Shown here in pieces: positions 1 through 64,000 of a DNA stretch of 64,000 nucleotides. The stretch is from positions 6,067,001 to 6,131,000 of the forward strand of contig NZ_CP017147.1 of NCBI RefSeq assembly GCF_001741865.1. Direction: 5' to 3'. Every line of letters begins with the position of its first letter. Positions within the stretch are counted from its first letter, which is position 1. The notes under the pieces were generated by a model. The model was not told where the DNA came from. It did not search any database and was given only the letters and a program-made list of their open reading frames with translations. Position numbers and translations under genes: made by a program. Source of the DNA: Bosea vaviloviae. GTDB lineage: Bacteria > Pseudomonadota > Alphaproteobacteria > Rhizobiales > Beijerinckiaceae.

Positions 1-708
1 AGGATCGCAACCGAATGGTATGACCGCGCAGCCGCGCGCGGCGACATCAACGCGGCTTATGCACTCGCATCCGCCCTCCTCGACGAGCGCAGCGGCAAGC
101 GCGATCCCGAACGCGCCGGCACGCTGCTGCGCAAGGCCGCCGCCGCCGGCCACCCGGCCGCCAATTACAACCTCGCCCTCGCCTTGCTCGCGACGGGCAA
201 GGAGGAGGACGACAAGCGCGCCGTCTCTTGCCTGGAGATTGCAGCGAATGCCGGTATCGGCGACGCGCTCATGGCGCTCGGCATCCTCGCCAAGCAGGGC
301 CGCGGCCTGCCCCAGAGCGAGGCCAAGGCCGCCGAATGGATGGCCAAGGCATCCCAGGCCGGCAATGTGCCCGGCGAGGTCGAATACGCGATCATGCTGT
401 TCAACGGCACCGGCGTCGCCAAGGACGAGACCGCCGCCGCCAAGCTCTTCCTGCGCGCCGCGAACCAGGGCAACCCGATCGCCCAGAACCGGCTGGCGCG
501 GCTTTACCAGTCCGGCCGCGGCATTGCGCCCGACTCGATCGAGGCCGCAGCCTGGCACCTCGCCGCCCGCGCCCGGGGGCTGGACGATGCCGGTCTCGAC
601 CAGCTTTTCGACCGCCTCAGTCACGAGCAGCAGGGCCGCGCCGCGGCGCTCGCCGCGACCCGGATCGAAGGCGCGGCCTTGACGTCGCCCGGCCAGACGA
701 GCAAGTGA
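1..708 (+). CDS. Sel1-repeat (TPR-like) protein, 5' end outside window
   Basis: The frame is open from the first base and ends with TGA at 706-708, giving 235 residues of the C-terminal part. It is built of Sel1-like repeats of about 36 residues, seen as recurring A-A-x-x-G-x-x-x-A helices such as AGHPAANYNLALALL, AGIGDALMALGILA and QGNPIAQNRLARLY. Sel1 proteins are solenoid scaffolds, often periplasmic or envelope-associated; the partner here is unknown. The last 30 residues are Ala-rich and outside the repeats. No signal peptide can be judged because the N-terminus is missing. The following gap holds a palindromic repeat, so this gene probably ends its transcription unit. Confidence 0.8.
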   Translation, partial: RIATEWYDRAAARGDINAAYALASALLDERSGKRDPERAGTLLRKAAAAGHPAANYNLALALLATGKEEDDKRAVSCLEIAANAGIGDALMALGILAKQGRGLPQSEAKAAEWMAKASQAGNVPGEVEYAIMLFNGTGVAKDETAAAKLFLRAANQGNPIAQNRLARLYQSGRGIAPDSIEAAAWHLAARARGLDDAGLDQLFDRLSHEQQGRAAALAATRIEGAALTSPGQTSK

Positions 709-736
709 CCGGCTGAACTTCGAGGCTGACATCTTC

Positions 737-783
737 AGCCCTCATCCCGAGGAGCCGCTATGCTGCTCCTCGGGATGAGGGCT
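737..783. repeat. Palindromic repeat (agccctcat family)
   Basis: Perfect 18-bp inverted arms (737-754 and 766-783) surround an 11-base spacer. The arm core, agccctcatcc(c/t)gagga, reappears in the larger nested element at 43772-43900. It lies 28 bases after a stop codon and has no downstream T-run, so it fits an intergenic REP-type repeat better than a classic terminator. Confidence 0.7.
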
Positions 784-862
784 CGGGACGTTCCAGCCGG
801 CTCTTTTACATCTTGACCGGCGCCGCGACGCCGCCGTTCGACTGCTGCACCCTGAGGTATCG

Positions 863-1651
863 ATGATCCGCTCCCCCCTGATGACCGTGATGACGGACGC
901 CGTGATGAAGGCGTCCCGCTCGCTGAAGCGCGATTTCGGCGAAATCGAGAATTTGCAGGTGCTCGCCAAGGGCCCCGGCGATTTCGTCTCCAAGGCTGAC
1001 ACCAAGGCCGAGGAGATCATCCGCGCCGCGCTGGAGAAGGCCCGCCCCGGCTACGGCTTCGTCATGGAGGAGAGCGGCGTCGTCCAGGGCACCGACGAGA
1101 GCAACCGCTGGCACATCGACCCGCTCGACGGCACCCACAACTTCCTGCGCGGCATCCCGCACTGGAACATCTCGGTCGCACTCGAGCGCGACAACCAGTT
1201 CATCGCCGGCGTGGTCTATGACGCCGCCAAGGACGAGCTCTTCATCGCCGAGAAGGGCAAGGGCGCCTATGTCAACAACCGCCGCATGCGCGTCTCGGGC
1301 CGCCGCGAGCCCGCCGAGATGCTGATCGGCATGGGCGTGCCCCATATCGGCAAGGGCGGGCACCCGCTCTTCCTGCACGAGCTGGGCGCGGTGATGACGC
1401 GCTTCGCCAATGTCCGGCGCATGGGCTCGGCCGCGCTCGACATCGCCTATGTCGCGGCAGGCCGCATGGACGCCTATTGGGAACGAGGCCTCAACACCTG
1501 GGATTTCGCGGCCGGAGCCGTGATGATCCGCGAAGCCGGCGGCACCTTCGGCACGCTCGACGGCAAGCAGCCGACCAGCGCCAAAGACATCATCTGCGGC
1601 AATGAAGTCGGCGAACAGTCACTGCGCGCCGCGCTCAAGTCGGCAGGCTGA
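863..1651 (+). CDS. Inositol monophosphatase family protein
   Basis: This 262-residue protein has the FIG/IMPase signature: an acidic pair in GFVMEESG (E69-E70), the metal and phosphate motif DPLDGTHNF (86-94), and the C-terminal W-D-x-A-A-G motif (W213, D214) followed by IREAGG. The family dephosphorylates inositol-1-phosphate and related sugar or nucleotide phosphates with Mg2+ in the cytoplasm. The second Thr of the usual DPLDGTTNF is His here. Alphaproteobacterial SuhB-like proteins are the closest functional guess, but the true substrate cannot be read from sequence. The neighbours downstream are a MotA/MotB-like pair, about 90 bases away. Confidence 0.88.
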   Translation: MIRSPLMTVMTDAVMKASRSLKRDFGEIENLQVLAKGPGDFVSKADTKAEEIIRAALEKARPGYGFVMEESGVVQGTDESNRWHIDPLDGTHNFLRGIPHWNISVALERDNQFIAGVVYDAAKDELFIAEKGKGAYVNNRRMRVSGRREPAEMLIGMGVPHIGKGGHPLFLHELGAVMTRFANVRRMGSAALDIAYVAAGRMDAYWERGLNTWDFAAGAVMIREAGGTFGTLDGKQPTSAKDIICGNEVGEQSLRAALKSAG

Positions 1652-1738
1652 CATATATCTTTGCTCTTTCACGCTTGATCCCGGCGGCGCTGGAGGCGAC
1701 AGTCCCGCAGGCGGCAAGACCTGAACGGAAGACGAAGC

Positions 1739-2752
1739 ATGGCGGATGAGGGCATAGCGGCCGAGCAGATCACGGTCGCAACGATGCGGGAGGAGACCCG
1801 CTTTTCGCGTCCGTTGCGCTATGTCGTCCGCGCGCTCCTGTTTCTCGCGCTGATCGGCTTCCTCGGCTACATCCTGCAAGGCGGTCTCACCACCGCCTTC
1901 ATGACCAATCCCGGCCTGAACGGCCTGATCCTCGGCTCGCTCTTCGTCGGTGTGCTGATCGCGCTGCGCGAGCTCTGGCGGCTTTACAGCGAGGCCCGCG
2001 CCGCCACCCGCCTCGCCGCCGCTCCGCTGCAGGCGGAGGTCCGGCGTCATCAGGTCATCGCCCCGCTCAGCGGCGTGCTGCCTCAGCTCGATCGCGGCAG
2101 CCTCGCCCCCGCCCAAGCCTCGACCGTTCTGGAATCGATCGCGGTCAGGCTCGATGACGGCCGCGAGGTCCTGCGCTATCTCGCCGGGCTGCTCGTCTTC
2201 CTCGGCCTGCTCGGCACCTTCTGGGGCCTGCTCGACACGGTCTCCTCCGTCGGCTCCGTCATCAAGTCGCTGCGCACCGGCGCGGAAGCCGGCGTGCTCT
2301 TCGACGAGCTCAAGGCCGGCCTCGCCGCCCCGCTCGCCGGCATGGGCCTGTCCTTCTCCTCATCGCTCTTCGGCATCGCCGGCTCGCTGATCCTCGGCTT
2401 CCTGGAATTGCAGGTCGCCCAGGCCCAGCGCCGCTTCCGCAACGAGATCGAGAGCTGGCTCGGCACACGCACCGCCAGCGCCACGTCGATCACCACCTCC
2501 CAGCCCTTCGCCGGCGACGCGCTGAACGACCGCTTCGACAAGCTCAGCGCGGCCATGGCCGAGAGCGGAGCCAACAACCGCGCCGCGACCCAGGCGCTCT
2601 CCAACCTCGCCGAGGGCATCCAGGGTCTCGTCCAGCATATGCGCGCGGAGCAGCAGCTCATTCGCGACTGGGTCGAGGCGCAGGCCTCGCGCGAGAAGGA
2701 CATGAAGCGCCTGATCGAGAGATTGACCGCCGACCACGTCACGGAGCCATGA
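1739..2752 (+). CDS. MotA/TolQ/ExbB-type proton channel protein
   Basis: A 337-residue inner-membrane protein. Hydrophobic segments lie at about 24-45 and 56-80 and then at about 143-165 and 190-222. The third contains LLGTFWGLLDTV, typical of MotA/TolQ/ExbB channels, and the fourth is GMGLSFSSSLFGIAGS. The C-terminal 90 residues are a polar, probably coiled-coil cytoplasmic tail. It is followed after 55 bases by an OmpA-domain partner, so the two probably form a proton-driven stator-like complex. There are no flagellar genes nearby, so a role in envelope or division energetics is as likely as motility. The ATG follows a weak GGAAGA ribosome site. Confidence 0.82.
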   Translation: MADEGIAAEQITVATMREETRFSRPLRYVVRALLFLALIGFLGYILQGGLTTAFMTNPGLNGLILGSLFVGVLIALRELWRLYSEARAATRLAAAPLQAEVRRHQVIAPLSGVLPQLDRGSLAPAQASTVLESIAVRLDDGREVLRYLAGLLVFLGLLGTFWGLLDTVSSVGSVIKSLRTGAEAGVLFDELKAGLAAPLAGMGLSFSSSLFGIAGSLILGFLELQVAQAQRRFRNEIESWLGTRTASATSITTSQPFAGDALNDRFDKLSAAMAESGANNRAATQALSNLAEGIQGLVQHMRAEQQLIRDWVEAQASREKDMKRLIERLTADHVTEP

Positions 2753-2807
2753 GCGCGCCGACACGATACGCTCGGAACAACGCCCTGATCCGCAGGAGCC
2801 GCTAAGC

Positions 2808-3824
2808 ATGGCCCTTTCCCGCTCCCACCGCCGCGACGACATCAATTTCTGGCCCGGCTTCGTCGATGCGCTCTCGACGATGCTGATCGGCATCGTCTTC
2901 CTGCTCTCGGTCTTCGTACTTGGCCAGTTCTTCCTGTCGCAGGAGCTGACCGGCAAGGACACCGCGCTCGACCGCCTCAACCGCCAGATCTCGGAACTGA
3001 CCGATCTGCTCGCGCTGGAGCGCTCCTCGAACCGGCAGGCGCAGGAAAACCTGAGCCTGTTGCAGTCGACGCTCACGCGCGAGCAGGGCGAACGCAGCCG
3101 TGTCCAGGGCCTGCTCAATGCGCAAGCCAGCGACGCGCCGGCCCAGCTCTCCGAAACCCAGAAGGCGCTCGAGAGCGAGAAACAGCTCTCGGCCCGCGCC
3201 CAGGCGACGGTCGATCTGGTCAACCAGCAGATTCTGGCGATGCGCCGCCAGCTCGCGGCGCTGGAGCAGGCGCTCAACGCCTCCGAGACCAAGGACAAGG
3301 AATCGCAGGCGCGCATCTCCGAGCTCGGCTCCAGGCTGAACGTGGCGCTGGCCCAGCGCGTGCAGGAACTGGCGCGCTACCGCTCCGACTTCTTCGGCCG
3401 CCTGCGTCAGGTGCTCGGCACGCGGCCCGACATCCGCGTCGTCGGCGACCGCTTCGTCTTCCAGTCCGAGGTCTTCTTCGACGCCGGCCAGGCCGTGCTC
3501 AAGCCGGAAGGTCGCGGCGAACTCGACAAGCTCGCCGCGATCCTGGTCGATCTCGGCCGCGAGATGCCCCCGGATATTCCCTGGATCCTGCGCGTCGACG
3601 GCCATACCGACAACCGTCCGATCCGATCGCCGCAATTCCCATCGAACTGGAGCCTCTCGACCGCGCGCGCGGTGGCGGTGGTCGAGTACCTGATCACGCG
3701 CGGCCTTCCCAACGACCGCATCGCCGCGACCGGCTTCGGCGAATTCCAGCCGCTTGACGTTGCCAACAACGACGAGGCCTGGCGCCGCAACCGGCGCATC
3801 GAGTTCAAGATCACCGAGCGCTGA
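2808..3824 (+). CDS. MotB/OmpA-family peptidoglycan-binding membrane protein
   Basis: 338 residues. The N-terminus has one transmembrane segment, FWPGFVDALSTMLIGIVFLL, with an Asp (D20) near its start, where MotB/TolR/ExbD proteins carry the essential proton-accepting Asp. A long Gln/Glu/Arg-rich coiled coil (about 45-180) follows. The C-terminus is an OmpA-like peptidoglycan-binding domain (about 200-338) with VDGHTDNRPI, NWSLSTARA, IAATGFGEFQP and NRRIEFKI. Known biology: such proteins anchor MotA-like channels to the cell wall. The long coiled-coil spacer differs from classic MotB. It forms an operon with the gene at 1739. Confidence 0.85.
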   Translation: MALSRSHRRDDINFWPGFVDALSTMLIGIVFLLSVFVLGQFFLSQELTGKDTALDRLNRQISELTDLLALERSSNRQAQENLSLLQSTLTREQGERSRVQGLLNAQASDAPAQLSETQKALESEKQLSARAQATVDLVNQQILAMRRQLAALEQALNASETKDKESQARISELGSRLNVALAQRVQELARYRSDFFGRLRQVLGTRPDIRVVGDRFVFQSEVFFDAGQAVLKPEGRGELDKLAAILVDLGREMPPDIPWILRVDGHTDNRPIRSPQFPSNWSLSTARAVAVVEYLITRGLPNDRIAATGFGEFQPLDVANNDEAWRRNRRIEFKITER

Positions 3825-4161
3825 GACCTTCCTCCTCGCCGCCGATATGCCTTGTTCCCCTAGTTCTGGCCTCTCTCCTTGCTGGAGAGAGTTCTCCGGC
3901 ACGGCTCCTGCACTTTTCAGAAAGGGGCGCGCGCCCTTCTCCCGTGGCGGGAGAATGTGGCTCGGCTGCAGCGAAAGGGCGCAGGGAACCCTTCTCCCGG
4001 ATGGGAGAAGGGCAGGGATGAGGGTGTGCCGCTGATTGTTGGGGTTCGGCGGAGCCGCTGTGCTCTCTGATTGGGCGGCACACCCTCATCCGGCGCTCCG
4101 CGCCACCTTCCCCATCCGGGAGAAGGGAAGAAGTGTCGCGGCCTTCAGGAAACGGGGTCAC
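3825..4161. repeat. Intergenic region with nested inverted repeat
   Basis: No gene is seen in these 337 bases between convergent genes. A nested inverted repeat has outer arms 3989-4005 and 4111-4127 (cccttctcccggatggg and its complement) and inner arms 4017-4032 and 4075-4090 (gatgagggtgtgccgc and its complement). A shorter, related cttctcccgtggcgggag hairpin lies near 3930-3955. The structure resembles a REP/BIME-type element and could also stop transcription from both sides. Confidence 0.65.
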
Positions 4162-5025
4162 TCAGCCTCGGCTCATGGCAACGAGCCAATCGCGCAGGAT
4201 CGCGGCCTCAGGCGACAGGCCGCCCGCCTCCAGCAGCCAGTACTGCTTGTCCTCGTCCGAGGGCTGCTCGAACAGCGTCGTCAGGCTGCCGCGCTGGAGC
4301 TCATCGGCGATGAGCGAGGTCGGGCACAACCCGATGCCCTGCCCGGCGATGACCGAGGCGACCAGGAGGTTGAAGTCAGCAAAGATCGGCCCGCCCCCGA
4401 TCGGTGCGTTCAGCCCGGCGGCGGCGAACCAGCGCCCCCAGGCGGACTGGGTCTCGTCATGGAGCAGCTCGGTGGCCAGCAGGTCGCGCGCAGCCGCAAA
4501 AGGGCCGTGCCGGGCCAGGAATTCGGGCGAGCAGGTCGGGCGCGTGGCCGCGCTGAGGATCGCAATCGCCGCAGCGTCAGGCCTGACGCCGTGCTGGATC
4601 AGCAGATCGACGCCGGCCTGGGCCGGACTGCGCGCATCGAGCGCATAGACCAGATTGAGCTGGATATCCGGATAAGCTGCCCGGAACAGCGGCAGCCGCG
4701 GAATCAGCCAGCGTGTCGTGACCGAGGGCAGGCAGGCCAGGCTGACCAGGGTCCGGCGCGTCTTCGCGGCGATCTGCCCTGCCGCGAGCGCGATATGCAT
4801 CAGCCCATGCGAGACGGCGGCGCCGAAATCCCGCCCGGCAGCTGTCAGCGCCACGCCGCGCGGATGACGCAGGAACAGTGGGACGCCCAGCCACAGCTCG
4901 AGCGCACGCACATGCTGGCTGACGGCAGCCGCCGTCAGGTTCAGCTCGGCCGCGGCCGCCGCGAAGCTTTCATGGCGGGCAGCCGCCTCGAAGGCGCGCA
5001 AGCCGCCAAGGGGAGGATATCTCAT
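4162..5025 (-). CDS. LysR-family transcriptional regulator
   Basis: 287 residues, the normal LysR length. The N-terminal winged helix-turn-helix spans about 1-65 (LRAFEAAARHESFAAAAAEL, then AAVSQHVRALE), and the effector domain spans about 90-285. The sequence LTAAAVSQHVRALELWLGVP resembles GcvA-type LysR proteins. It is transcribed away from a cyclase-family and a DUF1989 gene, and the 107-base shared intergenic region holds LysR-box-like repeats (5036-5056 and 5093-5108). By the usual LysR layout it likely controls that pair and itself; the effector is unknown. Confidence 0.88.
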   Translation of the reverse strand: MRYPPLGGLRAFEAAARHESFAAAAAELNLTAAAVSQHVRALELWLGVPLFLRHPRGVALTAAGRDFGAAVSHGLMHIALAAGQIAAKTRRTLVSLACLPSVTTRWLIPRLPLFRAAYPDIQLNLVYALDARSPAQAGVDLLIQHGVRPDAAAIAILSAATRPTCSPEFLARHGPFAAARDLLATELLHDETQSAWGRWFAAAGLNAPIGGGPIFADFNLLVASVIAGQGIGLCPTSLIADELQRGSLTTLFEQPSDEDKQYWLLEAGGLSPEAAILRDWLVAMSRG

Positions 5026-5035
5026 GCCGTTTAGA

Positions 5036-5108
5036 CTAAGCCTGACTTGCCCTTAGCACAAGAAAAACGAAGATTGCTCTGGTGTTCCAGTTAGCCTTAC
5101 TTGGCCTT
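5036..5108. promoter_or_regulatory. Candidate LysR operator sites in divergent promoter
   Basis: A perfect inverted repeat CTAAG-N11-CTTAG lies at 5036-5056, which matches the T-N11-A LysR-box architecture. AGCCTGACTTGCCCTT (5039-5054) is repeated in direct orientation as AGCCTTACTTGGCCTT (5093-5108), 14 of 16 identical with start points 54 bases apart. The first site sits 11 bases from the LysR start codon and the second 25 bases before the cyclase start. Recognition and activation sites is the inferred reading. Confidence 0.5.
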
Positions 5109-5132
5109 CCCTGAATCCGGAACCTCGCCGCG

Positions 5133-5810
5133 ATGCCTCTGGTCGACCTCAGCCATGACTTTGCCGACGGCATGCCCGGCTTCTCGCTGCGGCGCGACGG
5201 CGAGGTCAAGCAGTTCACCGCCGCGATCAGGCCCTTCGTGACGCATGAGGCCTCCGCACCGTTCTATGACGGCAAGGCCAGCTTCGAGATCACCGAGGTG
5301 TTTTTCCAGACCTCGATCGGCACCTATCTCGACGCGCCGCGGCACCGCTGGAAGGAGCGCCGCGACATTGCGGCCTTGAGCCTTGACGAGCTCGTGCTGC
5401 CGGGGCTGTGCGTCAGCGTCGCCGCAGCACGCCCTGGCGAGCGCATCGGACTTAGCCGCATCGACCTGCCCGCCGACCTCTCGGGCCTCGCCGTGCTGAT
5501 CCGCTTCGGCTGGGACGCCCATTGGGGAAAGCCGGCCTATGACGACTATCCCTTCATCGACGCGGATGTGATCGAAGCGCTTCGCGCCCGCGGCGCGCGC
5601 CTGCTCGGGGTCGACACAACCAATGTCGACACCCGTCACGATCCAGCGCGGCCGGCCCACTCGATCCTGCTCGGCCAGGATATCCTCATCGTCGAGAATC
5701 TGCGCCATCTCGATCGCTTACCGGCATCAGGCTTTCGCTTCTTCGCCATTCCGATCAAGGCGGTCGGCGCGGCCGCCATGACGATCAGGGCCTTCGCCGA
5801 AACAGCTTGA
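5133..5810 (+). CDS. Cyclase-family (KynB-like) metal-dependent hydrolase
   Basis: 225 residues with the cyclase/arylformamidase fold signature: LVDLSHDFADGMPGF at the N-terminus and SIGTYLDAPRH at 61-71. The canonical motif HxGTHxDxPxH here has Ser61 and Tyr65 in place of the two first His ligands, while Asp67 and His71 remain. A further GVDTTNVDT and a late VENL segment are also family-like. Members hydrolyse N-formylkynurenine, isatin or other amides, usually with Zn or Mn; altered ligands suggest a different metal site or substrate. The gene stands divergent from the LysR regulator and 18 bases upstream of the DUF1989 gene, so the two probably form one operon. Confidence 0.8.
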   Translation: MPLVDLSHDFADGMPGFSLRRDGEVKQFTAAIRPFVTHEASAPFYDGKASFEITEVFFQTSIGTYLDAPRHRWKERRDIAALSLDELVLPGLCVSVAAARPGERIGLSRIDLPADLSGLAVLIRFGWDAHWGKPAYDDYPFIDADVIEALRARGARLLGVDTTNVDTRHDPARPAHSILLGQDILIVENLRHLDRLPASGFRFFAIPIKAVGAAAMTIRAFAETA

Positions 5811-5828
5811 CGCGGGTGGGAACGAAAC

Positions 5829-6719
5829 ATGCCATCTTCACGGATTGGGACCATGCAGGACGCAAAGACGACAGCAGCCCCGGCCGATGCCGCCGAGCGG
5901 CGCAGCAAGCCCGCCGTGGTGGTCTATCCCAATGCGACCTTGCCAAGCGTCGACATGGCGATGCTGCAGGCGGCGCGGCAAAGCCTGACCAAGCTCGACG
6001 AGGTCATCGTTCCGCCCCGCGACGGGCGCGCCTTCCACGTGCCCAAGGGCCATTTCTTCCGCATCACCAGCATCGAGGGCCCGCAGGTCGGCGACCTCAA
6101 TCTCTGGAACGCCGACGATCTCTCCGAGCGCTTCTTCAGCGGCAAGACGCGGGCCCTGCACGCGACCCATCTCAACACGGGCGACCGGCTCTGGAGCACC
6201 CTGCCCTCATTGCGGCCGATGGCGACGATCACGCATGATACGCTCGGCTGGTATGGCTGGGACGAAGATGGCGGCGGCATCCACGACGTCATCGGCACGC
6301 GCTGCGACCCCTACACCAACCGGCTCCTGAGCGGCGGCGACTATCATCATTGCTGCCATTCGAACCTCGCCCGCGCGCTTGGCGCCGCCAAGGGCGTCCC
6401 GGCACGCGAGGTCGAGCAGCATGTCCACGATGTGCTCAACGTCTTCATGTGCACCGGCTTCACCCGCGACACGCACCAGTATTTCATGAAGGCGAGCCCG
6501 GTCCGCCCGGGTGACTACATCGAGTTCTTCGCCGAGATCGACCTCATCGGCGCGCTCTCGGCCTGCCCCGGCGGCGATTGCAGCGCGAGCCATTCGAGCG
6601 ACGAGGCTGCCTGCTACCCGCTCAAGGTCGAGATCTTCGCGACCGAATCCGCGCTGCTCACCGGCTGGACGCCGCCGGAGCGCAACGCCTATCCGCGCAG
6701 CCATGGCGAGAAGGGTTGA
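5829..6719 (+). CDS. DUF1989 / urea-carboxylase-associated family protein
   Basis: 296 residues. The family core includes PKGHFFRITSIEGPQVGDLN, a Cys-Asp pair (C159-D160), the block HHCCHSN (173-179) and CPGGDC (246-251), likely metal and active-site positions. DUF1989 proteins are best known as the paired subunits of carboxyguanidine deiminase in guanidine/urea carboxylase operons. Here there is one copy, no carboxylase and no allophanate hydrolase, and the partner is a cyclase-family enzyme. A related deiminase or hydrolase on another carbamoyl or amidino compound is inference. A second possible ATG lies at 5853; the upstream one has GGGAA at good spacing. Confidence 0.8.
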   Translation: MPSSRIGTMQDAKTTAAPADAAERRSKPAVVVYPNATLPSVDMAMLQAARQSLTKLDEVIVPPRDGRAFHVPKGHFFRITSIEGPQVGDLNLWNADDLSERFFSGKTRALHATHLNTGDRLWSTLPSLRPMATITHDTLGWYGWDEDGGGIHDVIGTRCDPYTNRLLSGGDYHHCCHSNLARALGAAKGVPAREVEQHVHDVLNVFMCTGFTRDTHQYFMKASPVRPGDYIEFFAEIDLIGALSACPGGDCSASHSSDEAACYPLKVEIFATESALLTGWTPPERNAYPRSHGEKG

Positions 6720-6728
6720 GGCTCTTTC

Positions 6729-6816
6729 CGTCATTGCGAGGAGGCGAAGCCAAGGAAGCAATCCAGGGGTGTAGCGCTCTACGACACTGGATTGCTTCGC
6801 TTCGCTCGCAATGACG
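6729..6816. repeat. REP-type inverted repeat (gtcattgcgag family)
   Basis: The outer arms CGTCATTGCGAG (6729-6740) and CTCGCAATGACG (6805-6816) are perfect complements. An internal pair, gaagcaatccag and ctggattgcttc, extends the stem. A diverged copy is at 53981-54072 and a short remnant at about 11557-11587. It lies between convergent genes. Confidence 0.7.
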
Positions 6817-6829
6817 GGAGCGAGCGCCG

Positions 6830-8626
6830 CTACGCCGCCTCCAGCCCGAACTGCAGCGCCGCAAGCCGCGCATAGAGCCCGCCGCGCGCCTTGAGCTCGG
6901 CATGCGTCCCATCCTCCACGACGCGCCCCTCATCCATCACCAGGATGCGGTCGGCCGAGAGGATGGTGGCGAGGCGATGGGCGACGACCAGGGTGGTGCG
7001 GCCCTGCATCAATCGGTCGAGCGCATCCTGCACTGCCCGCTCGCTCTCGGAATCGAGTGCGCTCGTCGCCTCGTCGAGCAGCAGGATCGGCGCGTCCTTC
7101 AGCACCGCGCGCGCGATCGCCAGGCGCTGGCGCTGGCCTCCCGAAAGCGTGACGCCGCGCTCGCCGACGATGGTGTCGTAGCCCTGCGGCAGGCTGCGGA
7201 TGAAGCCGTCCGCAGCGGCGAGCCGGGCTGCGTTCTCAACCTCGGCGCGGCTCGCTTCGGGCCGGCCATAGGCGATGTTGTCGGCAACGGAGACGCCGAA
7301 CACCGTCGGCTCCTGCGGCACCAGGGCGAAGCGCTGGCGCCAATCCTCGGGATCGGCCTCCGGCCCGGTGACGCCATCGACGACGACGCTGCCGCTGGCG
7401 GGATCGTAGAAGCGCAGCGCCAATTGCAGCACCGTGCTCTTGCCCGCCCCTGAAGGCCCCACCAGCGCGACGCGCTCACCGGGCCGGACCTTGAAGCTGA
7501 GCGCATGCAACGCGGACAGGCTGCGGCCGGGATAGGCAAAGGAGACCTGCTCGAAGGAGAGCTCGCCACGCGAAGGCTGCGGCATCGGCCGCGGATTCGG
7601 CGGGGCGGCAATGGCGGGCTTCATCGCCAGGATTTCGCCGAGGCGCCCGGCGGCGCCGGCAGCAGCCGAGATCTCGCCATAGACCTCCGAGAGCTGGCCG
7701 AGCGAGCTTGCCGCCATCACCGCATAGAGGATGAACTGCGACAGCCGCCCGCCGGTCATGCGGCCCTCGAAAACCTCGGTCGCGCCGGTCCACAAGACCC
7801 AGACCACGCTGGCGCTGATCAGGAAGATCGCGACGCCCGAGAGCAGCGCGCGCGAGGCGGTGGCCGAGCGCGAGGCGCCAAAGGCATCGTCCGAGGCCAC
7901 CGCGAAACGCGCCGCCGTCTGCTGCGACGCCCCGAAGGATTGCATGGTGCGGATCGCACCGACCGCTTCCGAGGCGAAGGCCGAGGCGTCGGCGAGCCGG
8001 TCCTGCGCCGCCCGCGCGCGCCGGCGCACCGAGCGGCCCGACAACACCAGCGGCAGGACGATGACCGGGATCGCGGCGATGACGATGGCCGAGAGCTGCG
8101 GGCTGGTGAAGATCATCAGGCCGAGCGCGCCGATGACCATGATTCCATTGCGCAGCGCAATCGAGGCCGTGGAGCCGAAGGTCGACTTGATCTGCGTCGT
8201 ATCGGCGGTGAGCCGCGAGACGAGATCGCCCGCCCGGCTCGAATCGAAGAAGGCGGGCTCGAGCTTGGTCAGATGCGCGAAGACGTCCGAGCGCAGATCG
8301 GCGACGATGCGCTCGCCCACCGTCATGACGAGGTAGAAGCGCGCCGAGCTCGCCAGCGCCAGGACCGCGACGATGCCGACGAGGACAAGGAAATAGCTGT
8401 TGGCCATTCGCTGCTCGCCGCCGGAAAAGCCGACATCGATGACACGACGCACGGCCAGCGGCAGAATCAGCGTCGCGGCTGAAGCCACCACCAACGCCAG
8501 CAAAGCGAGCCCGATCCGGCCCTTCTGGGCCAGCGCATAAGGCCAGAACGAGGAGAGAGAGCGGAAATCAGGCCTCGGTTTGGTATCGTCTTTATTGGCT
8601 TCGGCCACGCGTCTTTGTCCTGTCAT
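6830..8626 (-). CDS. ABC exporter, fused permease and ATPase (MsbA-like)
   Basis: 598 residues. The N-terminal exporter-type transmembrane domain (about 25-310, six helices) is fused to a nucleotide-binding domain (about 350-598). That domain has Walker [11 protein letters not shown]-loop VPQEPTVFG, signature [14 protein letters not shown], Walker [13 protein letters not shown] and the switch His in VVAHRLAT. This is the type I exporter architecture of lipid or drug exporters, working as a homodimer. The substrate is unknown. In related bacteria a similar gene often neighbours rpmE. An alternative GTG start at 8608 has a better-spaced AGGA than the ATG used here. Confidence 0.88.
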
Positions 8627-8760
8627 GCTTGCACTGCCGGCCCGCCTGCGCTATGGCGCTGGCGACTTCACAGACAGGCTCATACGAAATTATTCGACGG
8701 GCCGACTATCCATGCCCGCTGATCGAGGCAGGCCCGTTTCTATCGATTGAGGATTTCGCC

Positions 8761-8994
8761 ATGAAGACCGGCATCCATCCCGACTACCACACCATCAAGG
8801 TCGTCATGACCAATGGCACGGAATACTTCACCCGTTCGACGCTCGGCAAGGAGGGGGACACCCTCAATCTCGACATCGATCCGACGACGCACCCGGCCTG
8901 GACCGGCGGCACGCAGCACATGCTCGACCGCGGCGGCCGCGTTTCGCGCTTCAACTCGCGTTTTGGCGCGTTTGGCGCTCTCGGCAAGAAGTGA
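8761..8994 (+). CDS. rpmE: 50S ribosomal protein bL31
   Basis: 77 residues beginning [19 protein letters not shown], a standard bL31 N-terminus, and ending in a basic tail with [10 protein letters not shown]. It is a large-subunit protein that contributes to a bridge between subunits. There is no Cys at all, so it is the zinc-free (C-minus) form and would not bind the zinc that C-plus paralogues hold. The ATG is chosen over upstream in-frame codons because of the conserved N-terminus and the preceding GAGGA. It is divergent from the ABC exporter and is followed by a strong terminator. Confidence 0.95.
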
Positions 8995-9033
8995 TTTGGC
9001 GGCGATCGGTTCCGATCGCCCCTGATTTCAATC

Positions 9034-9066
9034 AAAAAGGCCCGGCCAAATCGGCCGGGCCTTTTT
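9034..9066 (+). terminator. Intrinsic terminator after rpmE
   Basis: A 14-bp perfect stem (9034-9047 with 9053-9066), aaaaaggcccggcc, has a five-base loop and ends in five T residues. It lies 40 bases after the rpmE stop. The A-run on the other side makes it potentially bidirectional. Confidence 0.9.
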
Positions 9067-9106
9067 GCGTTTCGGCGGCGATTGGTCGCGCCTGCGAGAC
9101 GGCCAA

Positions 9107-9227
9107 GAGCCGGATGATTTCAGGCGGGATCACCAAGTGATCCCGCCTGAAATCTGAATCCGTCTCTCATCTAAGAGCGAGAGCAGGATCAATGCGAAAA
9201 ACCGGTGCCCAGTTTTTCGCATCCTGC
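9107..9227. repeat. 121-bp dispersed repeat, copy A
   Basis: One of three equally long copies (others 18742-18862 and 24147-24267, both in the opposite orientation). It contains two palindromes: tttcaggcgggatcac with its complement, and an ATGCGAAAAA...TTTTTCGCAT arm pair around ACCGGTGCCCA. Against copy B I count five differences in 121, four of them paired so that the first stem is kept. It is unrelated to any insertion-sequence end I can recognise. Confidence 0.85.
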
Positions 9228-9230
9228 GCA

Positions 9231-9334
9231 AGAGCGTTTTCGAGCGAAGTGGACATCTGTTCGCGTGAAGAAAACGCGTCAAAACAAAGACCTAGAGCAA
9301 TTGAACGATCCAATTGGATCGAAAATTGCTCTAG
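9231..9334. repeat. Short palindromic repeat element (gagcgttttcgagcgaagtgg family)
   Basis: Runs from agagcgttttcgagcg to a terminal gatccaattggatc palindrome (9307-9320) and attgctctag. Diverged relatives are at 12592-12697 (reverse orientation, second half) and 63345-63446, which share the gatccaattggatc palindrome or the gaagtggacac core. Its last four bases form the TAG stop of the DUF1465 gene on the minus strand. Confidence 0.6.
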
Positions 9335-9861
9335 CGGCCAAGCCCCAGCCGCGCCTTCAGGTTGGCAAGCTGGTCCTGCACCGGATTGGCCTGCTCCCGG
9401 GCCAGGCCGGCGCCCGACATCTGGCCTTCGAGATGGCGGATGCGCTCCTGCAGGCGGACCGAATGCGCCATCAGGTCGCGTAGCGCCTGCGGCAAGCGAG
9501 CCACCTCGTCATGGGCCGGCTGCCCCGCAGCGTCGGACATCCTGACCTTGTTGTTCTCGGCACGGGCCTGCTCGGCCGTCATCTCGCCCTCGGCCACGGC
9601 ACGCTGGACCAGGAGCCAGGAGGCGATCTGCATCAATCGCGTCGTCAGGCGCATGCTCTCGGTGGCGTAGGTCAGCGCGACATCACGCGGCAAGGCCGCC
9701 GACTCGGCGCGCCCGTCGCCGTCGAGATAGGATGCCGTCTGCTCGACCAGACCCATGCCCTCGCGAAACAGCAGCATGAAGGCGTCGGATTTGACGAACC
9801 CGCGCGCAAAGGAGATCGCGCCATCGTCAACCTGCGGCTCCAGCATCAGCACATCGTTCAT
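9331..9861 (-). CDS. DUF1465 family protein
   Basis: 176 residues, mostly helical, without signal or membrane segment. It matches the alphaproteobacterial DUF1465 family: an N-terminal block ISFARGFVKSDAFMLLFREG and a C-terminal heptad-like helix, SVRLQERIRHLEGQM. The function is not established. I chose the ATG at 9861 because AAGGGGG lies eight bases before it; an upstream in-frame ATG at 9882 would place that site inside the gene. The stop codon is formed by a repeat element. The gene lies downstream of the small-RNA locus and DUF1192, which recur together in the order. Confidence 0.82.
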   Translation of the reverse strand: MNDVLMLEPQVDDGAISFARGFVKSDAFMLLFREGMGLVEQTASYLDGDGRAESAALPRDVALTYATESMRLTTRLMQIASWLLVQRAVAEGEMTAEQARAENNKVRMSDAAGQPAHDEVARLPQALRDLMAHSVRLQERIRHLEGQMSGAGLAREQANPVQDQLANLKARLGLGR

Positions 9862-10001
9862 CGCGGTGTCCCCCTTCGGCACAACAGCGTTTGCGTCAGG
9901 GACGCGGCAACGCTTCAGGCCGACAACACCGCAAGGATAGCGCCGAAGCGCGATCAGGGCTGCGGTAAGATTGGGTTAACCTTAACGGGCTAATGCAGCC
10001 C

Positions 10002-10027
10002 AAAAAAGAGCCGCCCTCAGGCGGCTC
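10002..10027 (-). terminator. Intrinsic terminator, minus strand
   Basis: An 8-bp perfect stem (10008-10015 with 10020-10027, gagccgcc) has a four-base loop and is followed on the minus strand by six T. It would end the candidate sRNA and any read-through from the DUF1192 gene. Confidence 0.85.
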
Positions 10028-10093
10028 GAAGGTCAACAGGGAGGCGTCAAACAGAGTGGGCAGGAGCCACTCGACATCCAGACAAACTGGACA
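10002..10093 (-). ncRNA. Candidate small RNA with anti-Shine-Dalgarno motifs
   Basis: Read on the minus strand, this non-coding stretch shows three stem-loops. They are TCCAG-TTTGT-CTGGA, then GAGTGG-CTCCTGC-CCACTC with CUCCU in the loop, then an unpaired GACGCCTCCCTG, then a GAGCCGCC/GGCGGCTC terminator with six T. CU-rich loops complementary to ribosome-binding sites plus a terminator are the hallmark of alphaproteobacterial trans-acting sRNAs. The 5' end is inferred from a TATGAAT -10-like box at 10100-10106. No convincing ORF is present. The exact family is not identified. Confidence 0.5.
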
Positions 10094-10097
10094 ATGC

Positions 10098-10131
10098 GAT
10101 TCATACTTTGGAATCGTTAAGAGACCCTTAA
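10098..10131 (-). promoter_or_regulatory. Candidate CtrA box with two GANTC (CcrM) sites
   Basis: On the minus strand TTAAGGGTCTCTTAAC (10131-10116) is an exact TTAA-N7-TTAAC, the CtrA consensus. GANTC methylation sites follow at 10111-10115 and 10098-10102, the second touching a TATGAAT -10-like element. With a start near 10093 the CtrA box centres near -31, the position of activating CtrA sites. GcrA acts at promoters carrying methylated GANTC. Combined cell-cycle control is inferred. Confidence 0.5.
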
Positions 10132-10154
10132 TGACGCAAGGGCAGAAGGCTGGC

Positions 10155-10355
10155 TCAATCCGGTTTGCGGAAGAAGGCGTCGGCCGCCGAGCGCGAAGCA
10201 TCCTTCTTGGCCCGGGCCTCGGCCAGGCGCTCGATCTCGGCCTTCAGCGCCTCGACGCGCTGGTCGATCTCGGCCAGCGACAGCATCGAAAGATCCTGCC
10301 CGATTTCATGCACGGATTTTGGCTTCGGACGGTCATCCTCTGGAAAGATCGACAT
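10155..10355 (-). CDS. DUF1192 family small protein
   Basis: 66 residues with the DUF1192 pattern: an N-terminal MSIFPEDDRPKP, then LSMLSLAEIDQRVEALKAEI, a short coiled-coil helix, and a basic tail. The function of the family is unknown; it is widespread in Hyphomicrobiales and usually lies near DUF1465, as here. The internal ATG at 10355 is chosen because the family begins at this Met and the upstream sequence has no family similarity. The stop lies 24 bases before the candidate CtrA box of the sRNA. Confidence 0.8.
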   Translation of the reverse strand: MSIFPEDDRPKPKSVHEIGQDLSMLSLAEIDQRVEALKAEIERLAEARAKKDASRSAADAFFRKPD

Positions 10356-10550
10356 GGTGGCCTCACATTCGACAACTCGACGGCAGCGCAGAGTAGAGCA
10401 TCGGCTACGAAAAGTGGGAACCGGTTTTCGGAACAAGCCTATGCAAGATCAAAGCACTACGCGCCCGCAACGCCACTCTCGCCCGATGCGCGGGCCGACA
10501 CGTCCCGCACAGCCCCTCGCTTCAGCCCTTTCGTACAGGACCGGAACCCG

Positions 10551-11549
10551 ATGACTGCCTTGCCCCAGACGATGACCGCAATCGGCTTCGAGGCTCCGGG
10601 AGGCCCCGAGGTTCTCCAGGCCCGGAAGCGGCCCGTGCCGCAGCCAGGGCGCGGCGAGGTATTGGTCGCGGTCGCGGCCGCCGGCATCAACCGTCCCGAT
10701 GTGCTTCAGCGATTGGGCGGATACGCACCACCGCCCGGCGCCTCGGATATTCCCGGCCTTGAGATCGCCGGCACGGTCGTTGCGCTCGGCGAGGGCGCCA
10801 GCCGCTTCAAGCTCGGCGACAAGGTCTGCGGGCTCGTCGCCGGCGGCGGCTATGCCGAGTATGCCGTGGTCCACGAAAGCAACGCGCTGTCCGTGCCGGC
10901 CGGACTTTCGCTGATCGAGGCGGCTGCCATCCCTGAGACCTATTTCACCGTCTGGACCAACGTCTTCCAGCGCGGCCGCCTGCAGGCCGGCGAGAGCTTC
11001 ATGGTCCATGGCGGCACATCGGGCATCGGCACCACGGCGATCCAGCTCGCCAAGGCCTTTGGCGCAACGGTGCTGGCGACCGCAGGCTCCATGGAGAAAT
11101 GCCAGGCCTGCCGCGATCTCGGCGCCGACCATGCGATCAACTACCGCGAGCAGGATTTCGTCACAGCCTCGAAAGAGGCAACTAAAGGACGCGGCGTCGA
11201 TCTCATCCTCGACATGGTCGGCGGCGACTACATCAACCGCAATTACGACGCCGCGGCCGAGAGCGGCCGCATCGTCCAGATCGCCTTCCTCAACGGTCCC
11301 AAGGCGGAGGTCGACTACCGCAGGCTGATGATGAAGCGCCTGACCCATACCGGCTCGACGCTGCGACCGCGCACCATCGCGGAAAAGGCCGGGATCGCAG
11401 CCGAGCTCGCGGCCAAGGTCTGGCCGCTGATCGAGGCCGGGCGCTGCAAGCCGGTGATCCACGCGACCTTCCCGCTCGCGGAAGCCGCCGCTGGTCACGC
11501 GCTGATGGAAAGCAACGCCCATATCGGCAAGATCGTGCTGACGGTGTGA
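10551..11549 (+). CDS. NAD(P)H quinone oxidoreductase (PIG3-type zinc-independent MDR)
   Basis: 332 residues of the medium-chain dehydrogenase/reductase fold. The N-terminal GroES-like domain (about 8-130) has INRPDVLQRLGGYAPPPGASDIPGLE. The Rossmann domain (about 140-270) has the nucleotide motif VHGGTSGIGTTAIQLAKAFG. It lacks the catalytic and structural zinc Cys/His of alcohol dehydrogenases, so it fits NADPH:quinone reductase of the PIG3/QOR branch. The start at 10551 follows GGACCGGAA; a second ATG seven codons later would also give a family-like N-terminus. It stands alone on the plus strand, divergent from DUF1192. Confidence 0.87.
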   Translation: MTALPQTMTAIGFEAPGGPEVLQARKRPVPQPGRGEVLVAVAAAGINRPDVLQRLGGYAPPPGASDIPGLEIAGTVVALGEGASRFKLGDKVCGLVAGGGYAEYAVVHESNALSVPAGLSLIEAAAIPETYFTVWTNVFQRGRLQAGESFMVHGGTSGIGTTAIQLAKAFGATVLATAGSMEKCQACRDLGADHAINYREQDFVTASKEATKGRGVDLILDMVGGDYINRNYDAAAESGRIVQIAFLNGPKAEVDYRRLMMKRLTHTGSTLRPRTIAEKAGIAAELAAKVWPLIEAGRCKPVIHATFPLAEAAAGHALMESNAHIGKIVLTV

Positions 11550-11760
11550 GGCCCATCGTCAGTGCGAGCACAGCAAAGCAATGACGGGTCGGCTCACGCT
11601 TTTCATGGACACCTGCCCCGGCTTTGCCTATAAGCCGCGCCATCCTGTTCATCGTCGATGATTTGGATGGCCGGCCGAGGAGGCCGGTCTGCGCATGAGA
11701 GCTATTGTCCGCGACGCTGACCCGGTCTGAGACCGGCTTTCGAGATTCAGGAGACGTCCC

Positions 11761-12483
11761 GTGTCGAATCCCCCGCTGATGCCGAAGGCCACCGCGGTCT
11801 GGCTGGTCGAGAACACGTCCCTGACCTTCGAGCAGATCGCCGAGTTCTGCAAACTCCATCCCCTCGAAGTGCGCGGCATCGCCGATGGCGAAGTCGCCGC
11901 CGGCATCAAGGGCCTCGACCCGATCACCTCGGGCCAGCTCACCCGCGAGGAACTCGAGCGCGCCGCCAAGAACCCGAGCCACCACCTCAAGCTCGCCGAG
12001 CGCAGGGTGAAGGTGCCGGAGATGAAGAAGTCCAAGGGGCCGCGCTACACGCCGGTCTCCAAGCGCCAGGACCGCCCCAATGCGATCCTCTGGCTGCTGC
12101 GCAACCACCCCGAACTCAAGGACGCGCAGATCATCCGCCTGATCGGCACGACCAAGTCGACCATCGCCCAGATTCGCGACCGGACCCACTGGAACGCCCA
12201 GACCCTGTCACCGATCGATCCTGTCAGCCTCGGCCTGTGCTCGCAGATCGATCTCGATTTCGAGGTCGGACGCGCCGCCAAGGACCGTCCCGCCGCGATC
12301 GCCGAGATCGGCTCGACCCTGCTCCCCGCAGAGGAGACGACCGCGCCGGCGCCCGCGCTCAACCAGACCTTCGCCGATATGGGCAAGCCGAAGCGCCAGG
12401 AAGAAGAGGCCATCGACGTCGATTCGGTCTTCTCCAAGCTGAAGCAGCTCAAGCGCCCGGCCGAGGAAGACGAGGAAGACTGA
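11761..12483 (+). CDS. DUF1013 family protein (TrcR-type cell-cycle regulator)
   Basis: 240 residues. The N-terminal 200 residues match DUF1013: PLMPKATAVWLVENTSLTF, LHPLEVRGIADGEVA and a predicted HTH-like region NAILWLLRNHPELKDAQIIR-LIGTTKSTIAQIR. The family is alphaproteobacterial and has been named TrcR, a cell-cycle transcriptional regulator, in some annotations; that name is recalled, not tested. The C-terminus is acidic (AEEDEED). The start is GTG with AGGAG eight bases upstream, and no ATG fits. A small hairpin (11722-11736, ccggtc/gaccgg) lies just before the ribosome site. Confidence 0.85.
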   Translation: MSNPPLMPKATAVWLVENTSLTFEQIAEFCKLHPLEVRGIADGEVAAGIKGLDPITSGQLTREELERAAKNPSHHLKLAERRVKVPEMKKSKGPRYTPVSKRQDRPNAILWLLRNHPELKDAQIIRLIGTTKSTIAQIRDRTHWNAQTLSPIDPVSLGLCSQIDLDFEVGRAAKDRPAAIAEIGSTLLPAEETTAPAPALNQTFADMGKPKRQEEEAIDVDSVFSKLKQLKRPAEEDEED

Positions 12484-12591
12484 GACCTCTCCTGCCCCGC
12501 ACCAAGCGGCGGCGGGTTCAGGAGACGCCCGCACCGGTGAAAACCGGCAGCCATCTCCTGGAATCGAGCGTTTCCTAGGTTCAAGCCTGTC

Positions 12592-12697
12592 CTAGAGCAT
12601 TTCCGCGTTTCTTCGAATCGCGAAAATGCTCTAGCTCATTGTTTTGACGCATTTTCTTCACGCGAACCGGTGTCCACTTCGCTCGAAAATGCTCTAG
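12592..12697. repeat. Two adjacent palindromic repeat units
   Basis: The first unit (12592-12634) is an inverted repeat with ends ctagagcatttccgcg and cgcgaaaatgctctag. The second, to 12697, reads tgttttgacgcattttcttcacgcgaaccggtgtccacttcg (split by me at will) and ends gaaaatgctctag. It is the reverse-oriented relative of 9231-9300. It ends three bases before the chemoreceptor stop on the minus strand. Confidence 0.6.
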
Positions 12698-12699
12698 GT

Positions 12700-14403
12700 T
12701 CAAGCAACCTGGCGGGCCATTCCCCTTGCAACGGGGATTGGCCCGCTTTCCATTTTGAAGCGGGAGGTCAGGCGCGCCAGCGCCTGCGCGGTCTCGACCA
12801 TGTCGCCGGCGGCAGTAGCAGTCCGGCTCGCCGCCTGGGCGTTGTCCTGCGTCAGGACATCCATCTGCCGCACCGCGCGCTCGATCTCGCCGACGCCCTG
12901 CGCCTGCTCGCGCGTCGCCTGGCTGATCTCTTCGAAGGCCTCCGCCACGGAACCGGCATCGCTGGAGACCACGTCCAGATTGGAGCCGGCCTCGCGCACG
13001 AGCTTCACGCCTTCGTCGACATGCGCCTTGGTCTCGCTGATCAGCGTGCGGACGTCGCGCGCGGCATCCGCCGATTGCTGCGCGAGACGCCGGACCTCGG
13101 TCGCGACGACCGCGAAGCCCCGGCCGCCCTCGCCGGCACGCGCCGCCTCGACGGAGGCGTTCAGCGCCAGGAGATTGGTCTGGAAAGCAAGACCGTCCAT
13201 GACACCGACGATATCGACGATCCGCTTCGCCTGCTCGTCGATCCGGTCGATCGCCTCGATGGCGCGGCCGGCCACCGCGACGCCCGCGCCGGCATTGTCG
13301 GCAGCCTTGCGCGCCTTCTCCCGGGCGGCGAGCATCATCTCGTCAGTGAGGCGAATCGTTGAAGCCATCTGCTCGACCACCGCGGAGGTTTCCTCCAGCG
13401 AGGCCGCCTGGCTCTCGCCGCGCCCGGAAAGATCGCGCGTTGCCGCCAGAATCTCATCGGCCGCCCGATGCGTGGCGGAGGCGCTGCGCGTCACCGCCGT
13501 CAGCGCCGTCCCGAGCGCCTCGGTCGAGCGGTTGAAATTACCCGCGACGGCGGCAAGCCGGCCCTCGAAGCGCTCCGCCATGCGCACCGTCAGGTCCCCG
13601 GTCGCAAGCGCCGCAAGCGCGCGGTCCGTCTCATCGAGAAAGCTCTCGCAGGCGCCGGTCAATTCATCGACGCCCTGGACCAGCGAGCCCAGCCGCCCCA
13701 ATTCGGAATTCTGCGCGGTGCGGACCGAGAAATCGCCGCGCTTGGCCGCCTCGACGACCGCGCCGACCGCCACCAGCAACTGCTCCTCCACCACGGCGCG
13801 TTGCTCGTCGGCAAGAGCGGCTTCGCGGCGAACCTGGCTTTCCCGCATCTGATTGGCGACCGCCTCGTCGCTGGCCGAATCCGCAATCTTCAGCGCCGAT
13901 TCCAGGCGCAGCGCCAGCCAGACCAGGGCCCCGGCCTCGGCAAGCAGGATCACCGCATGCACAACCACCCGCGCGAACTCGGCCCCATCGGGGAAGACGG
14001 CCAGCGGGTAGACCATGTTGAGGAGGAGATGGTGCAGCGCCACCACCATTGTCGCGGTCAAGATGACGCGCCAGCAGCACCAGGCCGTGGTGACGGCGAG
14101 CGCCGCGAAGAAAGCCATATGCATGTCGATCTGGTAGCGCGTGCCCTCGCAGGAGAAGACCAGCAGCGCGACCTGGCCGCAGAGCGAAACCGTCGAGGTG
14201 ATGCGGGTCGAGAGGCCGGTCCGGTCCTGGAACCAGGCCAGCGCGCTTATGCCGGCGAGCAAGGCGGACACGGCCGCGATCGCGAGCCATGCGGGGTGTC
14301 CGGCGAACCAGGCCGCCAGCGTCGTCAGCGGGACCAGCGCCCATTGCCCCAGCATCAAGGGCGTCGTGAAGGTCCGGCGAATGGCGTCGAGACTGCGGCT
14401 CAC
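12700..14403 (-). CDS. Methyl-accepting chemotaxis protein with integral-membrane N-terminus
   Basis: 567 residues. The first 180 contain about six hydrophobic segments and no large periplasmic loop, so sensing may occur in or near the membrane. Two HAMP-like segments precede the signalling domain. The conserved hairpin tip (about 395-435) reads DGLAFQTNLLALNASVEAAR and GRGFAVVATEVRRLA. It would signal through CheW/CheA. I place the start at a GTG (14403) preceded by AAGGA at nine bases; a longer frame runs upstream into the preceding gene. No pentapeptide CheR tether is seen at the C-terminus. Confidence 0.88.
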   Translation of the reverse strand: MSRSLDAIRRTFTTPLMLGQWALVPLTTLAAWFAGHPAWLAIAAVSALLAGISALAWFQDRTGLSTRITSTVSLCGQVALLVFSCEGTRYQIDMHMAFFAALAVTTAWCCWRVILTATMVVALHHLLLNMVYPLAVFPDGAEFARVVVHAVILLAEAGALVWLALRLESALKIADSASDEAVANQMRESQVRREAALADEQRAVVEEQLLVAVGAVVEAAKRGDFSVRTAQNSELGRLGSLVQGVDELTGACESFLDETDRALAALATGDLTVRMAERFEGRLAAVAGNFNRSTEALGTALTAVTRSASATHRAADEILAATRDLSGRGESQAASLEETSAVVEQMASTIRLTDEMMLAAREKARKAADNAGAGVAVAGRAIEAIDRIDEQAKRIVDIVGVMDGLAFQTNLLALNASVEAARAGEGGRGFAVVATEVRRLAQQSADAARDVRTLISETKAHVDEGVKLVREAGSNLDVVSSDAGSVAEAFEEISQATREQAQGVGEIERAVRQMDVLTQDNAQAASRTATAAGDMVETAQALARLTSRFKMESGPIPVARGMARQVA

Positions 14404-14428
14404 CGGCGTCGTCCTTCGTGCAAGGGTA

Positions 14429-14806
14429 TCAAGAGCGCGTGGATTGTGCGAGGCAGCCGCCACGGCCGCCGCCATCGAGAACGAGCATGGCGCCGGCGCT
14501 GTAGAGGCGGGCGCTGAAGCCTGGCTGCTCGGAGCGTGCGATCAGGCCGAAGGCGCCGAAACGCGACAGGATCGCGCCATCGGCCAGCGCCACAGCTTCT
14601 GCCGCATCGCTCGCGCTCGCCGCCAGGACGATGACCGTGGCCCGGTCGCGCGGGGCCAGGAACAGGGCAAGCGGCGCCAGCACGGCGACGAGCGCAGGCA
14701 GGAGCGGTCTGACGATATGCCTGGCGACCATCACGAAGAGCCCCACGGCGCAATCCAGCGCCCGGAGACCTTGCCATCTACCCGTAAATTCAACGTAAAG
14801 TTGCAT
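14429..14806 (-). CDS. Small hypothetical membrane protein upstream of chemoreceptor
   Basis: 125 residues, not recognised. It has a hydrophobic stretch at about 28-50 (ARHIVRPLLPALVAVLAPLALFLAP) cut here to IVRPLLPALVAVLAPLALF, then an Ala-rich segment and a Gly-rich end. It lies 25 bases before the chemoreceptor start on the same strand, so co-expression is likely. No good ribosome site precedes the first ATG; a start at an internal ATG near residue 26 is possible. It could be a spurious GC-rich frame. Confidence 0.4.
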   Translation of the reverse strand: MQLYVEFTGRWQGLRALDCAVGLFVMVARHIVRPLLPALVAVLAPLALFLAPRDRATVIVLAASASDAAEAVALADGAILSRFGAFGLIARSEQPGFSARLYSAGAMLVLDGGGRGGCLAQSTRS

Positions 14807-14881
14807 GAAATGCAGACTGAAACGGGAGGCCTCCGCGTCGTCCGGCTTGCGGAGACGCGCGCGGCCTGACAGCCTCGCGCC

Positions 14882-15769
14882 ATGATGGACAACAGCCTAG
14901 CCTTCACCTTCCTCGGCACCGGCGCGCCGCCAGTCAGCCTGCGCCGCGCCGGCCCCTCGCACCTGGTCGAGGCGGCGGGGTGCAAGGTCCTGGTCGATTG
15001 CGGCTCGGGCGTCAGCCAGCGGCTCGTCGCGGCGGGACATCGCGGCGCCGATATCGACTTGCTGATCGTCACCCATGAGCACTCCGACCATCTCGTCGAC
15101 TTCTACCAGCTCGTCGTCTCGTCCTGGCATCAGGGCCGCAGCAAGCCCTGGCGCGTCATGGCCCCGGCCCCGGCGCTCGCCAATATGCGCGCGCAATACG
15201 AGGCCTTCGCACGCGAGCGCTCACTTCGCATCGCCTTCGAGAAGCGACCGGACGCCACGGGGCTGGAGGTCATCTTCGAGGAGCTACATGAAGGCGCCGT
15301 CGCAGGCCTCGGTGACCTCGCCATCCATGCTTTTCTCGTCGATCACAAACCGGTCGAACCGGCCTTCGGCCTCTCCGCCGCGCATGGCGGCAGCCGCATC
15401 GTCTTCTCCGGCGACACGCGGCTGACACCCTCGCTGGAACGGGCGGCGCAGGGCTGCGACCTGCTCGTCTGCGAGGTCTTCATCTCGAGCCAGATGCCGG
15501 TCGTCGCGGGTGTCCGTTCCGCCGAGACCGTCGCCTCGGTCCAGAGCTATCACATGACACCGGAGGTGGTGGCGGGACTGGCGCTGCGCTCGGGCGCAAA
15601 AGCGCTGGCGCTGACCCATCTCGTGCCACCCGCCGCCGACACCGCCGCGCTCGCCCGCGAGGTCAGGCAGGCAGGCTATGCCGGCCCGCTGGTCGTCGGC
15701 GAGGACCTGATGCGGCTGGAGTGGCCGGAGCGGCTGCTGAACTGGAATGGCGCGACGATCGGGTTGTGA
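14882..15769 (+). CDS. MBL-fold metallo-hydrolase
   Basis: 295 residues with a metallo-beta-lactamase fold. It shows FTFLGTGAPP at the start, the zinc motif THEHSDH (64-70, giving H65, H67, D69, H70), a later FSGDTR with the bridging Asp, and a C-terminal LTHLVPP His. The order of motifs resembles the RNase Z / arylsulfatase-like branch. The substrate is unknown; RNase Z itself normally has a longer exosite region, so a small-molecule ester or phosphodiester is as likely. It is a single gene flanked by a divergent gene and a short REP. Confidence 0.83.
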   Translation: MMDNSLAFTFLGTGAPPVSLRRAGPSHLVEAAGCKVLVDCGSGVSQRLVAAGHRGADIDLLIVTHEHSDHLVDFYQLVVSSWHQGRSKPWRVMAPAPALANMRAQYEAFARERSLRIAFEKRPDATGLEVIFEELHEGAVAGLGDLAIHAFLVDHKPVEPAFGLSAAHGGSRIVFSGDTRLTPSLERAAQGCDLLVCEVFISSQMPVVAGVRSAETVASVQSYHMTPEVVAGLALRSGAKALALTHLVPPAADTAALAREVRQAGYAGPLVVGEDLMRLEWPERLLNWNGATIGL

Positions 15770-15770
15770 C

Positions 15771-15811
15771 CGTCATTCCGGGGCGCGCCGAAGGCGCGAA
15801 CCCGGAATGAC
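15771..15811. repeat. Short REP hairpin (gtcattccgg family)
   Basis: CGTCATTCCGGG and CCCGGAATGAC form arms around a second small ggcgcgcc/ggcgcg stem. The longer members of this family are at 37470-37576 and 45011-45112. It lies between the convergent ends of the MBL and prpE genes. Confidence 0.6.
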
Positions 15812-15817
15812 ACGCCC

Positions 15818-17734
15818 CTACCCCAGCCCCCTGCCCTTCAAGGCGAGACCGATCTCGCCCAGCACGGCGGGATCCTCGATCGTCGCCGGCATTGCATAAT
15901 CCTCACCATCGGCGATCTTCTTCATCGTGGCGCGCAGGATCTTGCCCGAGCGCGTCTTCGGCAACCGGTTCACCGTCAAGGCCAGCTTGAAAGCCGCCAC
16001 CGGTCCAATCCTGTCGCGCACCAACGCCACCAGCTCCCGCTCAATCTCGGCCGGGCTCTGGGTCACGCCGGATTTCAGCACGACAAAGCCGCAGGGCTGC
16101 TCACCCTTGAGCGCGTCCTTGATGCCGACCACGGCGCATTCCGCCACGGCCGGATGCGAGGCCAGCACCTCCTCCATGCCGCCGGTCGAGAGCCGGTGGC
16201 CGGCGACATTGATGATGTCATCGGTGCGGCCCATGATGAAGACATAGCCGTCGGCGTCGATGAAGCCGGCATCCGAGGTGTTGTAGTAGCCGGGGAAGGC
16301 TGTGAGATAGCTCTCCCGGAAACGCGCCTCGTCCTGCCAGAGCGTCGGCAGGGCGCAGGGCGGCAGCGGCAGCTTGACCACGATCGCCCCCATTGTCCCG
16401 GCTGGGGCCGGCCGGCCGCCCTCATCCAGACACTGCACGTCGTAACCCGGCAGCGGCACGGTCGGCGAGCCAGGCTTGACCGGCAGCAGTTCGAGCCCGA
16501 TCGGATTGCCGACGATGCAGGAGCCGGTCTCGGTCTGCCACCAATGGTCGATCACCGGAACCTTCAGCACCTCCTCCGCCCATTTCAGCGTATCGGGATC
16601 GGCCCGCTCGCCGGCCAGGAACAACGCCCGGAAATGCGACAGATCGTGACCGGCAAGATGTTTCGCCTGCGGATCCTCCTTGCGGATCGCCCGGAAGGCA
16701 GTCGGCGCGGTAAAGAGCGCGACCGCCTTGTGCTCGGCGATGACCCGCCAGAACGCACCGGGATCGGGCGTACCGACCGGCTTGCCCTCGTAGAGAACAG
16801 TCGTCGCGCCCTGCAGCAGCGGCCCGTAGACGATATAGCTGTGACCGACGACCCAGCCGACATCGGATGCGGTGAACATCACCTCGCCGGGCTTCACATC
16901 GTAGAGATTGTCCATCGTCCATTTCAACGCGACCATATGGCCGCCATTGTCGCGCACCACGCCCTTGGGACGGCCGGTCGTGCCGGAGGTGTAGAGCACA
17001 TAGAGCGGGTCGGTCGCGGCGACCTCGACGCACTCAGCCTTGCGGCCGGCGGCCTTGGCGGCGGCCGTCAGCGTGCGCCAGTTCCTGTCGCGGGTGACAT
17101 GCATCGAGGCGTCGGCCTGCGGCCGTTGCAGCACGAGGCAATGCTGCGGCTTGTGCTGCGCCAGGTCGATCGCGGCGTCGAGCAGCGGCTTGTATTCGAC
17201 AACGCGGCTCGGCTCGATGCCGCAGGTCGCCGTCAGGATGAGCTTGGGCGTCGCGTCATCGATGCGCGTCGCCAGCTCCTTGGCCGCGAAGCCGCCGAAC
17301 ACCACCGAATGCACCGCCCCGATCCGCGCGCAGGCGAGCATGGCGAAGGCTGCCTCCGGGATCATCGGCATGTAGAGGATGACGCGGTCGCCCCTGCCGA
17401 CGCCGAGATCCTGCAGGACGGCTGCCAGCGTCGCGACCTCGTCGAGCATCTCGGCATAGCTGAAGGCGGCCTTGGTCCCCGTGAGCGGGCTGTCATGGAT
17501 CAAGGCCGGCTGTGCGCCCCGGCCGTCGCGGACATGCCGGTCGAGCGCGTTGAAGCAGGTGTTGCAGCTCGCATCGGGGAACCAGCGGCCATAGGCTCCC
17601 TGCGTCGCGTCAAAAATCGCCTTGGGCGGCTTGATCCATTCGACGGCCTGGGCGGCCTGCGCCCAGAATCCCTCCGGATCGGCCTGCCAGCGGGCATAGG
17701 TCTCGGCATAGCCGCTTGCATGTGGGGCATTCAT
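15818..17734 (-). CDS. prpE: Propionyl-CoA synthetase
   Basis: 638 residues, the full length of acetyl/propionyl-CoA synthetases. The N-terminal ACAS domain is followed by the AMP-binding motif YTSGTTGRPKG, the conserved WWQTETG, GYYNTSDAG, the hinge FIMGRTDDIINVAGHRLS, and the C-terminal RSGKILR with the acylatable Lys. GYYNTSDAG in place of the acetyl-CoA synthetase GDGA form and the N-terminal WFPDASCNTCFNALDRHV favour PrpE. It forms propionyl-CoA from propionate, ATP and CoA in the cytoplasm. The start has GAGGA about ten bases upstream. It is divergent from the TauE-type permease. Confidence 0.9.
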   Translation of the reverse strand: MNAPHASGYAETYARWQADPEGFWAQAAQAVEWIKPPKAIFDATQGAYGRWFPDASCNTCFNALDRHVRDGRGAQPALIHDSPLTGTKAAFSYAEMLDEVATLAAVLQDLGVGRGDRVILYMPMIPEAAFAMLACARIGAVHSVVFGGFAAKELATRIDDATPKLILTATCGIEPSRVVEYKPLLDAAIDLAQHKPQHCLVLQRPQADASMHVTRDRNWRTLTAAAKAAGRKAECVEVAATDPLYVLYTSGTTGRPKGVVRDNGGHMVALKWTMDNLYDVKPGEVMFTASDVGWVVGHSYIVYGPLLQGATTVLYEGKPVGTPDPGAFWRVIAEHKAVALFTAPTAFRAIRKEDPQAKHLAGHDLSHFRALFLAGERADPDTLKWAEEVLKVPVIDHWWQTETGSCIVGNPIGLELLPVKPGSPTVPLPGYDVQCLDEGGRPAPAGTMGAIVVKLPLPPCALPTLWQDEARFRESYLTAFPGYYNTSDAGFIDADGYVFIMGRTDDIINVAGHRLSTGGMEEVLASHPAVAECAVVGIKDALKGEQPCGFVVLKSGVTQSPAEIERELVALVRDRIGPVAAFKLALTVNRLPKTRSGKILRATMKKIADGEDYAMPATIEDPAVLGEIGLALKGRGLG

Positions 17735-17925
17735 GGAACGCGTATCCTCTTCGCCCTGTTCTGGCCTACACCCCGCAGATCAACCGGCAGCGGCAGGAGG
17801 CTTATTTTGGGCGGGATCGTGAGCATTCGCCCCCTCTGGCGCAAGCGTCTGGCCGTCAGACTTTCGCCCAGCAATGAATCCCCCGTGCCGTCCTTGCGCC
17901 GCGCCGCGGCGAGCACTGCGGGCTG

Positions 17926-18690
17926 ATGATCCTCGATCCTGCCTTCTTCGCCGCGATGGTGCCCGCCGTCATCCTGATGGGCCTGTCGAAAGGCGGCTTC
18001 TCGGGGCTCGGCCTGTTGTCCCTGCCCTTGATGGCGCTCGTCGTCTCGCCGGTCCAGGCGGCGGCGATCATGCTGCCGCTGCTGATCTCGCAGGATGTGG
18101 TGACGGTCTGGTCCTATCGCCGCGAATTCGACCGCCGCAATCTCGCAACGCTGCTGCCCGGCGCGCTGCTGGGCATCCTCGCCGGCTATCTGCTGGCGGC
18201 AAAAGTCTCGGACGCGGCCGTGGGGCTCGCGATCGGGCTGATCTCGATGGGTTTCGCACTGCGCCGCATGCTGAGCGACGGCAAAGCGGCAGCGCCGGTG
18301 ACGCAGGCGAGCTACCTCGCCGGCTCGTTCTGGGGCGCGCTCTGCGGTTTCGCCAGCATGATCGCCCATGCCGGCGGCCCGCCCTTCCAGATCTATGTCA
18401 TGCCGCAGCGCCTGGCCCCTGCCGTCTTCGTCGGCACGGGCGCGATCTTCTTCGCCATGCTCAACCTGATCAAGCTCGGCCCCTATCTCGCGCTCGGGCA
18501 GTTCACCACGGCGAACCTCACCGCCTCGGCTGCGCTGTTTCCGGTCGCGATCGTCTCGACCATCGCTGGCGTCTGGCTGGTGCGCCGCGTGCCGGCCGAG
18601 CGCTTCTACACGATCATCTACTGGCTGCTGCTCGCAGTCGGGGGCAAGCTCGTCTTCGACGGCGTGCGCGGGCTGCATCTCTTGGGTTGA
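17926..18690 (+). CDS. TauE/SafE-family membrane permease
   Basis: 254 residues with about eight hydrophobic helices and the duplicated TauE/SafE signature: GLSKGGFSGLGLLSLPLMAL near the N-terminus and FASMIAHAGGPPFQIYVMP in the middle. The family exports sulfite, sulfoacetate or other small organic anions. The substrate here cannot be read from sequence; the divergent neighbour is propionyl-CoA synthetase, which does not suggest a sulfonate. It is followed by repeat copy B. Confidence 0.85.
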   Translation: MILDPAFFAAMVPAVILMGLSKGGFSGLGLLSLPLMALVVSPVQAAAIMLPLLISQDVVTVWSYRREFDRRNLATLLPGALLGILAGYLLAAKVSDAAVGLAIGLISMGFALRRMLSDGKAAAPVTQASYLAGSFWGALCGFASMIAHAGGPPFQIYVMPQRLAPAVFVGTGAIFFAMLNLIKLGPYLALGQFTTANLTASAALFPVAIVSTIAGVWLVRRVPAERFYTIIYWLLLAVGGKLVFDGVRGLHLLG

Positions 18691-18741
18691 AGCCCGCGCT
18701 GATTGCGCCCTCTGGGAAAAAGGGATGGATTACCCGCAAGA

Positions 18742-18862
18742 GCAGGATGCGAAAAAGTGGGCACCGGTTTTTCGCATTGATCCTGCTCTCGCTCTTAGAT
18801 GAGAGACGGATTCAGATTTCAGCTGGGATCACTTGGTGATCCCAGCTGAAATCATCCGGCTC
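18742..18862. repeat. 121-bp dispersed repeat, copy B
   Basis: Same length as copies A and C, in the same orientation as C and inverted relative to A. Its stem reads tttcagctgggatcac and complement: where copy A has GGC/GCC it has GCT/AGC, so both arms changed together. It fills most of the 223-base gap before the acyl-CoA synthetase gene. Confidence 0.85.
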
Positions 18863-18913
18863 TAGGCTAGCAGGGGCTAAGGCTGCGGCACGGCCGAGGG
18901 AGACGACGCCACC

Positions 18914-20542
18914 ATGACCACCAGCGCCTATGACACCGACCTCGACCGCAACCCGGCGAATTTCCAGCCGCTGACGCCTGTGACCTTCCTGGAGCGCGCC
19001 GCGAGCGTCTTCCCCGCGCAGGCCGCGATCATCCACGGCCCGCTGCGCCGCAGCTATGCCGAGTTCTACGCCCGCGCGCGCCGCCTCGCCTCGGCACTTG
19101 CGAAGCACGGCATCGGCAAGAACGACACCGTCGCAGCGATGCTGCCCAACACGCCTGCCATGCTCGAATGCCATTACGGCGTGCCGATGTGCGGCGCCGT
19201 GCTCAACACGTTGAACACGAGGCTCGACGCCGCGATCATCGCCTTCTCGCTCGACCATGGTGAGGCCAAGGTCGTGATCGCCGACCGCGAATTCTCCAGG
19301 ACGATCAAAGAGGCGCTGGCGCTGTGCACGGTGAAGCCGCTCGTCATCGATTATGACGACCCGGTTTATGACGGGCCCGGCGAGCGCGTCGGCGCGATCG
19401 AATACGAGGACTTCCTTGCAACCGGCGACGCCGATTTCGCCTGGACGATGCCATCGGACGAATGGGACGCGATCGCGCTGAACTACACCTCCGGCACCAC
19501 CGGCGACCCCAAGGGCGTGGTCTACCATCATCGCGGCGCGAGCCTGCTCGCCACCTCGAATGTCATCACCGGCAGCATGGGCAGGCACCCGGTCTATCTC
19601 TGGACGCTGCCGATGTTCCACTGCAACGGCTGGTGCTTTCCCTGGACGATCTCGATCCTGGCCGGTACCCATGTCTGCCTGCGCCAGGTCCGCGCCAAGG
19701 CGATGTATGACGCGCTCGCCGACCACCACGTCACCCATCTTTGCGGCGCGCCGATCGTGATGTCGACGCTGCTCAATGCCCGGCCGGAGGAGCAGCGCAA
19801 CTTCTCGCAAAAGGTCGCCTTCTTCACCGCCGCGGCCCCGCCGCCGGAAGCCGTGCTCGGCGCGATGAAGCAAGCCGGTTTCGAGGTCACCCATCTCTAC
19901 GGTTTGACCGAATGCTACGGCCCGGCGGTCGTCAACGAATGGAACCGGGACTGGGACGCATTGCCGGCCTCCGATCAGGCGACGCTGAAGGCGCGTCAGG
20001 GCGTCCGTTACCCGGCACTGGAAGGCCTCGACGTGCGCGATCCCGAGACGATGGAGCCGGCGCCGCATGACGGCACGACGCTCGGCGAGGTGATGATGCG
20101 CGGCAATGTCGTGATGAAGGGCTATCTCAAGAACCCGACGGCGACCAAGGCGGCCTTCGAAGGCGGCTGGTTCCACACTGGCGATCTCGGCGTGCGCTAT
20201 GCCGACGGCTATATCCAGCTCAAGGACCGCTCCAAGGACATCATCATCTCGGGCGGCGAGAATATCTCCTCTATCGAGGTCGAGGACGCGCTCTACAAGC
20301 ACCCGGCCGTGCAGACGGCAGCCGTGGTGGCCAGGCCCGATGAGAAATGGGGCGAGACCCCTTGCGCGTTCGTCGAGCTCAAGCCGGGACAGAGCGTGAC
20401 CGAGGCCGAGATCATCACCTGGTGCAAGGGCCTGCTCGCCTCGTTCAAATGCCCGCGCACCGTGGTCTTCGTCGAGGTGCCCAAGACCTCGACGGGCAAG
20501 ATCCAGAAGTTCAGGTTGCGGGAGATGGCGCGCGCGCTCTGA
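18914..20542 (+). CDS. Acyl-CoA synthetase (medium-chain / DmdB-like AMP ligase)
   Basis: 542 residues of the ANL superfamily. It shows YTSGTTGDPKGVVYHHRGA for ATP binding, LPMFHCNGWCFPW, the A5 motif YGLTECYGP, WFHTGDLGVRYADGY, the hinge RSKDIIISGGENISSIEVE and the C-terminal catalytic Lys in TSTGKIQKF. HCNGWCFPW and the overall length match the fatty-acyl / 3-methylmercaptopropionyl-CoA ligase branch. It activates a carboxylic acid to its CoA thioester in the cytoplasm; the acid is unknown. The ATG has GGGAG about 12 bases upstream. Confidence 0.87.
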   Translation: MTTSAYDTDLDRNPANFQPLTPVTFLERAASVFPAQAAIIHGPLRRSYAEFYARARRLASALAKHGIGKNDTVAAMLPNTPAMLECHYGVPMCGAVLNTLNTRLDAAIIAFSLDHGEAKVVIADREFSRTIKEALALCTVKPLVIDYDDPVYDGPGERVGAIEYEDFLATGDADFAWTMPSDEWDAIALNYTSGTTGDPKGVVYHHRGASLLATSNVITGSMGRHPVYLWTLPMFHCNGWCFPWTISILAGTHVCLRQVRAKAMYDALADHHVTHLCGAPIVMSTLLNARPEEQRNFSQKVAFFTAAAPPPEAVLGAMKQAGFEVTHLYGLTECYGPAVVNEWNRDWDALPASDQATLKARQGVRYPALEGLDVRDPETMEPAPHDGTTLGEVMMRGNVVMKGYLKNPTATKAAFEGGWFHTGDLGVRYADGYIQLKDRSKDIIISGGENISSIEVEDALYKHPAVQTAAVVARPDEKWGETPCAFVELKPGQSVTEAEIITWCKGLLASFKCPRTVVFVEVPKTSTGKIQKFRLREMARAL

Positions 20543-20585
20543 ACCCTGCGCTGCCTCTATCGGCAAGGCTACAGCAGAACTCCCA

Positions 20586-20610
20586 CCGTTCGGCCGGAGT
20601 GGCCGAACGG
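20586..20610. other. Strong hairpin after acyl-CoA synthetase
   Basis: A ten-bp perfect stem ccgttcggcc/ggccgaacgg has a five-base loop. There is no T-run on either side, so termination is possible but not shown. Confidence 0.45.
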
Positions 20611-20682
20611 GGCAAAACGGCGCCGGAGCGATGGGCGGCGAAACCCTGCCGCCAAGCGGCGCCCACCTCGATCGATGGCGCT

Positions 20683-21198
20683 TTAAGCCGGGGCGCGGCT
20701 GAGGCTGCCGTCGGGTGTGTAGCGATCGACCGCCTCCGGAAGCACGCGCGCAAGCCGTTCCAGCAGCTCCGCGCGCGACAGCCCGGTCTGACGCGCGATC
20801 GCGTCGAGAGCCTCGGGCCCGAGAACCTGCTCCAGATCGCCCGGCGCGACCGCCTTGTTGGGACCCGGCTGCACCCAGGAATCGGCCTTGTCGCCCTGCC
20901 CTGCCTGTTTGAAGCGGTCGACGAGTTCGCCGAGCCCGCTATTGAGCATAGCCCCGGCCCCGCCGGCACCCAGCAGGCCGCCGAGACTGCCGAGAAGGCC
21001 GCCACTCCCCTGGGGCGCGGCTCCAGCCTGCCCCTGCTGCGGCGCAGGGACTTGCCCGGCGACCTGCCCGGCATCAGGCTGACCTCGCCCGCCGAGCCAT
21101 TCGGCGATCTTGTCGCGGTTCTGGTAGCCGGCGACGGCAAGAAGTCCGAGAAGGGCGGTCATCGACGGAAAGCCGCCGCTGCTGTTGTCATCACTCAC
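20683..21198 (-). CDS. YidB/DUF937 family protein
   Basis: 171 residues. The N-terminal segment MTALLGLLAVAGYQNRDKIAEWL is followed by a Gly/Gln-rich linker with GGLLGSLGGLLGAGG and a C-terminal helical domain (about 95-171: LNSGLGELVDRFKQAGQGDKA, then LEQVLGPEALDAIARQTGLS). This matches YidB, a DUF937 protein of unknown function linked in other bacteria to homomeric filament formation. The start is GTG with AGGAG eight bases before it. A small stress-type membrane protein gene lies next to it on the same strand. Confidence 0.8.
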   Translation of the reverse strand: MSDDNSSGGFPSMTALLGLLAVAGYQNRDKIAEWLGGRGQPDAGQVAGQVPAPQQGQAGAAPQGSGGLLGSLGGLLGAGGAGAMLNSGLGELVDRFKQAGQGDKADSWVQPGPNKAVAPGDLEQVLGPEALDAIARQTGLSRAELLERLARVLPEAVDRYTPDGSLSRAPA

Positions 21199-21234
21199 GG
21201 CACTAACTCCTGTTTCGGGATGAAATCGCGCCGA

Positions 21235-21495
21235 TCAGACAGCGCGGTTGCGGCCGCTGATCATGCCCCAGACCAGAAGCACGACGATCGCGCCGACAAT
21301 GGCGCCGATCAGCCCCGCTCCCTGGCCCGGCGCGTACCAGCCGAGCGACTGGCCGAGATAAGTCGCGACGAAAGCCCCTATGATTCCGAGGATCGTCGTC
21401 AGCACGAAGCCTGAAGGCTCGTTCGGGCCCGGCATGATGAACTTCGCGACGATGCCGGCGATGAAACCGACGATGATGGTCCAGACGATACCCAA
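21235..21495 (-). CDS. GlsB/YeaQ/YmgE-family small membrane protein
   Basis: 86 residues with three hydrophobic helices and Gly-rich packing motifs: IVWTIIVGFIAGIVAKFIMPG, then TTILGIIGAFVATYLGQ, then GLIGAIVGAIVVLLVWGM. This is the transglycosylase-associated, stress-induced inner-membrane family. The frame extends further upstream, but GGGAGG lies five bases before a TTG at 21495 and the family begins exactly there, so TTG is taken as the start. It lies 36 bases upstream of the yidB-like gene on the same strand, and both may be stress regulated. Confidence 0.83.
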   Translation of the reverse strand: MGIVWTIIVGFIAGIVAKFIMPGPNEPSGFVLTTILGIIGAFVATYLGQSLGWYAPGQGAGLIGAIVGAIVVLLVWGMISGRNRAV

Positions 21496-21626
21496 GACAG
21501 CCTCCCTCGCTTCCGCACGCCCCCTCAACATCCGACGCAGAAAGAAGTTCCGGCCCTCCCGCACTCCGCCGGCGGGGATTTCGACGCCATCTGGGGACGG
21601 CCCGCTTCCGCCGGGCTTCGCCAATG

Positions 21627-21651
21627 AAAAACCGGCCCCTTTCGGGGCCGG
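21627..21651 (-). terminator. Intrinsic terminator, minus strand
   Basis: An 8-bp stem ccggcccc/ggggccgg (21632-21639 with 21644-21651) is followed on the minus strand by five T (21631-21627). It ends the YdcH gene at 21709-21897. Confidence 0.85.
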
Positions 21652-21708
21652 CCTGATCTGATGAAATAGAATCTCCAGAACGGGTCGCTAATGGCCCGCC
21701 TTAGGCCC

Positions 21709-21897
21709 TCAATGCAGAGTTCGGTCCGGCATCGTCTGCCGTACCCGCTCGATCTCTTCCTTCAGCATCAGCTTCTTGCGCTTCAACTCGACCACACTGA
21801 GATCGTCCGAGGACGGGCTCGATACGGCCTGCGCAATGGCTTCTTCGAGTTGACGATGCTTCCGTTGGAGCTCGACGAGATGGGTCTGCAGCGACAT
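21709..21897 (-). CDS. YdcH/DUF465 family protein (1)
   Basis: 62 residues forming two predicted antiparallel helices: LVELQRKHRQLEEAIAQ, then VVELKRKKLMLKEEIERVR. The second is the conserved DUF465 segment with K-K-x-x-L-K-(D/E)-E-I. The function is unknown. AGGAGG seven bases upstream supports the ATG. A paralogue of the same family starts 229 bases away on the opposite strand, so the two are divergent. Confidence 0.85.
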   Translation of the reverse strand: MSLQTHLVELQRKHRQLEEAIAQAVSSPSSDDLSVVELKRKKLMLKEEIERVRQTMPDRTLH

Positions 21898-22125
21898 CTG
21901 GATCCTCCTGATGACCGATTGACGAGATAGTCTGACACAGAGCCGGCTTCACGTCTGCGGGGCAATCTCGCGCCGCACCATGAGATTCTGTGATCGTGAA
22001 CCGCCTATGTCTCGGAAGGCGCGAATATGATGCGCTCCTGCCTCCGCCACAGGCTCCGCGCTCTTGCGGCGCGTGCGGCGTCTCAGCATAGTCGCGCCCG
22101 ATTGCGGCGATCACGAGATGGATTC

Positions 22126-22344
22126 ATGGGATTCGAGCTCAGCCCTGACGAGGTCGAGGCATTCACGACGGAACTGGCGCGACTGCGCGAGGAGCATCGC
22201 GACCTCGACAGCGCCATCGACGCGCTGGAGCGGGTCGGTGCAGTCAACCAGATCCAGGTGCAGCGCCTGAAGAAGCGCAAGCTCTATCTGAAGGATCGCA
22301 TCGCCCAGATCGAGGACGCTTTGACCCCAGATATCATCGCCTGA
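22126..22344 (+). CDS. YdcH/DUF465 family protein (2)
   Basis: 72 residues: an acidic N-terminus (MGFELSPDEVEAF), then LARLREEHRDLDSAIDALE and IQVQRLKKRKLYLKDRIAQIE, the DUF465 hallmark. Compared with the neighbour at 21709 it keeps the RLKKRKLYLKD core but has a different first helix. The internal ATG at 22126 is chosen because family similarity begins there; a longer frame from 22027 adds an Arg-rich extension. The divergent pair of paralogues suggests an old duplication. Confidence 0.82.
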   Translation: MGFELSPDEVEAFTTELARLREEHRDLDSAIDALERVGAVNQIQVQRLKKRKLYLKDRIAQIEDALTPDIIA

Positions 22345-22521
22345 GCAAGGATAACGGCGATTCGCCGCTTGCTTCCGCAGCGTTGCGTGGTCTAGATCGC
22401 GCGCTTCCTTGTCCTCGGAGCAGGATGCCGAGCCAAAGGTCCGCCCTAGCGAAAAGCGGATCCTGGTTTTCGGGTAACATCAGGCTCTTTCTGCCGCGAA
22501 GCTCCGGAAGCGATCCGTTTC

Positions 22522-23043
22522 ATGGCCCAGACCAGCCCCGCCGTCGCCATCATCATGGGCAGCCAGTCCGACTGGGCGACGATGCGCCATGCCGCCGAGA
22601 CGCTGGACGCGCTCGCCATCGGCTATGATGCGCGCATCGTCTCCGCCCATCGCACGCCCGACCGGATGTTCACCTTCGCCCGCGGCGCCAAGGCCGAAGG
22701 CTTCAAGGTGGTGATCGCAGGCGCCGGCGGCGCAGCTCACCTGCCAGGCATGACCGCCTCCTTGACCCCTCTGCCCGTCTTCGGCGTGCCGGTCGAATCG
22801 AAGGCGCTTTCGGGTCAGGACAGCCTGCTCTCGATCGTGCAGATGCCGGCCGGCATCCCGGTCGGCACGCTCGCCATCGGCCGCGCCGGCGCGGTCAACG
22901 CCGCTCTCCTCGCTGCAGCCGTGCTTGCGCTGAGCGACGAGGCGCTCGCCAAGCGCCTCGACGCCTACCGCGCCCGCCAGAGCGCGGCGATCGCCGAACA
23001 TCCGGTGAAGGACGAGACGCGCCCCGCGAAGGACGAAAAATGA
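22522..23043 (+). CDS. purE: 5-(carboxyamino)imidazole ribonucleotide mutase
   Basis: 173 residues. It has the class I PurE core [12 protein letters not shown] for substrate binding, SAHRTPDRM with the catalytic His, and [12 protein letters not shown] and [22 protein letters not shown]. It converts N5-CAIR to CAIR in purine synthesis, in the cytoplasm as an octamer. The C-terminus carries a charged extension of about 12 residues. The stop overlaps the purK start by four bases (ATGA), so the two steps are translationally coupled. Confidence 0.96.
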
Positions 23044-24140
23044 GCACGCCCGATTCCAGCGGCCTCGCTCCCGGTGCCATGCTCGGCATCCTGGGCGGCG
23101 GCCAGCTCGCCCGCATGCTCGCGCTCGCCGCCGCCGATCTCGGCATCCGCGCCCATATCTTCGCGCCGGAGCCCGACAGCCCGGCCTTCGACGTGGCGGC
23201 CCGCCATACCGTCGGCGACTATGAGGATGAAGCGGCGTTGGCGCGCTTCGCCGATGCGGTCGACGTCGTGACCTATGAATTCGAGAACGTGCCGGCCGCA
23301 ACCGCCGCCTTCCTGGCGGCGCGCACACCGCTGCACCCCGGAGCGCGCGCGCTCGCGGTGACGCAGGATCGGCTCAGCGAGAAAAGCTTCGTCGCCGGGC
23401 TGGGCTTGGCCGTGGCCCCATTCCGCGCCGTCGATTCGCTGGCTGATCTCGAGGCCGCCGTCGCCGATCTCGGCCGCCCCAGCATCCTGAAGACGCGGCG
23501 CTTCGGCTATGACGGCAAGGGCCAGGTCAAGATCGCCGCCGGCAGCGACCTCGCCGAAGCCTATGAGGCGATCGGCCATTTCTCCGCGATCCTGGAAGGC
23601 TTCGTGCCCTTCACGCGCGAGGTTTCGGTCGTCGCGGCGCGCGGTGCCGACGGTGCATTCGCCGCCTTCGACGTCTGCGAGAACGAGCATCGCGACCATA
23701 TCCTCGCCTTCACCCGCGTGCCGGCGCAGCTGTCGCCGAAGACAGGCGAGGCCGCCATTGCGGCCGCGCGGCGGATCGCCGACGCACTCGACTATATCGG
23801 CGTGTTCGCGGTCGAGATGTTCGTGGTCGGCGAGGGCGCGGCCGAGCGCGTGATCGTCAACGAGATCGCGCCGCGTGTGCATAATTCCGGGCATTGGACC
23901 AGCGAAGGTGCTGAGACCTCGCAGTTCCACCAGCATGTCCGCGCCGTCTGCGGCTTCCCGCTCGGCTCGGCGGCGCGGCGCGGCCGTGTCGAGATGGAGA
24001 ATCTGATCGGCGTCGCCGCCTTGCGCTGGCGCGATCTGCTGGCCGAGCCCGGCGCGCATCTGCACCTCTACGGCAAGCGCGACGCCCGTCCGGGCCGCAA
24101 GATGGGCCATGTCACGCGGGTCACGCCCGAAAAAGCCTGA
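23040..24140 (+). CDS. purK: 5-(carboxyamino)imidazole ribonucleotide synthase
   Basis: 366 residues of the ATP-grasp fold. It shows [21 protein letters not shown] at the N-terminus (split here as [11 protein letters not shown]), [20 protein letters not shown] in the ATP-binding loop, and [14 protein letters not shown] with the metal-binding residues. It makes N5-CAIR from AIR, ATP and bicarbonate, the substrate of the overlapping PurE. The length is normal. Repeat copy C starts seven bases after its stop. Confidence 0.96.
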
Positions 24141-24146
24141 GCCAGA

Positions 24147-24267
24147 GCAGGATGCGAAAAAGTGGGCACCGGTTTTTCGCATTGATCCTGCTCTCACTCT
24201 TAGATGAGAGACGGATTCAGATTTCAGCTGGGATCACTCTGTGATCCCAGCTGAAATCATCCGGCTC
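24147..24267. repeat. 121-bp dispersed repeat, copy C
   Basis: Same orientation as copy B and nearly identical to it; the differences I see are in the loop (cactctgtg for cacttggtg) and in ctcactctt for ctcgctctt. The stem is tttcagctgggatcac and its complement. It lies between purK and rpsU. Confidence 0.85.
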
Positions 24268-24431
24268 CGGAGCACAAAGGCGCGCGAAGCTCGATTTTTC
24301 GCGCATTTTCGCTGCATCGCGGCGTGGACAGCCGGATTGATTTCTGTTATCCGCACGATCCTTCGAGCGACCTGCCTGGCAGGCCCGTTCGCCCGACTTT
24401 TTAGACCAACCCGCTAAAGACGGACACTCAC

Positions 24432-24665
24432 GTGCAGGTTCTCGTTCGCGACAACAATGTCGATCAGGCTCTCCGCGCTCTCAAGAAGAAGCTTCAGCGC
24501 GAAGGCGTTTTCCGCGAGATGAAGCTTCGCGGCCATTACGAGAAGCCTTCCGAGAAGAAGGCGCGCGAAAAGGCGGAAGCCGTGCGTCGCGCCCGCAAGC
24601 TGATGCGCAAGAAGCTGCAGCGCGAAGGCCTCCTGCCCGCGCCGGTGAAGCCCAAGCGCCCCTGA
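24432..24665 (+). CDS. rpsU: 30S ribosomal protein bS21
   Basis: 77 residues: [40 protein letters not shown] and a Lys/Arg-rich tail. bS21 sits near the anti-Shine-Dalgarno end of 16S rRNA and aids initiation. The start codon is GTG at 24432 and no ATG fits the conserved N-terminus. The purEK-rpsU order is a familiar Hyphomicrobiales arrangement. A 17-bp hairpin follows the stop. Confidence 0.95.
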
Positions 24666-24666
24666 T

Positions 24667-24706
24667 TTTCCTGCGTGCGGCGGCAGCGGCCGCCGCACGC
24701 AGGAAA
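24667..24706 (+). terminator. Hairpin terminator after rpsU
   Basis: A perfect 17-bp stem (24667-24683 with 24690-24706, tttcctgcgtgcggcgg) has a six-base loop and starts two bases after the stop. There is no T-run after it on the plus strand, so it may act with Rho or protect the mRNA end. Confidence 0.65.
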
Positions 24707-24893
24707 GATTGACAAGACCCAAACCGCGCCTGGAGCCCGCTCCGGGCGCTGTTGCTTTTCGAGCGCCGTTAACCAAGTCTTGGCACAATGCAGGCGTTGT
24801 TTCTTTCGCAGCGCACTGTCGGTTGGGGGGCGCAATCAGGTCGCGAACGGCAAACCGCCGCGTGCGACAGGCAAGGCACGGAAACCAGGACCG

Positions 24894-25766
24894 ATGAAGC
24901 AAAGCATGGATCGCGGCAGGAACTGGCTGGCCGCAGCGAGCATCACCTTGGCGTTGGCAGGCTGCGATACCGTCTCCAGCCTCGGTTCCCAGCCGGCAGT
25001 GGCGGAAATCGACACCAACTCCTCCGCCGACGCGAGCGTGAACATCGGCTCGCTGAGCGAGGTCGTCTCCCGCAATCCGAACGACCCCAACGCCTACAAC
25101 ACGCGCGGCGCGGCTTATGCCCGGGTCGGCCGCTTCTCGGACGCGATCTCCGACTTCACCAAGGCGGTGCAGATCGACCCGAATCTCGCCTCGGCCTACA
25201 CCAATCGCGCGCTGGCCCTGCGCCAGAGCGGGCGCAACGATGCCGCCCTTGCCGATTTCAACCGCGCCACCACCGCCAATCCGAATTACGGGCCGGCCTA
25301 TGTCGGGCGCGCCAATCTGCTGCGCCAGCAAGGCAACAGCCAGCAGGCGTTGGCCGATCTCAACACCGCTATCCGCCTGAACCCTGAATCCGCCGAGGCC
25401 TTCCACGCACGCGGGCTGGTCTACCAGAAGGAAGGCCAGCATCAGCACGCGATCTCCGATTTCGATTCGGTGATCGACCGTAACCCCTACAACGCCCCGC
25501 CCTACACGGCGCGCGGCCAGAGCCTGATCGCTGTCGGCAAATATGACGCCGCGCTCGAGGACTTCACCGCCTCGCTCAATGTCGACAACCGTAACGCCGA
25601 GGCCTGGGCCGGGCGTGGGCTCGCCTATGAGAAGCTCGGCAAGAAGGCGGAGGCGAGCGAAAGCTATCAGCGCGCACTGAGCCTCGACGGCAACAACACA
25701 ACCGCCCGCGCCGGCCAGTCGCGCCTCGGCGGCGGCGGGCTGGGCGGCGGCCTGTTCCGGAGCTGA
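24894..25766 (+). CDS. TPR-repeat lipoprotein (NlpI-like)
   Basis: 290 residues. A type II signal with lipobox LALAGC puts Cys at about residue 23 after lipidation. A low-complexity spacer is followed by about six TPR units (about 55-270) such as NAYNTRGAAYARVGRFSDAI, SAYTNRALALRQSGRNDAAL and AFHARGLVYQKEGQHQHAI. It is likely anchored at the outer membrane as a periplasmic scaffold, as NlpI is for murein hydrolases. The ATG at 24894 follows AGGA; a longer frame upstream lacks a signal. The C-terminus is Gly-rich (LGGGGLGGGLF). Confidence 0.87.
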   Translation: MKQSMDRGRNWLAAASITLALAGCDTVSSLGSQPAVAEIDTNSSADASVNIGSLSEVVSRNPNDPNAYNTRGAAYARVGRFSDAISDFTKAVQIDPNLASAYTNRALALRQSGRNDAALADFNRATTANPNYGPAYVGRANLLRQQGNSQQALADLNTAIRLNPESAEAFHARGLVYQKEGQHQHAISDFDSVIDRNPYNAPPYTARGQSLIAVGKYDAALEDFTASLNVDNRNAEAWAGRGLAYEKLGKKAEASESYQRALSLDGNNTTARAGQSRLGGGGLGGGLFRS

Positions 25767-25774
25767 GCTGCTCC

Positions 25775-26620
25775 CTATTCGACCGTGCGGCTCTCAGCGC
25801 CCGCCACACCACCGCTCGCCGCATCCGCGAGGAAGCGCCTGACCTCCGGAACCGAGCCTTGGGCCGGTAGATCCTCATGGTGGCCCGCCGGAAAGCGGAT
25901 GAAGCGCTTGGGCGGGTTCGCCATCTCGTAAAGCGCCTGCCCCTGCCTGAACGGGATCACGCCGTCGCGCTCGCCATGCAGCACAAGCAGCGGCGCACGC
26001 ACCCGCCCGATCACGGCCTCCGAGCGGAACTGATCCAGCATGACGAGCCGGATCGGCACGTAGGGATAGACCCCCTGCGCCACCGCCGCCGTCGAGAGAT
26101 AGGGTGCTTCCAGGATGACCGCCGAGAGCGGCACCTCCGCCGCCAGTTGCAGCACGACGCCGGTGCCGAGCGATTCGCCATAGCCGACCAGCCGCGCAGC
26201 CCCGAAGCGCTCCGCCGCCTCGCCATAGGCGGCACGCGCATCGAGATGGATGCCCTCCTCCGTCGGGCTGCCGGTGGAACCGCCATAGCCGCGATAATTG
26301 ACGGCGAAGAGGCCGGTGCCATCCTCCGTCAGAGCCCGGAAACGGGCCTGGCGGATGGATCTACCGAAATTGCCGGCATTGCCGTGGAAGAACAGCAGCA
26401 CGGGTTTGCCCGCGCGTGGCGGCACGAGCCAGGCCACCAGCCGCTCGCCATCAGCCGCCGTCAGCGGAACCTCCATTGCACCCGGCAGGTTCGCCGAAGC
26501 GATATCGGCACGCACCGGATTGCGCGGATACATCAGGTCGCGCTGCCTGACGAAGAGAACGGCCAGCCCGGCGAGATAGAGGGCGCAGGCGACGAGCAGG
26601 AGGCGGCCGAGCAGTTTCAT
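25775..26620 (-). CDS. Alpha/beta hydrolase with N-terminal membrane anchor
   Basis: 281 residues. One N-terminal hydrophobic helix (LLLVACALYLAGLAVLFV) is followed by RQRDLMYPRNP, a feature of the ABHD17/BEM46-like branch. The fold shows LFFHGNAGNFG (oxyanion), NYRGYGGSTGSP, the nucleophile elbow GYGESLGTG (Ser), LHGERDGVIPF with Asp, and a terminal AGHHEDL with His. The substrate is unknown. The ATG at 26620 has GGGGGAG ten bases upstream; the frame is open further upstream, but without similarity. Confidence 0.83.
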   Translation of the reverse strand: MKLLGRLLLVACALYLAGLAVLFVRQRDLMYPRNPVRADIASANLPGAMEVPLTAADGERLVAWLVPPRAGKPVLLFFHGNAGNFGRSIRQARFRALTEDGTGLFAVNYRGYGGSTGSPTEEGIHLDARAAYGEAAERFGAARLVGYGESLGTGVVLQLAAEVPLSAVILEAPYLSTAAVAQGVYPYVPIRLVMLDQFRSEAVIGRVRAPLLVLHGERDGVIPFRQGQALYEMANPPKRFIRFPAGHHEDLPAQGSVPEVRRFLADAASGGVAGAESRTVE

Positions 26621-26694
26621 GCCGATCACTCTCCCCCGCCACCATGGCGGTCTCGCGACGGTCTGGAGCCCCGCATTGGCTCCGAACCACGCCC

Positions 26695-27174
26695 CTAGTC
26701 GAGAACCTTGGCCATTTCCAGCGCGAAACTGCCGAAACCGGCACGGCGATAGGCGGTCAGCGCCATGTCGTTGCCCTCCATGACGCTCAGATGGAGCACC
26801 TTGCAGCCGGCCCCGCGGGCGAAGCGTTCGGCCTCCGCCAGCAGGAGCTGCCCGATCCCGGTTCCCCGGCAAGCGGCCGCGACCACGATGTTCTCGATAT
26901 AGACGTGGTCGCGCAAATGCTCGTGCACGAAGGGGCCGATGCGCCCGAGCCGCAGCGCCAGATAACCGACGACCTCATCGCCCTGCTGAGCGACGATCTG
27001 GGCGCCGCCATGCTCGGCGGCCTTTTCCGCATCGTCGGCGAGGCAGGCTGCGGCGGCAGCGGGCCCGGTCGCGCGTTCCGCGCTCAAGGTCGCCTCATGG
27101 GCCGTCAGTTCGAGCAGCAGCGCCAACACGGCGGGTCGGTCGCCTGCCAGCATCGGGCGGATGGAGAGCGTCAC
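26695..27174 (-). CDS. GNAT-family N-acetyltransferase
   Basis: 159 residues. It has the GNAT acetyl-CoA loop in AACRGTGIGQLLLAEAERFA, preceded by VYIENIVV, and the C-terminal LHLSVMEGNDMALTAYRRAGF. It transfers an acetyl group to an unknown amine. I place the start at GTG (27174) because GGAGG lies seven bases before it. The upstream frame in the 18-bp repeats has only TTG codons. The leader holds a tandem repeat and a 14-codon mini-ORF whose stop overlaps the start. Confidence 0.8.
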   Translation of the reverse strand: MTLSIRPMLAGDRPAVLALLLELTAHEATLSAERATGPAAAAACLADDAEKAAEHGGAQIVAQQGDEVVGYLALRLGRIGPFVHEHLRDHVYIENIVVAAACRGTGIGQLLLAEAERFARGAGCKVLHLSVMEGNDMALTAYRRAGFGSFALEMAKVLD

Positions 27175-27215
27175 GGCATGGCCTCCAAATGAAACATGGG
27201 CTTCAAACAAGACAT
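27171..27215 (-). CDS. Possible 14-residue leader peptide before GNAT gene
   Basis: This reads MSCLKPMFHLEAMP and stops at TGA, which overlaps the GTG start of the GNAT gene (GTGA). It lies inside the 18-bp tandem repeats and its ATG follows TTTGGAG. Translational coupling is plausible; expression is unproven. Confidence 0.25.
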   Translation of the reverse strand: MSCLKPMFHLEAMP

Positions 27216-27254
27216 GGGCTCCAAATAAGACTTGGGCTCCAAACGAAAAAGGCC
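27183..27254 (-). repeat. 18-bp tandem repeat, about 3.5 units, in GNAT leader
   Basis: Units are 27183-27200, 27201-27218, 27219-27236 and a degenerate 27237-27254. On the minus strand each full unit reads close to CCCATGTCTTATTTGGAG. An SD-like GGAG therefore recurs every 18 bases with an ATG (or AAG) a few bases after it. The last one becomes the GGAGG of the GNAT gene. Confidence 0.75.
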
Positions 27255-27272
27255 GGCACGAAGCCGGCCTTT
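27246..27272 (-). terminator. Intrinsic terminator after pntB
   Basis: A 10-bp stem aaaggccggc/gccggccttt (27248-27257 with 27263-27272) is followed on the minus strand by T residues. It lies 26 bases after the pntB stop and overlaps the degenerate first unit of the GNAT leader repeats. Confidence 0.85.
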
Positions 27273-27297
27273 CGCGACAAAGGAATGACGGCCGCGC

Positions 27298-28704
27298 CTA
27301 ATGCGCCATCGCCTTGACGATGTCGTCGGTGACCTTCTTGGCATCGCCGAACAGCATCATCGTGTTGGGCCTGAAGAACAGCTCATTTTCGACACCGGCA
27401 TAGCCAGCCGCCATGCCGCGCTTGATGAAGAGCACGGTCTTGGCCTTCTCGACGTCGAGGATCGGCATGCCGTAGATCGGCGAGGCCTTGTCGGTCTTGG
27501 CGGCGGGGTTGGTCACGTCATTCGCGCCGATGACGAAGGCGACGTCGGCCTGGCCGAATTCCGAGTTGATGTCCTCAAGCTCGAAGACCTCGTCATAGGG
27601 CACGTTGGCTTCGGCCAGCAGCACGTTCATATGGCCAGGCATGCGGCCCGCCACCGGATGGATGGCGTACTTCACCTCGACGCCCTCCTTCTTCAGCAGA
27701 TCGGCCATCTCGCGCAGCGTATGCTGGGCCTGCGCCACCGCCATGCCATAGCCCGGCACGATGATGACTTTGGCGGCGTTCTTCATGATGTAGGCGGCGT
27801 CGTCGGCAGAACCCTGCTTGACCGGCCGCGCCTCGACCGCCCCGGCCGCGCCGGCCGCAGCATCGTCGCCACCGAAACCGCCGAGGATGACGGAGATGAA
27901 GCTCCGGTTCATCGCCTTGCACATGATGTAGGAGAGGATCGCGCCCGACGAGCCGACCAGCGCGCCGGTGATGATCAGCGCCATGTTGCCGAGCGTGAAG
28001 CCGATGCCTGCCGCAGCCCAGCCGGAATAGGAATTCAGCATCGAGACGACGACGGGCATGTCCGCGCCGCCGATCGGGATGATCAGGAGTACGCCGAGCG
28101 CGAACGAGACCAGCACGATCAGCCAGAATACGACATGGCTCTCGGTCTTGATGAGGACCAGCAGCAGCACGACGAGCGCGACGCCGAGCCCGATATTGAT
28201 GCCATGGCGCTGCGGCAGCATGATCGGCTTGCCGCTCATGCGCCCGTCGAGCTTGAGGAAGGCGATGATCGAGCCGGTGAAGGTGATCGCGCCGATGGCG
28301 ACGCCGAGCCCCATCTCGAACAGGCTGCCGCCATGGATATGGCCGACCTCGCCGATGCCGAAGGCGCCCGGCGCATAGAGCGCAGCCGCAGCGACCAGCA
28401 CCGCCGCCAGACCCACCAGCGAGTGGAAGAAGGCGACGAGCTGCGGCATCTGCGTCATCTGCACGCGCCGGGCCATATAGGCGCCGATGCCGCCGCCGAT
28501 GGCGATGCCCAGCACGACCAGGAACCAGCCGGAGAAGCCCGATGGCGGGAAGAACACCACGGTCGTCAGGATGGCGATGCCCATCCCGACCATGCCGTAG
28601 AAATTGCCCTGACGGGACGTGGTCGGGTGCGACAGGCCCCGCAAGGCCATGATGAACAGGACGCCGGAGACGACGTAAAGCAGGGCGGAGAGATTGGCGG
28701 CCAT
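27298..28704 (-). CDS. pntB: NAD(P) transhydrogenase, beta subunit
   Basis: 468 residues, normal length. The N-terminal half has about nine transmembrane helices (domain II), with GGGIGAYMARRVQMTQMP and MLNSYSGWAAAGIGF. The C-terminal domain III (about 290-468) binds NADP(H): IVPGYGMAVAQAQ, HPVAGRMPGHMNVLLAEA and VIGANDVTNPAA. It couples proton entry to hydride transfer from NADH to NADP+ at the inner membrane. Six bases separate it from the upstream alpha-2 subunit gene. Confidence 0.96.
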   Translation of the reverse strand: MAANLSALLYVVSGVLFIMALRGLSHPTTSRQGNFYGMVGMGIAILTTVVFFPPSGFSGWFLVVLGIAIGGGIGAYMARRVQMTQMPQLVAFFHSLVGLAAVLVAAAALYAPGAFGIGEVGHIHGGSLFEMGLGVAIGAITFTGSIIAFLKLDGRMSGKPIMLPQRHGINIGLGVALVVLLLVLIKTESHVVFWLIVLVSFALGVLLIIPIGGADMPVVVSMLNSYSGWAAAGIGFTLGNMALIITGALVGSSGAILSYIMCKAMNRSFISVILGGFGGDDAAAGAAGAVEARPVKQGSADDAAYIMKNAAKVIIVPGYGMAVAQAQHTLREMADLLKKEGVEVKYAIHPVAGRMPGHMNVLLAEANVPYDEVFELEDINSEFGQADVAFVIGANDVTNPAAKTDKASPIYGMPILDVEKAKTVLFIKRGMAAGYAGVENELFFRPNTMMLFGDAKKVTDDIVKAMAH

Positions 28705-28710
28705 CGGCGC

Positions 28711-29142
28711 TCAGCCCTTCTTCTTGTACATCGAAAGCATGCGCTCGGTGACGAGGAAGCCGCCGAAGATGTTCACCGAAGCCAGGATCAGCGCCACGAA
28801 GCCGAAGAGCTTGGCCCAGACCGGACCGTCGCCCAGCGCCGGAGCAGCCTGGACGCCGACCGCAAGCAGCGCGCCGACGACGATGACCGAGGAGATCGCA
28901 TTGGTGACCGACATCAGCGGCGTGTGCAGCGCCGGCGTCACCGACCAGACCACGTAATAGCCGACGAAGACCGCGAGCACGAAGATCGCGAGGCGAAACA
29001 CCGTCGGATCGACACCTGTCGCGACGCTTGCCGCCGCAGCGGCCTGCTCGGCGTATTTCTCGGCGAGCTCGGCCGCCTGCTTCGCCAGCGCGGCGGCGGA
29101 GCGGGCCTGTTCGAGTGCCTGTTCGGGTGTCGGATTGGCCAT
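28711..29142 (-). CDS. pntAB: NAD(P) transhydrogenase, alpha subunit part 2 (membrane)
   Basis: 143 residues. A polar Ala/Glu-rich N-terminal helix (about 1-45) precedes three or four transmembrane helices, with [26 protein letters not shown] (cited as [16 protein letters not shown]), which is conserved. It supplies the alpha-side membrane segment of the proton channel. In this organism the alpha chain is split into two genes, as in Rhodospirillum. The start lies one base after the pntAA stop. Confidence 0.94.
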
Positions 29143-29143
29143 G

Positions 29144-30307
29144 TTAGACGCTCCCCTCGACGACAGGCGCGGGCTTCGGCGCGAAATTCGGATGGATCAC
29201 CGCGCCGTTCTTGGTCAGGGCGGTCGCCTTCACCAATTCGTCGTCCCAGTTCACGGCGAGCGTCTTCGCGCTCTTGTCGATCAGCGTCTCGACGAAGGCG
29301 AAGAGGTTCTTGGCGTAGAGCTGCGACGAGGTCGCGGCCAAACGGCCGGGCACGTTGAGATGGCCGACGATCTTGACGCCATTGGGGGTAACCGCGATTT
29401 CGCCGGGCTTGGCGAGTTCGCAATTGCCACCGCGCTCGACCGCGAGATCGATGATCACGGAACCGGCCTTCATGCTCTCGACCATCGCCTTGGAGATCAG
29501 CTTCGGCGCGGGACGCCCCGGGATCAACGCGGTGGTGATGACGATATCCTGCTTGGCGATGTGGCTCGCCGTCAGCTCGGCTTGCTTGGCCTGGTATTCC
29601 TTGGACATTTCCTTGGCGTAGCCGCCGGCAGTCTGCGCCTGCTTGAACTCGTCGTCCTCGACGGCCAGGAACTTCGCGCCGAGCGATTCGACCTGCTCCT
29701 TGGTGGCGGGGCGCACATCGGTCGCGGTCACGATCGCGCCGAGACGCCGCGCCGTCGCGATCGCCTGCAGGCCGGCGACGCCGACACCCATGATGAAGAT
29801 GCGCGCAGCAGGGACAGTGCCGGCCGCCGTCATCATCATCGGCAACGCCCGGCCATATTCGGCCGCGCCGTCGATCACCGCGCGATAGCCGGCGAGATTC
29901 GCCTGCGAGGAGAGCACATCCATGACCTGCGCGCGGGTGATGCGCGGCATGAACTCCATCGCGAAGGCCGCGACCTTGGCCTTGGCCAGGGCCTCGACCG
30001 CAGCCTCATTGCCATAAGGGTCCATGATGCCGACGACGAGCGCGCCGGACGGCAGGCCGGCGATCTCGGATTCGGCCGGGCGGCGCACCTTGAGCACGAT
30101 CGCCGCGCCCTTGAGCGCATCCTTGGCGTTCTTGGCGATGCTCGCGCCCGCCGCCTCGTAATCGGCGTCATTGATGCCGGAAGCGAGCCCGGCGCCCTTC
30201 TCGACCACGATTTCGGCCCCGAGGCCGATGAACTTGCGGACGGTCTCCGGCGTCACGGCGACGCGGGTTTCCGCCCCTTGCGTTTCGGCTGGCACAGCAA
30301 TGCGCAT
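29144..30307 (-). CDS. pntAA: NAD(P) transhydrogenase, alpha subunit part 1 (NAD-binding)
   Basis: 387 residues: [20 protein letters not shown] at the N-terminus, the NAD-binding [22 protein letters not shown] (cited in part: [17 protein letters not shown]), [19 protein letters not shown] and [14 protein letters not shown]. This is soluble domain I, which binds NAD(H) and docks on the membrane part. It is the first gene of the pntAA-pntAB-pntB operon. The upstream gene is an aa3 oxidase subunit IV, 38 bases away on the same strand, so all four may be co-transcribed. Confidence 0.95.
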
Positions 30308-30345
30308 GGCAGGGCGAGGCCTTTCAGGCTTGGCGGAGGCGGATC

Positions 30346-30633
30346 TTACAGGAGAACGAGCGCGACCATCATCAGCGCGAAGGGAACGGCCGGAGCCTTC
30401 CAGGCAATCGACTTCGATGCGATCCCGACAACCGTGCCGACCAGCGTCAGCAGCGTACCGATGAGGGCGACGCCCCAGGCATGCTTGGTGCCGCCCACCG
30501 CCAGCGCCGCGACGATGGCGAGGCAGGCGACGGTGCCGACCTCGGCGAAATGCATGAAGCCCTGATAGGTCCGCTCATGCTCGGCGTAGTCCATCTGCGG
30601 AATGTCGGTGGCGTGATGCCCGTGATCGGCCAT
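30346..30633 (-). CDS. aa3-type cytochrome c oxidase subunit IV
   Basis: 95 residues: a His-rich soluble N-terminus (MADHGHHATDIPQMDYAEHERTY, cited to MDYAEHERTYQGF), one or two hydrophobic helices (about 30-95) and a short tail. It matches the short bacterial aa3 subunit IV family, an accessory of cytochrome c oxidase in alphaproteobacteria. ATG at 30633 is chosen because family similarity begins there. Adjacency to pnt genes recurs in the order and hints at joint respiratory control. Confidence 0.85.
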   Translation of the reverse strand: MADHGHHATDIPQMDYAEHERTYQGFMHFAEVGTVACLAIVAALAVGGTKHAWGVALIGTLLTLVGTVVGIASKSIAWKAPAVPFALMMVALVLL

Positions 30634-30803
30634 GGGTGGTTCCCGAGATTGAAGAAAATCCTCTTGCCCTGTAGCGCACCCGCGATGGGTCGGCAACGCA
30701 TCGTCACCGGAAATGAGCCTGTTTATTAGGCGGATTTCCGGACTTCACGACATAAAATTGCGAGAACAGTCGAGTCTAATCGATTGAAAGACCACAACGG
30801 CAG

Positions 30804-32174
30804 TCAAACTGACGACGCAATGAGCTTAGCGCGGGCCAAAGCCTTACCTTGGGTCGTGGCGATCCCTCCCGTCGAAAACCCCTCGATCTCCGCCTCGAAC
30901 AGGCGATGGAAATTCAGCTCGGCGTCGAGATGCAGGAAGACGCCGCCGAGCCCGATCGCGGCGCGGTCCATGAAGACGAATTCGCGCGGCACCGTCACCG
31001 GCCCGCGCTGCTTCAGGGCCTGATGCACCTGGAAGGCCTGCTTGCGGCCATACTCAGCCGGGCTGACATCCTCGGCGATGCGGCGCGTCCGGTCCTCCAG
31101 CAGCGGCCCGTAGATGAAACGCGCCCAGATGTTCAGCGTGTCGACGAGATCCTTGGTCAACCCCCTGAAGCCCCAGGTCTCATAGGCGTGCACGACGCGG
31201 GCGGCGTCGCCCTCCAGCAGGCCGCGATAGAGATCGACCACGCCGCCGACGAAACTGGGCGGGAAGATGCGGATGCAGCCATAGTCGAGCAGGTTGATGC
31301 CCGCCGGCGTGTCACCCTCTGAGAAGACCGTGTAGTTACCCAGATGCGGATCGCCATGGATGACGCCGTGATGGCTGAAGGGCCGCCACCAGGCCTTGAA
31401 CATCGCCGTCGAGATCCGGTCGCGCGCCTCCTGGCCGTCCGACTTATGGGACAGGATCGGGCTGCCCTCGAGCCAATGCATGCTCAGGAGCCTGCGCGTC
31501 GACAATGAGGCTTCGAGCCGGGGCACCCGCACCTCCGGCGTATCGGCCAGGATCTCGTGATAAAGCGCGATATGCTTCGCTTCGCGAATGTAATCGAGCT
31601 CCTCGCGCACCCTGGCGCCGATTTCCTTGGCGATCTCGGTCGTGTCGATCACCGGGTCCATGCGCCGGTGCAAGGCGAACAGGATGTCGAGCTGGGAGAT
31701 GTCGGCCTCCACGGCCGATTCCATGTCGGGATATTGCAGCTTGCAGGCAAGCGGCACGCCCTCCAGCGTCGTGGCGCGATGCACTTGCCCCAGCGAGGCC
31801 GCGGCGGCCGGCTTCAGATCGAACTCGGCGAAGCGCTCGCGCCATTGCGGCCCGAGCTCGGCCAGCATCCGGCGCTTGACGAAGGCGGCCCCCATTGGCG
31901 GCGCCTGCGATTGCAGCTTCTGCAATTCGGCGGCGTATTCCGGCGGCACCACATCGGGAATCGTGGCGACGAGCTGCGCCACCTTCATGATCGGGCCCTT
32001 CAGCCCGCCCAGCGCCTTGGCCAGCGCCTCGGCATTGCTGGCAGTGCGGCCATCCAGCCCGAACAGGCGCGTACCGGCGATGCGCGCCGCGACCCCGCCG
32101 ACATTGGCCCCCACGCGGGCATAGCGCGCGGCGCGGGCGGAAAAGCGGTTGGCTTCGCTGTCGTGGTCGGACAT
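30804..32174 (-). CDS. ABC1/UbiB-family atypical kinase
   Basis: 456 residues. The family KxGQ helix is present as KVAQ (64-67), with Ala in place of Gly. The Ala-rich nucleotide loop AAAASLGQVHRA (about 123-133), a Lys in ACKLQYPD, the catalytic HGDPHLGNY and DYG (LLDYGCIRIF) follow. UbiB/ABC1 proteins support ubiquinone synthesis or lipid homeostasis and have weak ATPase rather than protein-kinase activity. No C-terminal membrane helices like those of UbiB are seen, so it is a general ABC1 paralogue. It is monocistronic. Confidence 0.85.
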   Translation of the reverse strand: MSDHDSEANRFSARAARYARVGANVGGVAARIAGTRLFGLDGRTASNAEALAKALGGLKGPIMKVAQLVATIPDVVPPEYAAELQKLQSQAPPMGAAFVKRRMLAELGPQWRERFAEFDLKPAAAASLGQVHRATTLEGVPLACKLQYPDMESAVEADISQLDILFALHRRMDPVIDTTEIAKEIGARVREELDYIREAKHIALYHEILADTPEVRVPRLEASLSTRRLLSMHWLEGSPILSHKSDGQEARDRISTAMFKAWWRPFSHHGVIHGDPHLGNYTVFSEGDTPAGINLLDYGCIRIFPPSFVGGVVDLYRGLLEGDAARVVHAYETWGFRGLTKDLVDTLNIWARFIYGPLLEDRTRRIAEDVSPAEYGRKQAFQVHQALKQRGPVTVPREFVFMDRAAIGLGGVFLHLDAELNFHRLFEAEIEGFSTGGIATTQGKALARAKLIASSV

Positions 32175-32289
32175 GGGCTCGGCGCGCCTCTTGCGGTTGC
32201 GTCGTCACGATGTAGGCCGCGCCGCCAAGAACACCAGTGCAGCCGATCGCCTCAGCCGCGAGAGGTTGAGATTCTGGCGCTCCTTCCGG

Positions 32290-33438
32290 TCAGAGGTAGC
32301 CGACCAGCCCCAGCGAGGAATTGCCGCCCAACCGCCCCTGGGTCGCCTGGATGCTCTGATAGGTCTGGACCAGTTGTTTGGTGAAGTCGTCGCTGATCCC
32401 GAGCGCGGCTTTTTCCTCGGTACTCATGGCGGCGTATCGGTTGACGAGGGCAAGGCTCGCGCTCGTGCCGTCGCTGCTACCGGATGTCGCCTTCAGCGTA
32501 TCGAGCACGCTCGCGCGATTGCGCTGGTCGAGTTCCGCCTTGGCGGCGCGGACCTCGCCCGGCGAGAAGGCCGCGCCTTGATTCAGCGCGACCGCCGCCA
32601 AGGAGCGGTTGTCGAACTTGGCGAAATCCACCTGCTGGCCGTCCTTGCGCGACGCATCGAACACAAGCTCGGTGCCCTTGTCCTGCGCGCTGTTGGCCTG
32701 GTCGTCCAGCAGCAAGCGCGCATTGGCGGCAACCGCCGCGATCGTCATCTGGGGCGTCAGCGACCCGCTGGGCGTGGTTTTGCCGAGCAGGGCTTTGACG
32801 GGATCATTGGCGCTGCCGGTGTCGGGCGCCTTGCCAGGCGTCTTTCTCGCGGCGGCAGCGCCATCAAGCAGAGCCTGCTTCTGATCCTGCCAGGCCACGG
32901 TCGCCCGCTCGTCGCTCCCGGCCTCGTCGGCATATTTCAGCGCGGCGTCGTAGAGCGCGGCGTAATTCCCGGTATGGCGGGCAATGACGACATGCGGCGA
33001 GATCGCGGTGTCGAAGCGGGATTGCAGAGCCGTCGCCGCTGCGGCGCTCTCATCCCTAGAGAACAGCCCCTGCGCGTTCGAGGCCACCGCCGACAATGTC
33101 GCGCGGCCCTGCCCGCTCAGATCGACCGCGACCTTGCCGTCGATCAGCGCCGAGGAAATGCCGAGCGCTTGATATTGCTGGTCGAACCACTGCCGCGCAT
33201 TCGCCGCGCGGGTGGCGAGCGTCATGCCGGAATCGGCCGCGGTCGCTGCGGAGGTCCGCGCGAGATAGGCCTTGGCTTCGTCAGACAGGGCAACGGTCGC
33301 CGATGCGGGGAGTTGCGAGCCCGTTGTCGCATCCTCGCTGAGCAGCTGCGCAAGCGAGGGCTGCGCATCGAGCACCGCCTGCCCGCTGCGGGTGTAGTTC
33401 AGGAGCAGGGAGGCACTGGCGCCGATGGTCGTGGACAT
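32290..33438 (-). CDS. Hypothetical protein, Ala-rich, secreted-like composition
   Basis: 382 residues, not recognised. Ala, Ser, Gln and Asp are abundant, there is no Cys, and no signal peptide or membrane helix is visible. Motif-like pieces are VALSDEAKAYLA near residue 50, TLATRAANARQWFDQQYQ near 73, a Gly/Pro/Thr linker at about 190-215, and YAAMSTEEKAALGIS near the C-terminus. The 'LSxxAxAxLA' segment also occurs in flagellar-type and type III-exported proteins of related bacteria; that is memory, not a test. It stands alone between the UbiB-like and BKACE genes. Confidence 0.6.
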   Translation of the reverse strand: MSTTIGASASLLLNYTRSGQAVLDAQPSLAQLLSEDATTGSQLPASATVALSDEAKAYLARTSAATAADSGMTLATRAANARQWFDQQYQALGISSALIDGKVAVDLSGQGRATLSAVASNAQGLFSRDESAAAATALQSRFDTAISPHVVIARHTGNYAALYDAALKYADEAGSDERATVAWQDQKQALLDGAAAARKTPGKAPDTGSANDPVKALLGKTTPSGSLTPQMTIAAVAANARLLLDDQANSAQDKGTELVFDASRKDGQQVDFAKFDNRSLAAVALNQGAAFSPGEVRAAKAELDQRNRASVLDTLKATSGSSDGTSASLALVNRYAAMSTEEKAALGISDDFTKQLVQTYQSIQATQGRLGGNSSLGLVGYL

Positions 33439-33580
33439 CGCGGCTCTCCGGACGTGGCGTTCGACGCTCCGGAGCAGGGATTGTGCCAGCTTTAAGGTCT
33501 TGATAACTATGAATATGCCGTCAGGCCGCCCGGGCAGGAATTACCTTGGCCCGGCAAAAACTGCTGGTCTGTCCGTGGCG

Positions 33581-34462
33581 TTAACGCCGCGCCGCGAGAT
33601 CAGCCCTGATCTCGACAACGCTCGCGGCCCGCCCGCCAGCCGCCTCGACCAGCTTCACCGTTTCCGAGACCAAGGCGGCATTCGTCTTTGTACAGCCGAA
33701 ATGCGCATCCTCCAGCCCGGCCCGGACATGGACGCCGCGTGCCACCGCCGGCCCGATCAATCCGGAAAGATCGACGCCGAGCCCCGCGATCATCACCGGC
33801 GCGCCGGGCGCATCCTCGGCGAGCAAGGCGAGATGGGCCTCGAGCGCATAGGCCTTCGGCGGAAAGCCCCAGGCGAAGGCATCGGAGAACATCAGGCGAT
33901 AGATCGGCGTCGGCAGCCCCGGATAGGCCTTGGCCAGCGCCGCGCCCAACCGCGTGAAGCCGGGCTCATAGATCGCATAGCTCGGATGGATCCTGTTGGC
34001 ATGGGCCACCGCCATGCCCTCGCGGATATGCTCGCCCGGGTTCTGGTAGATGAAGCCGGGCTCACCGCCGGGAATCCCGGCAAAGGTCGTCCAGTTGCAG
34101 GAGCCGGGATCGAGCACGCCCCATTCGACGAGGCCGCGCTTGGCGAGCTCCTCCAGATGGGTGTAGCGGCCGGAGCCGATCATGTCGCCGGCATAGCCCG
34201 AGCCCAGGATCGGAATGGTCGGATAGACGATGGCGTCGACCTTGGCGCGGATGCCCTCGATCGCCCGGGCATAAAGCTGCCAATCGTCGCGCTGGCGGCC
34301 GGTTTCGACATCATAGACATGCAGATGCACGATCGCCGCCCCCGCCTCGACCGCCGCGATGCCGTCAGCAACGATGTCGGGAATGGCGATCGGAATGCCG
34401 GGCTGGCGCTCCTTGCCCCAGGGCCCGTTGATCGCGGCCTCGATCCAGATGGGGGTGGTCAT
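33581..34462 (-). CDS. BKACE-family beta-keto acid cleavage enzyme
   Basis: 293 residues, the usual size for 3-keto-5-aminohexanoate cleavage (DUF849) enzymes. EAAINGPWG near the N-terminus, AAIVHLHVYD (metal-binding His pair) and HVRAGLEDAHFG near the C-terminus are family markers. These Zn enzymes condense a beta-keto acid with acetyl-CoA to give acetoacetate and a new CoA ester. The substrate is not predictable here. The ATG overlaps by four bases (ATGA) the stop of a Doc-like toxin gene on the same strand. Confidence 0.87.
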   Translation of the reverse strand: MTTPIWIEAAINGPWGKERQPGIPIAIPDIVADGIAAVEAGAAIVHLHVYDVETGRQRDDWQLYARAIEGIRAKVDAIVYPTIPILGSGYAGDMIGSGRYTHLEELAKRGLVEWGVLDPGSCNWTTFAGIPGGEPGFIYQNPGEHIREGMAVAHANRIHPSYAIYEPGFTRLGAALAKAYPGLPTPIYRLMFSDAFAWGFPPKAYALEAHLALLAEDAPGAPVMIAGLGVDLSGLIGPAVARGVHVRAGLEDAHFGCTKTNAALVSETVKLVEAAGGRAASVVEIRADLAARR

Positions 34463-34854
34463 GCCGGCATGTCCTTCGGCCAGTTGTCGCGGATCCAGCG
34501 GGAGAGCCCGTCTTCGTCGATCTCGCCAGCCGCGAGAGCCAGGATGGCGACAGCCGCTTCAGCCTCGGGCACGATGAAATCGACATCGTTGATGAACAAG
34601 AATGTGTAGGGCGCCAGCAGAGCCGTCCGCTTGTTGCCATCGATGAACGGATGGTTCTTCGCCAATCCGAATGCGTAGCTTGCCGCCAGTTCCGGCAGCT
34701 CTGCCGCCTCATCGGCCCATTTGTTGACAGGGCGCTCCAACGCGGATGCGAGCATGCCCGCATCGCGCAAACCGGCGCCCCCACCATGAATCGTTAGCTG
34801 CTCATCATGAATGGCCAGGACGACGTCTTCGGACAGCCAGCTCGGCTCGGTCAC
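34459..34854 (-). CDS. Doc/Fic-type death-on-curing toxin
   Basis: 131 residues. The Fic-fold motif is HPFIDGNKRT (68-77), a Doc-like form (the P1 Doc family has H-x-F-x-x-A-N-K-R; here Gly replaces Ala). Doc phosphorylates EF-Tu and stops translation. The N-terminus SEDVVLAIHDEQLTIHGG is the usual Doc start. The start codon is GTG, overlapping the antitoxin stop (GTGA), and its own stop overlaps the next gene (ATGA). The partner is an AbrB-fold antitoxin rather than Phd. Confidence 0.88.
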   Translation of the reverse strand: MTEPSWLSEDVVLAIHDEQLTIHGGGAGLRDAGMLASALERPVNKWADEAAELPELAASYAFGLAKNHPFIDGNKRTALLAPYTFLFINDVDFIVPEAEAAVAILALAAGEIDEDGLSRWIRDNWPKDMPA

Positions 34855-35123
34855 TTCGCGAGCTCGGCCAAGGCATTGTGATAGATTTTCATGCCCCGGC
34901 GCGCCGCGGCCATCGCCTTGTCGAAATCAGGCTTCTGCTTGACGAGTCTGAAGGCCCCGTTGGGTTGTTCGACCACATGCAGTGCGTCGCCCTCCTTGAG
35001 CTTCAGTCGAGCCAGCATCTCCCGAGGCAGAATCAACCCGAGCGAGTTGCCGATCTTTCTAACTTGCAGCACGTTAGCGCTGTCGAGCGGTTCCCCCGTG
35101 CTGGTCTGACTCGGCTTGTTCAT
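34851..35123 (-). CDS. AbrB/MazE-type antitoxin
   Basis: 90 residues. A SpoVT/AbrB swapped-hairpin domain lies at about 18-62: VLQVRKIGNSLGLILPREML, then LKLKEGDALHVVEQPNG. The C-terminal tail (FDKAMAAARRGMKIYHNALAEL) should wrap the toxin. It binds DNA and would repress its own promoter; a perfect palindrome lies 18 bases upstream. Translation is coupled to the Doc toxin by a GTGA overlap. Confidence 0.88.
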   Translation of the reverse strand: MNKPSQTSTGEPLDSANVLQVRKIGNSLGLILPREMLARLKLKEGDALHVVEQPNGAFRLVKQKPDFDKAMAAARRGMKIYHNALAELAK

Positions 35124-35141
35124 GACAGTCGACCTTACGCT

Positions 35142-35162
35142 CGTTATACGAAACGTATAACG
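35142..35162 (-). promoter_or_regulatory. Palindromic operator of the TA pair
   Basis: CGTTATACG-AAA-CGTATAACG is a perfect 9-bp inverted repeat with a three-base spacer, 18 bases before the antitoxin ATG. TATAAC in one arm reads as a -10 box on the minus strand. AbrB-fold antitoxins bind such sites; autorepression is inferred. Confidence 0.6.
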
Positions 35163-35363
35163 TACCGGACATACATTGTCAGCATCGGCCTGGCCTCCGG
35201 TTTCAGCGCCCCCGTCGATGCATCATCGCCAAACCCCTCGCCTTGCCCCCGAGCCTGCGCCATCTCCGCAATCCTGCCGTGAGCAAAAGCGGCAACGCCC
35301 GGCCTTGTCAGCCTGCCCCCTTCGCGCGCCTAATCGCCAAAACGACGATCGGGAACGGAAACG

Positions 35364-35813
35364 ATGGGGCTCTATTTCGAGGAATTCGGCGAGGACCTGC
35401 GCGTTGTCACGCGCGGCCGCACTGTCGGCGAAGGCGACATCACGCTGTTTTCCGGGCTCTCCGGCGATTTCAACCCGCTCCATATCGACAGCGAGTATTG
35501 CGCCACGACCCCGTTCGGGGAGCGCATCGCCCATGGCCCGCTGACGCTTGCCATGGCGATCGGCCTGGTGTCGCAGCAGAACCTGGTCGACGCCACCACC
35601 ATGGGCCTGCTCGACCTGCATTGGAGCTTCGCCGGGCCGGTCAGGATCGGCGACACCGTCCATGCCGTGGTCACGACCGTGGATCGCAAGCCCTCGCGCA
35701 AGCCCGATCGCGGTGTCGTCACCCTCAGGCTCGATGTCTTCAACCAGCGCGGCGAGCAGGTTCAGACGGGCCACCTCAAGCTTTTGATGAAGCGCCGGCC
35801 GGAGCAAGGCTGA
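35364..35813 (+). CDS. MaoC-like (R)-specific hydratase
   Basis: 149 residues of the hotdog fold. The hydratase 2 motif is in FSGLSGDFNPLHID (catalytic Asp and His), followed by ERIAHGPLTLAMAIGL. Such enzymes hydrate trans-2-enoyl-CoA to (R)-3-hydroxyacyl-CoA. Its stop TGA shares a base with the ATG of the acyl-CoA synthetase downstream, so both are one operon and probably handle the same acyl chain. Confidence 0.87.
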   Translation: MGLYFEEFGEDLRVVTRGRTVGEGDITLFSGLSGDFNPLHIDSEYCATTPFGERIAHGPLTLAMAIGLVSQQNLVDATTMGLLDLHWSFAGPVRIGDTVHAVVTTVDRKPSRKPDRGVVTLRLDVFNQRGEQVQTGHLKLLMKRRPEQG

Positions 35814-37453
35814 TGCTGATGCGGGCGGCAAGCTACCGGGAAACCTCCGAGGCTTTCCGCTGGGATATCCCGGAGCGCTTCAACATCGGCGTCGCCTGTT
35901 GCGACCGCCATGCCGACGGCAGCGGCAAGCCGGCGCTGATCTATGAGGATGAAGCGGCGGGCGTCGCAACCCTCAGCTTCGACGACCTGAAACGGAGCTC
36001 CAGCCGCCTCGCCAATATGCTGCGCGGTCATGGCATCGGACCGGGCGACCGCGTCGGCATCCTGCTGCCGCAGCGGCCGGAGACGGCGATGGCCCATCTC
36101 GCCATCTACAAGATGGGCGCGATCGCGCTGCCGCTCTTCACTCAGTTCGGGCCGGATGCGCTCGAACATCGCTTACAGCACAGCGGCGCGGCGGCGCTGA
36201 TCACCGATACCGAGAACATCGGCAAGATCGAGACGATCCGCGCCACCCTGCCCAAACTCAAGCGCATCTTCGTCATCGGCGATAGGGAAACGACCGGGAC
36301 CCATCTCGACTTCGCCGCGGAGCTGGCGAAGGCCTCCGACCGTTTTGCATCCATCGATACGCGGGCCGATGATCCAGCTCTGATCATCTACACCTCTGGC
36401 ACGACGGGAAAGCCCAAGGGCGCGCTGCATGCGCATCGCGTCCTGCTCGGCCACCTGCCCGGCGTGCAACTGCCGCAGGAGTTCTTCCCGCAAGCCGGCG
36501 ACCTGTTCTGGACGCCGGCCGACTGGGCCTGGGCCGGCGGCCTGCTCGACGTGCTGCTGCCGAGCCTCTATTTCGGCGTGCCGGTGCTGGCCTCGCGCGC
36601 CCGCAAATTCGATCCGGAAGCCGCCTTCGCGCTGCTGGCCCGGCACAAGGTCCGCAATGCCTTCCTGCCGCCGACGGCGCTGAAACTGATGCGGCAGGTC
36701 GAGAGGCCGCGCCAGCGCTTCGACTATGCGATGCGCTCGATCGGCACCGGCGGCGAGACGCTGGGCGCCGACATGCTGGCCTGGAGCGAGGAGACCTTCG
36801 GCTTTCCGGTCAACGAGTTCTACGGCCAGACCGAGGCGAACCTGATCGTCTCGAACTGCGCCAGCCTGTTTCCGATCGTGCCCGGTTCGATGGGCCGCGC
36901 CGTGCCTGGCCACCGCGTCGCGGTGGTCTCGCCCGAGGGCGAGGCGATGCCGGCCGGCGAGCAGGGGCTGATCGCGGTCGCGCGGCCCGACCCGGTGATG
37001 ATGCTGGAATATTGGCGCCAGCCCGAGGCGACGGCGGCCAAATTCGTCGGCGACTGGCTCGTCACCGGAGACACCGGCGCCTGCGACGCCGAGGGCAATT
37101 TCTGGTTCCAGGGTCGCGACGACGACATCATTTCCAGCGGCGCCTACCGCATCGGCCCCGGCGACATCGAGGACTGCGTCATCCGCCATCCGGCCGTGCT
37201 GATGGTCGCCGTCGTCGGCAGTCCCGACCCGCTGCGCACCGAGGTGGTGAAGGCCTTCGTGCTGCCGAAACCGGGCTTTGCCCCCTCGGACGCCCTTGCC
37301 GCCGAGATCCAGGCCTTCGTCAGGGAGCGGCTCGCCGCCTATCAATATCCCCGAGAGATCGAGTTCGTCACCGAGTTGCCGATGACCGCGACCGGCAAGA
37401 TCCGGCGCAAGGATCTGCGCGACCTGGAGGTGGCGCGGAAGAAGGGCGCTTAA
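35813..37453 (+). CDS. Acyl-CoA synthetase (acetyl/medium-chain type AMP ligase)
   Basis: 546 residues. ANL motifs: YTSGTTGKPKGALHAHR, the A5 motif FYGQTEANLIVSN, WLVTGDTGACDAEGN, the hinge FQGRDDDIISSGAYRIGPGDIED and the Lys of TATGKIRRKDL. WTPADWAWAGGLLDVLLPS resembles acetyl-CoA-synthetase-like and medium-chain ligases (AcsM type). The start at 35813 has GGAG eight bases upstream; a further ATG follows two codons later. Substrate unknown; coupled to the MaoC hydratase. Confidence 0.87.
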   Translation: MLMRAASYRETSEAFRWDIPERFNIGVACCDRHADGSGKPALIYEDEAAGVATLSFDDLKRSSSRLANMLRGHGIGPGDRVGILLPQRPETAMAHLAIYKMGAIALPLFTQFGPDALEHRLQHSGAAALITDTENIGKIETIRATLPKLKRIFVIGDRETTGTHLDFAAELAKASDRFASIDTRADDPALIIYTSGTTGKPKGALHAHRVLLGHLPGVQLPQEFFPQAGDLFWTPADWAWAGGLLDVLLPSLYFGVPVLASRARKFDPEAAFALLARHKVRNAFLPPTALKLMRQVERPRQRFDYAMRSIGTGGETLGADMLAWSEETFGFPVNEFYGQTEANLIVSNCASLFPIVPGSMGRAVPGHRVAVVSPEGEAMPAGEQGLIAVARPDPVMMLEYWRQPEATAAKFVGDWLVTGDTGACDAEGNFWFQGRDDDIISSGAYRIGPGDIEDCVIRHPAVLMVAVVGSPDPLRTEVVKAFVLPKPGFAPSDALAAEIQAFVRERLAAYQYPREIEFVTELPMTATGKIRRKDLRDLEVARKKGA

Positions 37454-37469
37454 CGGGCTATATATTCCC

Positions 37470-37576
37470 CGTCATTCCGGACAAGCCGCGAAGCGGCGCC
37501 GATCCGGAATCCATCGTAGAGTTCCGGAGCCCTCCGATGGATTCCGGGTCTTCGCTGCGCTCCGCCCGGAATGACG
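37470..37576. repeat. REP-type inverted repeat (gtcattccgg family)
   Basis: The ends CGTCATTCCGG and CCGGAATGACG pair, with an inner ggaatccatc/gatggattcc stem and the ccgcgaagcgg and cttcgctgcgctccgccc segments. The same design with changed sequence is at 45011-45112. It lies between convergent genes. Confidence 0.75.
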
Positions 37577-37595
37577 GCGCATAAGCCGCTGCCCC

Positions 37596-38450
37596 TTACC
37601 CCGCCTCCAGCACCAGCTCGAAGGTCATCAGCACCGGGTTGTCGCCGCGCGTCAGGCGGCCCTGCGCCATCGCCCCGGTGTAGTCGACCAGAGCCACGTC
37701 GATTTCCGAGGTCATGCGCTGCCCCTCGCTCCAAATCCGGCCGGATTTGATCGCGATCTCGGTGGCGAAGTTGTCGACCATCCGACCGTCCTCGAAGCGT
37801 GCACCGATCGTCGAGCCGACGCCGCCATGGATCGTCGCACGCCTGACGCCATGCTCGGCGCAGAACTGCTCCAGCGCGCCGGCAAGGTCTATGTTCGGGC
37901 GCACGCGCAGGGCGAAGAAGCGCCCCTCCCGCGTCGCGCCCAGCAAGGGGACCGTCGCGGGGCCGAACAGCTTGAAATTGGTCTCGGCATCGACGTAAGC
38001 GGCGAACCCCGCGCCATCGATGCCGACGGCCGGGAGCGTGATCGCCTCGGCCACCAACGTCTCGTCGGGCAGGATATGGCCGCCGCTGCGCTTGCCGCCC
38101 GCCTCCTGCCAGAGCGCATGGCAATGGAAGAAGGGCGCGCCGTCACGCAGGCCGAAGGTCAGCGCGCCGGTCTCGATGCGGGCGATGCCGGGCGGTCGAA
38201 AGATCTCGCTGTAGAAAGCCGCATGCTCCGACGTCTGTGACAAGGCCGGCATGACATAGCTGAAGGAGGACAGGGCCGCGCCGTCGATCCGCGCAACGCC
38301 CGAGGTGAAGCCCGCCGCGGCAAAGCTGCGCCGCACGGCCTCCAGCAGGGTCAGACCGGGCTGCAGCGTCATCTCGAAACGCAAACCATGGCTTTCCGCC
38401 CATTCGACCCGCTCGGGCGTCGCGGGACCGGGCTGCTCGATGCGTCTCAT
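37596..38450 (-). CDS. PPC/DUF296-domain protein, two-domain
   Basis: 284 residues with two PPC (DUF296) units. The first, about 20-140, has GVARIDGAALSSFSYVMPA and APFFHCHALWQ with candidate metal-binding His. The second, about 155-280, has FFALRVRPNIDLAGALEQFC, TIHGGVGSTIGA and VALVDYTGAMAQGRL. PPC domains occur in plant AT-hook proteins and in bacterial proteins of unknown function. I choose the ATG at 38450 because GGAGG lies eight bases before it, inside a longer frame from 38465. Its role is not known. Confidence 0.78.
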   Translation of the reverse strand: MRRIEQPGPATPERVEWAESHGLRFEMTLQPGLTLLEAVRRSFAAAGFTSGVARIDGAALSSFSYVMPALSQTSEHAAFYSEIFRPPGIARIETGALTFGLRDGAPFFHCHALWQEAGGKRSGGHILPDETLVAEAITLPAVGIDGAGFAAYVDAETNFKLFGPATVPLLGATREGRFFALRVRPNIDLAGALEQFCAEHGVRRATIHGGVGSTIGARFEDGRMVDNFATEIAIKSGRIWSEGQRMTSEIDVALVDYTGAMAQGRLTRGDNPVLMTFELVLEAG

Positions 38451-38687
38451 GACGTCATCCTCCATGGAAAGGCCTGACGCATCATGGCGAGATCGCGGCC
38501 GGGTAAAAAGCGGTCATGCGGATGGAACACCGAACTGAGCGGCAAAACCGGCGCGTACTGGCAGGACAATGGCAACCTCGTTTCGGCGTGGCGGCGGAAC
38601 CAACGGCCCCGCCAGATGTTTTCGCTCAGTCCGTTCCGGGCCAGTTCGACCTGGAAGGGCCATCAACGATCAAGAGAGGATAACCTG

Positions 38688-38936
38688 ATGGATAGGCGCT
38701 CTTTTATCCTGAGCCTGATTGGCGGGGCGGCTGCCGCCAGCGTCGGCGCTGTCGCGATGGCGCAGGCCGCGCCGGTGACGCTCGCTCCGGAGCCCGTGGG
38801 CGCCGCGCCTGCCGAGCCGAGGGCCACCCAGTCGCTCGATGATGTCGACGCAGCGTTCAGCCGCCATCGTTATCGCCATCATCGCCGGCATTACCGTCGG
38901 CATTACCGCCGTCACCGCCGCTACTACCGCCGCTGA
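38688..38936 (+). CDS. Small Tat-exported His/Arg/Tyr-rich protein
   Basis: 82 residues. The N-terminus is a twin-arginine signal, DRRSFILSLIGGAAAASVGAV, ending near AMAQA. A short Pro/Ala linker precedes a 23-residue tail of repeated (Y/H)RRHYRRH with only His, Arg and Tyr. The tail could bind metal, nucleic acid or cell-wall anions; no function is known. AGAGGA eight bases before ATG (38688) fixes the start. Similar small proteins occur in related bacteria, in my recollection. Confidence 0.75.
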   Translation: MDRRSFILSLIGGAAAASVGAVAMAQAAPVTLAPEPVGAAPAEPRATQSLDDVDAAFSRHRYRHHRRHYRRHYRRHRRYYRR

Positions 38937-39028
38937 TCGGCGCCAGTGCATTCCCGGGCTCCATGGCGACCTTGTTCCGGTCGTCATGGGGCCTATCCGC
39001 CGGTTGAAGCCATTCATCGCGGCAGCCG

Positions 39029-40675
39029 TCACGAGCGCAGCCAGTCCAATTCGCCGCGCGCCTCGAGTTCGTCCTTGACCAGGCGCTTGGGTACCTTGCC
39101 ATAGCCGGATTTCGGCAAGGCCTCCCAGAAGAAGAAGCGCTTGGGCATCTTGTAGCGAGCGATCTTCGCCGCAAGATACTCCGCCATTTCGGCCTCTGTC
39201 GCGCTTGCACCCGGGCGCGTCACGCAGACCGCGACGCCGATCTCGCCCCAGACCGGATCAGGCACGCCGAGCACCGCGACCTCCGCGATCGCCGGATGGG
39301 TCAGGATCTTCTCCTCGATCTCGCGCGGATAGATGTTCGAGCCGCCGGAGATGTACATGTCCGAGGCGCGGCCGGTGATGTAGACGAAGCCCTGCTCGTC
39401 CATATGGCCGAGATCGCCGGTACGGAACCAGCCGTCGCGGAAGGATTTCGCATTGGCTTCAGGGTTGTCGTAATAGCCGGCAAAGACGGCGGGCCCGATC
39501 ACGCAGATCTCGCCCTGCACGCCCGGCGCAACTGCGTGGCCGGCATCGTCCTGGATCTGCACCTCCATGCCGCTGCGCTCGAAGCCGCAGGTGCCGATGC
39601 GCGCATCGGGACCGTCCTGCGCCTCGTGCAGGGCCGGCGGCAGCACCGTGATGTTGCCGGTGACCTCGCCCAGCCCAAAATACTGCACCAGCACCTTGCC
39701 GAGCTTGGCGAGCGCGGCCTTCTGATCCTCGCGATACATCGGCGCGCCCGCATAGATGATGTGACGCAGGCTGGAATGGTCGTGCTGGTCGACGGCCGGA
39801 TGCTCGACCAGCATCTTCAGGATGGTCGGCACGGTGAAGATGTTGGTGATCTTGTACCGCTCGATCAGGCGATAGGCCTCGTCGATGTCGAAGCGCTCGG
39901 TCGGCAGCAGGATTGTCGCGGCGCCGCGCGATGACAGCACGAGCTGGTGCACGCCCGCCCCATGCGAGAGCGGGGCGACGACGAGCGAGGCGTCCGCCTC
40001 GGTCGAGCCCGGCACCAGATCGGCGAGATGGTTCGTCACCACGAAGCCCATCTGGCCATGGGTCAGTACGGCGGCCTTCGAGCGCCCGGTCGTGCCGGAG
40101 GTGAAGAAGAACCAGCACGGATCGTCATGCTCGACCGCGACATTGGCGACCTGCTCGCCAAGACGGCGTGCGATCACCTCGCCGACCTCGGCCTCGCCGA
40201 ACTCGCCCGGCCCGATCCGCCAGATGAACTCCGGCGCAGGCTCCGAGGCGGCAACAGCCGCCGCATGGGCTGGAAAATCGCCATGGCAGATGAAGGCCTT
40301 GGCGCCCGAGCAGGTGCCGAGATAGCCAACCTCGTCGGGCAGCAGCCGGAAATTCGTCGGGACCCAGACCGCGCCCAGACGGAAGGCGGCGAACATCGAG
40401 ACGAACATCGCGTCGCAATTCTTGGAGTGGACCAGGATGCGGTCGCCCTTGCCGATGCCGCGCTGGCGCAAGCCGGCGGCGAGCGCCGAGACCTGCGCGT
40501 CAAGCTGCGACCAGCTCAGCGTCAACTCGCCCCAGATGAAGGCTGGGTGATCGGCAAGCCGCCGTGCATTCTGCGCGGCAATATGGCCGAGATTCATCAC
40601 CCGGCGTGTCATCGGGGCAACGCCGCCGGCGGGGGCCACTGAGGAAGAGGCTACGGTCACGTCAGATACTCCCAT
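39029..40675 (-). CDS. Acyl-CoA synthetase (long-chain/aryl-type AMP ligase)
   Basis: 548 residues. ANL motifs: FFTSGTTGRSKAAVLTHGQ, YFGLGEVTGNITVLP (A5), WFRTGDLGHMDEQGFVYITG, GRASDMYISGGSNIYPREIE, and a late SGYGKVPKRL with the catalytic Lys in GK(V/I)xK. Ser replaces Pro in the phosphate loop (GRSKAA, where PKG is usual). It makes an acyl-CoA in the cytoplasm. The gene lies next to an IclR regulator and the TRAP operon, so it may activate the acid imported by that transporter. Confidence 0.86.
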   Translation of the reverse strand: MGVSDVTVASSSVAPAGGVAPMTRRVMNLGHIAAQNARRLADHPAFIWGELTLSWSQLDAQVSALAAGLRQRGIGKGDRILVHSKNCDAMFVSMFAAFRLGAVWVPTNFRLLPDEVGYLGTCSGAKAFICHGDFPAHAAAVAASEPAPEFIWRIGPGEFGEAEVGEVIARRLGEQVANVAVEHDDPCWFFFTSGTTGRSKAAVLTHGQMGFVVTNHLADLVPGSTEADASLVVAPLSHGAGVHQLVLSSRGAATILLPTERFDIDEAYRLIERYKITNIFTVPTILKMLVEHPAVDQHDHSSLRHIIYAGAPMYREDQKAALAKLGKVLVQYFGLGEVTGNITVLPPALHEAQDGPDARIGTCGFERSGMEVQIQDDAGHAVAPGVQGEICVIGPAVFAGYYDNPEANAKSFRDGWFRTGDLGHMDEQGFVYITGRASDMYISGGSNIYPREIEEKILTHPAIAEVAVLGVPDPVWGEIGVAVCVTRPGASATEAEMAEYLAAKIARYKMPKRFFFWEALPKSGYGKVPKRLVKDELEARGELDWLRS

Positions 40676-40698
40676 GTCGATAGGATGTCGGGCCCATC

Positions 40699-41586
40699 TC
40701 AGGCGCGTCTCACCTCGGCCGGCGCAGCCGCAGGTCGGCCGACCCGGCCCGTCGTCTTGCGCCCGGACACGAACATCTCAGCCAGCAGGCGCTCCATCCG
40801 GGCAACCTCCAGCGCGAGGTGGCCGGCTAGTTCCTCCTGCCGCGTCGGCTGCATGCGGCTGTCGATCGCGGCCAGGCTCAGCGCTCCGGCAACACGCCCG
40901 TCGGGATAGCGGAAGGCCGCACCGATGCCCCAGGAGCTGGCGACCAGCCGGCCGGGATTGACCGAGAAGCCGCGCTGCCGCGCCAGCTTGAGATCGCCCC
41001 GGATCAGTTCCGGCGCGAAGCCCGGATAATGCGTCAGCAGGACCGGCGCGTTGGCCTCGATGATCCGGTCCGCATCATCGTCAGGCAGCGCCGCCAGCAT
41101 GGCGAGCGAGCCAGCGCCGACGCCGAGCGGATGCTGCAGCCCGGCCTGCAGCGCATGGGTCCGCACCGGATAGGTGCCCTCCTCCCGATGCAGGCAGACC
41201 GCGTAATTCTCCCGCCTGATCGACAGGAAGCTCGTATCCATCGTCACCGCAGACAGGCGCCGCAGACTCTCCATCGCGAGTTCGAGCAGCCCATGCCGCC
41301 GCGCCGCAAGCACGCCGAGCACGAAAGCCTCCTCGCCGAGGCAGTAATGCCGCGATTGCGGCTCCTGCTCGACCAGCCCGGCCCGCATCAGCGCCAGCAG
41401 CAGCCGGCGCGCCGTCGGCTTGTTGAGCCCGCTGCCCGTCACGATTTCGGCGAGCGGCAAGCCGCCGGCCGGCTCCCGGCCGATCAACGCGAGCAGCCGC
41501 AGGGCGCGATCGACGCTCTGCGAACCGGACATTCCGGCGTGCACCTGGTTGATTGGTTCCACCTTGGCTTCCTCAAGCCGATCCAT
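40699..41586 (-). CDS. IclR-family transcriptional regulator
   Basis: 295 residues: an N-terminal winged HTH (about 20-85, SVDRALRLLALIGREP, GLNKPTARRLLLALMRAGLV) and a C-terminal GAF-like effector domain (about 95-265) with LGVGAGSLAMLAALP. IclR proteins often govern catabolic operons in response to an aromatic or short acid. It is divergent from the TRAP operon and 23 bases upstream of the acyl-CoA synthetase gene, so it likely controls both sides. A candidate palindrome ccggattg/caatgcgg sits at 41631-41646. Confidence 0.88.
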   Translation of the reverse strand: MDRLEEAKVEPINQVHAGMSGSQSVDRALRLLALIGREPAGGLPLAEIVTGSGLNKPTARRLLLALMRAGLVEQEPQSRHYCLGEEAFVLGVLAARRHGLLELAMESLRRLSAVTMDTSFLSIRRENYAVCLHREEGTYPVRTHALQAGLQHPLGVGAGSLAMLAALPDDDADRIIEANAPVLLTHYPGFAPELIRGDLKLARQRGFSVNPGRLVASSWGIGAAFRYPDGRVAGALSLAAIDSRMQPTRQEELAGHLALEVARMERLLAEMFVSGRKTTGRVGRPAAAPAEVRRA

Positions 41587-41630
41587 GATATGGACCTTGT
41601 TCTTGTTTCTGGAGCCTAGATCGCCCCATT

Positions 41631-41693
41631 CCGGATTGCAATGCGGTGCCTGTCGTGTAATCTCCGCGCCAACCTGATGTGATTTCGGTCACA
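41631..41693. promoter_or_regulatory. Divergent promoter region: IclR-like palindrome and CRP-type box
   Basis: CCGGATTGCAATGCGG (41631-41646) is a near-perfect palindrome with one mismatch. TGTGATTTCGGTCACA (41678-41693) is an exact TGTGA-N6-TCACA, the enterobacterial CRP consensus, 65 bases before the first ribosome-supported ATG. It is non-coding on both strands. Binding by IclR and a CRP/FNR-family protein is inferred. Confidence 0.45.
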
Positions 41694-41758
41694 GTATGGA
41701 CCGCGTCGACGGCTGCCAGACAAGCCAACAAGATCGACGCGCATGGGAGGAAGAACCG

Positions 41759-41863
41759 ATGTCGCTGCAGGCAACCCGTAAGGGCGCCGGCTCCGTGCCC
41801 GCCACCATTGTGCCGCAGGCTGACGGAAACGTCGCCATGCCCCGCGCCATCGCTCGCGGCTGA
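41759..41863 (+). CDS. 34-residue ORF in frame with TRAP permease, ended by TGA
   Basis: ATG at 41759 has the best ribosome site of the region, GGGAGGAAG, at five bases. The peptide starts MSLQATRKGAGSVPAT and ends AMPRAIARG. The stop TGA at 41861-41863 is in the same frame as the TRAP permease, whose first ATG comes nine bases later. Either this is a coupled leader peptide or a nonsense change has cut the permease frame. Confidence 0.4.
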   Translation: MSLQATRKGAGSVPATIVPQADGNVAMPRAIARG

Positions 41864-41872
41864 GCCGGCATC

Positions 41873-43741
41873 ATGGTCGATATCGCCGACAGAATCGCCC
41901 TGCCCGAGGCCATTTCGGAACTGGACGATGTCCGTCCCGGCTCCCCCTTCATGCGCCCGGTCGAGTTCGTCGCAGCAGCCCTCGTCGCGCTGATCATCGG
42001 CGTGCTGCTGCTCGGAGTAACCTCGCGCTATGTCTTTTCGCTGCCGGTGATCTGGATCGACGAGGTCGCCTCGATCTCCTTCCTCTGGCTCGCCATGCTG
42101 GGCTCGGCCATCGCGATCGACCGCAACGAACATCTGCGGCTAACGCTCTTCGTCGGCATGATGCCGGAGCGCCTGCGCGGCTTCGCCAACACCTTCGCGC
42201 TACTGGTCATCGCCGCCTTCCTGCTGGCGATGGTCTATCCGGCGATCGACTATTCGATCGAGGAGAGCTTCGTCACCTCGGCCGCGCTGAACATCCCAAA
42301 TAGCTGGCGCGTCTCGGCCATCGCCACCGGCATCATCCTGATGACGCTGCTGGCGCTGCGCCACGCGGTCCGGACCTCGACCGTGCGTGATCTCGTCCTC
42401 GCCACCGCGCTGATCCTCGCCATCGCCGCGGCCTTCTGGCTGCTGACGCCCACCTTCAAGGGGCTCGGCTACGGCAACATCCTGATCTTCCTGCTCGGCG
42501 TCGTCGCGCTCTGCCTGGTCGCCGGCGTGCCGATCGCCTTCTGCTTCGGCATGGGCACGCTCTGCTTCCTCGCCTTTTCCACCAGCGTGCCGATGATCGT
42601 CATGGTCGGCCGCATGGATGAGGGCATGTCGAGCATCATCCTGCTCTCGGTGCCGATCTTCGTGCTGCTCGGCTGCGTGCTCGATGCCACCGGCATGGGC
42701 AAGGCGATCGTCGATTTCCTCGCCTCGATGCTCGGCCATGTCCGTGCCGGCATGTCCTATGTGCTGCTCGGCTCGCTCTTCCTAGTCTCGGGCATTTCAG
42801 GCTCGAAGGTCTCCGACATGGCGACGGTGGCGCCGGCCCTCTTCCCCGAGATGAAGCGGCGCGGCTATCAGCCCAAGGAGCTGATCGCGCTGCTAGCCAC
42901 CGGCGCCGCGATGGCCGACACAGTGCCGCCTTCCATCGTGCTGATCGTACTTGGCTCGGTCGCCGGCGTCTCGATCGCCGGCCTGTTCAACTCCGGCTTC
43001 GCCATCGCCATGGTGCTGCTGCTGGCGCTCGCCGTTCTGGCCCGCTGGAAGGCGCGCAACGAAGACATGCACGGCGTTCGCCGCGTCTCGCTCGCCGTCA
43101 TCGGCAAGACCGCGCTGATCGCAGGCCCGGCGCTGGTGCTGCCCTTCATCATCCGCGGCGCGGTCGGCGGCGGTGTCGCCACCGCGACCGAGGTCTCGAC
43201 CATCGCGGTGCTCTACGCGCTAATCATCGGCATGATCCTCTATGGCGGCATCAGCCGGTGGAAGTTCTATGCGATGTTTGTCGAGACCGCCGCCTTGTCC
43301 GGCGCGATCCTGATGATCCTCGGCACCGCGCTCGCCATGGCCTGGGCCCTGACCCAGACCGGCTTCGCCCGCGACCTCGCCAATTTCATGATCGGCCTGC
43401 CCGGCGGATGGCTCTCCTTCATGGCGGTGACGATCGTCGTCTTCATGATCCTCGGCTGCGTGCTGGAGGGCCTGCCCGCCATCGTGCTGATGGCGCCGCT
43501 GATGTTCCCGATCGCCAAGAATCTCGGCATCAACGACGTGCACTATTCGATGGTGGTGGTCACGGCGATGAACATCGGCCTGATGACGCCGCCGATCGGC
43601 ATCGGCTTCTACATCGCCTGCAAAATCGGCAACGTCTCGCCCGACGAGGCGATGGGCGCGGTCTGGCCCTATCTGATCGCATTGCTCGCCGGCCTCGTCA
43701 TCATCGCGGTCGTGCCGGGCATCTCGACCTGGGTGCTGTGA
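41873..43741 (+). CDS. TRAP transporter, fused small and large permease (DctQM)
   Basis: 622 residues. The N-terminal DctQ-like part (about 25-170) has four helices. The DctM part (about 195-622) has about 12 helices and family motifs: GMGTLCFLAFSTSVPMIVMV, FLVSGISGSKVSDMATVAPALF (cited in part) and GLMTPPIGIGFYIACKIG. It imports an acid driven by ion gradients together with the DctP protein encoded downstream. The ATG at 41873 has a weak site, so coupling to the 34-residue ORF is likely. The fused form is common in these bacteria. Confidence 0.9.
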   Translation: MVDIADRIALPEAISELDDVRPGSPFMRPVEFVAAALVALIIGVLLLGVTSRYVFSLPVIWIDEVASISFLWLAMLGSAIAIDRNEHLRLTLFVGMMPERLRGFANTFALLVIAAFLLAMVYPAIDYSIEESFVTSAALNIPNSWRVSAIATGIILMTLLALRHAVRTSTVRDLVLATALILAIAAAFWLLTPTFKGLGYGNILIFLLGVVALCLVAGVPIAFCFGMGTLCFLAFSTSVPMIVMVGRMDEGMSSIILLSVPIFVLLGCVLDATGMGKAIVDFLASMLGHVRAGMSYVLLGSLFLVSGISGSKVSDMATVAPALFPEMKRRGYQPKELIALLATGAAMADTVPPSIVLIVLGSVAGVSIAGLFNSGFAIAMVLLLALAVLARWKARNEDMHGVRRVSLAVIGKTALIAGPALVLPFIIRGAVGGGVATATEVSTIAVLYALIIGMILYGGISRWKFYAMFVETAALSGAILMILGTALAMAWALTQTGFARDLANFMIGLPGGWLSFMAVTIVVFMILGCVLEGLPAIVLMAPLMFPIAKNLGINDVHYSMVVVTAMNIGLMTPPIGIGFYIACKIGNVSPDEAMGAVWPYLIALLAGLVIIAVVPGISTWVL

Positions 43742-43771
43742 GGAGGACGCGCCACATGTCGCTCGCCATCT

Positions 43772-43900
43772 CCTCAGCCCTCATCCTGAGGAGCGAGCCC
43801 CGCAGCGCTCACGTCTCGAAGGATGGTCCAGGAGGCTCCTGAACCATCTCGAGCATCCTTCGAGACGCTGATTCGCAGTTCCTCAGGATGAGGGCTGAGG
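43772..43900. repeat. Nested inverted repeat element, 129 bp
   Basis: The outer arms (43772-43792 and 43880-43900) are perfect 21-mers, cctcagccctcatcctgagga and complement. The inner arms (43812-43825 and 43854-43867) are perfect 14-mers, cgtctcgaaggatg and complement. The outer arm resembles the hairpin at 737-783. It lies between the permease and binding-protein genes of one TRAP operon. Confidence 0.8.
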
Positions 43901-43970
43901 GGACGGCATTCATCTGAAGACCAAACGGCCTCAATACGACCAAAAACAAACCACCTAGGGAGAAACAACC

Positions 43971-44990
43971 ATGACCATCTCACGCCGCACCCTGCTGCAG
44001 GGCACAGCCGCCGCCTCCGCGATCGGCACCTTCCACATCGGCAGCGCCTCCGCGCAGACCCCCGAATTCTCTTACAAATACGCCAACAACCTGCCCCTCG
44101 CGCACCCGATGAACATGCGCGCCAACGAGGCGGTCGAGAAGATCAAGGCCGAGACCAAGGGCCGCGTCGCGATCCAGATCTTCCCGAACAACCAGCTTGG
44201 CTCCGACACCGACATGCTGAGTCAGGTGCGCTCGGGCGGCGTCGAATTCTTCACGCTCTCGCCGCTGATCCTCTCGACGCTGGTGCCCAACGCCTCGGTC
44301 TCGGGCATCGGCTTCGCCTTCCCGAACTACGACGCCGTCTGGAAGGCGATGGATGGCGAACTGGGGGCTTATGTCCGTGGCCAGATCGGCAAGGCCAATC
44401 TCGTCGTCATGGACAAGATCTGGGACAACGGCTTCCGCCAGATGACGAGCTCGAAGGGCCCGATCAACACCCCCGACGATCTCAAGGGCTTCAAAATCCG
44501 CGTGCCGGTCTCGCCGCTCTGGACCTCGATGTTCACAGCCTTCCAGTCGGCGCCCGCAAGCATCAACTTCGCCGAGGTCTACACGGCATTGCAGACCAAG
44601 ATCGTCGACGGCCAGGAGAACCCGCTCGCGATCATCTCGACCGCCAAGCTGTTCGAGGTGCAGAAATATCTCTCCGTCACCAACCATATGTGGGACGGCT
44701 TCTGGTTCCTCGGCAACAAGCGCGCCTGGGAGCGCCTGCCGGAGGATCTGCGCGCCATCGTCGCCAAGAACCTCAACGCCGCCGCCGAGCTGGAGCGCGC
44801 CGACGTCGCCAAGCTCAATGCGGGCTTGCGCGAGGAACTCACCGGCAAGGGCATGGTCTTCAACGACACCAAGGCCGAGCCCTTCCGCGAGGCCCTGCGC
44901 AAGGCCGGCTTCTACACGGAGTGGAAGAAGAAATATGGCGACGAGGCCTGGGCCATCCTCGAGAAGGCCGTCGGCGGCTCGCTGAGCTGA
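43971..44990 (+). CDS. TRAP transporter substrate-binding protein (DctP)
   Basis: 339 residues with a Tat signal (SRRTLLQGTAAASA, cleaved after ASA). The mature protein shows the DctP fold: YANNLPLAHPMNMRANEAVEKI, IFPNNQLGSDTDMLSQVRSG, a central FKIRVPVSPLWTSMF and ALQTKIVDGQENPL. A conserved Arg in KIRVP contacts the ligand carboxylate in the family. Export by Tat is unusual but known for TRAP proteins in this group. A 129-bp repeat separates it from the permease. Confidence 0.93.
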   Translation: MTISRRTLLQGTAAASAIGTFHIGSASAQTPEFSYKYANNLPLAHPMNMRANEAVEKIKAETKGRVAIQIFPNNQLGSDTDMLSQVRSGGVEFFTLSPLILSTLVPNASVSGIGFAFPNYDAVWKAMDGELGAYVRGQIGKANLVVMDKIWDNGFRQMTSSKGPINTPDDLKGFKIRVPVSPLWTSMFTAFQSAPASINFAEVYTALQTKIVDGQENPLAIISTAKLFEVQKYLSVTNHMWDGFWFLGNKRAWERLPEDLRAIVAKNLNAAAELERADVAKLNAGLREELTGKGMVFNDTKAEPFREALRKAGFYTEWKKKYGDEAWAILEKAVGGSLS

Positions 44991-45010
44991 GGCCTTCCCA
45001 ACAACCGCAC

Positions 45011-45112
45011 CGTCATCCCGGACAAGCCGCGAAGCCGCGCTGATCAGGGATCCATGCCTGAACCGTTCCGGCATGGATCCCGGATCTCCGCTTCGCTCCG
45101 CCCGGGATGACG
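45011..45112. repeat. REP-type inverted repeat (gtcatcccgg family)
   Basis: The ends CGTCATCCCGG and CCGGGATGACG pair, with an inner gatccatgcc/ggcatggatc stem. It shares the ccgcgaagc and cttcgctccgccc blocks with the repeat at 37470-37576. It lies between the DctP and SDR genes. Confidence 0.75.
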
Positions 45113-45146
45113 CCGCCTTTCAACGACGTCTCAGAGAGTTGTCACC

Positions 45147-45950
45147 ATGGCCGATCGTCTGAAGAGCAAGATCGCCATCGTCTTCGGCGCCGGCTCGTCG
45201 GGGCCGGGCTGGGGCAACGGCAAGGCCGCGGCCGTCGCCTTCGCCCGCGAAGGCGCCCGCGTCGCCTGCATCGACATCAGCCAGGCCGCCGCCGACGAGA
45301 CCGCCGGCATCATCGCGGGCGAAGGCGGTGTCGCCATCGCGCTGGCCGCCGATGTGACGCAGCAGGGCTCGATCGACGCAGCCGTCGCCGCGACCATGAC
45401 CCGCTTCGGCCGCATCGACATCCTGCACAACAATGTCGGCGTCACCCATATGGGCGGCCCGGTCGAACTCAGCGAAGAGCAGTTCAAGGCGGCGGTCGAC
45501 CTCAATCTCGGCCCGGTCTTCCGCTGCTCCAAGGCGGTGATCCCGCATATGCTGAAGGCCGGCGGCGGCGCGATCGTCAACATCTCCTCGCTCGCAGCGA
45601 TCCGCTGGACCGGCTACCCGTATTTCGCCTATTACGCGACCAAGGCCGCAGTGAACCAGGCGACGCTCGGCCTCGCCATGCAATATGCAAGGCAAGGCAT
45701 CCGCGCCAATTGCATCATGCCCGGCATGATCGACACACCATTGATCTACAAGCAGATCTCCAGCCAATACGCCTCGGTCGAGGAGATGGTCGCGGCCCGC
45801 AACGCCGCCGTACCGCTCGGCAAGATGGGCACCGCCTGGGATGTCGCCAACGCGGCCGTCTTCCTCGCCTCCGACGAAGCCCAGTTCATCACCGGCGTCT
45901 GCCTGCCGGTCGATGGCGGCCAGAGCTGCGCAGTCGCCCCGCTGGGCTGA
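45147..45950 (+). CDS. SDR-family dehydrogenase
   Basis: 267 residues of the short-chain dehydrogenase fold. The cofactor loop is GAGSSGPGWGNG, a longer variant of TGxxxGxG. Others are ADVTQQG, HNNVG (family NNAG), the catalytic Ser in NISSLAAI, and Tyr/Lys in YPYFAYYATKAA, then GIRANCIMPGMIDTP. It oxidises or reduces a hydroxy or keto compound. By position it could act on the TRAP-imported acid or its CoA derivative. The substrate is unknown. Confidence 0.87.
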   Translation: MADRLKSKIAIVFGAGSSGPGWGNGKAAAVAFAREGARVACIDISQAAADETAGIIAGEGGVAIALAADVTQQGSIDAAVAATMTRFGRIDILHNNVGVTHMGGPVELSEEQFKAAVDLNLGPVFRCSKAVIPHMLKAGGGAIVNISSLAAIRWTGYPYFAYYATKAAVNQATLGLAMQYARQGIRANCIMPGMIDTPLIYKQISSQYASVEEMVAARNAAVPLGKMGTAWDVANAAVFLASDEAQFITGVCLPVDGGQSCAVAPLG

Positions 45951-45989
45951 ACATCGTCTCGGGCGGCTGGCCTGCATCTTGCTGCCTTA

Positions 45990-46033
45990 GATCACGTTGC
46001 ATTCGGACGGTTCCGTCCGAATGCAACGTGATC
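45990..46033. repeat. Perfect 21-bp inverted repeat
   Basis: Arms 45990-46010 and 46013-46033 (gatcacgttgcattcggacgg and complement) are separated by two bases. It could form a cruciform or hairpin. The ATG of one arm is in frame with the racemase-type gene downstream. No T-run follows. Confidence 0.8.
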
Positions 46034-46047
46034 GATTCCTGGAGTTT

Positions 46048-46098
46048 AGAGCATTGCTCATGCGAAAAACCGGTACCCACTTTTTCGCGCAATGCTCT
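46048..46098. repeat. GCGAAAAAC palindromic repeat at the 5' end of a gene
   Basis: The arms agagcattg (46048-46056) and caatgctct (46090-46098) enclose ATGCGAAAAACCGGTACCCA and a TTTTTCGCG arm, the same core as one palindrome of the 121-bp repeats. The racemase-type frame reads through it. Confidence 0.7.
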
Positions 46099-46836
46099 GG
46101 AGCCATACAAACCGACATCGCCATCGGCACGATCACGCCCTCGGGTAACCGCACCGTCGAGCGCGTGACGCAAGCTATCTGCGCCACGCTGCCGGGCGTG
46201 ACACCCCTGTTCACGCGCATCCCCGTCTTCGGCAACACCAGCCCCGACCAGGCCGCGGCCAACCCCTATGATTGGCCGGCGATGCTGCAGGCGGCGGAAC
46301 TGCTCGGCCATGCCGAGCCCGCTGCGATCTGCTGGAACGGCTCGAAAGGCGGCGATTACGGCTTCGACATCGACGAACGGCTTTGCGCCGACATCACCGC
46401 ACGGACTGGGCTCCCCGCCGTGACCTCGGCCTTGGCGACGCTCGATGCACTGCGACGGCTGGCGGCTCGCCGCATCGCGCTGATCACACCCTACACCACA
46501 GCCGCTCAGGCTCGGAGCATCGCCAATTTCACCGGCAAGGGCTTTGCCGTCACCGCCGAGCGCCATGCCGGCCTGAGCGACAATCTCTCTTATGGCGCTG
46601 TGCCGCCAGGCGAGATCGCCGCGATGGCGCGAGCGGCCGCGGCGGAGGGTTCGGCCGAGGCGATCGTCATCTTCTGCACCAATTTCAACGGCGCCCCCGT
46701 CGCAGCCATGCTCGAGGCGGAGACGGGCCTACCCGTCATCGATTCGGCGGCAGCCGGTGTCTGGGCCGCGCTCAGGGCAGCCGGCATCGACACGAGCCGG
46801 ACAGTCGCAAGCTGGGGCCGGACTTTCAGCCTCTGA
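46054..46836 (+). CDS. Asp/Glu/hydantoin racemase-family protein, 5' end in a repeat
   Basis: About 260 residues. The family fold begins at DIAIGTITPSGNRTVERV and shows AAICWNGSKGG, TSALATLDALRRLAARRIALI (cited in part: LDALRRLAARRIALI), VIFCTNFN with the second Cys and TGLPVIDSAA. Maleate isomerase / Asp-Glu racemase enzymes use two Cys; here the first position reads ICWNGS. The first 15-20 residues are encoded by the palindromic repeat. TTG at 46054 has GGAG nine bases upstream and ATG at 46060 follows, so the start is unsure. The N-terminus may have been rewritten by the repeat. Confidence 0.75.
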   Translation: MLMRKTGTHFFAQCSGAIQTDIAIGTITPSGNRTVERVTQAICATLPGVTPLFTRIPVFGNTSPDQAAANPYDWPAMLQAAELLGHAEPAAICWNGSKGGDYGFDIDERLCADITARTGLPAVTSALATLDALRRLAARRIALITPYTTAAQARSIANFTGKGFAVTAERHAGLSDNLSYGAVPPGEIAAMARAAAAEGSAEAIVIFCTNFNGAPVAAMLEAETGLPVIDSAAAGVWAALRAAGIDTSRTVASWGRTFSL

Positions 46837-46903
46837 CGATCCGGAACACCTGATCCCACGACCTCTCCGCACACGCCTCCGATCCGAGCATTGGGCGCAT
46901 AAG

Positions 46904-46921
46904 AAACATGCTTGACTGTTT
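46904..46921. promoter_or_regulatory. Candidate TetR operator overlapping a -35 box
   Basis: AAACA-N8-TGTTT is a small inverted repeat spanning TTGACT (46912-46917), a -35-like hexamer, 49 bases before the TetR start. Autoregulation of the operon is inferred; no matching -10 box was convincing. Confidence 0.3.
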
Positions 46922-46969
46922 GCAAAACGAGTCGCAGCTTTCGCGCATCCCGTGGGGTTGAGGCTTGGC

Positions 46970-47626
46970 GTGAGCGGAACCGGTAAAAGACGATCCCAAA
47001 AGGAACGCAGCGCGGAGACCTCGACGCGGCTGATGAATGCAACGATCGACCTGCTGCACGATCGTGGCCTTGCCCGCACCACCACCCCGGAGATCGCCCG
47101 CCAGGCCGGTGTTTCTCGCGGCGCGCTGACGCATCATTTCACCACCCGCGAGGCGATCATCAGCGCCTCCGTCGCGGACATGCTCAGCAAGACCACCCGC
47201 GACCTGCACCGCTTCGCCGAGGATTTCATTGCCCGCGGCGGCTCCAGCGACGAGATCGTCGACTACATCTGGCAGATGATGGATGACCGGCTGTTCTACG
47301 TCACGATGGAGTATCTGCCCGAAGCCCGGCACAATCCCGACTTCAGAGCCGAGCTCATCCCCACCGTGCGTGATTTCCACGCCGGTCTCGACGCGATCTG
47401 GACCGCGCTCGCTACGCGGGCCGGCGTCGAACCCGATCATACCCGCATCGTCATGAACGCGACGATGTGCCTCGTGCGCGGCATGATCAGCCAGACGGTG
47501 CTGCGCCCCAACGACCCCGCCTATTATCGGGAGATGCTGGCCTTCTGGAAACAGCAGGTCCGCCAGCAATTCCCAATCGAGACCGCCTCCGCGCAGGATT
47601 CCAGACATAAGGCAAGTGCGCGATGA
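46970..47626 (+). CDS. TetR/AcrR-family transcriptional regulator
   Basis: 218 residues. An N-terminal HTH (about 18-65) reads LMNATIDLLHDRGLARTTTPEIARQAGVSRGALTHHF in pieces; its recognition helix is VSRGALTHHFTTREAI. The C-terminal ligand domain is helical (about 75-215). The GTG at 46970 has GAGG six bases upstream, better than the GTG at 46952. Its stop overlaps the LivG start (ATGA), so it is the first gene of the ABC operon and probably controls it in response to the imported compound. Confidence 0.86.
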   Translation: MSGTGKRRSQKERSAETSTRLMNATIDLLHDRGLARTTTPEIARQAGVSRGALTHHFTTREAIISASVADMLSKTTRDLHRFAEDFIARGGSSDEIVDYIWQMMDDRLFYVTMEYLPEARHNPDFRAELIPTVRDFHAGLDAIWTALATRAGVEPDHTRIVMNATMCLVRGMISQTVLRPNDPAYYREMLAFWKQQVRQQFPIETASAQDSRHKASAR

Positions 47627-48387
47627 CGGCTGCCCTCACCATCGCAGGGCTGAAGCTCGATTTCTACGGCGTGCATGTGCTGCGTGGCGTCGATTTCGCC
47701 GTTCCCGCCGGCTCCTTCACCGGGCTGATCGGCCCCAATGGCGCCGGCAAATCGACCCTGTTCAACGCGGTCTCCGGGCTCTACCGCCCCAAGGCCGGCT
47801 CGGTCCGGCTGGGCTCGGTCGAGACCACCGGCTTAGCCCCCGAAAAGCTCGTGGCGGCGGGGTTGGTGCGCTCATTCCAGCTCGCGCGCGGCTTTCCCAA
47901 GCTCAGCGTCTTCCAGCACCTGATGCTCTATGGCGCCGGGCAGCCGGGCGAGAACCTACTGGCGGCGATGCTGCGCTCGGCAGCGGCGCGGCGGCGTGAG
48001 GAGGAGCTCAGCGAGCGCGCCTTCGGCATCGCCCGACGGCTCAAGCTCGACCATGTGCTGGACAACCCGGTGACGGCGCTCTCGGGTGGGCAGAAGAAGC
48101 TGGTCGAGATCGGGCGCGCCTTGATGGCCGACCCCAAGATCCTGCTGCTCGACGAGCCGATGGCCGGCGTCACCCCGAGCCTCACCGAACAGATTGCCGA
48201 CCACCTCATCGCGCTGAACCAGGACGGGCTGACGATCTGCCTGATCGAGCACGACATGGCGCTGATCAAGCGGCTCTGCGCCCCGGTCATCGTCATGGCC
48301 GAGGGCAAGACCCTGACGCAAGGCAGCTTCGACGAGGTCGCCTCCGACATCCGCGTGCAGGAAGCCTATCTCGGGAGGCGGCATTGA
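47623..48387 (+). CDS. Branched-chain amino-acid-type ABC ATPase (LivG-like)
   Basis: 254 residues of the HAAT-family ATPase LivG: Walker A GPNGAGKST (about 38-46), LARGFPKLSVFQHLMLYG in the Q-loop region, signature LSGGQKKLVEIGRALM, Walker B ILLLDEPMAGV and IEHDMALIKRLC. It powers uptake through LivHM together with LivF. It overlaps TetR by four bases. The transported compound need not be leucine; the linked hydrolases suggest an amide or peptide. Confidence 0.92.
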   Translation: MTAALTIAGLKLDFYGVHVLRGVDFAVPAGSFTGLIGPNGAGKSTLFNAVSGLYRPKAGSVRLGSVETTGLAPEKLVAAGLVRSFQLARGFPKLSVFQHLMLYGAGQPGENLLAAMLRSAAARRREEELSERAFGIARRLKLDHVLDNPVTALSGGQKKLVEIGRALMADPKILLLDEPMAGVTPSLTEQIADHLIALNQDGLTICLIEHDMALIKRLCAPVIVMAEGKTLTQGSFDEVASDIRVQEAYLGRRH

Positions 48388-49121
48388 GCATGGCGAATGG
48401 AGGCCTGGCGAATGGTGGCCTGCTTGCCGTCGATGGCGTCGTCGCCGGCTATGGCGCGGCCGAACAGATCCTGAAGGGATGCTCGCTGCGGATCGAAGCC
48501 GGCGAGATCGTCTCGATTATCGGCCCCAATGGCGCCGGCAAGTCGACCTTGCTCAAGACGATCGCCGGGCTGGTGTCCGCACGCGAGGGCGCGATCATCT
48601 TGAACGGAGCCGATGTGACCGGCCAGGGCGCGCTCGGCCGCGCCAAGCACGGCATCGGCTTCGTGCCGCAGGAGCGCAACGTCTTCGGGGCGATGACGGT
48701 TGCCGAGAACCTCGAGATCAGCGGCTTCCAGGACCCCGGCAAGGTGCGCGAGCGCAGCGAGGAACTCTATGCCCGCTACCCGATGCTGGCGAGCAAGCGC
48801 CGCGCGCTCGCTCGCACGCTTTCGGGCGGCCAGCGCCAGATCCTCGCCATGGCGATGGGCCTGATGAATGCGCCCGCCCTGCTCCTGCTCGACGAGCCGA
48901 CGGCGGGCCTCTCGCCGAGGGCGGCGGAGGAGCTGTTCGAGGCGATCGTGGCCCTGAACAAGGCCGGCCTGCCGATCCTGATGGTCGAGCAGCATGCGCT
49001 GGAAGCGCTCGAGATCTCGACGCGCGGCTATGTCCTCGTCTCCGGCCGCAACAGCCGCGAGGGCTCGGGCCCTGCGCTCGCTGCCGACCCCGAAATCCGC
49101 CGCCTCTTCCTCGGCGGCTGA
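48384..49121 (+). CDS. Branched-chain amino-acid-type ABC ATPase (LivF-like)
   Basis: About 245 residues: Walker A GPNGAGKST, IGFVPQERNVFGAMTVAENL, signature LSGGQRQILAMAMGL, LLLDEPTAGLSP and MVEQHALEALEIS. The start is TTG at 48384 overlapping the LivG stop, with GGGAGG five bases upstream; ATG at 48390 is the alternative. The N-terminus repeats MANGGLANGGLL. It pairs with LivG in the ABC dimer. Confidence 0.92.
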   Translation: MSMANGGLANGGLLAVDGVVAGYGAAEQILKGCSLRIEAGEIVSIIGPNGAGKSTLLKTIAGLVSAREGAIILNGADVTGQGALGRAKHGIGFVPQERNVFGAMTVAENLEISGFQDPGKVRERSEELYARYPMLASKRRALARTLSGGQRQILAMAMGLMNAPALLLLDEPTAGLSPRAAEELFEAIVALNKAGLPILMVEQHALEALEISTRGYVLVSGRNSREGSGPALAADPEIRRLFLGG

Positions 49122-49199
49122 TCACGATGCCGACCTGATCCAAGCCGACTTGATCCGAGCCGACCGACCAAGAACCAGCAATCATAACAGGGGATGATC

Positions 49200-50405
49200 A
49201 TGACCGAGTTTCTCACCGACCGCCGCACGCTGCTCGGCGGCGCTGCCGCGCTTGCCGGCCTCTCCGCCCTGCCGAAGCTCGCCTTGGCGCAGGGCGCGCC
49301 GATCAGGATCGGCACGCTGACGCCATTGACCGGCTCGGGCGGCCCCTATGGCCCAATGATGGTCAAGGCGGTGAAGGCGGTCGTCGACGAGGTCAATGCC
49401 GCCGGCGGCGTGCTGGGCCGCAAGGTCGAGCTCGTCTCGGAAGACGACCAGACCAATCCGGAAGCCGGCGTGCGCGCCGCGCGCAAGCTGATCGACGTCG
49501 ACAAGGTCTCGGCGATCCTGGGCACCTGGGCCTCTTCGGTGACCACCGCCGTCGCCCCGCTCTGCTGGGAATCGAAGACCTTCCTCTGCACCACCTCCGG
49601 CGCGGATTCGATCACCGCCCTGCCGCATCAGGGCTATCTGATCCGCACCCAGCCGACGACGACGCTGCAGGGTCGCAAATTCGGCGAGTTCGCGATCGCC
49701 CAAGGCGCCAAGCGCGTCTTCTTCCTCTCGCCGCAGACACCCTTCGCCAAGAGCCAGTTCGACAACATCACCGAGGCCGTGAAGAAGGCCGGTGGCGAGA
49801 CCGCTTCCCTGATCTATGACGACAAGAAGCCGGCCTACCGCACCGAGATCGACGAGGTGCTGCGCTTCAAGCCCGACGCCATCGTCTTCGGCGGCTACAC
49901 CCCCGACACCGCCGTGATGCTGAAGGACCTCTACCGAGCCGATTTCAAGGGCCTGAAGATCGCCTTCGGCTACTCGGTCAACCAGAAGCTGATCGAGAGC
50001 GTCCCTGCCGAGGTCGTCGACAAGACCTTCATGATCTCGCCCTCGCCGGCCGAAGGCTCCAAGGCCTATGAGAAGCTGGTGAAGCTCGTCGGCGTCGCCT
50101 CGCCCGATCCCTACACCACCCAGATCTACGACCACATCAACCTCGTGCTGATGGCGATCGCGATCGCGGGCGACGCCTCGGGCACCGCGATCAAGGACAA
50201 TATCCGCAAGATCAGCCAGGCTCCCGGCGGCGCCAAGATCGACAGCGCCCTCGACGGCCTGAAGGCGATCGCCGCCAAGCAGGCGGTCGATTATGACGGC
50301 GCCAGCGGCCCCTGCGATTTCACCGAGATCGGCGACATCAGCGACTCGAAGTTCCGCTACGAGCAGGTCCAGTCCGGCAAGATCGCCCTGGTCAAGATCG
50401 CCTGA
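49200..50405 (+). CDS. HAAT-family ABC substrate-binding protein (LivK-like)
   Basis: 401 residues. A Tat signal is present (TDRRTLLGGAAALAG, ending ALAQG). The mature type I periplasmic-binding fold shows IRIGTLTPLTGSGGPYGPMM, GGVLGRKVELVSEDDQTNPE, LGTWASSVTTAVAPLC and TPFAKSQFDNIT. The GTWASS segment lines the amino-acid pocket in the family. ATG at 49200 is chosen over 49194 because AGGGG then sits seven bases away. It delivers the ligand to LivHM. Confidence 0.92.
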   Translation: MTEFLTDRRTLLGGAAALAGLSALPKLALAQGAPIRIGTLTPLTGSGGPYGPMMVKAVKAVVDEVNAAGGVLGRKVELVSEDDQTNPEAGVRAARKLIDVDKVSAILGTWASSVTTAVAPLCWESKTFLCTTSGADSITALPHQGYLIRTQPTTTLQGRKFGEFAIAQGAKRVFFLSPQTPFAKSQFDNITEAVKKAGGETASLIYDDKKPAYRTEIDEVLRFKPDAIVFGGYTPDTAVMLKDLYRADFKGLKIAFGYSVNQKLIESVPAEVVDKTFMISPSPAEGSKAYEKLVKLVGVASPDPYTTQIYDHINLVLMAIAIAGDASGTAIKDNIRKISQAPGGAKIDSALDGLKAIAAKQAVDYDGASGPCDFTEIGDISDSKFRYEQVQSGKIALVKIA

Positions 50406-50420
50406 TCAGGACCTGGCTCA

Positions 50421-51284
50421 GTGACCCTCCTCCTCCAGGCGCTCATCAATGGGCTGATGACCGGGGCGCTGATCGCCGTCCCAGCGATCGGCTTTTCCGC
50501 GATCTTCGCGGTGCTGCGCTATCCGAACTTCGCCATCGCCTCCTACGCCACCATCGGCGCCTTCGCCGCCTGGTGGGCCAATGCGGTGGCGGGGCTGCCC
50601 GTCGTGCCGGCGCTCGCCATCGCCTTTGCGGTGACGGGCGTGGTCGGCGTCGTGGCGGAGGAGACCTCGCTGAAGCGCCTGCGCGACAATGGCGCGCTGA
50701 TCGTGGCCATCGCCTCGATCGCGCTCAACCTCGTGCTGGAGAACATCATCCGCTTCATCTTCGGCAACGATATGAAGGGCTATGACCTGCCGCTGGCGCG
50801 CGACCTGCGCTTCGGCGAATTGCGCATCGGCCCGCAGCAGCTCCAGAGCCTCGCCCTCTCCGTCGCGATCATGGCGGCGATGTTCCTGTTCCTGCGCTAC
50901 ACCCGTTTCGGCAAGGCGATGCGCGCGGTCGCCGACAACCCAGACCTGGCTCGCCTGAAGGGCATCGACCCGGCCAGGATCGCGATCGTCACGGTCTTTC
51001 TCGGCGCCGGACTGTCCGGCGTCGGCGGCGTGCTGATCGGGCTCGACACCTCGATCGACCCGCTCACCGGCTACCGCGTCCTGCTCTCGGTCTTCGCCGC
51101 CGCCGTGCTCGGCGGGCTCGGCTCTATTCCCGGCGCGGTGGTGGGTGCACTCGCGCTCGGCATCGCCGAGGAGCTCGCTTTGATCGCGGTGCCCGCGACC
51201 TATCGCACCGCCGTCGGGTTTGTGGCGATCCTGATCATGCTGACCTTCCGCCCGCGCGGCATCCTGGGCGAAAGGGCGACCTGA
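50421..51284 (+). CDS. HAAT-family ABC permease (LivH-like)
   Basis: 287 residues with about eight transmembrane helices and the LivH signature AIGFSAIFAVLRYPNFAIAS, RYTRFGKAMRAVADNPDLARLKGID (cited in part: FGKAMRAVADNPDLA) and LGGLGSIPGAVVGALALGI. The GTG start has AGGA about ten bases upstream. The stop overlaps the LivM start (TGATG). Confidence 0.92.
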   Translation: MTLLLQALINGLMTGALIAVPAIGFSAIFAVLRYPNFAIASYATIGAFAAWWANAVAGLPVVPALAIAFAVTGVVGVVAEETSLKRLRDNGALIVAIASIALNLVLENIIRFIFGNDMKGYDLPLARDLRFGELRIGPQQLQSLALSVAIMAAMFLFLRYTRFGKAMRAVADNPDLARLKGIDPARIAIVTVFLGAGLSGVGGVLIGLDTSIDPLTGYRVLLSVFAAAVLGGLGSIPGAVVGALALGIAEELALIAVPATYRTAVGFVAILIMLTFRPRGILGERAT

Positions 51285-52198
51285 TGCTGTCTTATGTCAT
51301 CTTCACCCTGACGCTCTGCGGCATCTACGCCCTGCTTGCGCTCAGCCTCAACCTGATCTGGGGCGGGGTCGGCCTTGTCAATCTCGGCCTCGCCGGCTTC
51401 TTCGCGGTCGGAGCCTATGCCTCCGCGATCGCGACGGGAGCCGGTGCGCCCGTGCTGATCGGCTGGGCGGCGGCGCTCATCGTCGGCGCAGTCGTCGGCC
51501 TCGTCGTCACCTTCGCAACCTTGCGCCTGCGCGACGACTATCTCGCCATCGTGACGCTCGGTTTTGCGGAGGTCATCCGCCTCGTCGCGCTGAACGAACG
51601 CTGGCTGACCAAGGGCTCGGACGGCATCTCCGGCATCAAGGCCCCGCTCAAGGCCGAGCTCGGCCTGCAGGGGTTCAGCGTCTTCTATCTCGGCCTCGTC
51701 ACGCTGATCGTGCTCGTGGTCTGGGCGCTGCTGCGGCGGATCGACCTGTCTCCTTACGGGCGCGCCATGAAGGCGATCCGCGAGGACCAGCAACTCGCAG
51801 CCTTCGCCGGCAAGACCGTGCTGCGCTTCAAGCTCCAGGCCTTCGCGCTCTCGGCCGCGATCGCCGCGCTGTCTGGCGCGCTCTACGCGCATTTCCAGTC
51901 CTATGTCTCACCGGACCATTTCCAGCCGCTGATCACGATCTACATCTTCCTCGCCGTCACCGCCGGCGGCGTCGGCCGTCCCAGCGGAGCGGTATTTGGC
52001 GCCTATCTTGTCGTGATCTTCCTGGAAGCGACGCGCTTCGCCACGGAATGGCTGCCAGGTCTCCAGCCCGTCCAGATCGCCGCCATGCGCGAGATGATGA
52101 TCGGCGTCGCGCTGATCCTGGTGCTGCATCTACGCCCGCAAGGCATCATGCCCGAGCGAATTCCCAAGGCGCCTCGCCAACCCACGCCCACCGCCTGA
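51284..52198 (+). CDS. HAAT-family ABC permease (LivM-like)
   Basis: 304 residues, about nine helices. LALSLNLIWGGVGLVNLGLAG and RDDYLAIVTLGFAEVIRLV are LivM marks, then SPYGRAMKAIREDQQLAAFAG for ATPase contact and VGRPSGAVFGAYLVV. It completes the LivGFKHM importer. The C-terminus is a basic, proline-rich tail. Confidence 0.92.
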   Translation: MLSYVIFTLTLCGIYALLALSLNLIWGGVGLVNLGLAGFFAVGAYASAIATGAGAPVLIGWAAALIVGAVVGLVVTFATLRLRDDYLAIVTLGFAEVIRLVALNERWLTKGSDGISGIKAPLKAELGLQGFSVFYLGLVTLIVLVVWALLRRIDLSPYGRAMKAIREDQQLAAFAGKTVLRFKLQAFALSAAIAALSGALYAHFQSYVSPDHFQPLITIYIFLAVTAGGVGRPSGAVFGAYLVVIFLEATRFATEWLPGLQPVQIAAMREMMIGVALILVLHLRPQGIMPERIPKAPRQPTPTA

Positions 52199-52215
52199 AA
52201 GCCGAAGAGCCCATC

Positions 52216-52704
52216 ATGTCAGACGATCTCGCCACCCTCTCGGCCCTGCTCAAGGAGCCCGGCCAGCCCGACACCCTGTTCAAGGCGTTCGACGCCATCG
52301 CCAAGCGCCTTGTCGGCCACGAACTGTTCACGCTGCTCTATGTCGACGGCTCCGAGGTCGCGCGCATCTATTCCAACCGGCCGACCGAATACCCCGTCTC
52401 CGGCCGCAAGCCGATGGGCCCGACGCCCTGGGGCAAGCATGTCATGGAGGGCCAGAAGCCCTATCTCGGCCGGGACAAGGCCGGCATCCGCTGGGCTTTC
52501 TTCGACCATGAATTGATCGAGAGCATGGGGCTGGGCTCGGTCATCAACGTGCCTGCGATCTATGACGGCAAGGTCATCGGCACGATCAACCTGCTCGCGC
52601 CCGAGGGCCATTACCGCGAGGAGCATGTCGCTCCCATCGAGCGTCTCGCGCCGATGATCGTGCCCGGCTTCCTGGCCGCCCGCGCCGCCGCGCGCGCGCT
52701 CTGA
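52216..52704 (+). CDS. GAF-domain protein
   Basis: 162 residues forming one GAF domain: FDAIAKRLVGHELFTLLYVDG, IYSNRPTEYPVSGRKPMG, and IRWAFFDHELIESMGLGSVINVP followed by GKVIGTINLLAPEG (segments cited separately). GAF domains bind small ligands. With no output domain it could be an enzyme-like or sensing partner of the operon. Free-standing GAF proteins near LivK-type importers are known in this group, in my recollection. The function is unknown. Confidence 0.82.
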   Translation: MSDDLATLSALLKEPGQPDTLFKAFDAIAKRLVGHELFTLLYVDGSEVARIYSNRPTEYPVSGRKPMGPTPWGKHVMEGQKPYLGRDKAGIRWAFFDHELIESMGLGSVINVPAIYDGKVIGTINLLAPEGHYREEHVAPIERLAPMIVPGFLAARAAARAL

Positions 52705-52733
52705 ACCCAATCCTGCTCCAGCGGAGAACACCC

Positions 52734-53969
52734 GTGGCTTCCACCCTCTTCACCAATGCCCGCATCGTCGACGGTACCGCGCCCGAAACGGGCGCTCCCG
52801 TCAGCGTCCTCGTCGAGGGCGGCACGATCCGCGAGGTCGGCAAATCCGTGACCTCGGCCAAGGCCAAGGTTGTCGACCTCAAGGGCAAGACCCTGATGCC
52901 CGGGCTGATCGACGCCCATGTCCATGTCGTCGCCGGCGTCGCCGATCTCGGCAAGAACGCCCTGCTGCCGGATTCGCTCGTCACCGCACGCTCCTTCGTG
53001 ATCATGCGCGAGATGCTGCTGCGCGGCTTCACCACCGTGCGCGATGTCGGCGGCGCCGATTTCGGTCTGAAGCAGGCAACCGAGGAAGGCCATTTCCCGA
53101 CGCCGCGCCTCGTCATCTCCGGCAAGGCGCTGAGCCAGACCGGCGGCCACGCCGATTTCCGCGGCCGCTATGACGACCGCGCGGCGGTAACTGACCGCCA
53201 CAGGCTCGGCGCGCTCGGGCGCATCTGCGACGGGCTCGACCAGGTCCGCCGCGCCGCGCGCGAGGAGATGAAAGGCGGGGCCGACTTCATCAAGATCATG
53301 GCCAATGGCGGCTGCGCCTCGCCGACCGACCCGATCCATTTCCTCGGCTTCTCCGTCAGCGAACTCGAGGCGATCGTCGAGGAGGCCAAGATGGCGGGAA
53401 CCTACGTCTCCGCCCATGTCTACACCGACGAGGCGATCCGCCGCTGCGTCGAGGCCGGCGTGCATTCACTCGAACACTGCAACCTGATCCAGGCAGAGAC
53501 CGCCAAGCTCGCCGCCTCGAAGGGCGCAGTCGCAGTGCCGACGCTGGTGACCTATGACAAGCTCGTCAGCGACGGTCCCAAGCTCGGCTTCCCGCCCGAT
53601 TCCGTCGCCAAGGTCGATATCGTCCGCTCCGCCGGCATGGAATCGCTCGCGATCATGAAGAAGGCCGGCCTAGCCATGGCCTATGGCAGCGACCTGCTCG
53701 GCGAGATGCATCGCTACCAGTCGGAGGAGTTCGTGATCCGCGGACGCGCCTTGCCGGCCCATGAGGTGATCGCCTCGGCGACCCATATCGCCGCCAAGCT
53801 GCTCAAGCTCGAGGGCAAGATCGGCACGGTGGCGGCAGGCGCCCATGCCGATCTGATCGTCGTCGATGGCGACCCGCTCAAGGATCTCTCGCTGCTGACG
53901 CGCCAGGGCAAGCACATGCCGTTGATCATGAAGGGCGGCGCTTTCGTGAAGCGCGCAAGCTTGAACTGA
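52734..53969 (+). CDS. Metal-dependent amidohydrolase (Xaa-Pro dipeptidase-like)
   Basis: 411 residues, amidohydrolase fold. DAHVHV near residue 62 (HxH), FIKIMANGG with the carboxylated Lys at about 188, SAHVYTD and LEHCNL with metal His, and MAYGSDLLG with the catalytic Asp at about 320. GLIDAHVHV, TTVRDVGG and the late HADLIVVDGDPL are family marks. Members cleave Xaa-Pro or other dipeptides and cyclic amides. The start is GTG. It follows the GAF gene by 29 bases and is the first hydrolase of the series. Confidence 0.88.
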   Translation: MASTLFTNARIVDGTAPETGAPVSVLVEGGTIREVGKSVTSAKAKVVDLKGKTLMPGLIDAHVHVVAGVADLGKNALLPDSLVTARSFVIMREMLLRGFTTVRDVGGADFGLKQATEEGHFPTPRLVISGKALSQTGGHADFRGRYDDRAAVTDRHRLGALGRICDGLDQVRRAAREEMKGGADFIKIMANGGCASPTDPIHFLGFSVSELEAIVEEAKMAGTYVSAHVYTDEAIRRCVEAGVHSLEHCNLIQAETAKLAASKGAVAVPTLVTYDKLVSDGPKLGFPPDSVAKVDIVRSAGMESLAIMKKAGLAMAYGSDLLGEMHRYQSEEFVIRGRALPAHEVIASATHIAAKLLKLEGKIGTVAAGAHADLIVVDGDPLKDLSLLTRQGKHMPLIMKGGAFVKRASLN

Positions 53970-53980
53970 AGCAAAGCTGC

Positions 53981-54072
53981 TTCCGCCATTGCGAGCACAA
54001 CGAGGCAATCCAGGCAGGCTCGCACCGCAGCCCCTGGATTGTTTCGTCGCGACATTCCTCGCGATGGCGGAA
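53981..54072. repeat. REP-type inverted repeat (gccattgcgag family)
   Basis: TTCCGCCATTGCGAG and CTCGCGATGGCGGAA arms, with inner gaggcaatccagg and cctggattgtttcg. It is a diverged copy of 6729-6816. It separates the amidohydrolase and MlrC genes on the same strand. Confidence 0.65.
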
Positions 54073-54198
54073 AGACCCTGCCTGCTAAAGCGGCGACCCC
54101 ATGCATAATCGCGCAGGCATCTGACCAGAATTGAACCTTGGCCCCCATGGGCCTTGCGTGCTTACCTGCCGCCTCGCTGCAACGATCGAGGAACCGTC

Positions 54199-55698
54199 AT
54201 GTCGCCACGTATCGCCTTTGGCGGTTTCCTGCACGAGACCAACACCTTCGCGCCGAGCAAGGCCTCGATCGAGCATTTCATCCAGGGCGGCGGCTGGCCC
54301 TCGCTTGCGCGCGGCGACGACATCTTCGCCGCCGTGCACAACGTCAATGTCGGCGCGGCGGGCTTCGTCGAGAAGGCCAAGGCGCTCGGTTGGGAGATCG
54401 TGCCGACGCTGTGGTGCGCGGCCAGCCCCTCGGCCCATGTCACGGCAGACGCCTTCGAGGCCCTGCTGAACGAACTGGTCGAACGCATCAGCGCCGCATT
54501 GCCTCTCGACGGGGTCTATCTCGACTTGCACGGCGCCATGGTCAGCGAGACCTATCCCGATGGCGAGGGCGAAACCCTGCGCCGGGTGCGCACCGCGATC
54601 GGCCCCGACATCCCGCTCGTCGCCAGCCTCGACCTGCATGGCAACATCACGCAGCTGATGATGGATTCAGCCGACGGGCTCGTCGCCTACCGCACCTATC
54701 CGCATATCGACATGGCTGAGACCGGCAGCCGCGCCACGACCTATCTGGCAAAGCTGATCGGCACTAGGACGCGCCATGCCAAGGCCTTCCGTCAGGTGCC
54801 CTATCTGATCCCGATCGCCTGGCAGGCGACGGCGATGGAGCCCTGCAAGACAATCTATGCCGAGCTCGCGGCGCTCGAAGGCGAGAGCGTGCCGACGCTC
54901 TCCTTCCTGCCCGGCTTCCCCGCCGCCGATTTCGCCGATTGCGGCGCGACCGTGCTGGCCTATGGCGCGACGCAAGCCGAGGCCGACCGCGCGGCCGATG
55001 CAGTCTTCGCCCGGGTGATGGCGAGCGAAGCCGCCTTCAAGGGCCGGGTTTTCCAGCCTGATGAGGGCGTACTGGAGGCGATGCGGCTGGCTGAGGGAGC
55101 CTCGAAACCGATCGTCATTGCCGACACGCAGGACAATCCCGGCGCCGGCGGCGATTCCGACACGATGGGGATGGCGCGCGCGCTGGTGCGCAATGGCGCG
55201 CAGCGCGCCGCGATCGGCGTGATCGTCGATCCGGCGGCGGCAGCCGCAGCGCACAAGGCCGGCGTCGGCGCCACGATCACGCTCTCGCTCGGCGCCAAGT
55301 CCGGCATCCCCGGCGATGTCCCGCTCGAGGGCGAGTTCGTGGTCGAGCAGTTATCCGAAGGGCGCTTCGTCGCGCCGGGCCCGTTCTATGGCGGCTCGCG
55401 CATCAATCTCGGCCCCTGCGCGGCCCTGCGCATCGGCGGCGTGCGCATCGTCGTCGGCTCGCGCAAGGCGCAGATGGCAGACCAGGCGATGTACCGGCAG
55501 GTCGGCATCGAGCCGACCGAACAGGCGATCCTGGTCAATAAGAGCTCGGTGCATTTCCGCGCCGATTTCGAGCCGATCGCGCAGACGATCCTGGTCTGCG
55601 CCGCGCCCGGCCCGATGCCCGTCGATCCCTCAGTCCTGCCGTGGAAGCATCTGCGCCCCGGCATCCGCACCGCGCCGCTCGGCCCCGTCTTCGGCTGA
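54199..55698 (+). CDS. M81-family metallopeptidase (MlrC/microcystinase-like)
   Basis: 499 residues, the full M81 length. The N-terminal domain has IAFGGFLHETNTFAP (His), VYLDLHGAMVSET and ASLDLHGNITQLM, the expected zinc ligands. The C-terminal MlrC_C domain starts with ADTQDNPGAGGDSDT. MlrC opens the linear microcystin tetrapeptide in sphingomonads; homologues are widespread and mostly uncharacterised. No mlrA or mlrB is present. GAGGAA seven bases before ATG fixes the start. The two M20 enzymes follow directly. Confidence 0.9.
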   Translation: MSPRIAFGGFLHETNTFAPSKASIEHFIQGGGWPSLARGDDIFAAVHNVNVGAAGFVEKAKALGWEIVPTLWCAASPSAHVTADAFEALLNELVERISAALPLDGVYLDLHGAMVSETYPDGEGETLRRVRTAIGPDIPLVASLDLHGNITQLMMDSADGLVAYRTYPHIDMAETGSRATTYLAKLIGTRTRHAKAFRQVPYLIPIAWQATAMEPCKTIYAELAALEGESVPTLSFLPGFPAADFADCGATVLAYGATQAEADRAADAVFARVMASEAAFKGRVFQPDEGVLEAMRLAEGASKPIVIADTQDNPGAGGDSDTMGMARALVRNGAQRAAIGVIVDPAAAAAAHKAGVGATITLSLGAKSGIPGDVPLEGEFVVEQLSEGRFVAPGPFYGGSRINLGPCAALRIGGVRIVVGSRKAQMADQAMYRQVGIEPTEQAILVNKSSVHFRADFEPIAQTILVCAAPGPMPVDPSVLPWKHLRPGIRTAPLGPVFG

Positions 55699-55721
55699 TC
55701 CTCGTCCTTCGGAGTTAGTTC

Positions 55722-56882
55722 ATGCCCACCCTGCCCCAGATCGAAGCCTTCAAGGACGACCTCGTCGCGATCCGCCACGATATCCACGCCCATCCCGAGA
55801 TCGGCTTCGAGGAGGTCCGCACCTCCGCCATCGTCGCCGGGAAGCTCGCATCCTGGGGCATCGAGGTGCATCCCGGCGTCGGCAAGACCGGCGTGGTCGG
55901 CATCCTCCAGGGCAAGGGCGGGCCGGGCAGGCGCATCGGCCTGCGCGCCGATATGGACGCCCTGCCGATGGACGAGACCACCAACCTGCCCTTCCGCTCG
56001 ACCATCCCCGGGCGCTTTCATGGCTGCGGCCATGACGGCCACACCACGATGCTGCTCGGCGCGGCGCGTTATCTCTCGGAGAATCGCGACTTCACCGGCA
56101 CCGCGGTGTTCGTGTTCCAGCCGGCCGAGGAGGGGCTGGGCGGCGCTCGCGCCATGCTCGCCGACAAGCTGTTCGAGCGCTTCCCCTGCGACGAGATCTA
56201 CGGGCTGCACAATGCCCCCAATCTCGATCCCGGCCAGATCGCCGTCTTCCCCGGCCCGGCCATGGCCGGCGCGGATTTCTTCGACATCAAGATCACCGGC
56301 CGGGGCAGCCATGGCGCCATGCCCCATGTCGGGCGCGACCCCGTCATCGTCGCCATCTCGCTGGCGGCAGCGCTACAGACCATCGTCAGCCGCAACGCCG
56401 ACCCGCGCGAGGCCGCCGTGCTCTCGATCACGCAGATCCATGCCGGCTCCGCCTATAACGTCATCCCCGAGGAAGCGGCCCTAGCAGGCACCATCCGCAC
56501 CTTCTCGCCCGACATTGCCAAGCTGATCCGCGAGCGCATGCGCGAGATCGCGGCGGGCATGGCGCTGACCTTCGGCGTCCAGATCGATGTCGATATTCGC
56601 GACATCTTCGACGTGCTGGTCAATCACGGCCCGCAGGCCGAAGCCGCAGCCAAGGTCGCCGCCGAGATCGTCGGCGCCGAGAATGTGCTGACCGAGGTCA
56701 AGCCGATCATGGGCAGCGAGGATTTCGCCGACATGCTGCGCGCGGTGCCCGGCGCCTATTGCTGGGTCGGCCATGCCGGCTCCGTGCCAGTGCACAACCC
56801 CTCCTTCATCCTCGACGACGGCATCCTGCCGGTGGGCGCGAGCCTGCTCGCGCGCCTCGTCGAAACGCGACTGGCCGCCTGA
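55722..56882 (+). CDS. M20 amidohydrolase (hippurate/amino-acid amidase type)
   Basis: 386 residues. FHGCGHDGHTTMLLGAARYL with metal His/Cys, FQPAEEGLGGARAM with Glu, LHNAPNLDPG and GRGSHGAMPH of the lid domain, and a late MGSEDFADML. This is the M20D branch (HipO/AmhX), hydrolysing N-acyl amino acids or indole conjugates with Mn/Zn. GGAG eight bases upstream supports the ATG. Two bases separate it from the next M20 gene. Confidence 0.9.
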   Translation: MPTLPQIEAFKDDLVAIRHDIHAHPEIGFEEVRTSAIVAGKLASWGIEVHPGVGKTGVVGILQGKGGPGRRIGLRADMDALPMDETTNLPFRSTIPGRFHGCGHDGHTTMLLGAARYLSENRDFTGTAVFVFQPAEEGLGGARAMLADKLFERFPCDEIYGLHNAPNLDPGQIAVFPGPAMAGADFFDIKITGRGSHGAMPHVGRDPVIVAISLAAALQTIVSRNADPREAAVLSITQIHAGSAYNVIPEEAALAGTIRTFSPDIAKLIRERMREIAAGMALTFGVQIDVDIRDIFDVLVNHGPQAEAAAKVAAEIVGAENVLTEVKPIMGSEDFADMLRAVPGAYCWVGHAGSVPVHNPSFILDDGILPVGASLLARLVETRLAA

Positions 56883-56884
56883 TC

Positions 56885-58021
56885 ATGTCCTTCGACACGC
56901 TGACCTTCGACACCGACGCGATGCTCGCCGGCCTGAAGCGCTGGATCGAGTGCGAGAGCCCGACTTTTGATGTCGCGGCCGTCAACCGGATGATGGATCT
57001 CGTCGCCGCCGACCTCGCAGCCGTCGGCGCGACCGTGACCCGCATTCCCGGCCCGCCGAGCCTGGGCGATTGCGTGCGCGGCGATTTCCCCCATCCCAGG
57101 CGCGGCGAACCCGGCATCCTGGTGATGTCGCATCTCGACACCGTGCATCCGGTCGGAACGCTGAAGGCCCTGCCCTTCCGGCGCGAAGGCACGCGCTGCT
57201 ACGGGCCGGGCATCCTCGACATGAAGGGCGGCGCCTATGCCGGCCTGCAGGCGATCGTGGCGCTGGCCAAGGCCGGCATCGAGACGCCGCTGCCGGTCAG
57301 CGTGCTCTATACCAGCGACGAGGAGATCGGCAGCCCCGGCACGCGCGAGCTGATCATGCAGCATGCAGGCCAGCATCGCTACATCCTGGTTCCCGAGCCC
57401 GGTCGCCCCGGCAATGGCGTCGTCACCGGCCGCTACGCCATCGCCAGGTTCAACCTGCTCGCCGAGGGGCGGCCGAGCCATGCCGGCTCGCGCCTGAAGG
57501 ACGGCCGCTCCGCCATCAACATGATGGCGCGCCAGCTCATCGCCATCGAGGAGATGACGGGCGACGACTGCACTTTCAGCGTCGGCGTGATCTCGGGCGG
57601 GCAATGGGTCAATTGCGTGCCGACGACCTGCCGGGCCGAGGCGCTCAGCATGGCCAAAAGGCAGGCGGATCTCGACCGTGGCGTCGAGCGCATGCTGGCG
57701 CTCTCTTCCGAGAACCCCGACGGCACGCGCTTCACCGTCACGCGCGGCGTCACCCGACCGGTCTGGGAGCCGGATGCCGGAACGCTCAGGCTCTATGAGC
57801 TTGCGCGCGGCATCGCCGGCGAACTTGGCTGGGAACTCGAGCACGGCTCGGCCGGTGGCGGCTCGGATGCGAATTTCACCGGGGCGGCCGGCATTCCCTC
57901 GCTGGACGGGCTCGGCCTGCTCGGTGCCGGCTATCACACGCTGGAGGAGCATATCGAGGTCGACAGCCTGGCCCAGCGCACCCGCCTGATGGCCGGGCTG
58001 CTGACGCGGCTTTCGGCCTGA
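56885..58021 (+). CDS. M20 peptidase (carboxypeptidase G2-like)
   Basis: 378 residues. MSHLDTVHPVGT, GPGILDMKGGAYAGL, TSDEEIGSPGTREL, PEPGR and a terminal GYHTLEEHIEV give the five metal ligands and catalytic Glu in the M20A/CPG2 order. It removes a C-terminal Glu or splits dipeptides. The ATG at 56885 is two codons after the stop of the previous M20 gene, so they are coupled. A hairpin follows the stop. Confidence 0.89.
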   Translation: MSFDTLTFDTDAMLAGLKRWIECESPTFDVAAVNRMMDLVAADLAAVGATVTRIPGPPSLGDCVRGDFPHPRRGEPGILVMSHLDTVHPVGTLKALPFRREGTRCYGPGILDMKGGAYAGLQAIVALAKAGIETPLPVSVLYTSDEEIGSPGTRELIMQHAGQHRYILVPEPGRPGNGVVTGRYAIARFNLLAEGRPSHAGSRLKDGRSAINMMARQLIAIEEMTGDDCTFSVGVISGGQWVNCVPTTCRAEALSMAKRQADLDRGVERMLALSSENPDGTRFTVTRGVTRPVWEPDAGTLRLYELARGIAGELGWELEHGSAGGGSDANFTGAAGIPSLDGLGLLGAGYHTLEEHIEVDSLAQRTRLMAGLLTRLSA

Positions 58022-58036
58022 GCGCGATTGACAGAG

Positions 58037-58055
58037 GCTCCCGTTTCGCGGGAGC
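58037..58055 (+). terminator. Hairpin after the M20 pair
   Basis: A 7-bp stem gctcccg/cgggagc has the loop TTTCG and is followed by a weak TTCCC. It could attenuate transcription before the Dpp operon. Confidence 0.5.
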
Positions 58056-58080
58056 TTCCCGGCCTACCCATGGCATGGCC

Positions 58081-58094
58081 CCTGCATATGCAGG
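58081..58094. promoter_or_regulatory. Perfect palindrome upstream of the Dpp operon
   Basis: CCTGCATATGCAGG is a 14-bp perfect palindrome 106 bases before the binding-protein start, in the only sizeable non-coding gap of the series. An operator is possible; chance cannot be excluded. Confidence 0.3.
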
Positions 58095-58199
58095 CCGACG
58101 GATCGGGACGCACAAGAACACGAACGCATCAAGTCACGACCAGCCAGATCACGATTATCGAAATAACCGCCCGAATGGGTCATAAGGGGAGATCAGTGC

Positions 58200-59783
58200 A
58201 TGATGTCGCGTTGGAAGATCGTCACGGCAGCCGCCGCGCTGCTGGCCGGAAGCAGTGTTCTCTCCGGGGGCCTCTCGGCCCAGGCGCAGACGCTGAAAGT
58301 CGTCATGCACTCCGACGTGAAGATCGTCGATCCGATCTGGACCACGGCTTACATCGTCCGCAACCACGGCTACATGATCTACGACACCCTCTTCGCGCTC
58401 GACGAGAAGGGGGATGTGAAGCCGCAGATGGTCGACAGCTTCACGGAGTCGCCGGACAAGCTGACCTACAAATTCACGCTGCGCGACGGCCTGCTCTGGC
58501 ATGACGGCAAGCCCGTCACCGCCGAGGACTGCATCGCCTCGATCAAGCGCTGGTCGGCGCGCGATTCGATCGGCCAGAAGCTCGCGACCTTCATCGACAC
58601 GATGACGGCCGACGACGCCAAGAGCTTCACCGTGAAGCTGAAATCGCCGACCGGTCTGCTGCTCTCGGGCCTCGGCAAGCCCTCTTCCAACGTGCCCTTC
58701 ATGATGCCCAAGCGCGTGGCGGACACCGACGCGAACACGCAGATCTCCGAATTCATCGGCTCGGGCCCCTTCGTCCTCAAGACCGATGAATGGAAGCCCG
58801 GCGACAAGATCGTCTACACCAAGTTCAAGGACTACAAGCCACGCGCCGAACCGGCCTCGGGCCTCGCCGGCGGCAAGGTCGCCAAGCTCGACCGGATCGA
58901 GTGGCTGGCGATCTCCGACCAGCAGCAGGCGGTCAACGCCCTGCTCGCCGGCGAGATCGATATGATCGAGCAGCCCTCCTTCGACCTGATCCCGCTGCTC
59001 AAGAGCGACAAGTCGATCAAGCTGATCGACTATAATCCGCTCGGCCTGCAATACACCTTGCGCCCCAACCACACGCTGAAACCCTTCGATAACCCGAAGG
59101 TCCGCCAGGCGCTGACCTATGCGCTGAACCAGAAGGACTTCCTCGACGCGGTCATCGGCAATCCCGACTATTACAAGGTCTGCAAGGCGCTTTTCCCCTG
59201 CGGCAGCACGCTCTCCAGCGAAAAGGGCATGGACGGCCTGCTCGAGTCGAACTTCAAGAAGTCGCAGGAGCTCCTCAAGGAAGCCGGCTATGACGGCACG
59301 CCGGTCGTCCTCCTGCAATCGACCGACCTGCAGTCGCTGACCAACCTTGCCCCCGTCGCCAAGCAATTGATGGAGAAGGGTGGCTTCAAGGTCGACATGC
59401 AATCCTCCGACTGGCAGACGGTGGTCGCCCGCCGCGTCCGCAAGACGCCCGTCACCGATGGCGGCTGGAACGCGATGCTGACCTCCTGGGTCTCGGCCGA
59501 CATCATGAACCCGGTCATGGCGGGCTTCCTCAATGCGAGCTGCGACAAGGCCGGCTTCGGCTGGCCCTGCGACGCCGAGATGGAAAAACTGCGCGACGAC
59601 TTCGCGCGCGAACCCGATATTGCCAAGCAGAAGCTCATCGCCGAAGCCGTGCAGGCGCGCTGGCGCGAGACCGTCACCCATGTCCATCTCGGCCAGTACT
59701 ATGTGCCGATCGCGACGCGCGGGAACATCAGTGGCATCCTGAGCGCCGCCGCGCCGGTGTTCTGGAACGTGGAGAAGAAGTAA
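58200..59783 (+). CDS. Peptide/opine-type ABC substrate-binding protein
   Basis: 527 residues of SBP_bac_5. A Sec signal of about 30 residues ends at LSAQAQT. The mature part shows MIYDTLFALDEKGDVKPQMV, KFTLRDGLLWHDGKPVTAED and QALTYALNQKDFLDAVIG, with conserved WxDG-like loops. It binds peptides or similar substrates in the periplasm. AAGGGGAG about eight bases before the ATG marks the start; a second ATG follows. It begins the dpp operon. Confidence 0.92.
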   Translation: MMSRWKIVTAAAALLAGSSVLSGGLSAQAQTLKVVMHSDVKIVDPIWTTAYIVRNHGYMIYDTLFALDEKGDVKPQMVDSFTESPDKLTYKFTLRDGLLWHDGKPVTAEDCIASIKRWSARDSIGQKLATFIDTMTADDAKSFTVKLKSPTGLLLSGLGKPSSNVPFMMPKRVADTDANTQISEFIGSGPFVLKTDEWKPGDKIVYTKFKDYKPRAEPASGLAGGKVAKLDRIEWLAISDQQQAVNALLAGEIDMIEQPSFDLIPLLKSDKSIKLIDYNPLGLQYTLRPNHTLKPFDNPKVRQALTYALNQKDFLDAVIGNPDYYKVCKALFPCGSTLSSEKGMDGLLESNFKKSQELLKEAGYDGTPVVLLQSTDLQSLTNLAPVAKQLMEKGGFKVDMQSSDWQTVVARRVRKTPVTDGGWNAMLTSWVSADIMNPVMAGFLNASCDKAGFGWPCDAEMEKLRDDFAREPDIAKQKLIAEAVQARWRETVTHVHLGQYYVPIATRGNISGILSAAAPVFWNVEKK

Positions 59784-59807
59784 CCGCCGGCACGATCAGA
59801 AAACGCC

Positions 59808-60749
59808 ATGCTCGGCTACATCCTGCGCCGCCTGCTCGCGACGATTCCCGTTCTGGGGATCGTCGCCGTGCTGGTCTTCCTGATGCTGCGCCTCACGCCA
59901 GGCGACCCCGCCGCGGTCATCGCCGGGGATAACGCGACCACTGCGCAGATCGAGGCGATCCGCGCCAAGCTCGGTCTCGACCAGCCGATCATCACCCAGT
60001 TCGGCATCTGGGCCGGCAATCTGCTGCACGGCAATCTCGGCGAGAGCTTCTTCTTCAAGAAGAGCATCGGCGAATTGATCCTGGGGCGCATCGAGCCGAC
60101 GCTTTCGCTCGCCATCGCCACCATGCTGATCGCGGTCTGCGTCGCGATTCCGCTCGGCGTGCTCGCCGCCTACAAGCACGGCTCCTGGATCGACCGGATC
60201 GTGATGGGCTTCTCGGTGCTCGGCTTCTCGGTGCCGGTCTTCGTCATCGGCTACCTCCTGATCTACGTTTTCGCGATCACGCTGGGCTGGCTTCCCGTCC
60301 AGGGCTATCAGCCGATCTCGGGCGGCTTTGGCGGCTTCATCCAGCGCCTGATCCTGCCGGCAGTGACGCTGTCGGTGATCTATATCGCCCTCATCGCCCG
60401 GATGACGCGCGCCAGCGTGCTCGAAGTGCTGAGCGAGGATTATATCCGCACCGCCCGCGCCAAGGGCCAGGTCGAGCGCAAGATCCTGTTCCGGCACGCA
60501 CTCAAGAACGCCGCCGTGCCGATCGTCACCGTGGTCGGCATCGGCATCGCGCTCCTGATCGGCGGCGTGGTCGTCACCGAGAGCGTGTTCGCGATACCGG
60601 GCCTCGGGCGCCTCACCGTCGATGCGGTGCTCGCGCGCGATTACCCCACGATCCAGGCCGTGATCCTGCTGTTCTCCGTCGTTTATGTCGCGATCAATCT
60701 CGGCATCGACCTGGCCTACTGCCTCTTCGATCCGAGGATCAAATATTGA
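59808..60749 (+). CDS. Dipeptide-type ABC permease (DppB-like)
   Basis: 313 residues with six helices, the BPD_transp_1 fold and the EAA-loop MTRASVLEVLSEDYIRTARAKG, with FRHALKNAAVPIVTV. The N-terminus MLGYILRRLLATIPVLGIV is typical DppB. It pairs with DppC. The stop overlaps the DppC start (TTGA). Confidence 0.93.
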   Translation: MLGYILRRLLATIPVLGIVAVLVFLMLRLTPGDPAAVIAGDNATTAQIEAIRAKLGLDQPIITQFGIWAGNLLHGNLGESFFFKKSIGELILGRIEPTLSLAIATMLIAVCVAIPLGVLAAYKHGSWIDRIVMGFSVLGFSVPVFVIGYLLIYVFAITLGWLPVQGYQPISGGFGGFIQRLILPAVTLSVIYIALIARMTRASVLEVLSEDYIRTARAKGQVERKILFRHALKNAAVPIVTVVGIGIALLIGGVVVTESVFAIPGLGRLTVDAVLARDYPTIQAVILLFSVVYVAINLGIDLAYCLFDPRIKY

Positions 60750-61672
60750 GCGCCGAACCCAGCCTGATCGCTCCCGCCCTGCCCGATGCGGGTCGTCCCA
60801 ACGCCAACGCCCTGCGCCGGCTCGTCCGCAATCCGGCCGTGCTGATCGGCGGCACTGTGCTGCTCGTCATGGCGCTGATGGGCCTGCTCGCGCCGTTCCT
60901 GGGCACGATCGACCCCGCCGCCATCAACCCGAGCGCGCGCAACCGGGTGCCCGGCGTCGAGCGCACCATCCGCGCCGATGATGGCTCGACCACGGTCTTC
61001 AAGCACCGGATGGGCACGGATTCGCTTGGCCGCGACGTCTATAGCCGCGTCGTCTACGGCGCGCGGGTCTCGCTGATGATCTCGGTCTCGGTCGCCACTG
61101 TGAGCATCTCGATCGGCCTCATCCTCGGTTTGATCGCCGGCTATATCCGGCCGCTCGACGCCGTGATCATGCGCTTCATGGACGGGCTGATGGCGATTCC
61201 GGCAATCCTGCTCGCCATCGCCGTGGTCTCGCTGTTCCGGGCCGGGCTCACGGCAGTCATCGTGGCGATCATCGTGCCCGAAATCCCGCGCGTCGTGCGT
61301 CTCGTGCGCTCGATCGTACTCTCGGTGCGCGAGGAGCCCTATGTCGAAGCCGCGATCATGCAGGGCACAAGGCTGCCACTGCTGATGGTGCGCCACATCC
61401 TGCCCAACACCATCGCCCCGCTGATCGTCCAGGGCACCTTCATCGCGGCCTCGGCCATCCTGGTCGAGGCGATCCTGTCCTTCCTCGGCATCGGCATTCC
61501 GCCGGAGACGCCGACCTGGGGCAACATCATGGCCGAGGGCCGCAATGTCTTCCGCGTCTTCCCGCACAACATCCTCTATCCCGGCATCTTCCTCGGCATC
61601 ACGGTGCTGGCGGTGAACATGCTCGGCGATGGCCTGCGCGACACGCTCGATCCCAAGATGGCCGGCCGATGA
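60746..61672 (+). CDS. Dipeptide-type ABC permease (DppC-like)
   Basis: 308 residues. An N-terminal cytoplasmic segment, then six helices; HRMGTDSLGRDVYSRVVYGAR is the DppC mark and LVRSIVLSVREEPYVEAAIMQG the EAA loop. The start is TTG, overlapping the DppB stop, and the stop overlaps the ATPase start (ATGA). Confidence 0.93.
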   Translation: MSAEPSLIAPALPDAGRPNANALRRLVRNPAVLIGGTVLLVMALMGLLAPFLGTIDPAAINPSARNRVPGVERTIRADDGSTTVFKHRMGTDSLGRDVYSRVVYGARVSLMISVSVATVSISIGLILGLIAGYIRPLDAVIMRFMDGLMAIPAILLAIAVVSLFRAGLTAVIVAIIVPEIPRVVRLVRSIVLSVREEPYVEAAIMQGTRLPLLMVRHILPNTIAPLIVQGTFIAASAILVEAILSFLGIGIPPETPTWGNIMAEGRNVFRVFPHNILYPGIFLGITVLAVNMLGDGLRDTLDPKMAGR

Positions 61673-63318
61673 GCGACGCACCGATGACCGACGCCCCCGT
61701 GCCCGTCGTCCCCATGCCCGTCCTGCAGATCAAGGGCCTGAGCATCCGCCTGCCCGGCGGCGGCGACCGGGCGCATGCCGTCGAGAACGTCTCCTTTGAT
61801 GTCGGCGCGGGCGAGATCACCTGCGTCGTCGGCGAGTCCGGCTCCGGCAAATCCGTCACCGCCTTCTCGGTGATGGGGCTGCTGCCGAAGCTGCTGAAGC
61901 CCGTCGCGGGCCAGATCCTGCTCGAGGGCGAGGATGTGCTCGCTGCCACGCCGCAGCGCCTGCGCGCTTTGCGTGGCGACCGCATGGGCATGGTCTTCCA
62001 GGAGCCGATGACGGCGCTGAACCCGGTCCTGACGATCGGCGACCAGATCGAGGAGGTGCTGCGCATCCACACCGAGCTCGATGCGGCCGAGCGGCGCGCA
62101 AAAGTGCTCGGCATCATGGCAGCGATGCGCCTGCCCGATCCGGAGCGCATCCACGCCTCCTATCCGCACCAGATCTCCGGCGGGCAGCGCCAGCGCGTGA
62201 TGATCGCCGCAGCCCTCGTGCTCGATCCGGCGCTCCTCATCGCCGACGAGCCGACGACCGCGCTCGACGTGACCACCCAGGCCCAGATCCTGCGCCTGAT
62301 CAAGGAACTCCAGGGCCGGCGCGGCACGGGCGTGCTGTTCATCACCCATGATTTCGGCGTCGTCGCCGAGATCGCCGACAAGGTCGTGGTGATGGAGAAG
62401 GGTTTTGTCGTCGAGCAGGGCCAGGCCGCGCAAGTGCTGACCAACCCGCAGCATCCCTATACCCGCATGCTGATCGGCGCAGTGCCGAGCCTGAAGCCTG
62501 CCAGACGCAAGGCCGTGACGGGGCCGATCGCGCTCGAAGCCGTCGGGCTCGGCAAGACCTACAGCTCCAAGAGCCTGTTCAAGAAGGAGCAGGTCGTTCA
62601 CGCCGCACGTGATGTCGACATCAAGATCCATCGCGGCGAGACGGTCGGGATCGTCGGCGAATCCGGCTCGGGCAAGACCACGGTGGCGCGCTGCATCGCC
62701 CGATTGATGCCGCCGACGCGCGGCGCGATCCTCGTCCCCGACATCGACATTGCGATGCTGCCGGAGCGACGCCTGCGGGCTTACCGCCGCAAGATCCAGG
62801 TCGTATTCCAGGATCCCTACCGCTCGCTGAATCCACGCCGCACGGTCGGCGATTCCATCATCGAGGGGCCGTGCAATTTCGGCCTGAAGCCGGCTGATGC
62901 GATCGCGCGCGCCCGCGACCTGATGGCGCTGGTCGGCCTGCAGCCGAGCGCGCTCGACCGCTACCCGCATCAGTTCTCCGGCGGCCAGCGCCAGCGCGTC
63001 GCGATCGCTCGCGCGCTCGCCATGGAGCCCGAGATCCTGATCGCGGACGAGGCCGTCTCGGCGCTCGATGTCTCCGTGCAGAAACAGGTGCTGGCGCTGC
63101 TGGCCGACGTGCAGGAGCGCTTCAACCTCGCCATCCTGTTCATCACGCACGACCTGCGCGTCGCAGCCCAGATCTGCGACCGCATCGTCGTGATGGAGAA
63201 GGGCCTCATCGTTGAGCAGGGCGCGACCGCCCAGGTGTTTTCGGACCCCGCTCACGCCTATACGCGCGCCCTGATCGACGCTGCGCCAGGCCGCGAATTC
63301 GGCACCGGCGAGCCATAG
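61669..63318 (+). CDS. Fused dipeptide-type ABC ATPase (DppD-DppF)
   Basis: 549 residues with two ABC domains. Domain 1 has Walker A GESGSGKS (about 63) and ISGGQRQRVMIAAAL with LIADEPTTALD. Domain 2 has GESGSGKT (about 328) and FSGGQRQRVAIARAL with LIADEAVSALD. Each ends with an oligopeptide-ATPase tail (YTRMLIGAVPSL and YTRALIDAAPG). The second Walker B has A-V-S in place of P-T/S. One gene supplies both ATPases of the importer. Confidence 0.93.
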   Translation: MSDAPMTDAPVPVVPMPVLQIKGLSIRLPGGGDRAHAVENVSFDVGAGEITCVVGESGSGKSVTAFSVMGLLPKLLKPVAGQILLEGEDVLAATPQRLRALRGDRMGMVFQEPMTALNPVLTIGDQIEEVLRIHTELDAAERRAKVLGIMAAMRLPDPERIHASYPHQISGGQRQRVMIAAALVLDPALLIADEPTTALDVTTQAQILRLIKELQGRRGTGVLFITHDFGVVAEIADKVVVMEKGFVVEQGQAAQVLTNPQHPYTRMLIGAVPSLKPARRKAVTGPIALEAVGLGKTYSSKSLFKKEQVVHAARDVDIKIHRGETVGIVGESGSGKTTVARCIARLMPPTRGAILVPDIDIAMLPERRLRAYRRKIQVVFQDPYRSLNPRRTVGDSIIEGPCNFGLKPADAIARARDLMALVGLQPSALDRYPHQFSGGQRQRVAIARALAMEPEILIADEAVSALDVSVQKQVLALLADVQERFNLAILFITHDLRVAAQICDRIVVMEKGLIVEQGATAQVFSDPAHAYTRALIDAAPGREFGTGEP

Positions 63319-63676
63319 CGCCACTCCGCTCCGAAGCCTGTTGTCTCGAGCGTTTCGAGCGTAGCGGACACCGGCTCGCCAAGAAACGCGTCGAACACAG
63401 AGCTGGAACGGTCGAACGATCCAATTGGATCGGAAACTGCTCCAGGCGGGGAAGCATCGTCCCTCGCAGCGGAACCGGCATCCCTCCCGGTTCGGTGCGA
63501 ACCTGCCGCAAGCTCCGCGCGAGCTTATAAAGCGCGCGAATAGGCCAGCGCGATAAATGATAGCTCGGCAAATCGCGGCCGGCTCGTCGCGGGCCGGTTG
63601 TTTGTTATGCTCCAGGCAGATTGGCCCGGCCCGGCGTGATGACGCTTTGGACCCCTTAGGCTGACGGGGGGCGGCA
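63319..63676. other. Intergenic region with repeat relative, promoter of PotA-like gene
   Basis: 358 bases with no ORF I can support. The first third (about 63345-63446) is a diverged relative of the repeat at 9231-9334, including the gatccaattggatc palindrome at 63418-63431. The rest is ordinary sequence up to GGGGGCGGCA before the next ATG. No clear promoter hexamers were found. Confidence 0.55.
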
Positions 63677-64000
63677 ATGGGCGCGAGCTTGCAGATCAAC
63701 AGCCTGGGCAAGAGCTACGGCCCGTCGCAGGCCGTCGCCTCCGTCTCGCTCGATATCGCCGCCGGCGAGTTCGTCAGCCTGCTTGGCGCCTCCGGCTCCG
63801 GCAAGACCACGACGCTGATGATGATCGCGGGCTTCACCCCGCCCGATACCGGCGAGATCGTGCTCGACGGCCAGCCGATCACGCATCTGCCGCCGGAGCG
63901 GCGCGGCATCGGCGTGGTGTTCCAGAACTACGCGCTGTTCCCGCATATGAATGTCGCGCGCAATGTCGGCTTCCCCTTGAAGATGCGCCGCGTTTCCGCC
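63677..64000 (+). CDS. PotA-like ABC ATPase, 3' end outside window
   Basis: The first 108 codons of an ABC ATPase. Walker A is GASGSGKTTT (about 37-46), and the Q-loop segment VVFQNYALFPHMNVARNVGFPL is typical of the spermidine/putrescine and iron-type (PotA/FbpC) families. The signature and Walker B lie beyond the edge. The ATG has GGGGG about six bases before it. It begins a new transport unit whose substrate would be set by genes outside the window. Confidence 0.85.
   Translation, partial: MGASLQINSLGKSYGPSQAVASVSLDIAAGEFVSLLGASGSGKTTTLMMIAGFTPPDTGEIVLDGQPITHLPPERRGIGVVFQNYALFPHMNVARNVGFPLKMRRVSA

Follow-up and report, generated by a model that had tools for sequence, protein, structure and literature searches.

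We identified a predicted small RNA gene on the minus strand at 10002-10131 of the window (the whole 64-kb stretch of DNA that was analyzed). It belongs to the BjrC1505 family, is preceded by a CtrA-box motif, and is followed by an rcdA homolog. Taken as a whole, we consider it rather probable that this RNA is driven by phosphorylated CtrA and acts in trans through pairing of its CCUCCC segment with Shine-Dalgarno regions. We predict that it is switched by CtrA because it matches BjrC1505, has an rcdA-like gene downstream, and carries a conserved CtrA-site motif. Judged from sequence, CtrA control of the predicted RNA is well supported, and its anti-Shine-Dalgarno action is likely. A translation block by pairing, with solute-binding-protein mRNAs among the targets, is what we infer from these features.

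A covariance-model search, suggested as a check when a small RNA was originally predicted here, matched the whole RF02356 (BjrC1505) Rfam model, positions 1-140, at 91 bits (cut-off 50, E = 5.2e-16). On the strength of this score, the RNA at 10001-10137 is a member of a known family. No other Rfam match in the window rose above its cut-off, and a DNA search found the BjrC1505 RNA in single copy in its own genome. The transcript presumably made in the host organism would be ~91 nt long (10092-10002), rather than the 90 nt first proposed. Two open reading frames cross 10002-10131, one of 101 aa on the minus strand and one of 518 aa on the plus strand; we judged that neither is a gene there because the conservation is that of an RNA structure with compensatory changes. 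BjrC1505 has reportedly been detected as an RNA in Bradyrhizobium. In the literature that we searched, to which the founding paper does not belong, the name BjrC1505 was found as a list entry only, and no connection between BjrC1505 and CtrA was found. As far as that literature goes, two points look new: positions 1 to ~40 of RF02356 would be promoter DNA, and the DUF1465 neighbor is an RcdA homolog. BjrC sRNAs were first listed in Bradyrhizobium japonicum USDA 110 (PMC7143759). The features of the locus are summarized in Table 1.

Table 1. Features of the predicted small RNA locus and its neighbors, in window coordinates
Feature	Position	Strand	Basis or remark
Ribosomal protein L31	8746-8994		
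RcdA homolog (Pfam DUF1465)	9331-9882	-	PDB 3ctw RcdA, E 5e-38; PF07323, E 6.9e-55
RF02356 BjrC1505 match, promoter part included	10001-10137	-	91 bits
Predicted small RNA, ~91 nt	10002-10092	-	Start from box and -10, end from terminator
Intrinsic terminator, 8-pair stem and six T	10002-10027	-	6 of 8 pairs changed on both sides
Near-invariant segment GACGCCUCCCUGUU	10035-10048	-	Alignment of 41 loci; proposed pairing seed
CCUCCC	10039-10044	-	Loop of weak hairpin 10033-10050
Hairpin 2, GAGUGG-CUCCUGC-CCACUC, loop CUCCU	10054-10072	-	Fold; loop motif lineage-specific
Hairpin 1, GUCCAG...CUGGAU	10076-10092	-	97.9% of cells paired; 2 pairs changed on both sides
GANTC site 2, GAATC on the minus strand	10098-10102		Overlaps -10 region
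-10-like hexamer TATGAA	10100-10105	-	11 nt past box
GANTC site 1, GATTC on the minus strand	10111-10115		About -20, between -10 and -35
CtrA box TTAA-N7-TTAA(C), TTAAGGGTCTCTTAAC	10117-10131	-	First base 39 nt upstream of predicted start
DUF1192 gene, just upstream of RNA	10155-10355	-	PF06698, E 7.3e-23

The promoter region looks as the original prediction had described it. The exact TTAA-N7-TTAAC box is present and is the only exact TTAA-N7-TTAA match in the window, where 0.01 would be expected; the two GANTC sites and the TATGAAT element (10105-10099) follow it, with the start predicted at ~10092. A sigma-70 scan found neither a full promoter at the RNA nor a -35 hexamer. The window has fewer GANTC sites than its shuffles predict (92 vs 343), as is usual under CcrM methylation, and two sites in one 40-bp stretch have a chance of ~0.0016 at the window's density. 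The genome encodes both CtrA and a full-length GcrA. The first base of the box lies at -39 of the predicted start, the same position as in the Caulobacter ctrA P2 promoter, where a full CtrA motif is described as activating; at ctrA P3, CtrA is thought to repress from -14, and, in Caulobacter promoters, GANTC between -10 and -35, where one of the two sites lies here, has been linked with activation at 40-60 minutes (PMC4287350). By analogy, we infer that CtrA binds the box and activates the predicted RNA. The RF02356 consensus itself begins with a degenerate CtrA box, and positions 1 to ~40 of the model cover the box, the 11 nt after it, and the -10-like hexamer; the model appears to count promoter DNA as RNA.

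The segment 10093-10002 folds at -35.1 kcal/mol (z = -3.4 vs shuffles), and its minimum-energy fold consists of two hairpins, a weak third with CCUCCC in its loop, and the terminator with six T. Three stem-loops, exposed CUCCU and CCUCCC motifs, and such a terminator had been proposed: the hairpins, the CUCCU loop, and the terminator were recovered, whereas CCUCCC sits in the loop of the weak hairpin and not in a plain linker. Across 24 diverse sequences, 97.6% of the cells are paired, and two-sided changes occur at 10 pairs, vs a shuffled mean of 2.7; among the same sequences, the weak hairpin (10033-10050) shows none. The CUCCU loop was expected to be conserved in the genus, and it occurs in 35 of the 38 loci of the Bosea-like genus group (g1) but in only 17 of 59 loci elsewhere. 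On these alignments, the CUCCU loop is a lineage trait, and the near-invariant part is GACGCCUCCCUGUU.

Both the RNA and its box are widespread among relatives. RF02356 scored above its cut-off in 56 of 61 relatives, with the window's own genome counted. At E 0.001, in a search whose filters lose weak matches, it was absent from 342 of the 387 class genomes, and it was found in 0 of 14 control genomes, which included Caulobacter vibrioides. We examined 99 RF02356 matches, of which 97 had the core string; nine more rows were left out. The box was present with at most one mismatch at 37 of 38 g1 loci (34 exact) and at 55 of 59 loci outside the group (24 exact), counts that are biased because the RF02356 model used to find the loci itself includes the box. 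Subject to the same bias, RF02356-found loci in genomes labeled as the same class carried it in 33 of 34 cases (16 exact). The original prediction was to fall if the box and the loop motif were not conserved in the genus; the non-coding RNA gene and the CtrA-box motif of its promoter are kept together there and beyond, and the prediction survives that check. The box halves are kept while the N7 between them varies, with 25 distinct N7 sequences in the 37 boxed g1 loci. At 11 nt past the box, all 37 of these loci and 39 of the 55 boxed loci outside the group have a hexamer that resembles a -10 element (T, then A or T).

We also gathered loci by the RcdA protein alone, keeping the best 80 of 564 matches, a set centered on Bosea relatives; among those with a name, the loci closest to the window's are from Bosea (Hyphomicrobiales). 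A string search found the RNA core upstream in 66 of these 80 loci, at distances of 135-362 nt from the rcdA match. Each of the 66 was boxed, 28 exactly and 38 with one mismatch, the latter mostly TTTAC-N7-TTAA. Shuffles of the same 90-nt stretches contained a box with at most one mismatch in 562 of 6600 cases (8.5%) and an exact one in 34. The box starts 78-85 nt before the core in 59 of the 66 loci, and some of the seven boxes outside this distance may be due to chance. For the genomes without a core string, we used R1, a covariance model of the 3' part of the RNA built from 39 loci, which holds no promoter. It was applied to 13 of the 14 such genomes, leaving out one locus (L114) with 336 nt of upstream sequence. 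R1 matched just upstream of rcdA in seven, all of them boxed (four exact, three with one mismatch), and found no RNA in the other six, all metagenome-assembled. In total, 73 of the 80 rcdA loci (best 80 of 564) have the RNA, and all 73 have the box at one mismatch or fewer, 32 of them exactly.

Across the 387 class genomes, 143 had R1 matches, a number that is not a count of BjrC1505 RNAs because weak R1 matches include other CCUCCC RNAs. Among 40 further R1 hits, a box was found for 9 of 9 of the GAYGCCUC type (five exact), 4 of 10 of the GAAGCCUC type, and 5 of 21 of the rest, compared with 327 of 8000 random 70-nt windows. The difference between the GAYGCCUC type and the other types (9/9 vs 9/31) was significant (Fisher P = 0.0002). 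Therefore, the box goes with the GAYGCCUC RNA type and not with CCUCCC RNAs generally. Another type of CCUCCC RNA, with the core GUGAAGCCUCCCUGU and a terminator, mostly has no CtrA box (L224, L234, L235, L238, L239, L241, L243, L250, L252, and L256). Two genus genomes carry second, weaker copies of the 3' part near 1501 (L090 in G005 and L091 in G016); neither copy has a CtrA box, and a search of the surrounding 1.5 kb found no rcdA. Two genomes from a single genus have RNA copies in tandem, ~200 nt apart (L060 with G379:C6:79514-79656, and L093 in G238:C10).

In some other bacteria, RcdA takes part in the degradation of CtrA, a regulator of the cell cycle. In the window, the RcdA homolog lies 119 nt downstream of the RNA match on the same strand. 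The RNA had been placed between DUF1192 and DUF1465; both genes do flank it, and the latter now has an identity in the match to RcdA (3ctw). Between the RNA terminator and rcdA, a TTAA-N2-TTAA at 9976-9985 could provide CtrA half-sites for rcdA itself; Sinorhizobium meliloti has a complete box at the corresponding position. A homolog of TrcR (PF06242, transcriptional cell cycle regulator) is encoded on the plus strand at 11761-12483, 1.6 kb away, so the region of the RNA contains more than one cell-cycle gene.

The same order of genes was found in Sinorhizobium meliloti. In CP090106.1, DUF1192, a 362-nt gap, DUF1465/rcdA, and a convergent rpmE follow one another as in the window. The gap contains an exact box and a diverged RNA (R1, 37.3 bits, E = 5.8e-7) that scores 27.2 bits against RF02356, below the cut-off. 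A second exact CtrA box lies between the RNA and rcdA (L422:2345). The record (L422) is filed as pSymB and carries rcdA and rpmE, and it looks like a mislabeled chromosome. ChIP-seq in S. meliloti is reported to place CtrA upstream of rcdA, with rcdA mRNA described as unchanged on CtrA depletion (Pini 2015, PMC4433202). In our reading of the sequence, this binding would serve the RNA at least partly; the unresponsive rcdA fits that reading without testing the RNA. We compared five of the eight plasmid-collection records with an rcdA match. In Sinorhizobium K101 and Shinella, whose records are unannotated there, rcdA is preceded by a box, the RNA, and a second box; in Methylobacterium, the RNA scores 50.5 bits and its box has one mismatch; and the Sphingomonas rcdA locus (L426) has neither RNA nor box. 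The rcdA gene of Hyphomonas, by contrast, is reported to lie outside the control of CtrA (PMC7200025).

Based on these observations, we propose the following mechanism. When phosphorylated CtrA is high, the RNA would be transcribed from the box promoter. Its CCUCCC segment would pair in trans with the Shine-Dalgarno regions of mRNAs, and this pairing would mask ribosome-binding sites and block translation. The targets may include solute-binding-protein mRNAs, and in the Bosea-like genus group, methylation of the two GANTC sites by CcrM may contribute to the timing. Anti-Shine-Dalgarno pairing, mostly on transporter mRNAs, has been demonstrated for NfeR1 and is the presumed mode of action of AbcR1/2 (PMC7143759, PMC10746234).

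Solute-binding-protein mRNAs are a weak lead. We searched 14 genomes for ACAGGGAGG, a Shine-Dalgarno sequence with perfect complementarity to the RNA, shortly before an ATG, covering 67 of 71 places and 55 proteins of at least 100 aa, and ~17 of the 55 were solute-binding. This figure sums six Pfam families, assumed non-overlapping, among the 25 of 51 families listed, and two of the proteins are near-identical copies. The controls, drawn from the first 30 loci each and comprising 17 proteins each, contained 3 of 17 for ACAAGGAGG and 0 of 17 for the other. The excess reached significance against the pooled controls (3/34, P = 0.013); against ACAAGGAGG alone it did not (P = 0.23). In the window's own genome, three of five ACAGGGAGG places are solute-binding by the look of their proteins. 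A single conserved mRNA target was also considered and rejected: the 10-mer ACAGGGAGGC has nine sites in the own genome, one of them the RNA gene and none convincing, and no 10-mer complement at a start codon stood out there.

The arrangement at rcdA could also be that of a regulated leader, in which one CtrA-driven transcript is made, with the hairpins and terminator working as an attenuator in front of rcdA and the short RNA arising as a by-product. The shared strand, the 119-nt distance, and the frequency of the element at rcdA (73 of the best 80 of 564 loci) favor this explanation, and in agrobacteria more than one start site and a possible CtrA site are described upstream of rcdA (PMC10469942). 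We nevertheless regard a leader as unlikely. The terminator shows covariation, and the near-invariant CCUCCC linker suits a trans seed better than a leader. The second exact box in S. meliloti could serve rcdA itself, whose mRNA there is reported as unchanged on CtrA depletion (PMC4433202). Using tblastn, rcdA was not found downstream at 24 of 97 loci of the Rfam set, where short flanks or a diverged RcdA could hide it. The box might instead be a site of repression by CtrA, or an element of promoters in general, ahead of an ordinary housekeeping or stress small RNA. This is improbable in our estimation: CtrA does also repress from some positions (PMC4287350), but the box is at the activating P2 position (-39) and not at the repressing one of P3 (-14), and the fact that no -35 hexamer was found also argues against this explanation.

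The original comparison with the Caulobacter sRNA CcnA raises the possibility that a CtrA-induced RNA pairs with the ctrA and gcrA leaders. In both, a CtrA box precedes a non-coding RNA that has a C-rich motif (PMC8959179). However, when the linker was matched with 12 ctrA and 7 gcrA leaders, its duplex energies were ordinary (lowest shuffle fraction 0.08, none below 0.05), in a test that used mononucleotide shuffles with no accessibility term and with two gcrA starts placed inexactly. The locus, between DUF1192 and rcdA, also appears to differ from that of CcnA, which is at the origin, and the absence of RF02356 from the controls extends to Caulobacter vibrioides. Nothing that we found links the RNA to CcnA, and we give a CcnA-like regulator very little credence. 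GcrA and CcrM methylation could instead be the main control, as might be supposed from the two GANTC sites at fixed places (32 of 37 boxed g1 loci), the depletion of GANTC in the window, and the full-length GcrA. Outside g1, however, where the CtrA box is kept, a GANTC within the 40 nt that begin at the box was found at only 3 of 55 boxed loci, which makes this explanation barely plausible. The GcrA part of the original prediction may hold within the genus group only: because the GANTC pair is confined to g1, any GcrA/CcrM input would be a genus-level addition to CtrA control.

If the CtrA-driven, trans-acting reading is true, BjrC1505, a family for which no described regulator was found in the literature searched, gains one in CtrA, the class's master regulator of the cell cycle. 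The RNA gene adjoins the gene for a CtrA-degradation factor at 73 of the 80 rcdA loci (best 80 of 564), and the reading would explain simply how, in S. meliloti, CtrA can bind ahead of rcdA with no effect on rcdA mRNA. A more far-reaching proposal is that CtrA has in BjrC1505 an ancient riboregulatory output across the Alphaproteobacteria, in which one conserved locus joins a CtrA-switched anti-Shine-Dalgarno RNA that lowers nutrient-uptake (solute-binding-protein) mRNAs once per cycle to the CtrA-lowering rcdA, and in which the S. meliloti binding serves the RNA and not rcdA; we offer it tentatively and consider it doubtful. The reading also carries the warning that the RF02356 model would be treating promoter DNA as RNA.

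Several known RNAs resemble the predicted RNA in part. Its 3' part aligns with SorX, suhB/mmgR, and SorY, which have CCUCCCU and a terminator in common with it, each match falling below the cut-off of the family. SorX (RF02784) and SorY (RF02651) share the 3' module CCUCCCUGUUG plus the terminator; membership in either was rejected at 20.4 bits (46.6 needed) and 16.5 bits (111 needed), respectively, as was membership in suhB/mmgR (RF00519), at 20.1 bits against a cut-off of 41. AbcR has partial homology to this last model. NfeR1/ar14 and AbcR1/2, like the window RNA, have a C-rich anti-Shine-Dalgarno motif in unpaired parts, and their described targets are rich in transporter mRNAs, as in our weak target lead. 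Membership in ar14/NfeR1 was rejected, as ar14 is described with CCUCCUCCC in three hairpins, a motif absent from the window RNA, and NfeR1 transcription is described as controlled by sigma-70, LsrB, and NtrC and not by CtrA. EcpR1 of S. meliloti is likewise a cell-cycle-linked rhizobial sRNA. It is described as stress induced and located downstream of divK-pleD, with a loop 1 that targets dnaA and gcrA; only the locus (divK-pleD vs DUF1192-rcdA) sets it apart in identity. CcnA of Caulobacter crescentus is non-coding as well, and a CtrA box precedes its start; it is described as a 182-nt RNA at the origin whose CCCC loop pairs with the ctrA and gcrA leaders (PMC8959179), whereas the window RNA lies between DUF1192 and rcdA. 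BjrC1505 itself has the hairpins, the CCUCCC linker, and the terminator in order, plus the CtrA-box region, all of which are present in the window RNA. Nothing essential differs, except that we read the window sequence as an RNA plus its promoter and not as RNA over the full length; to RF02356, the present analysis adds the predicted control by CtrA and the position beside rcdA.
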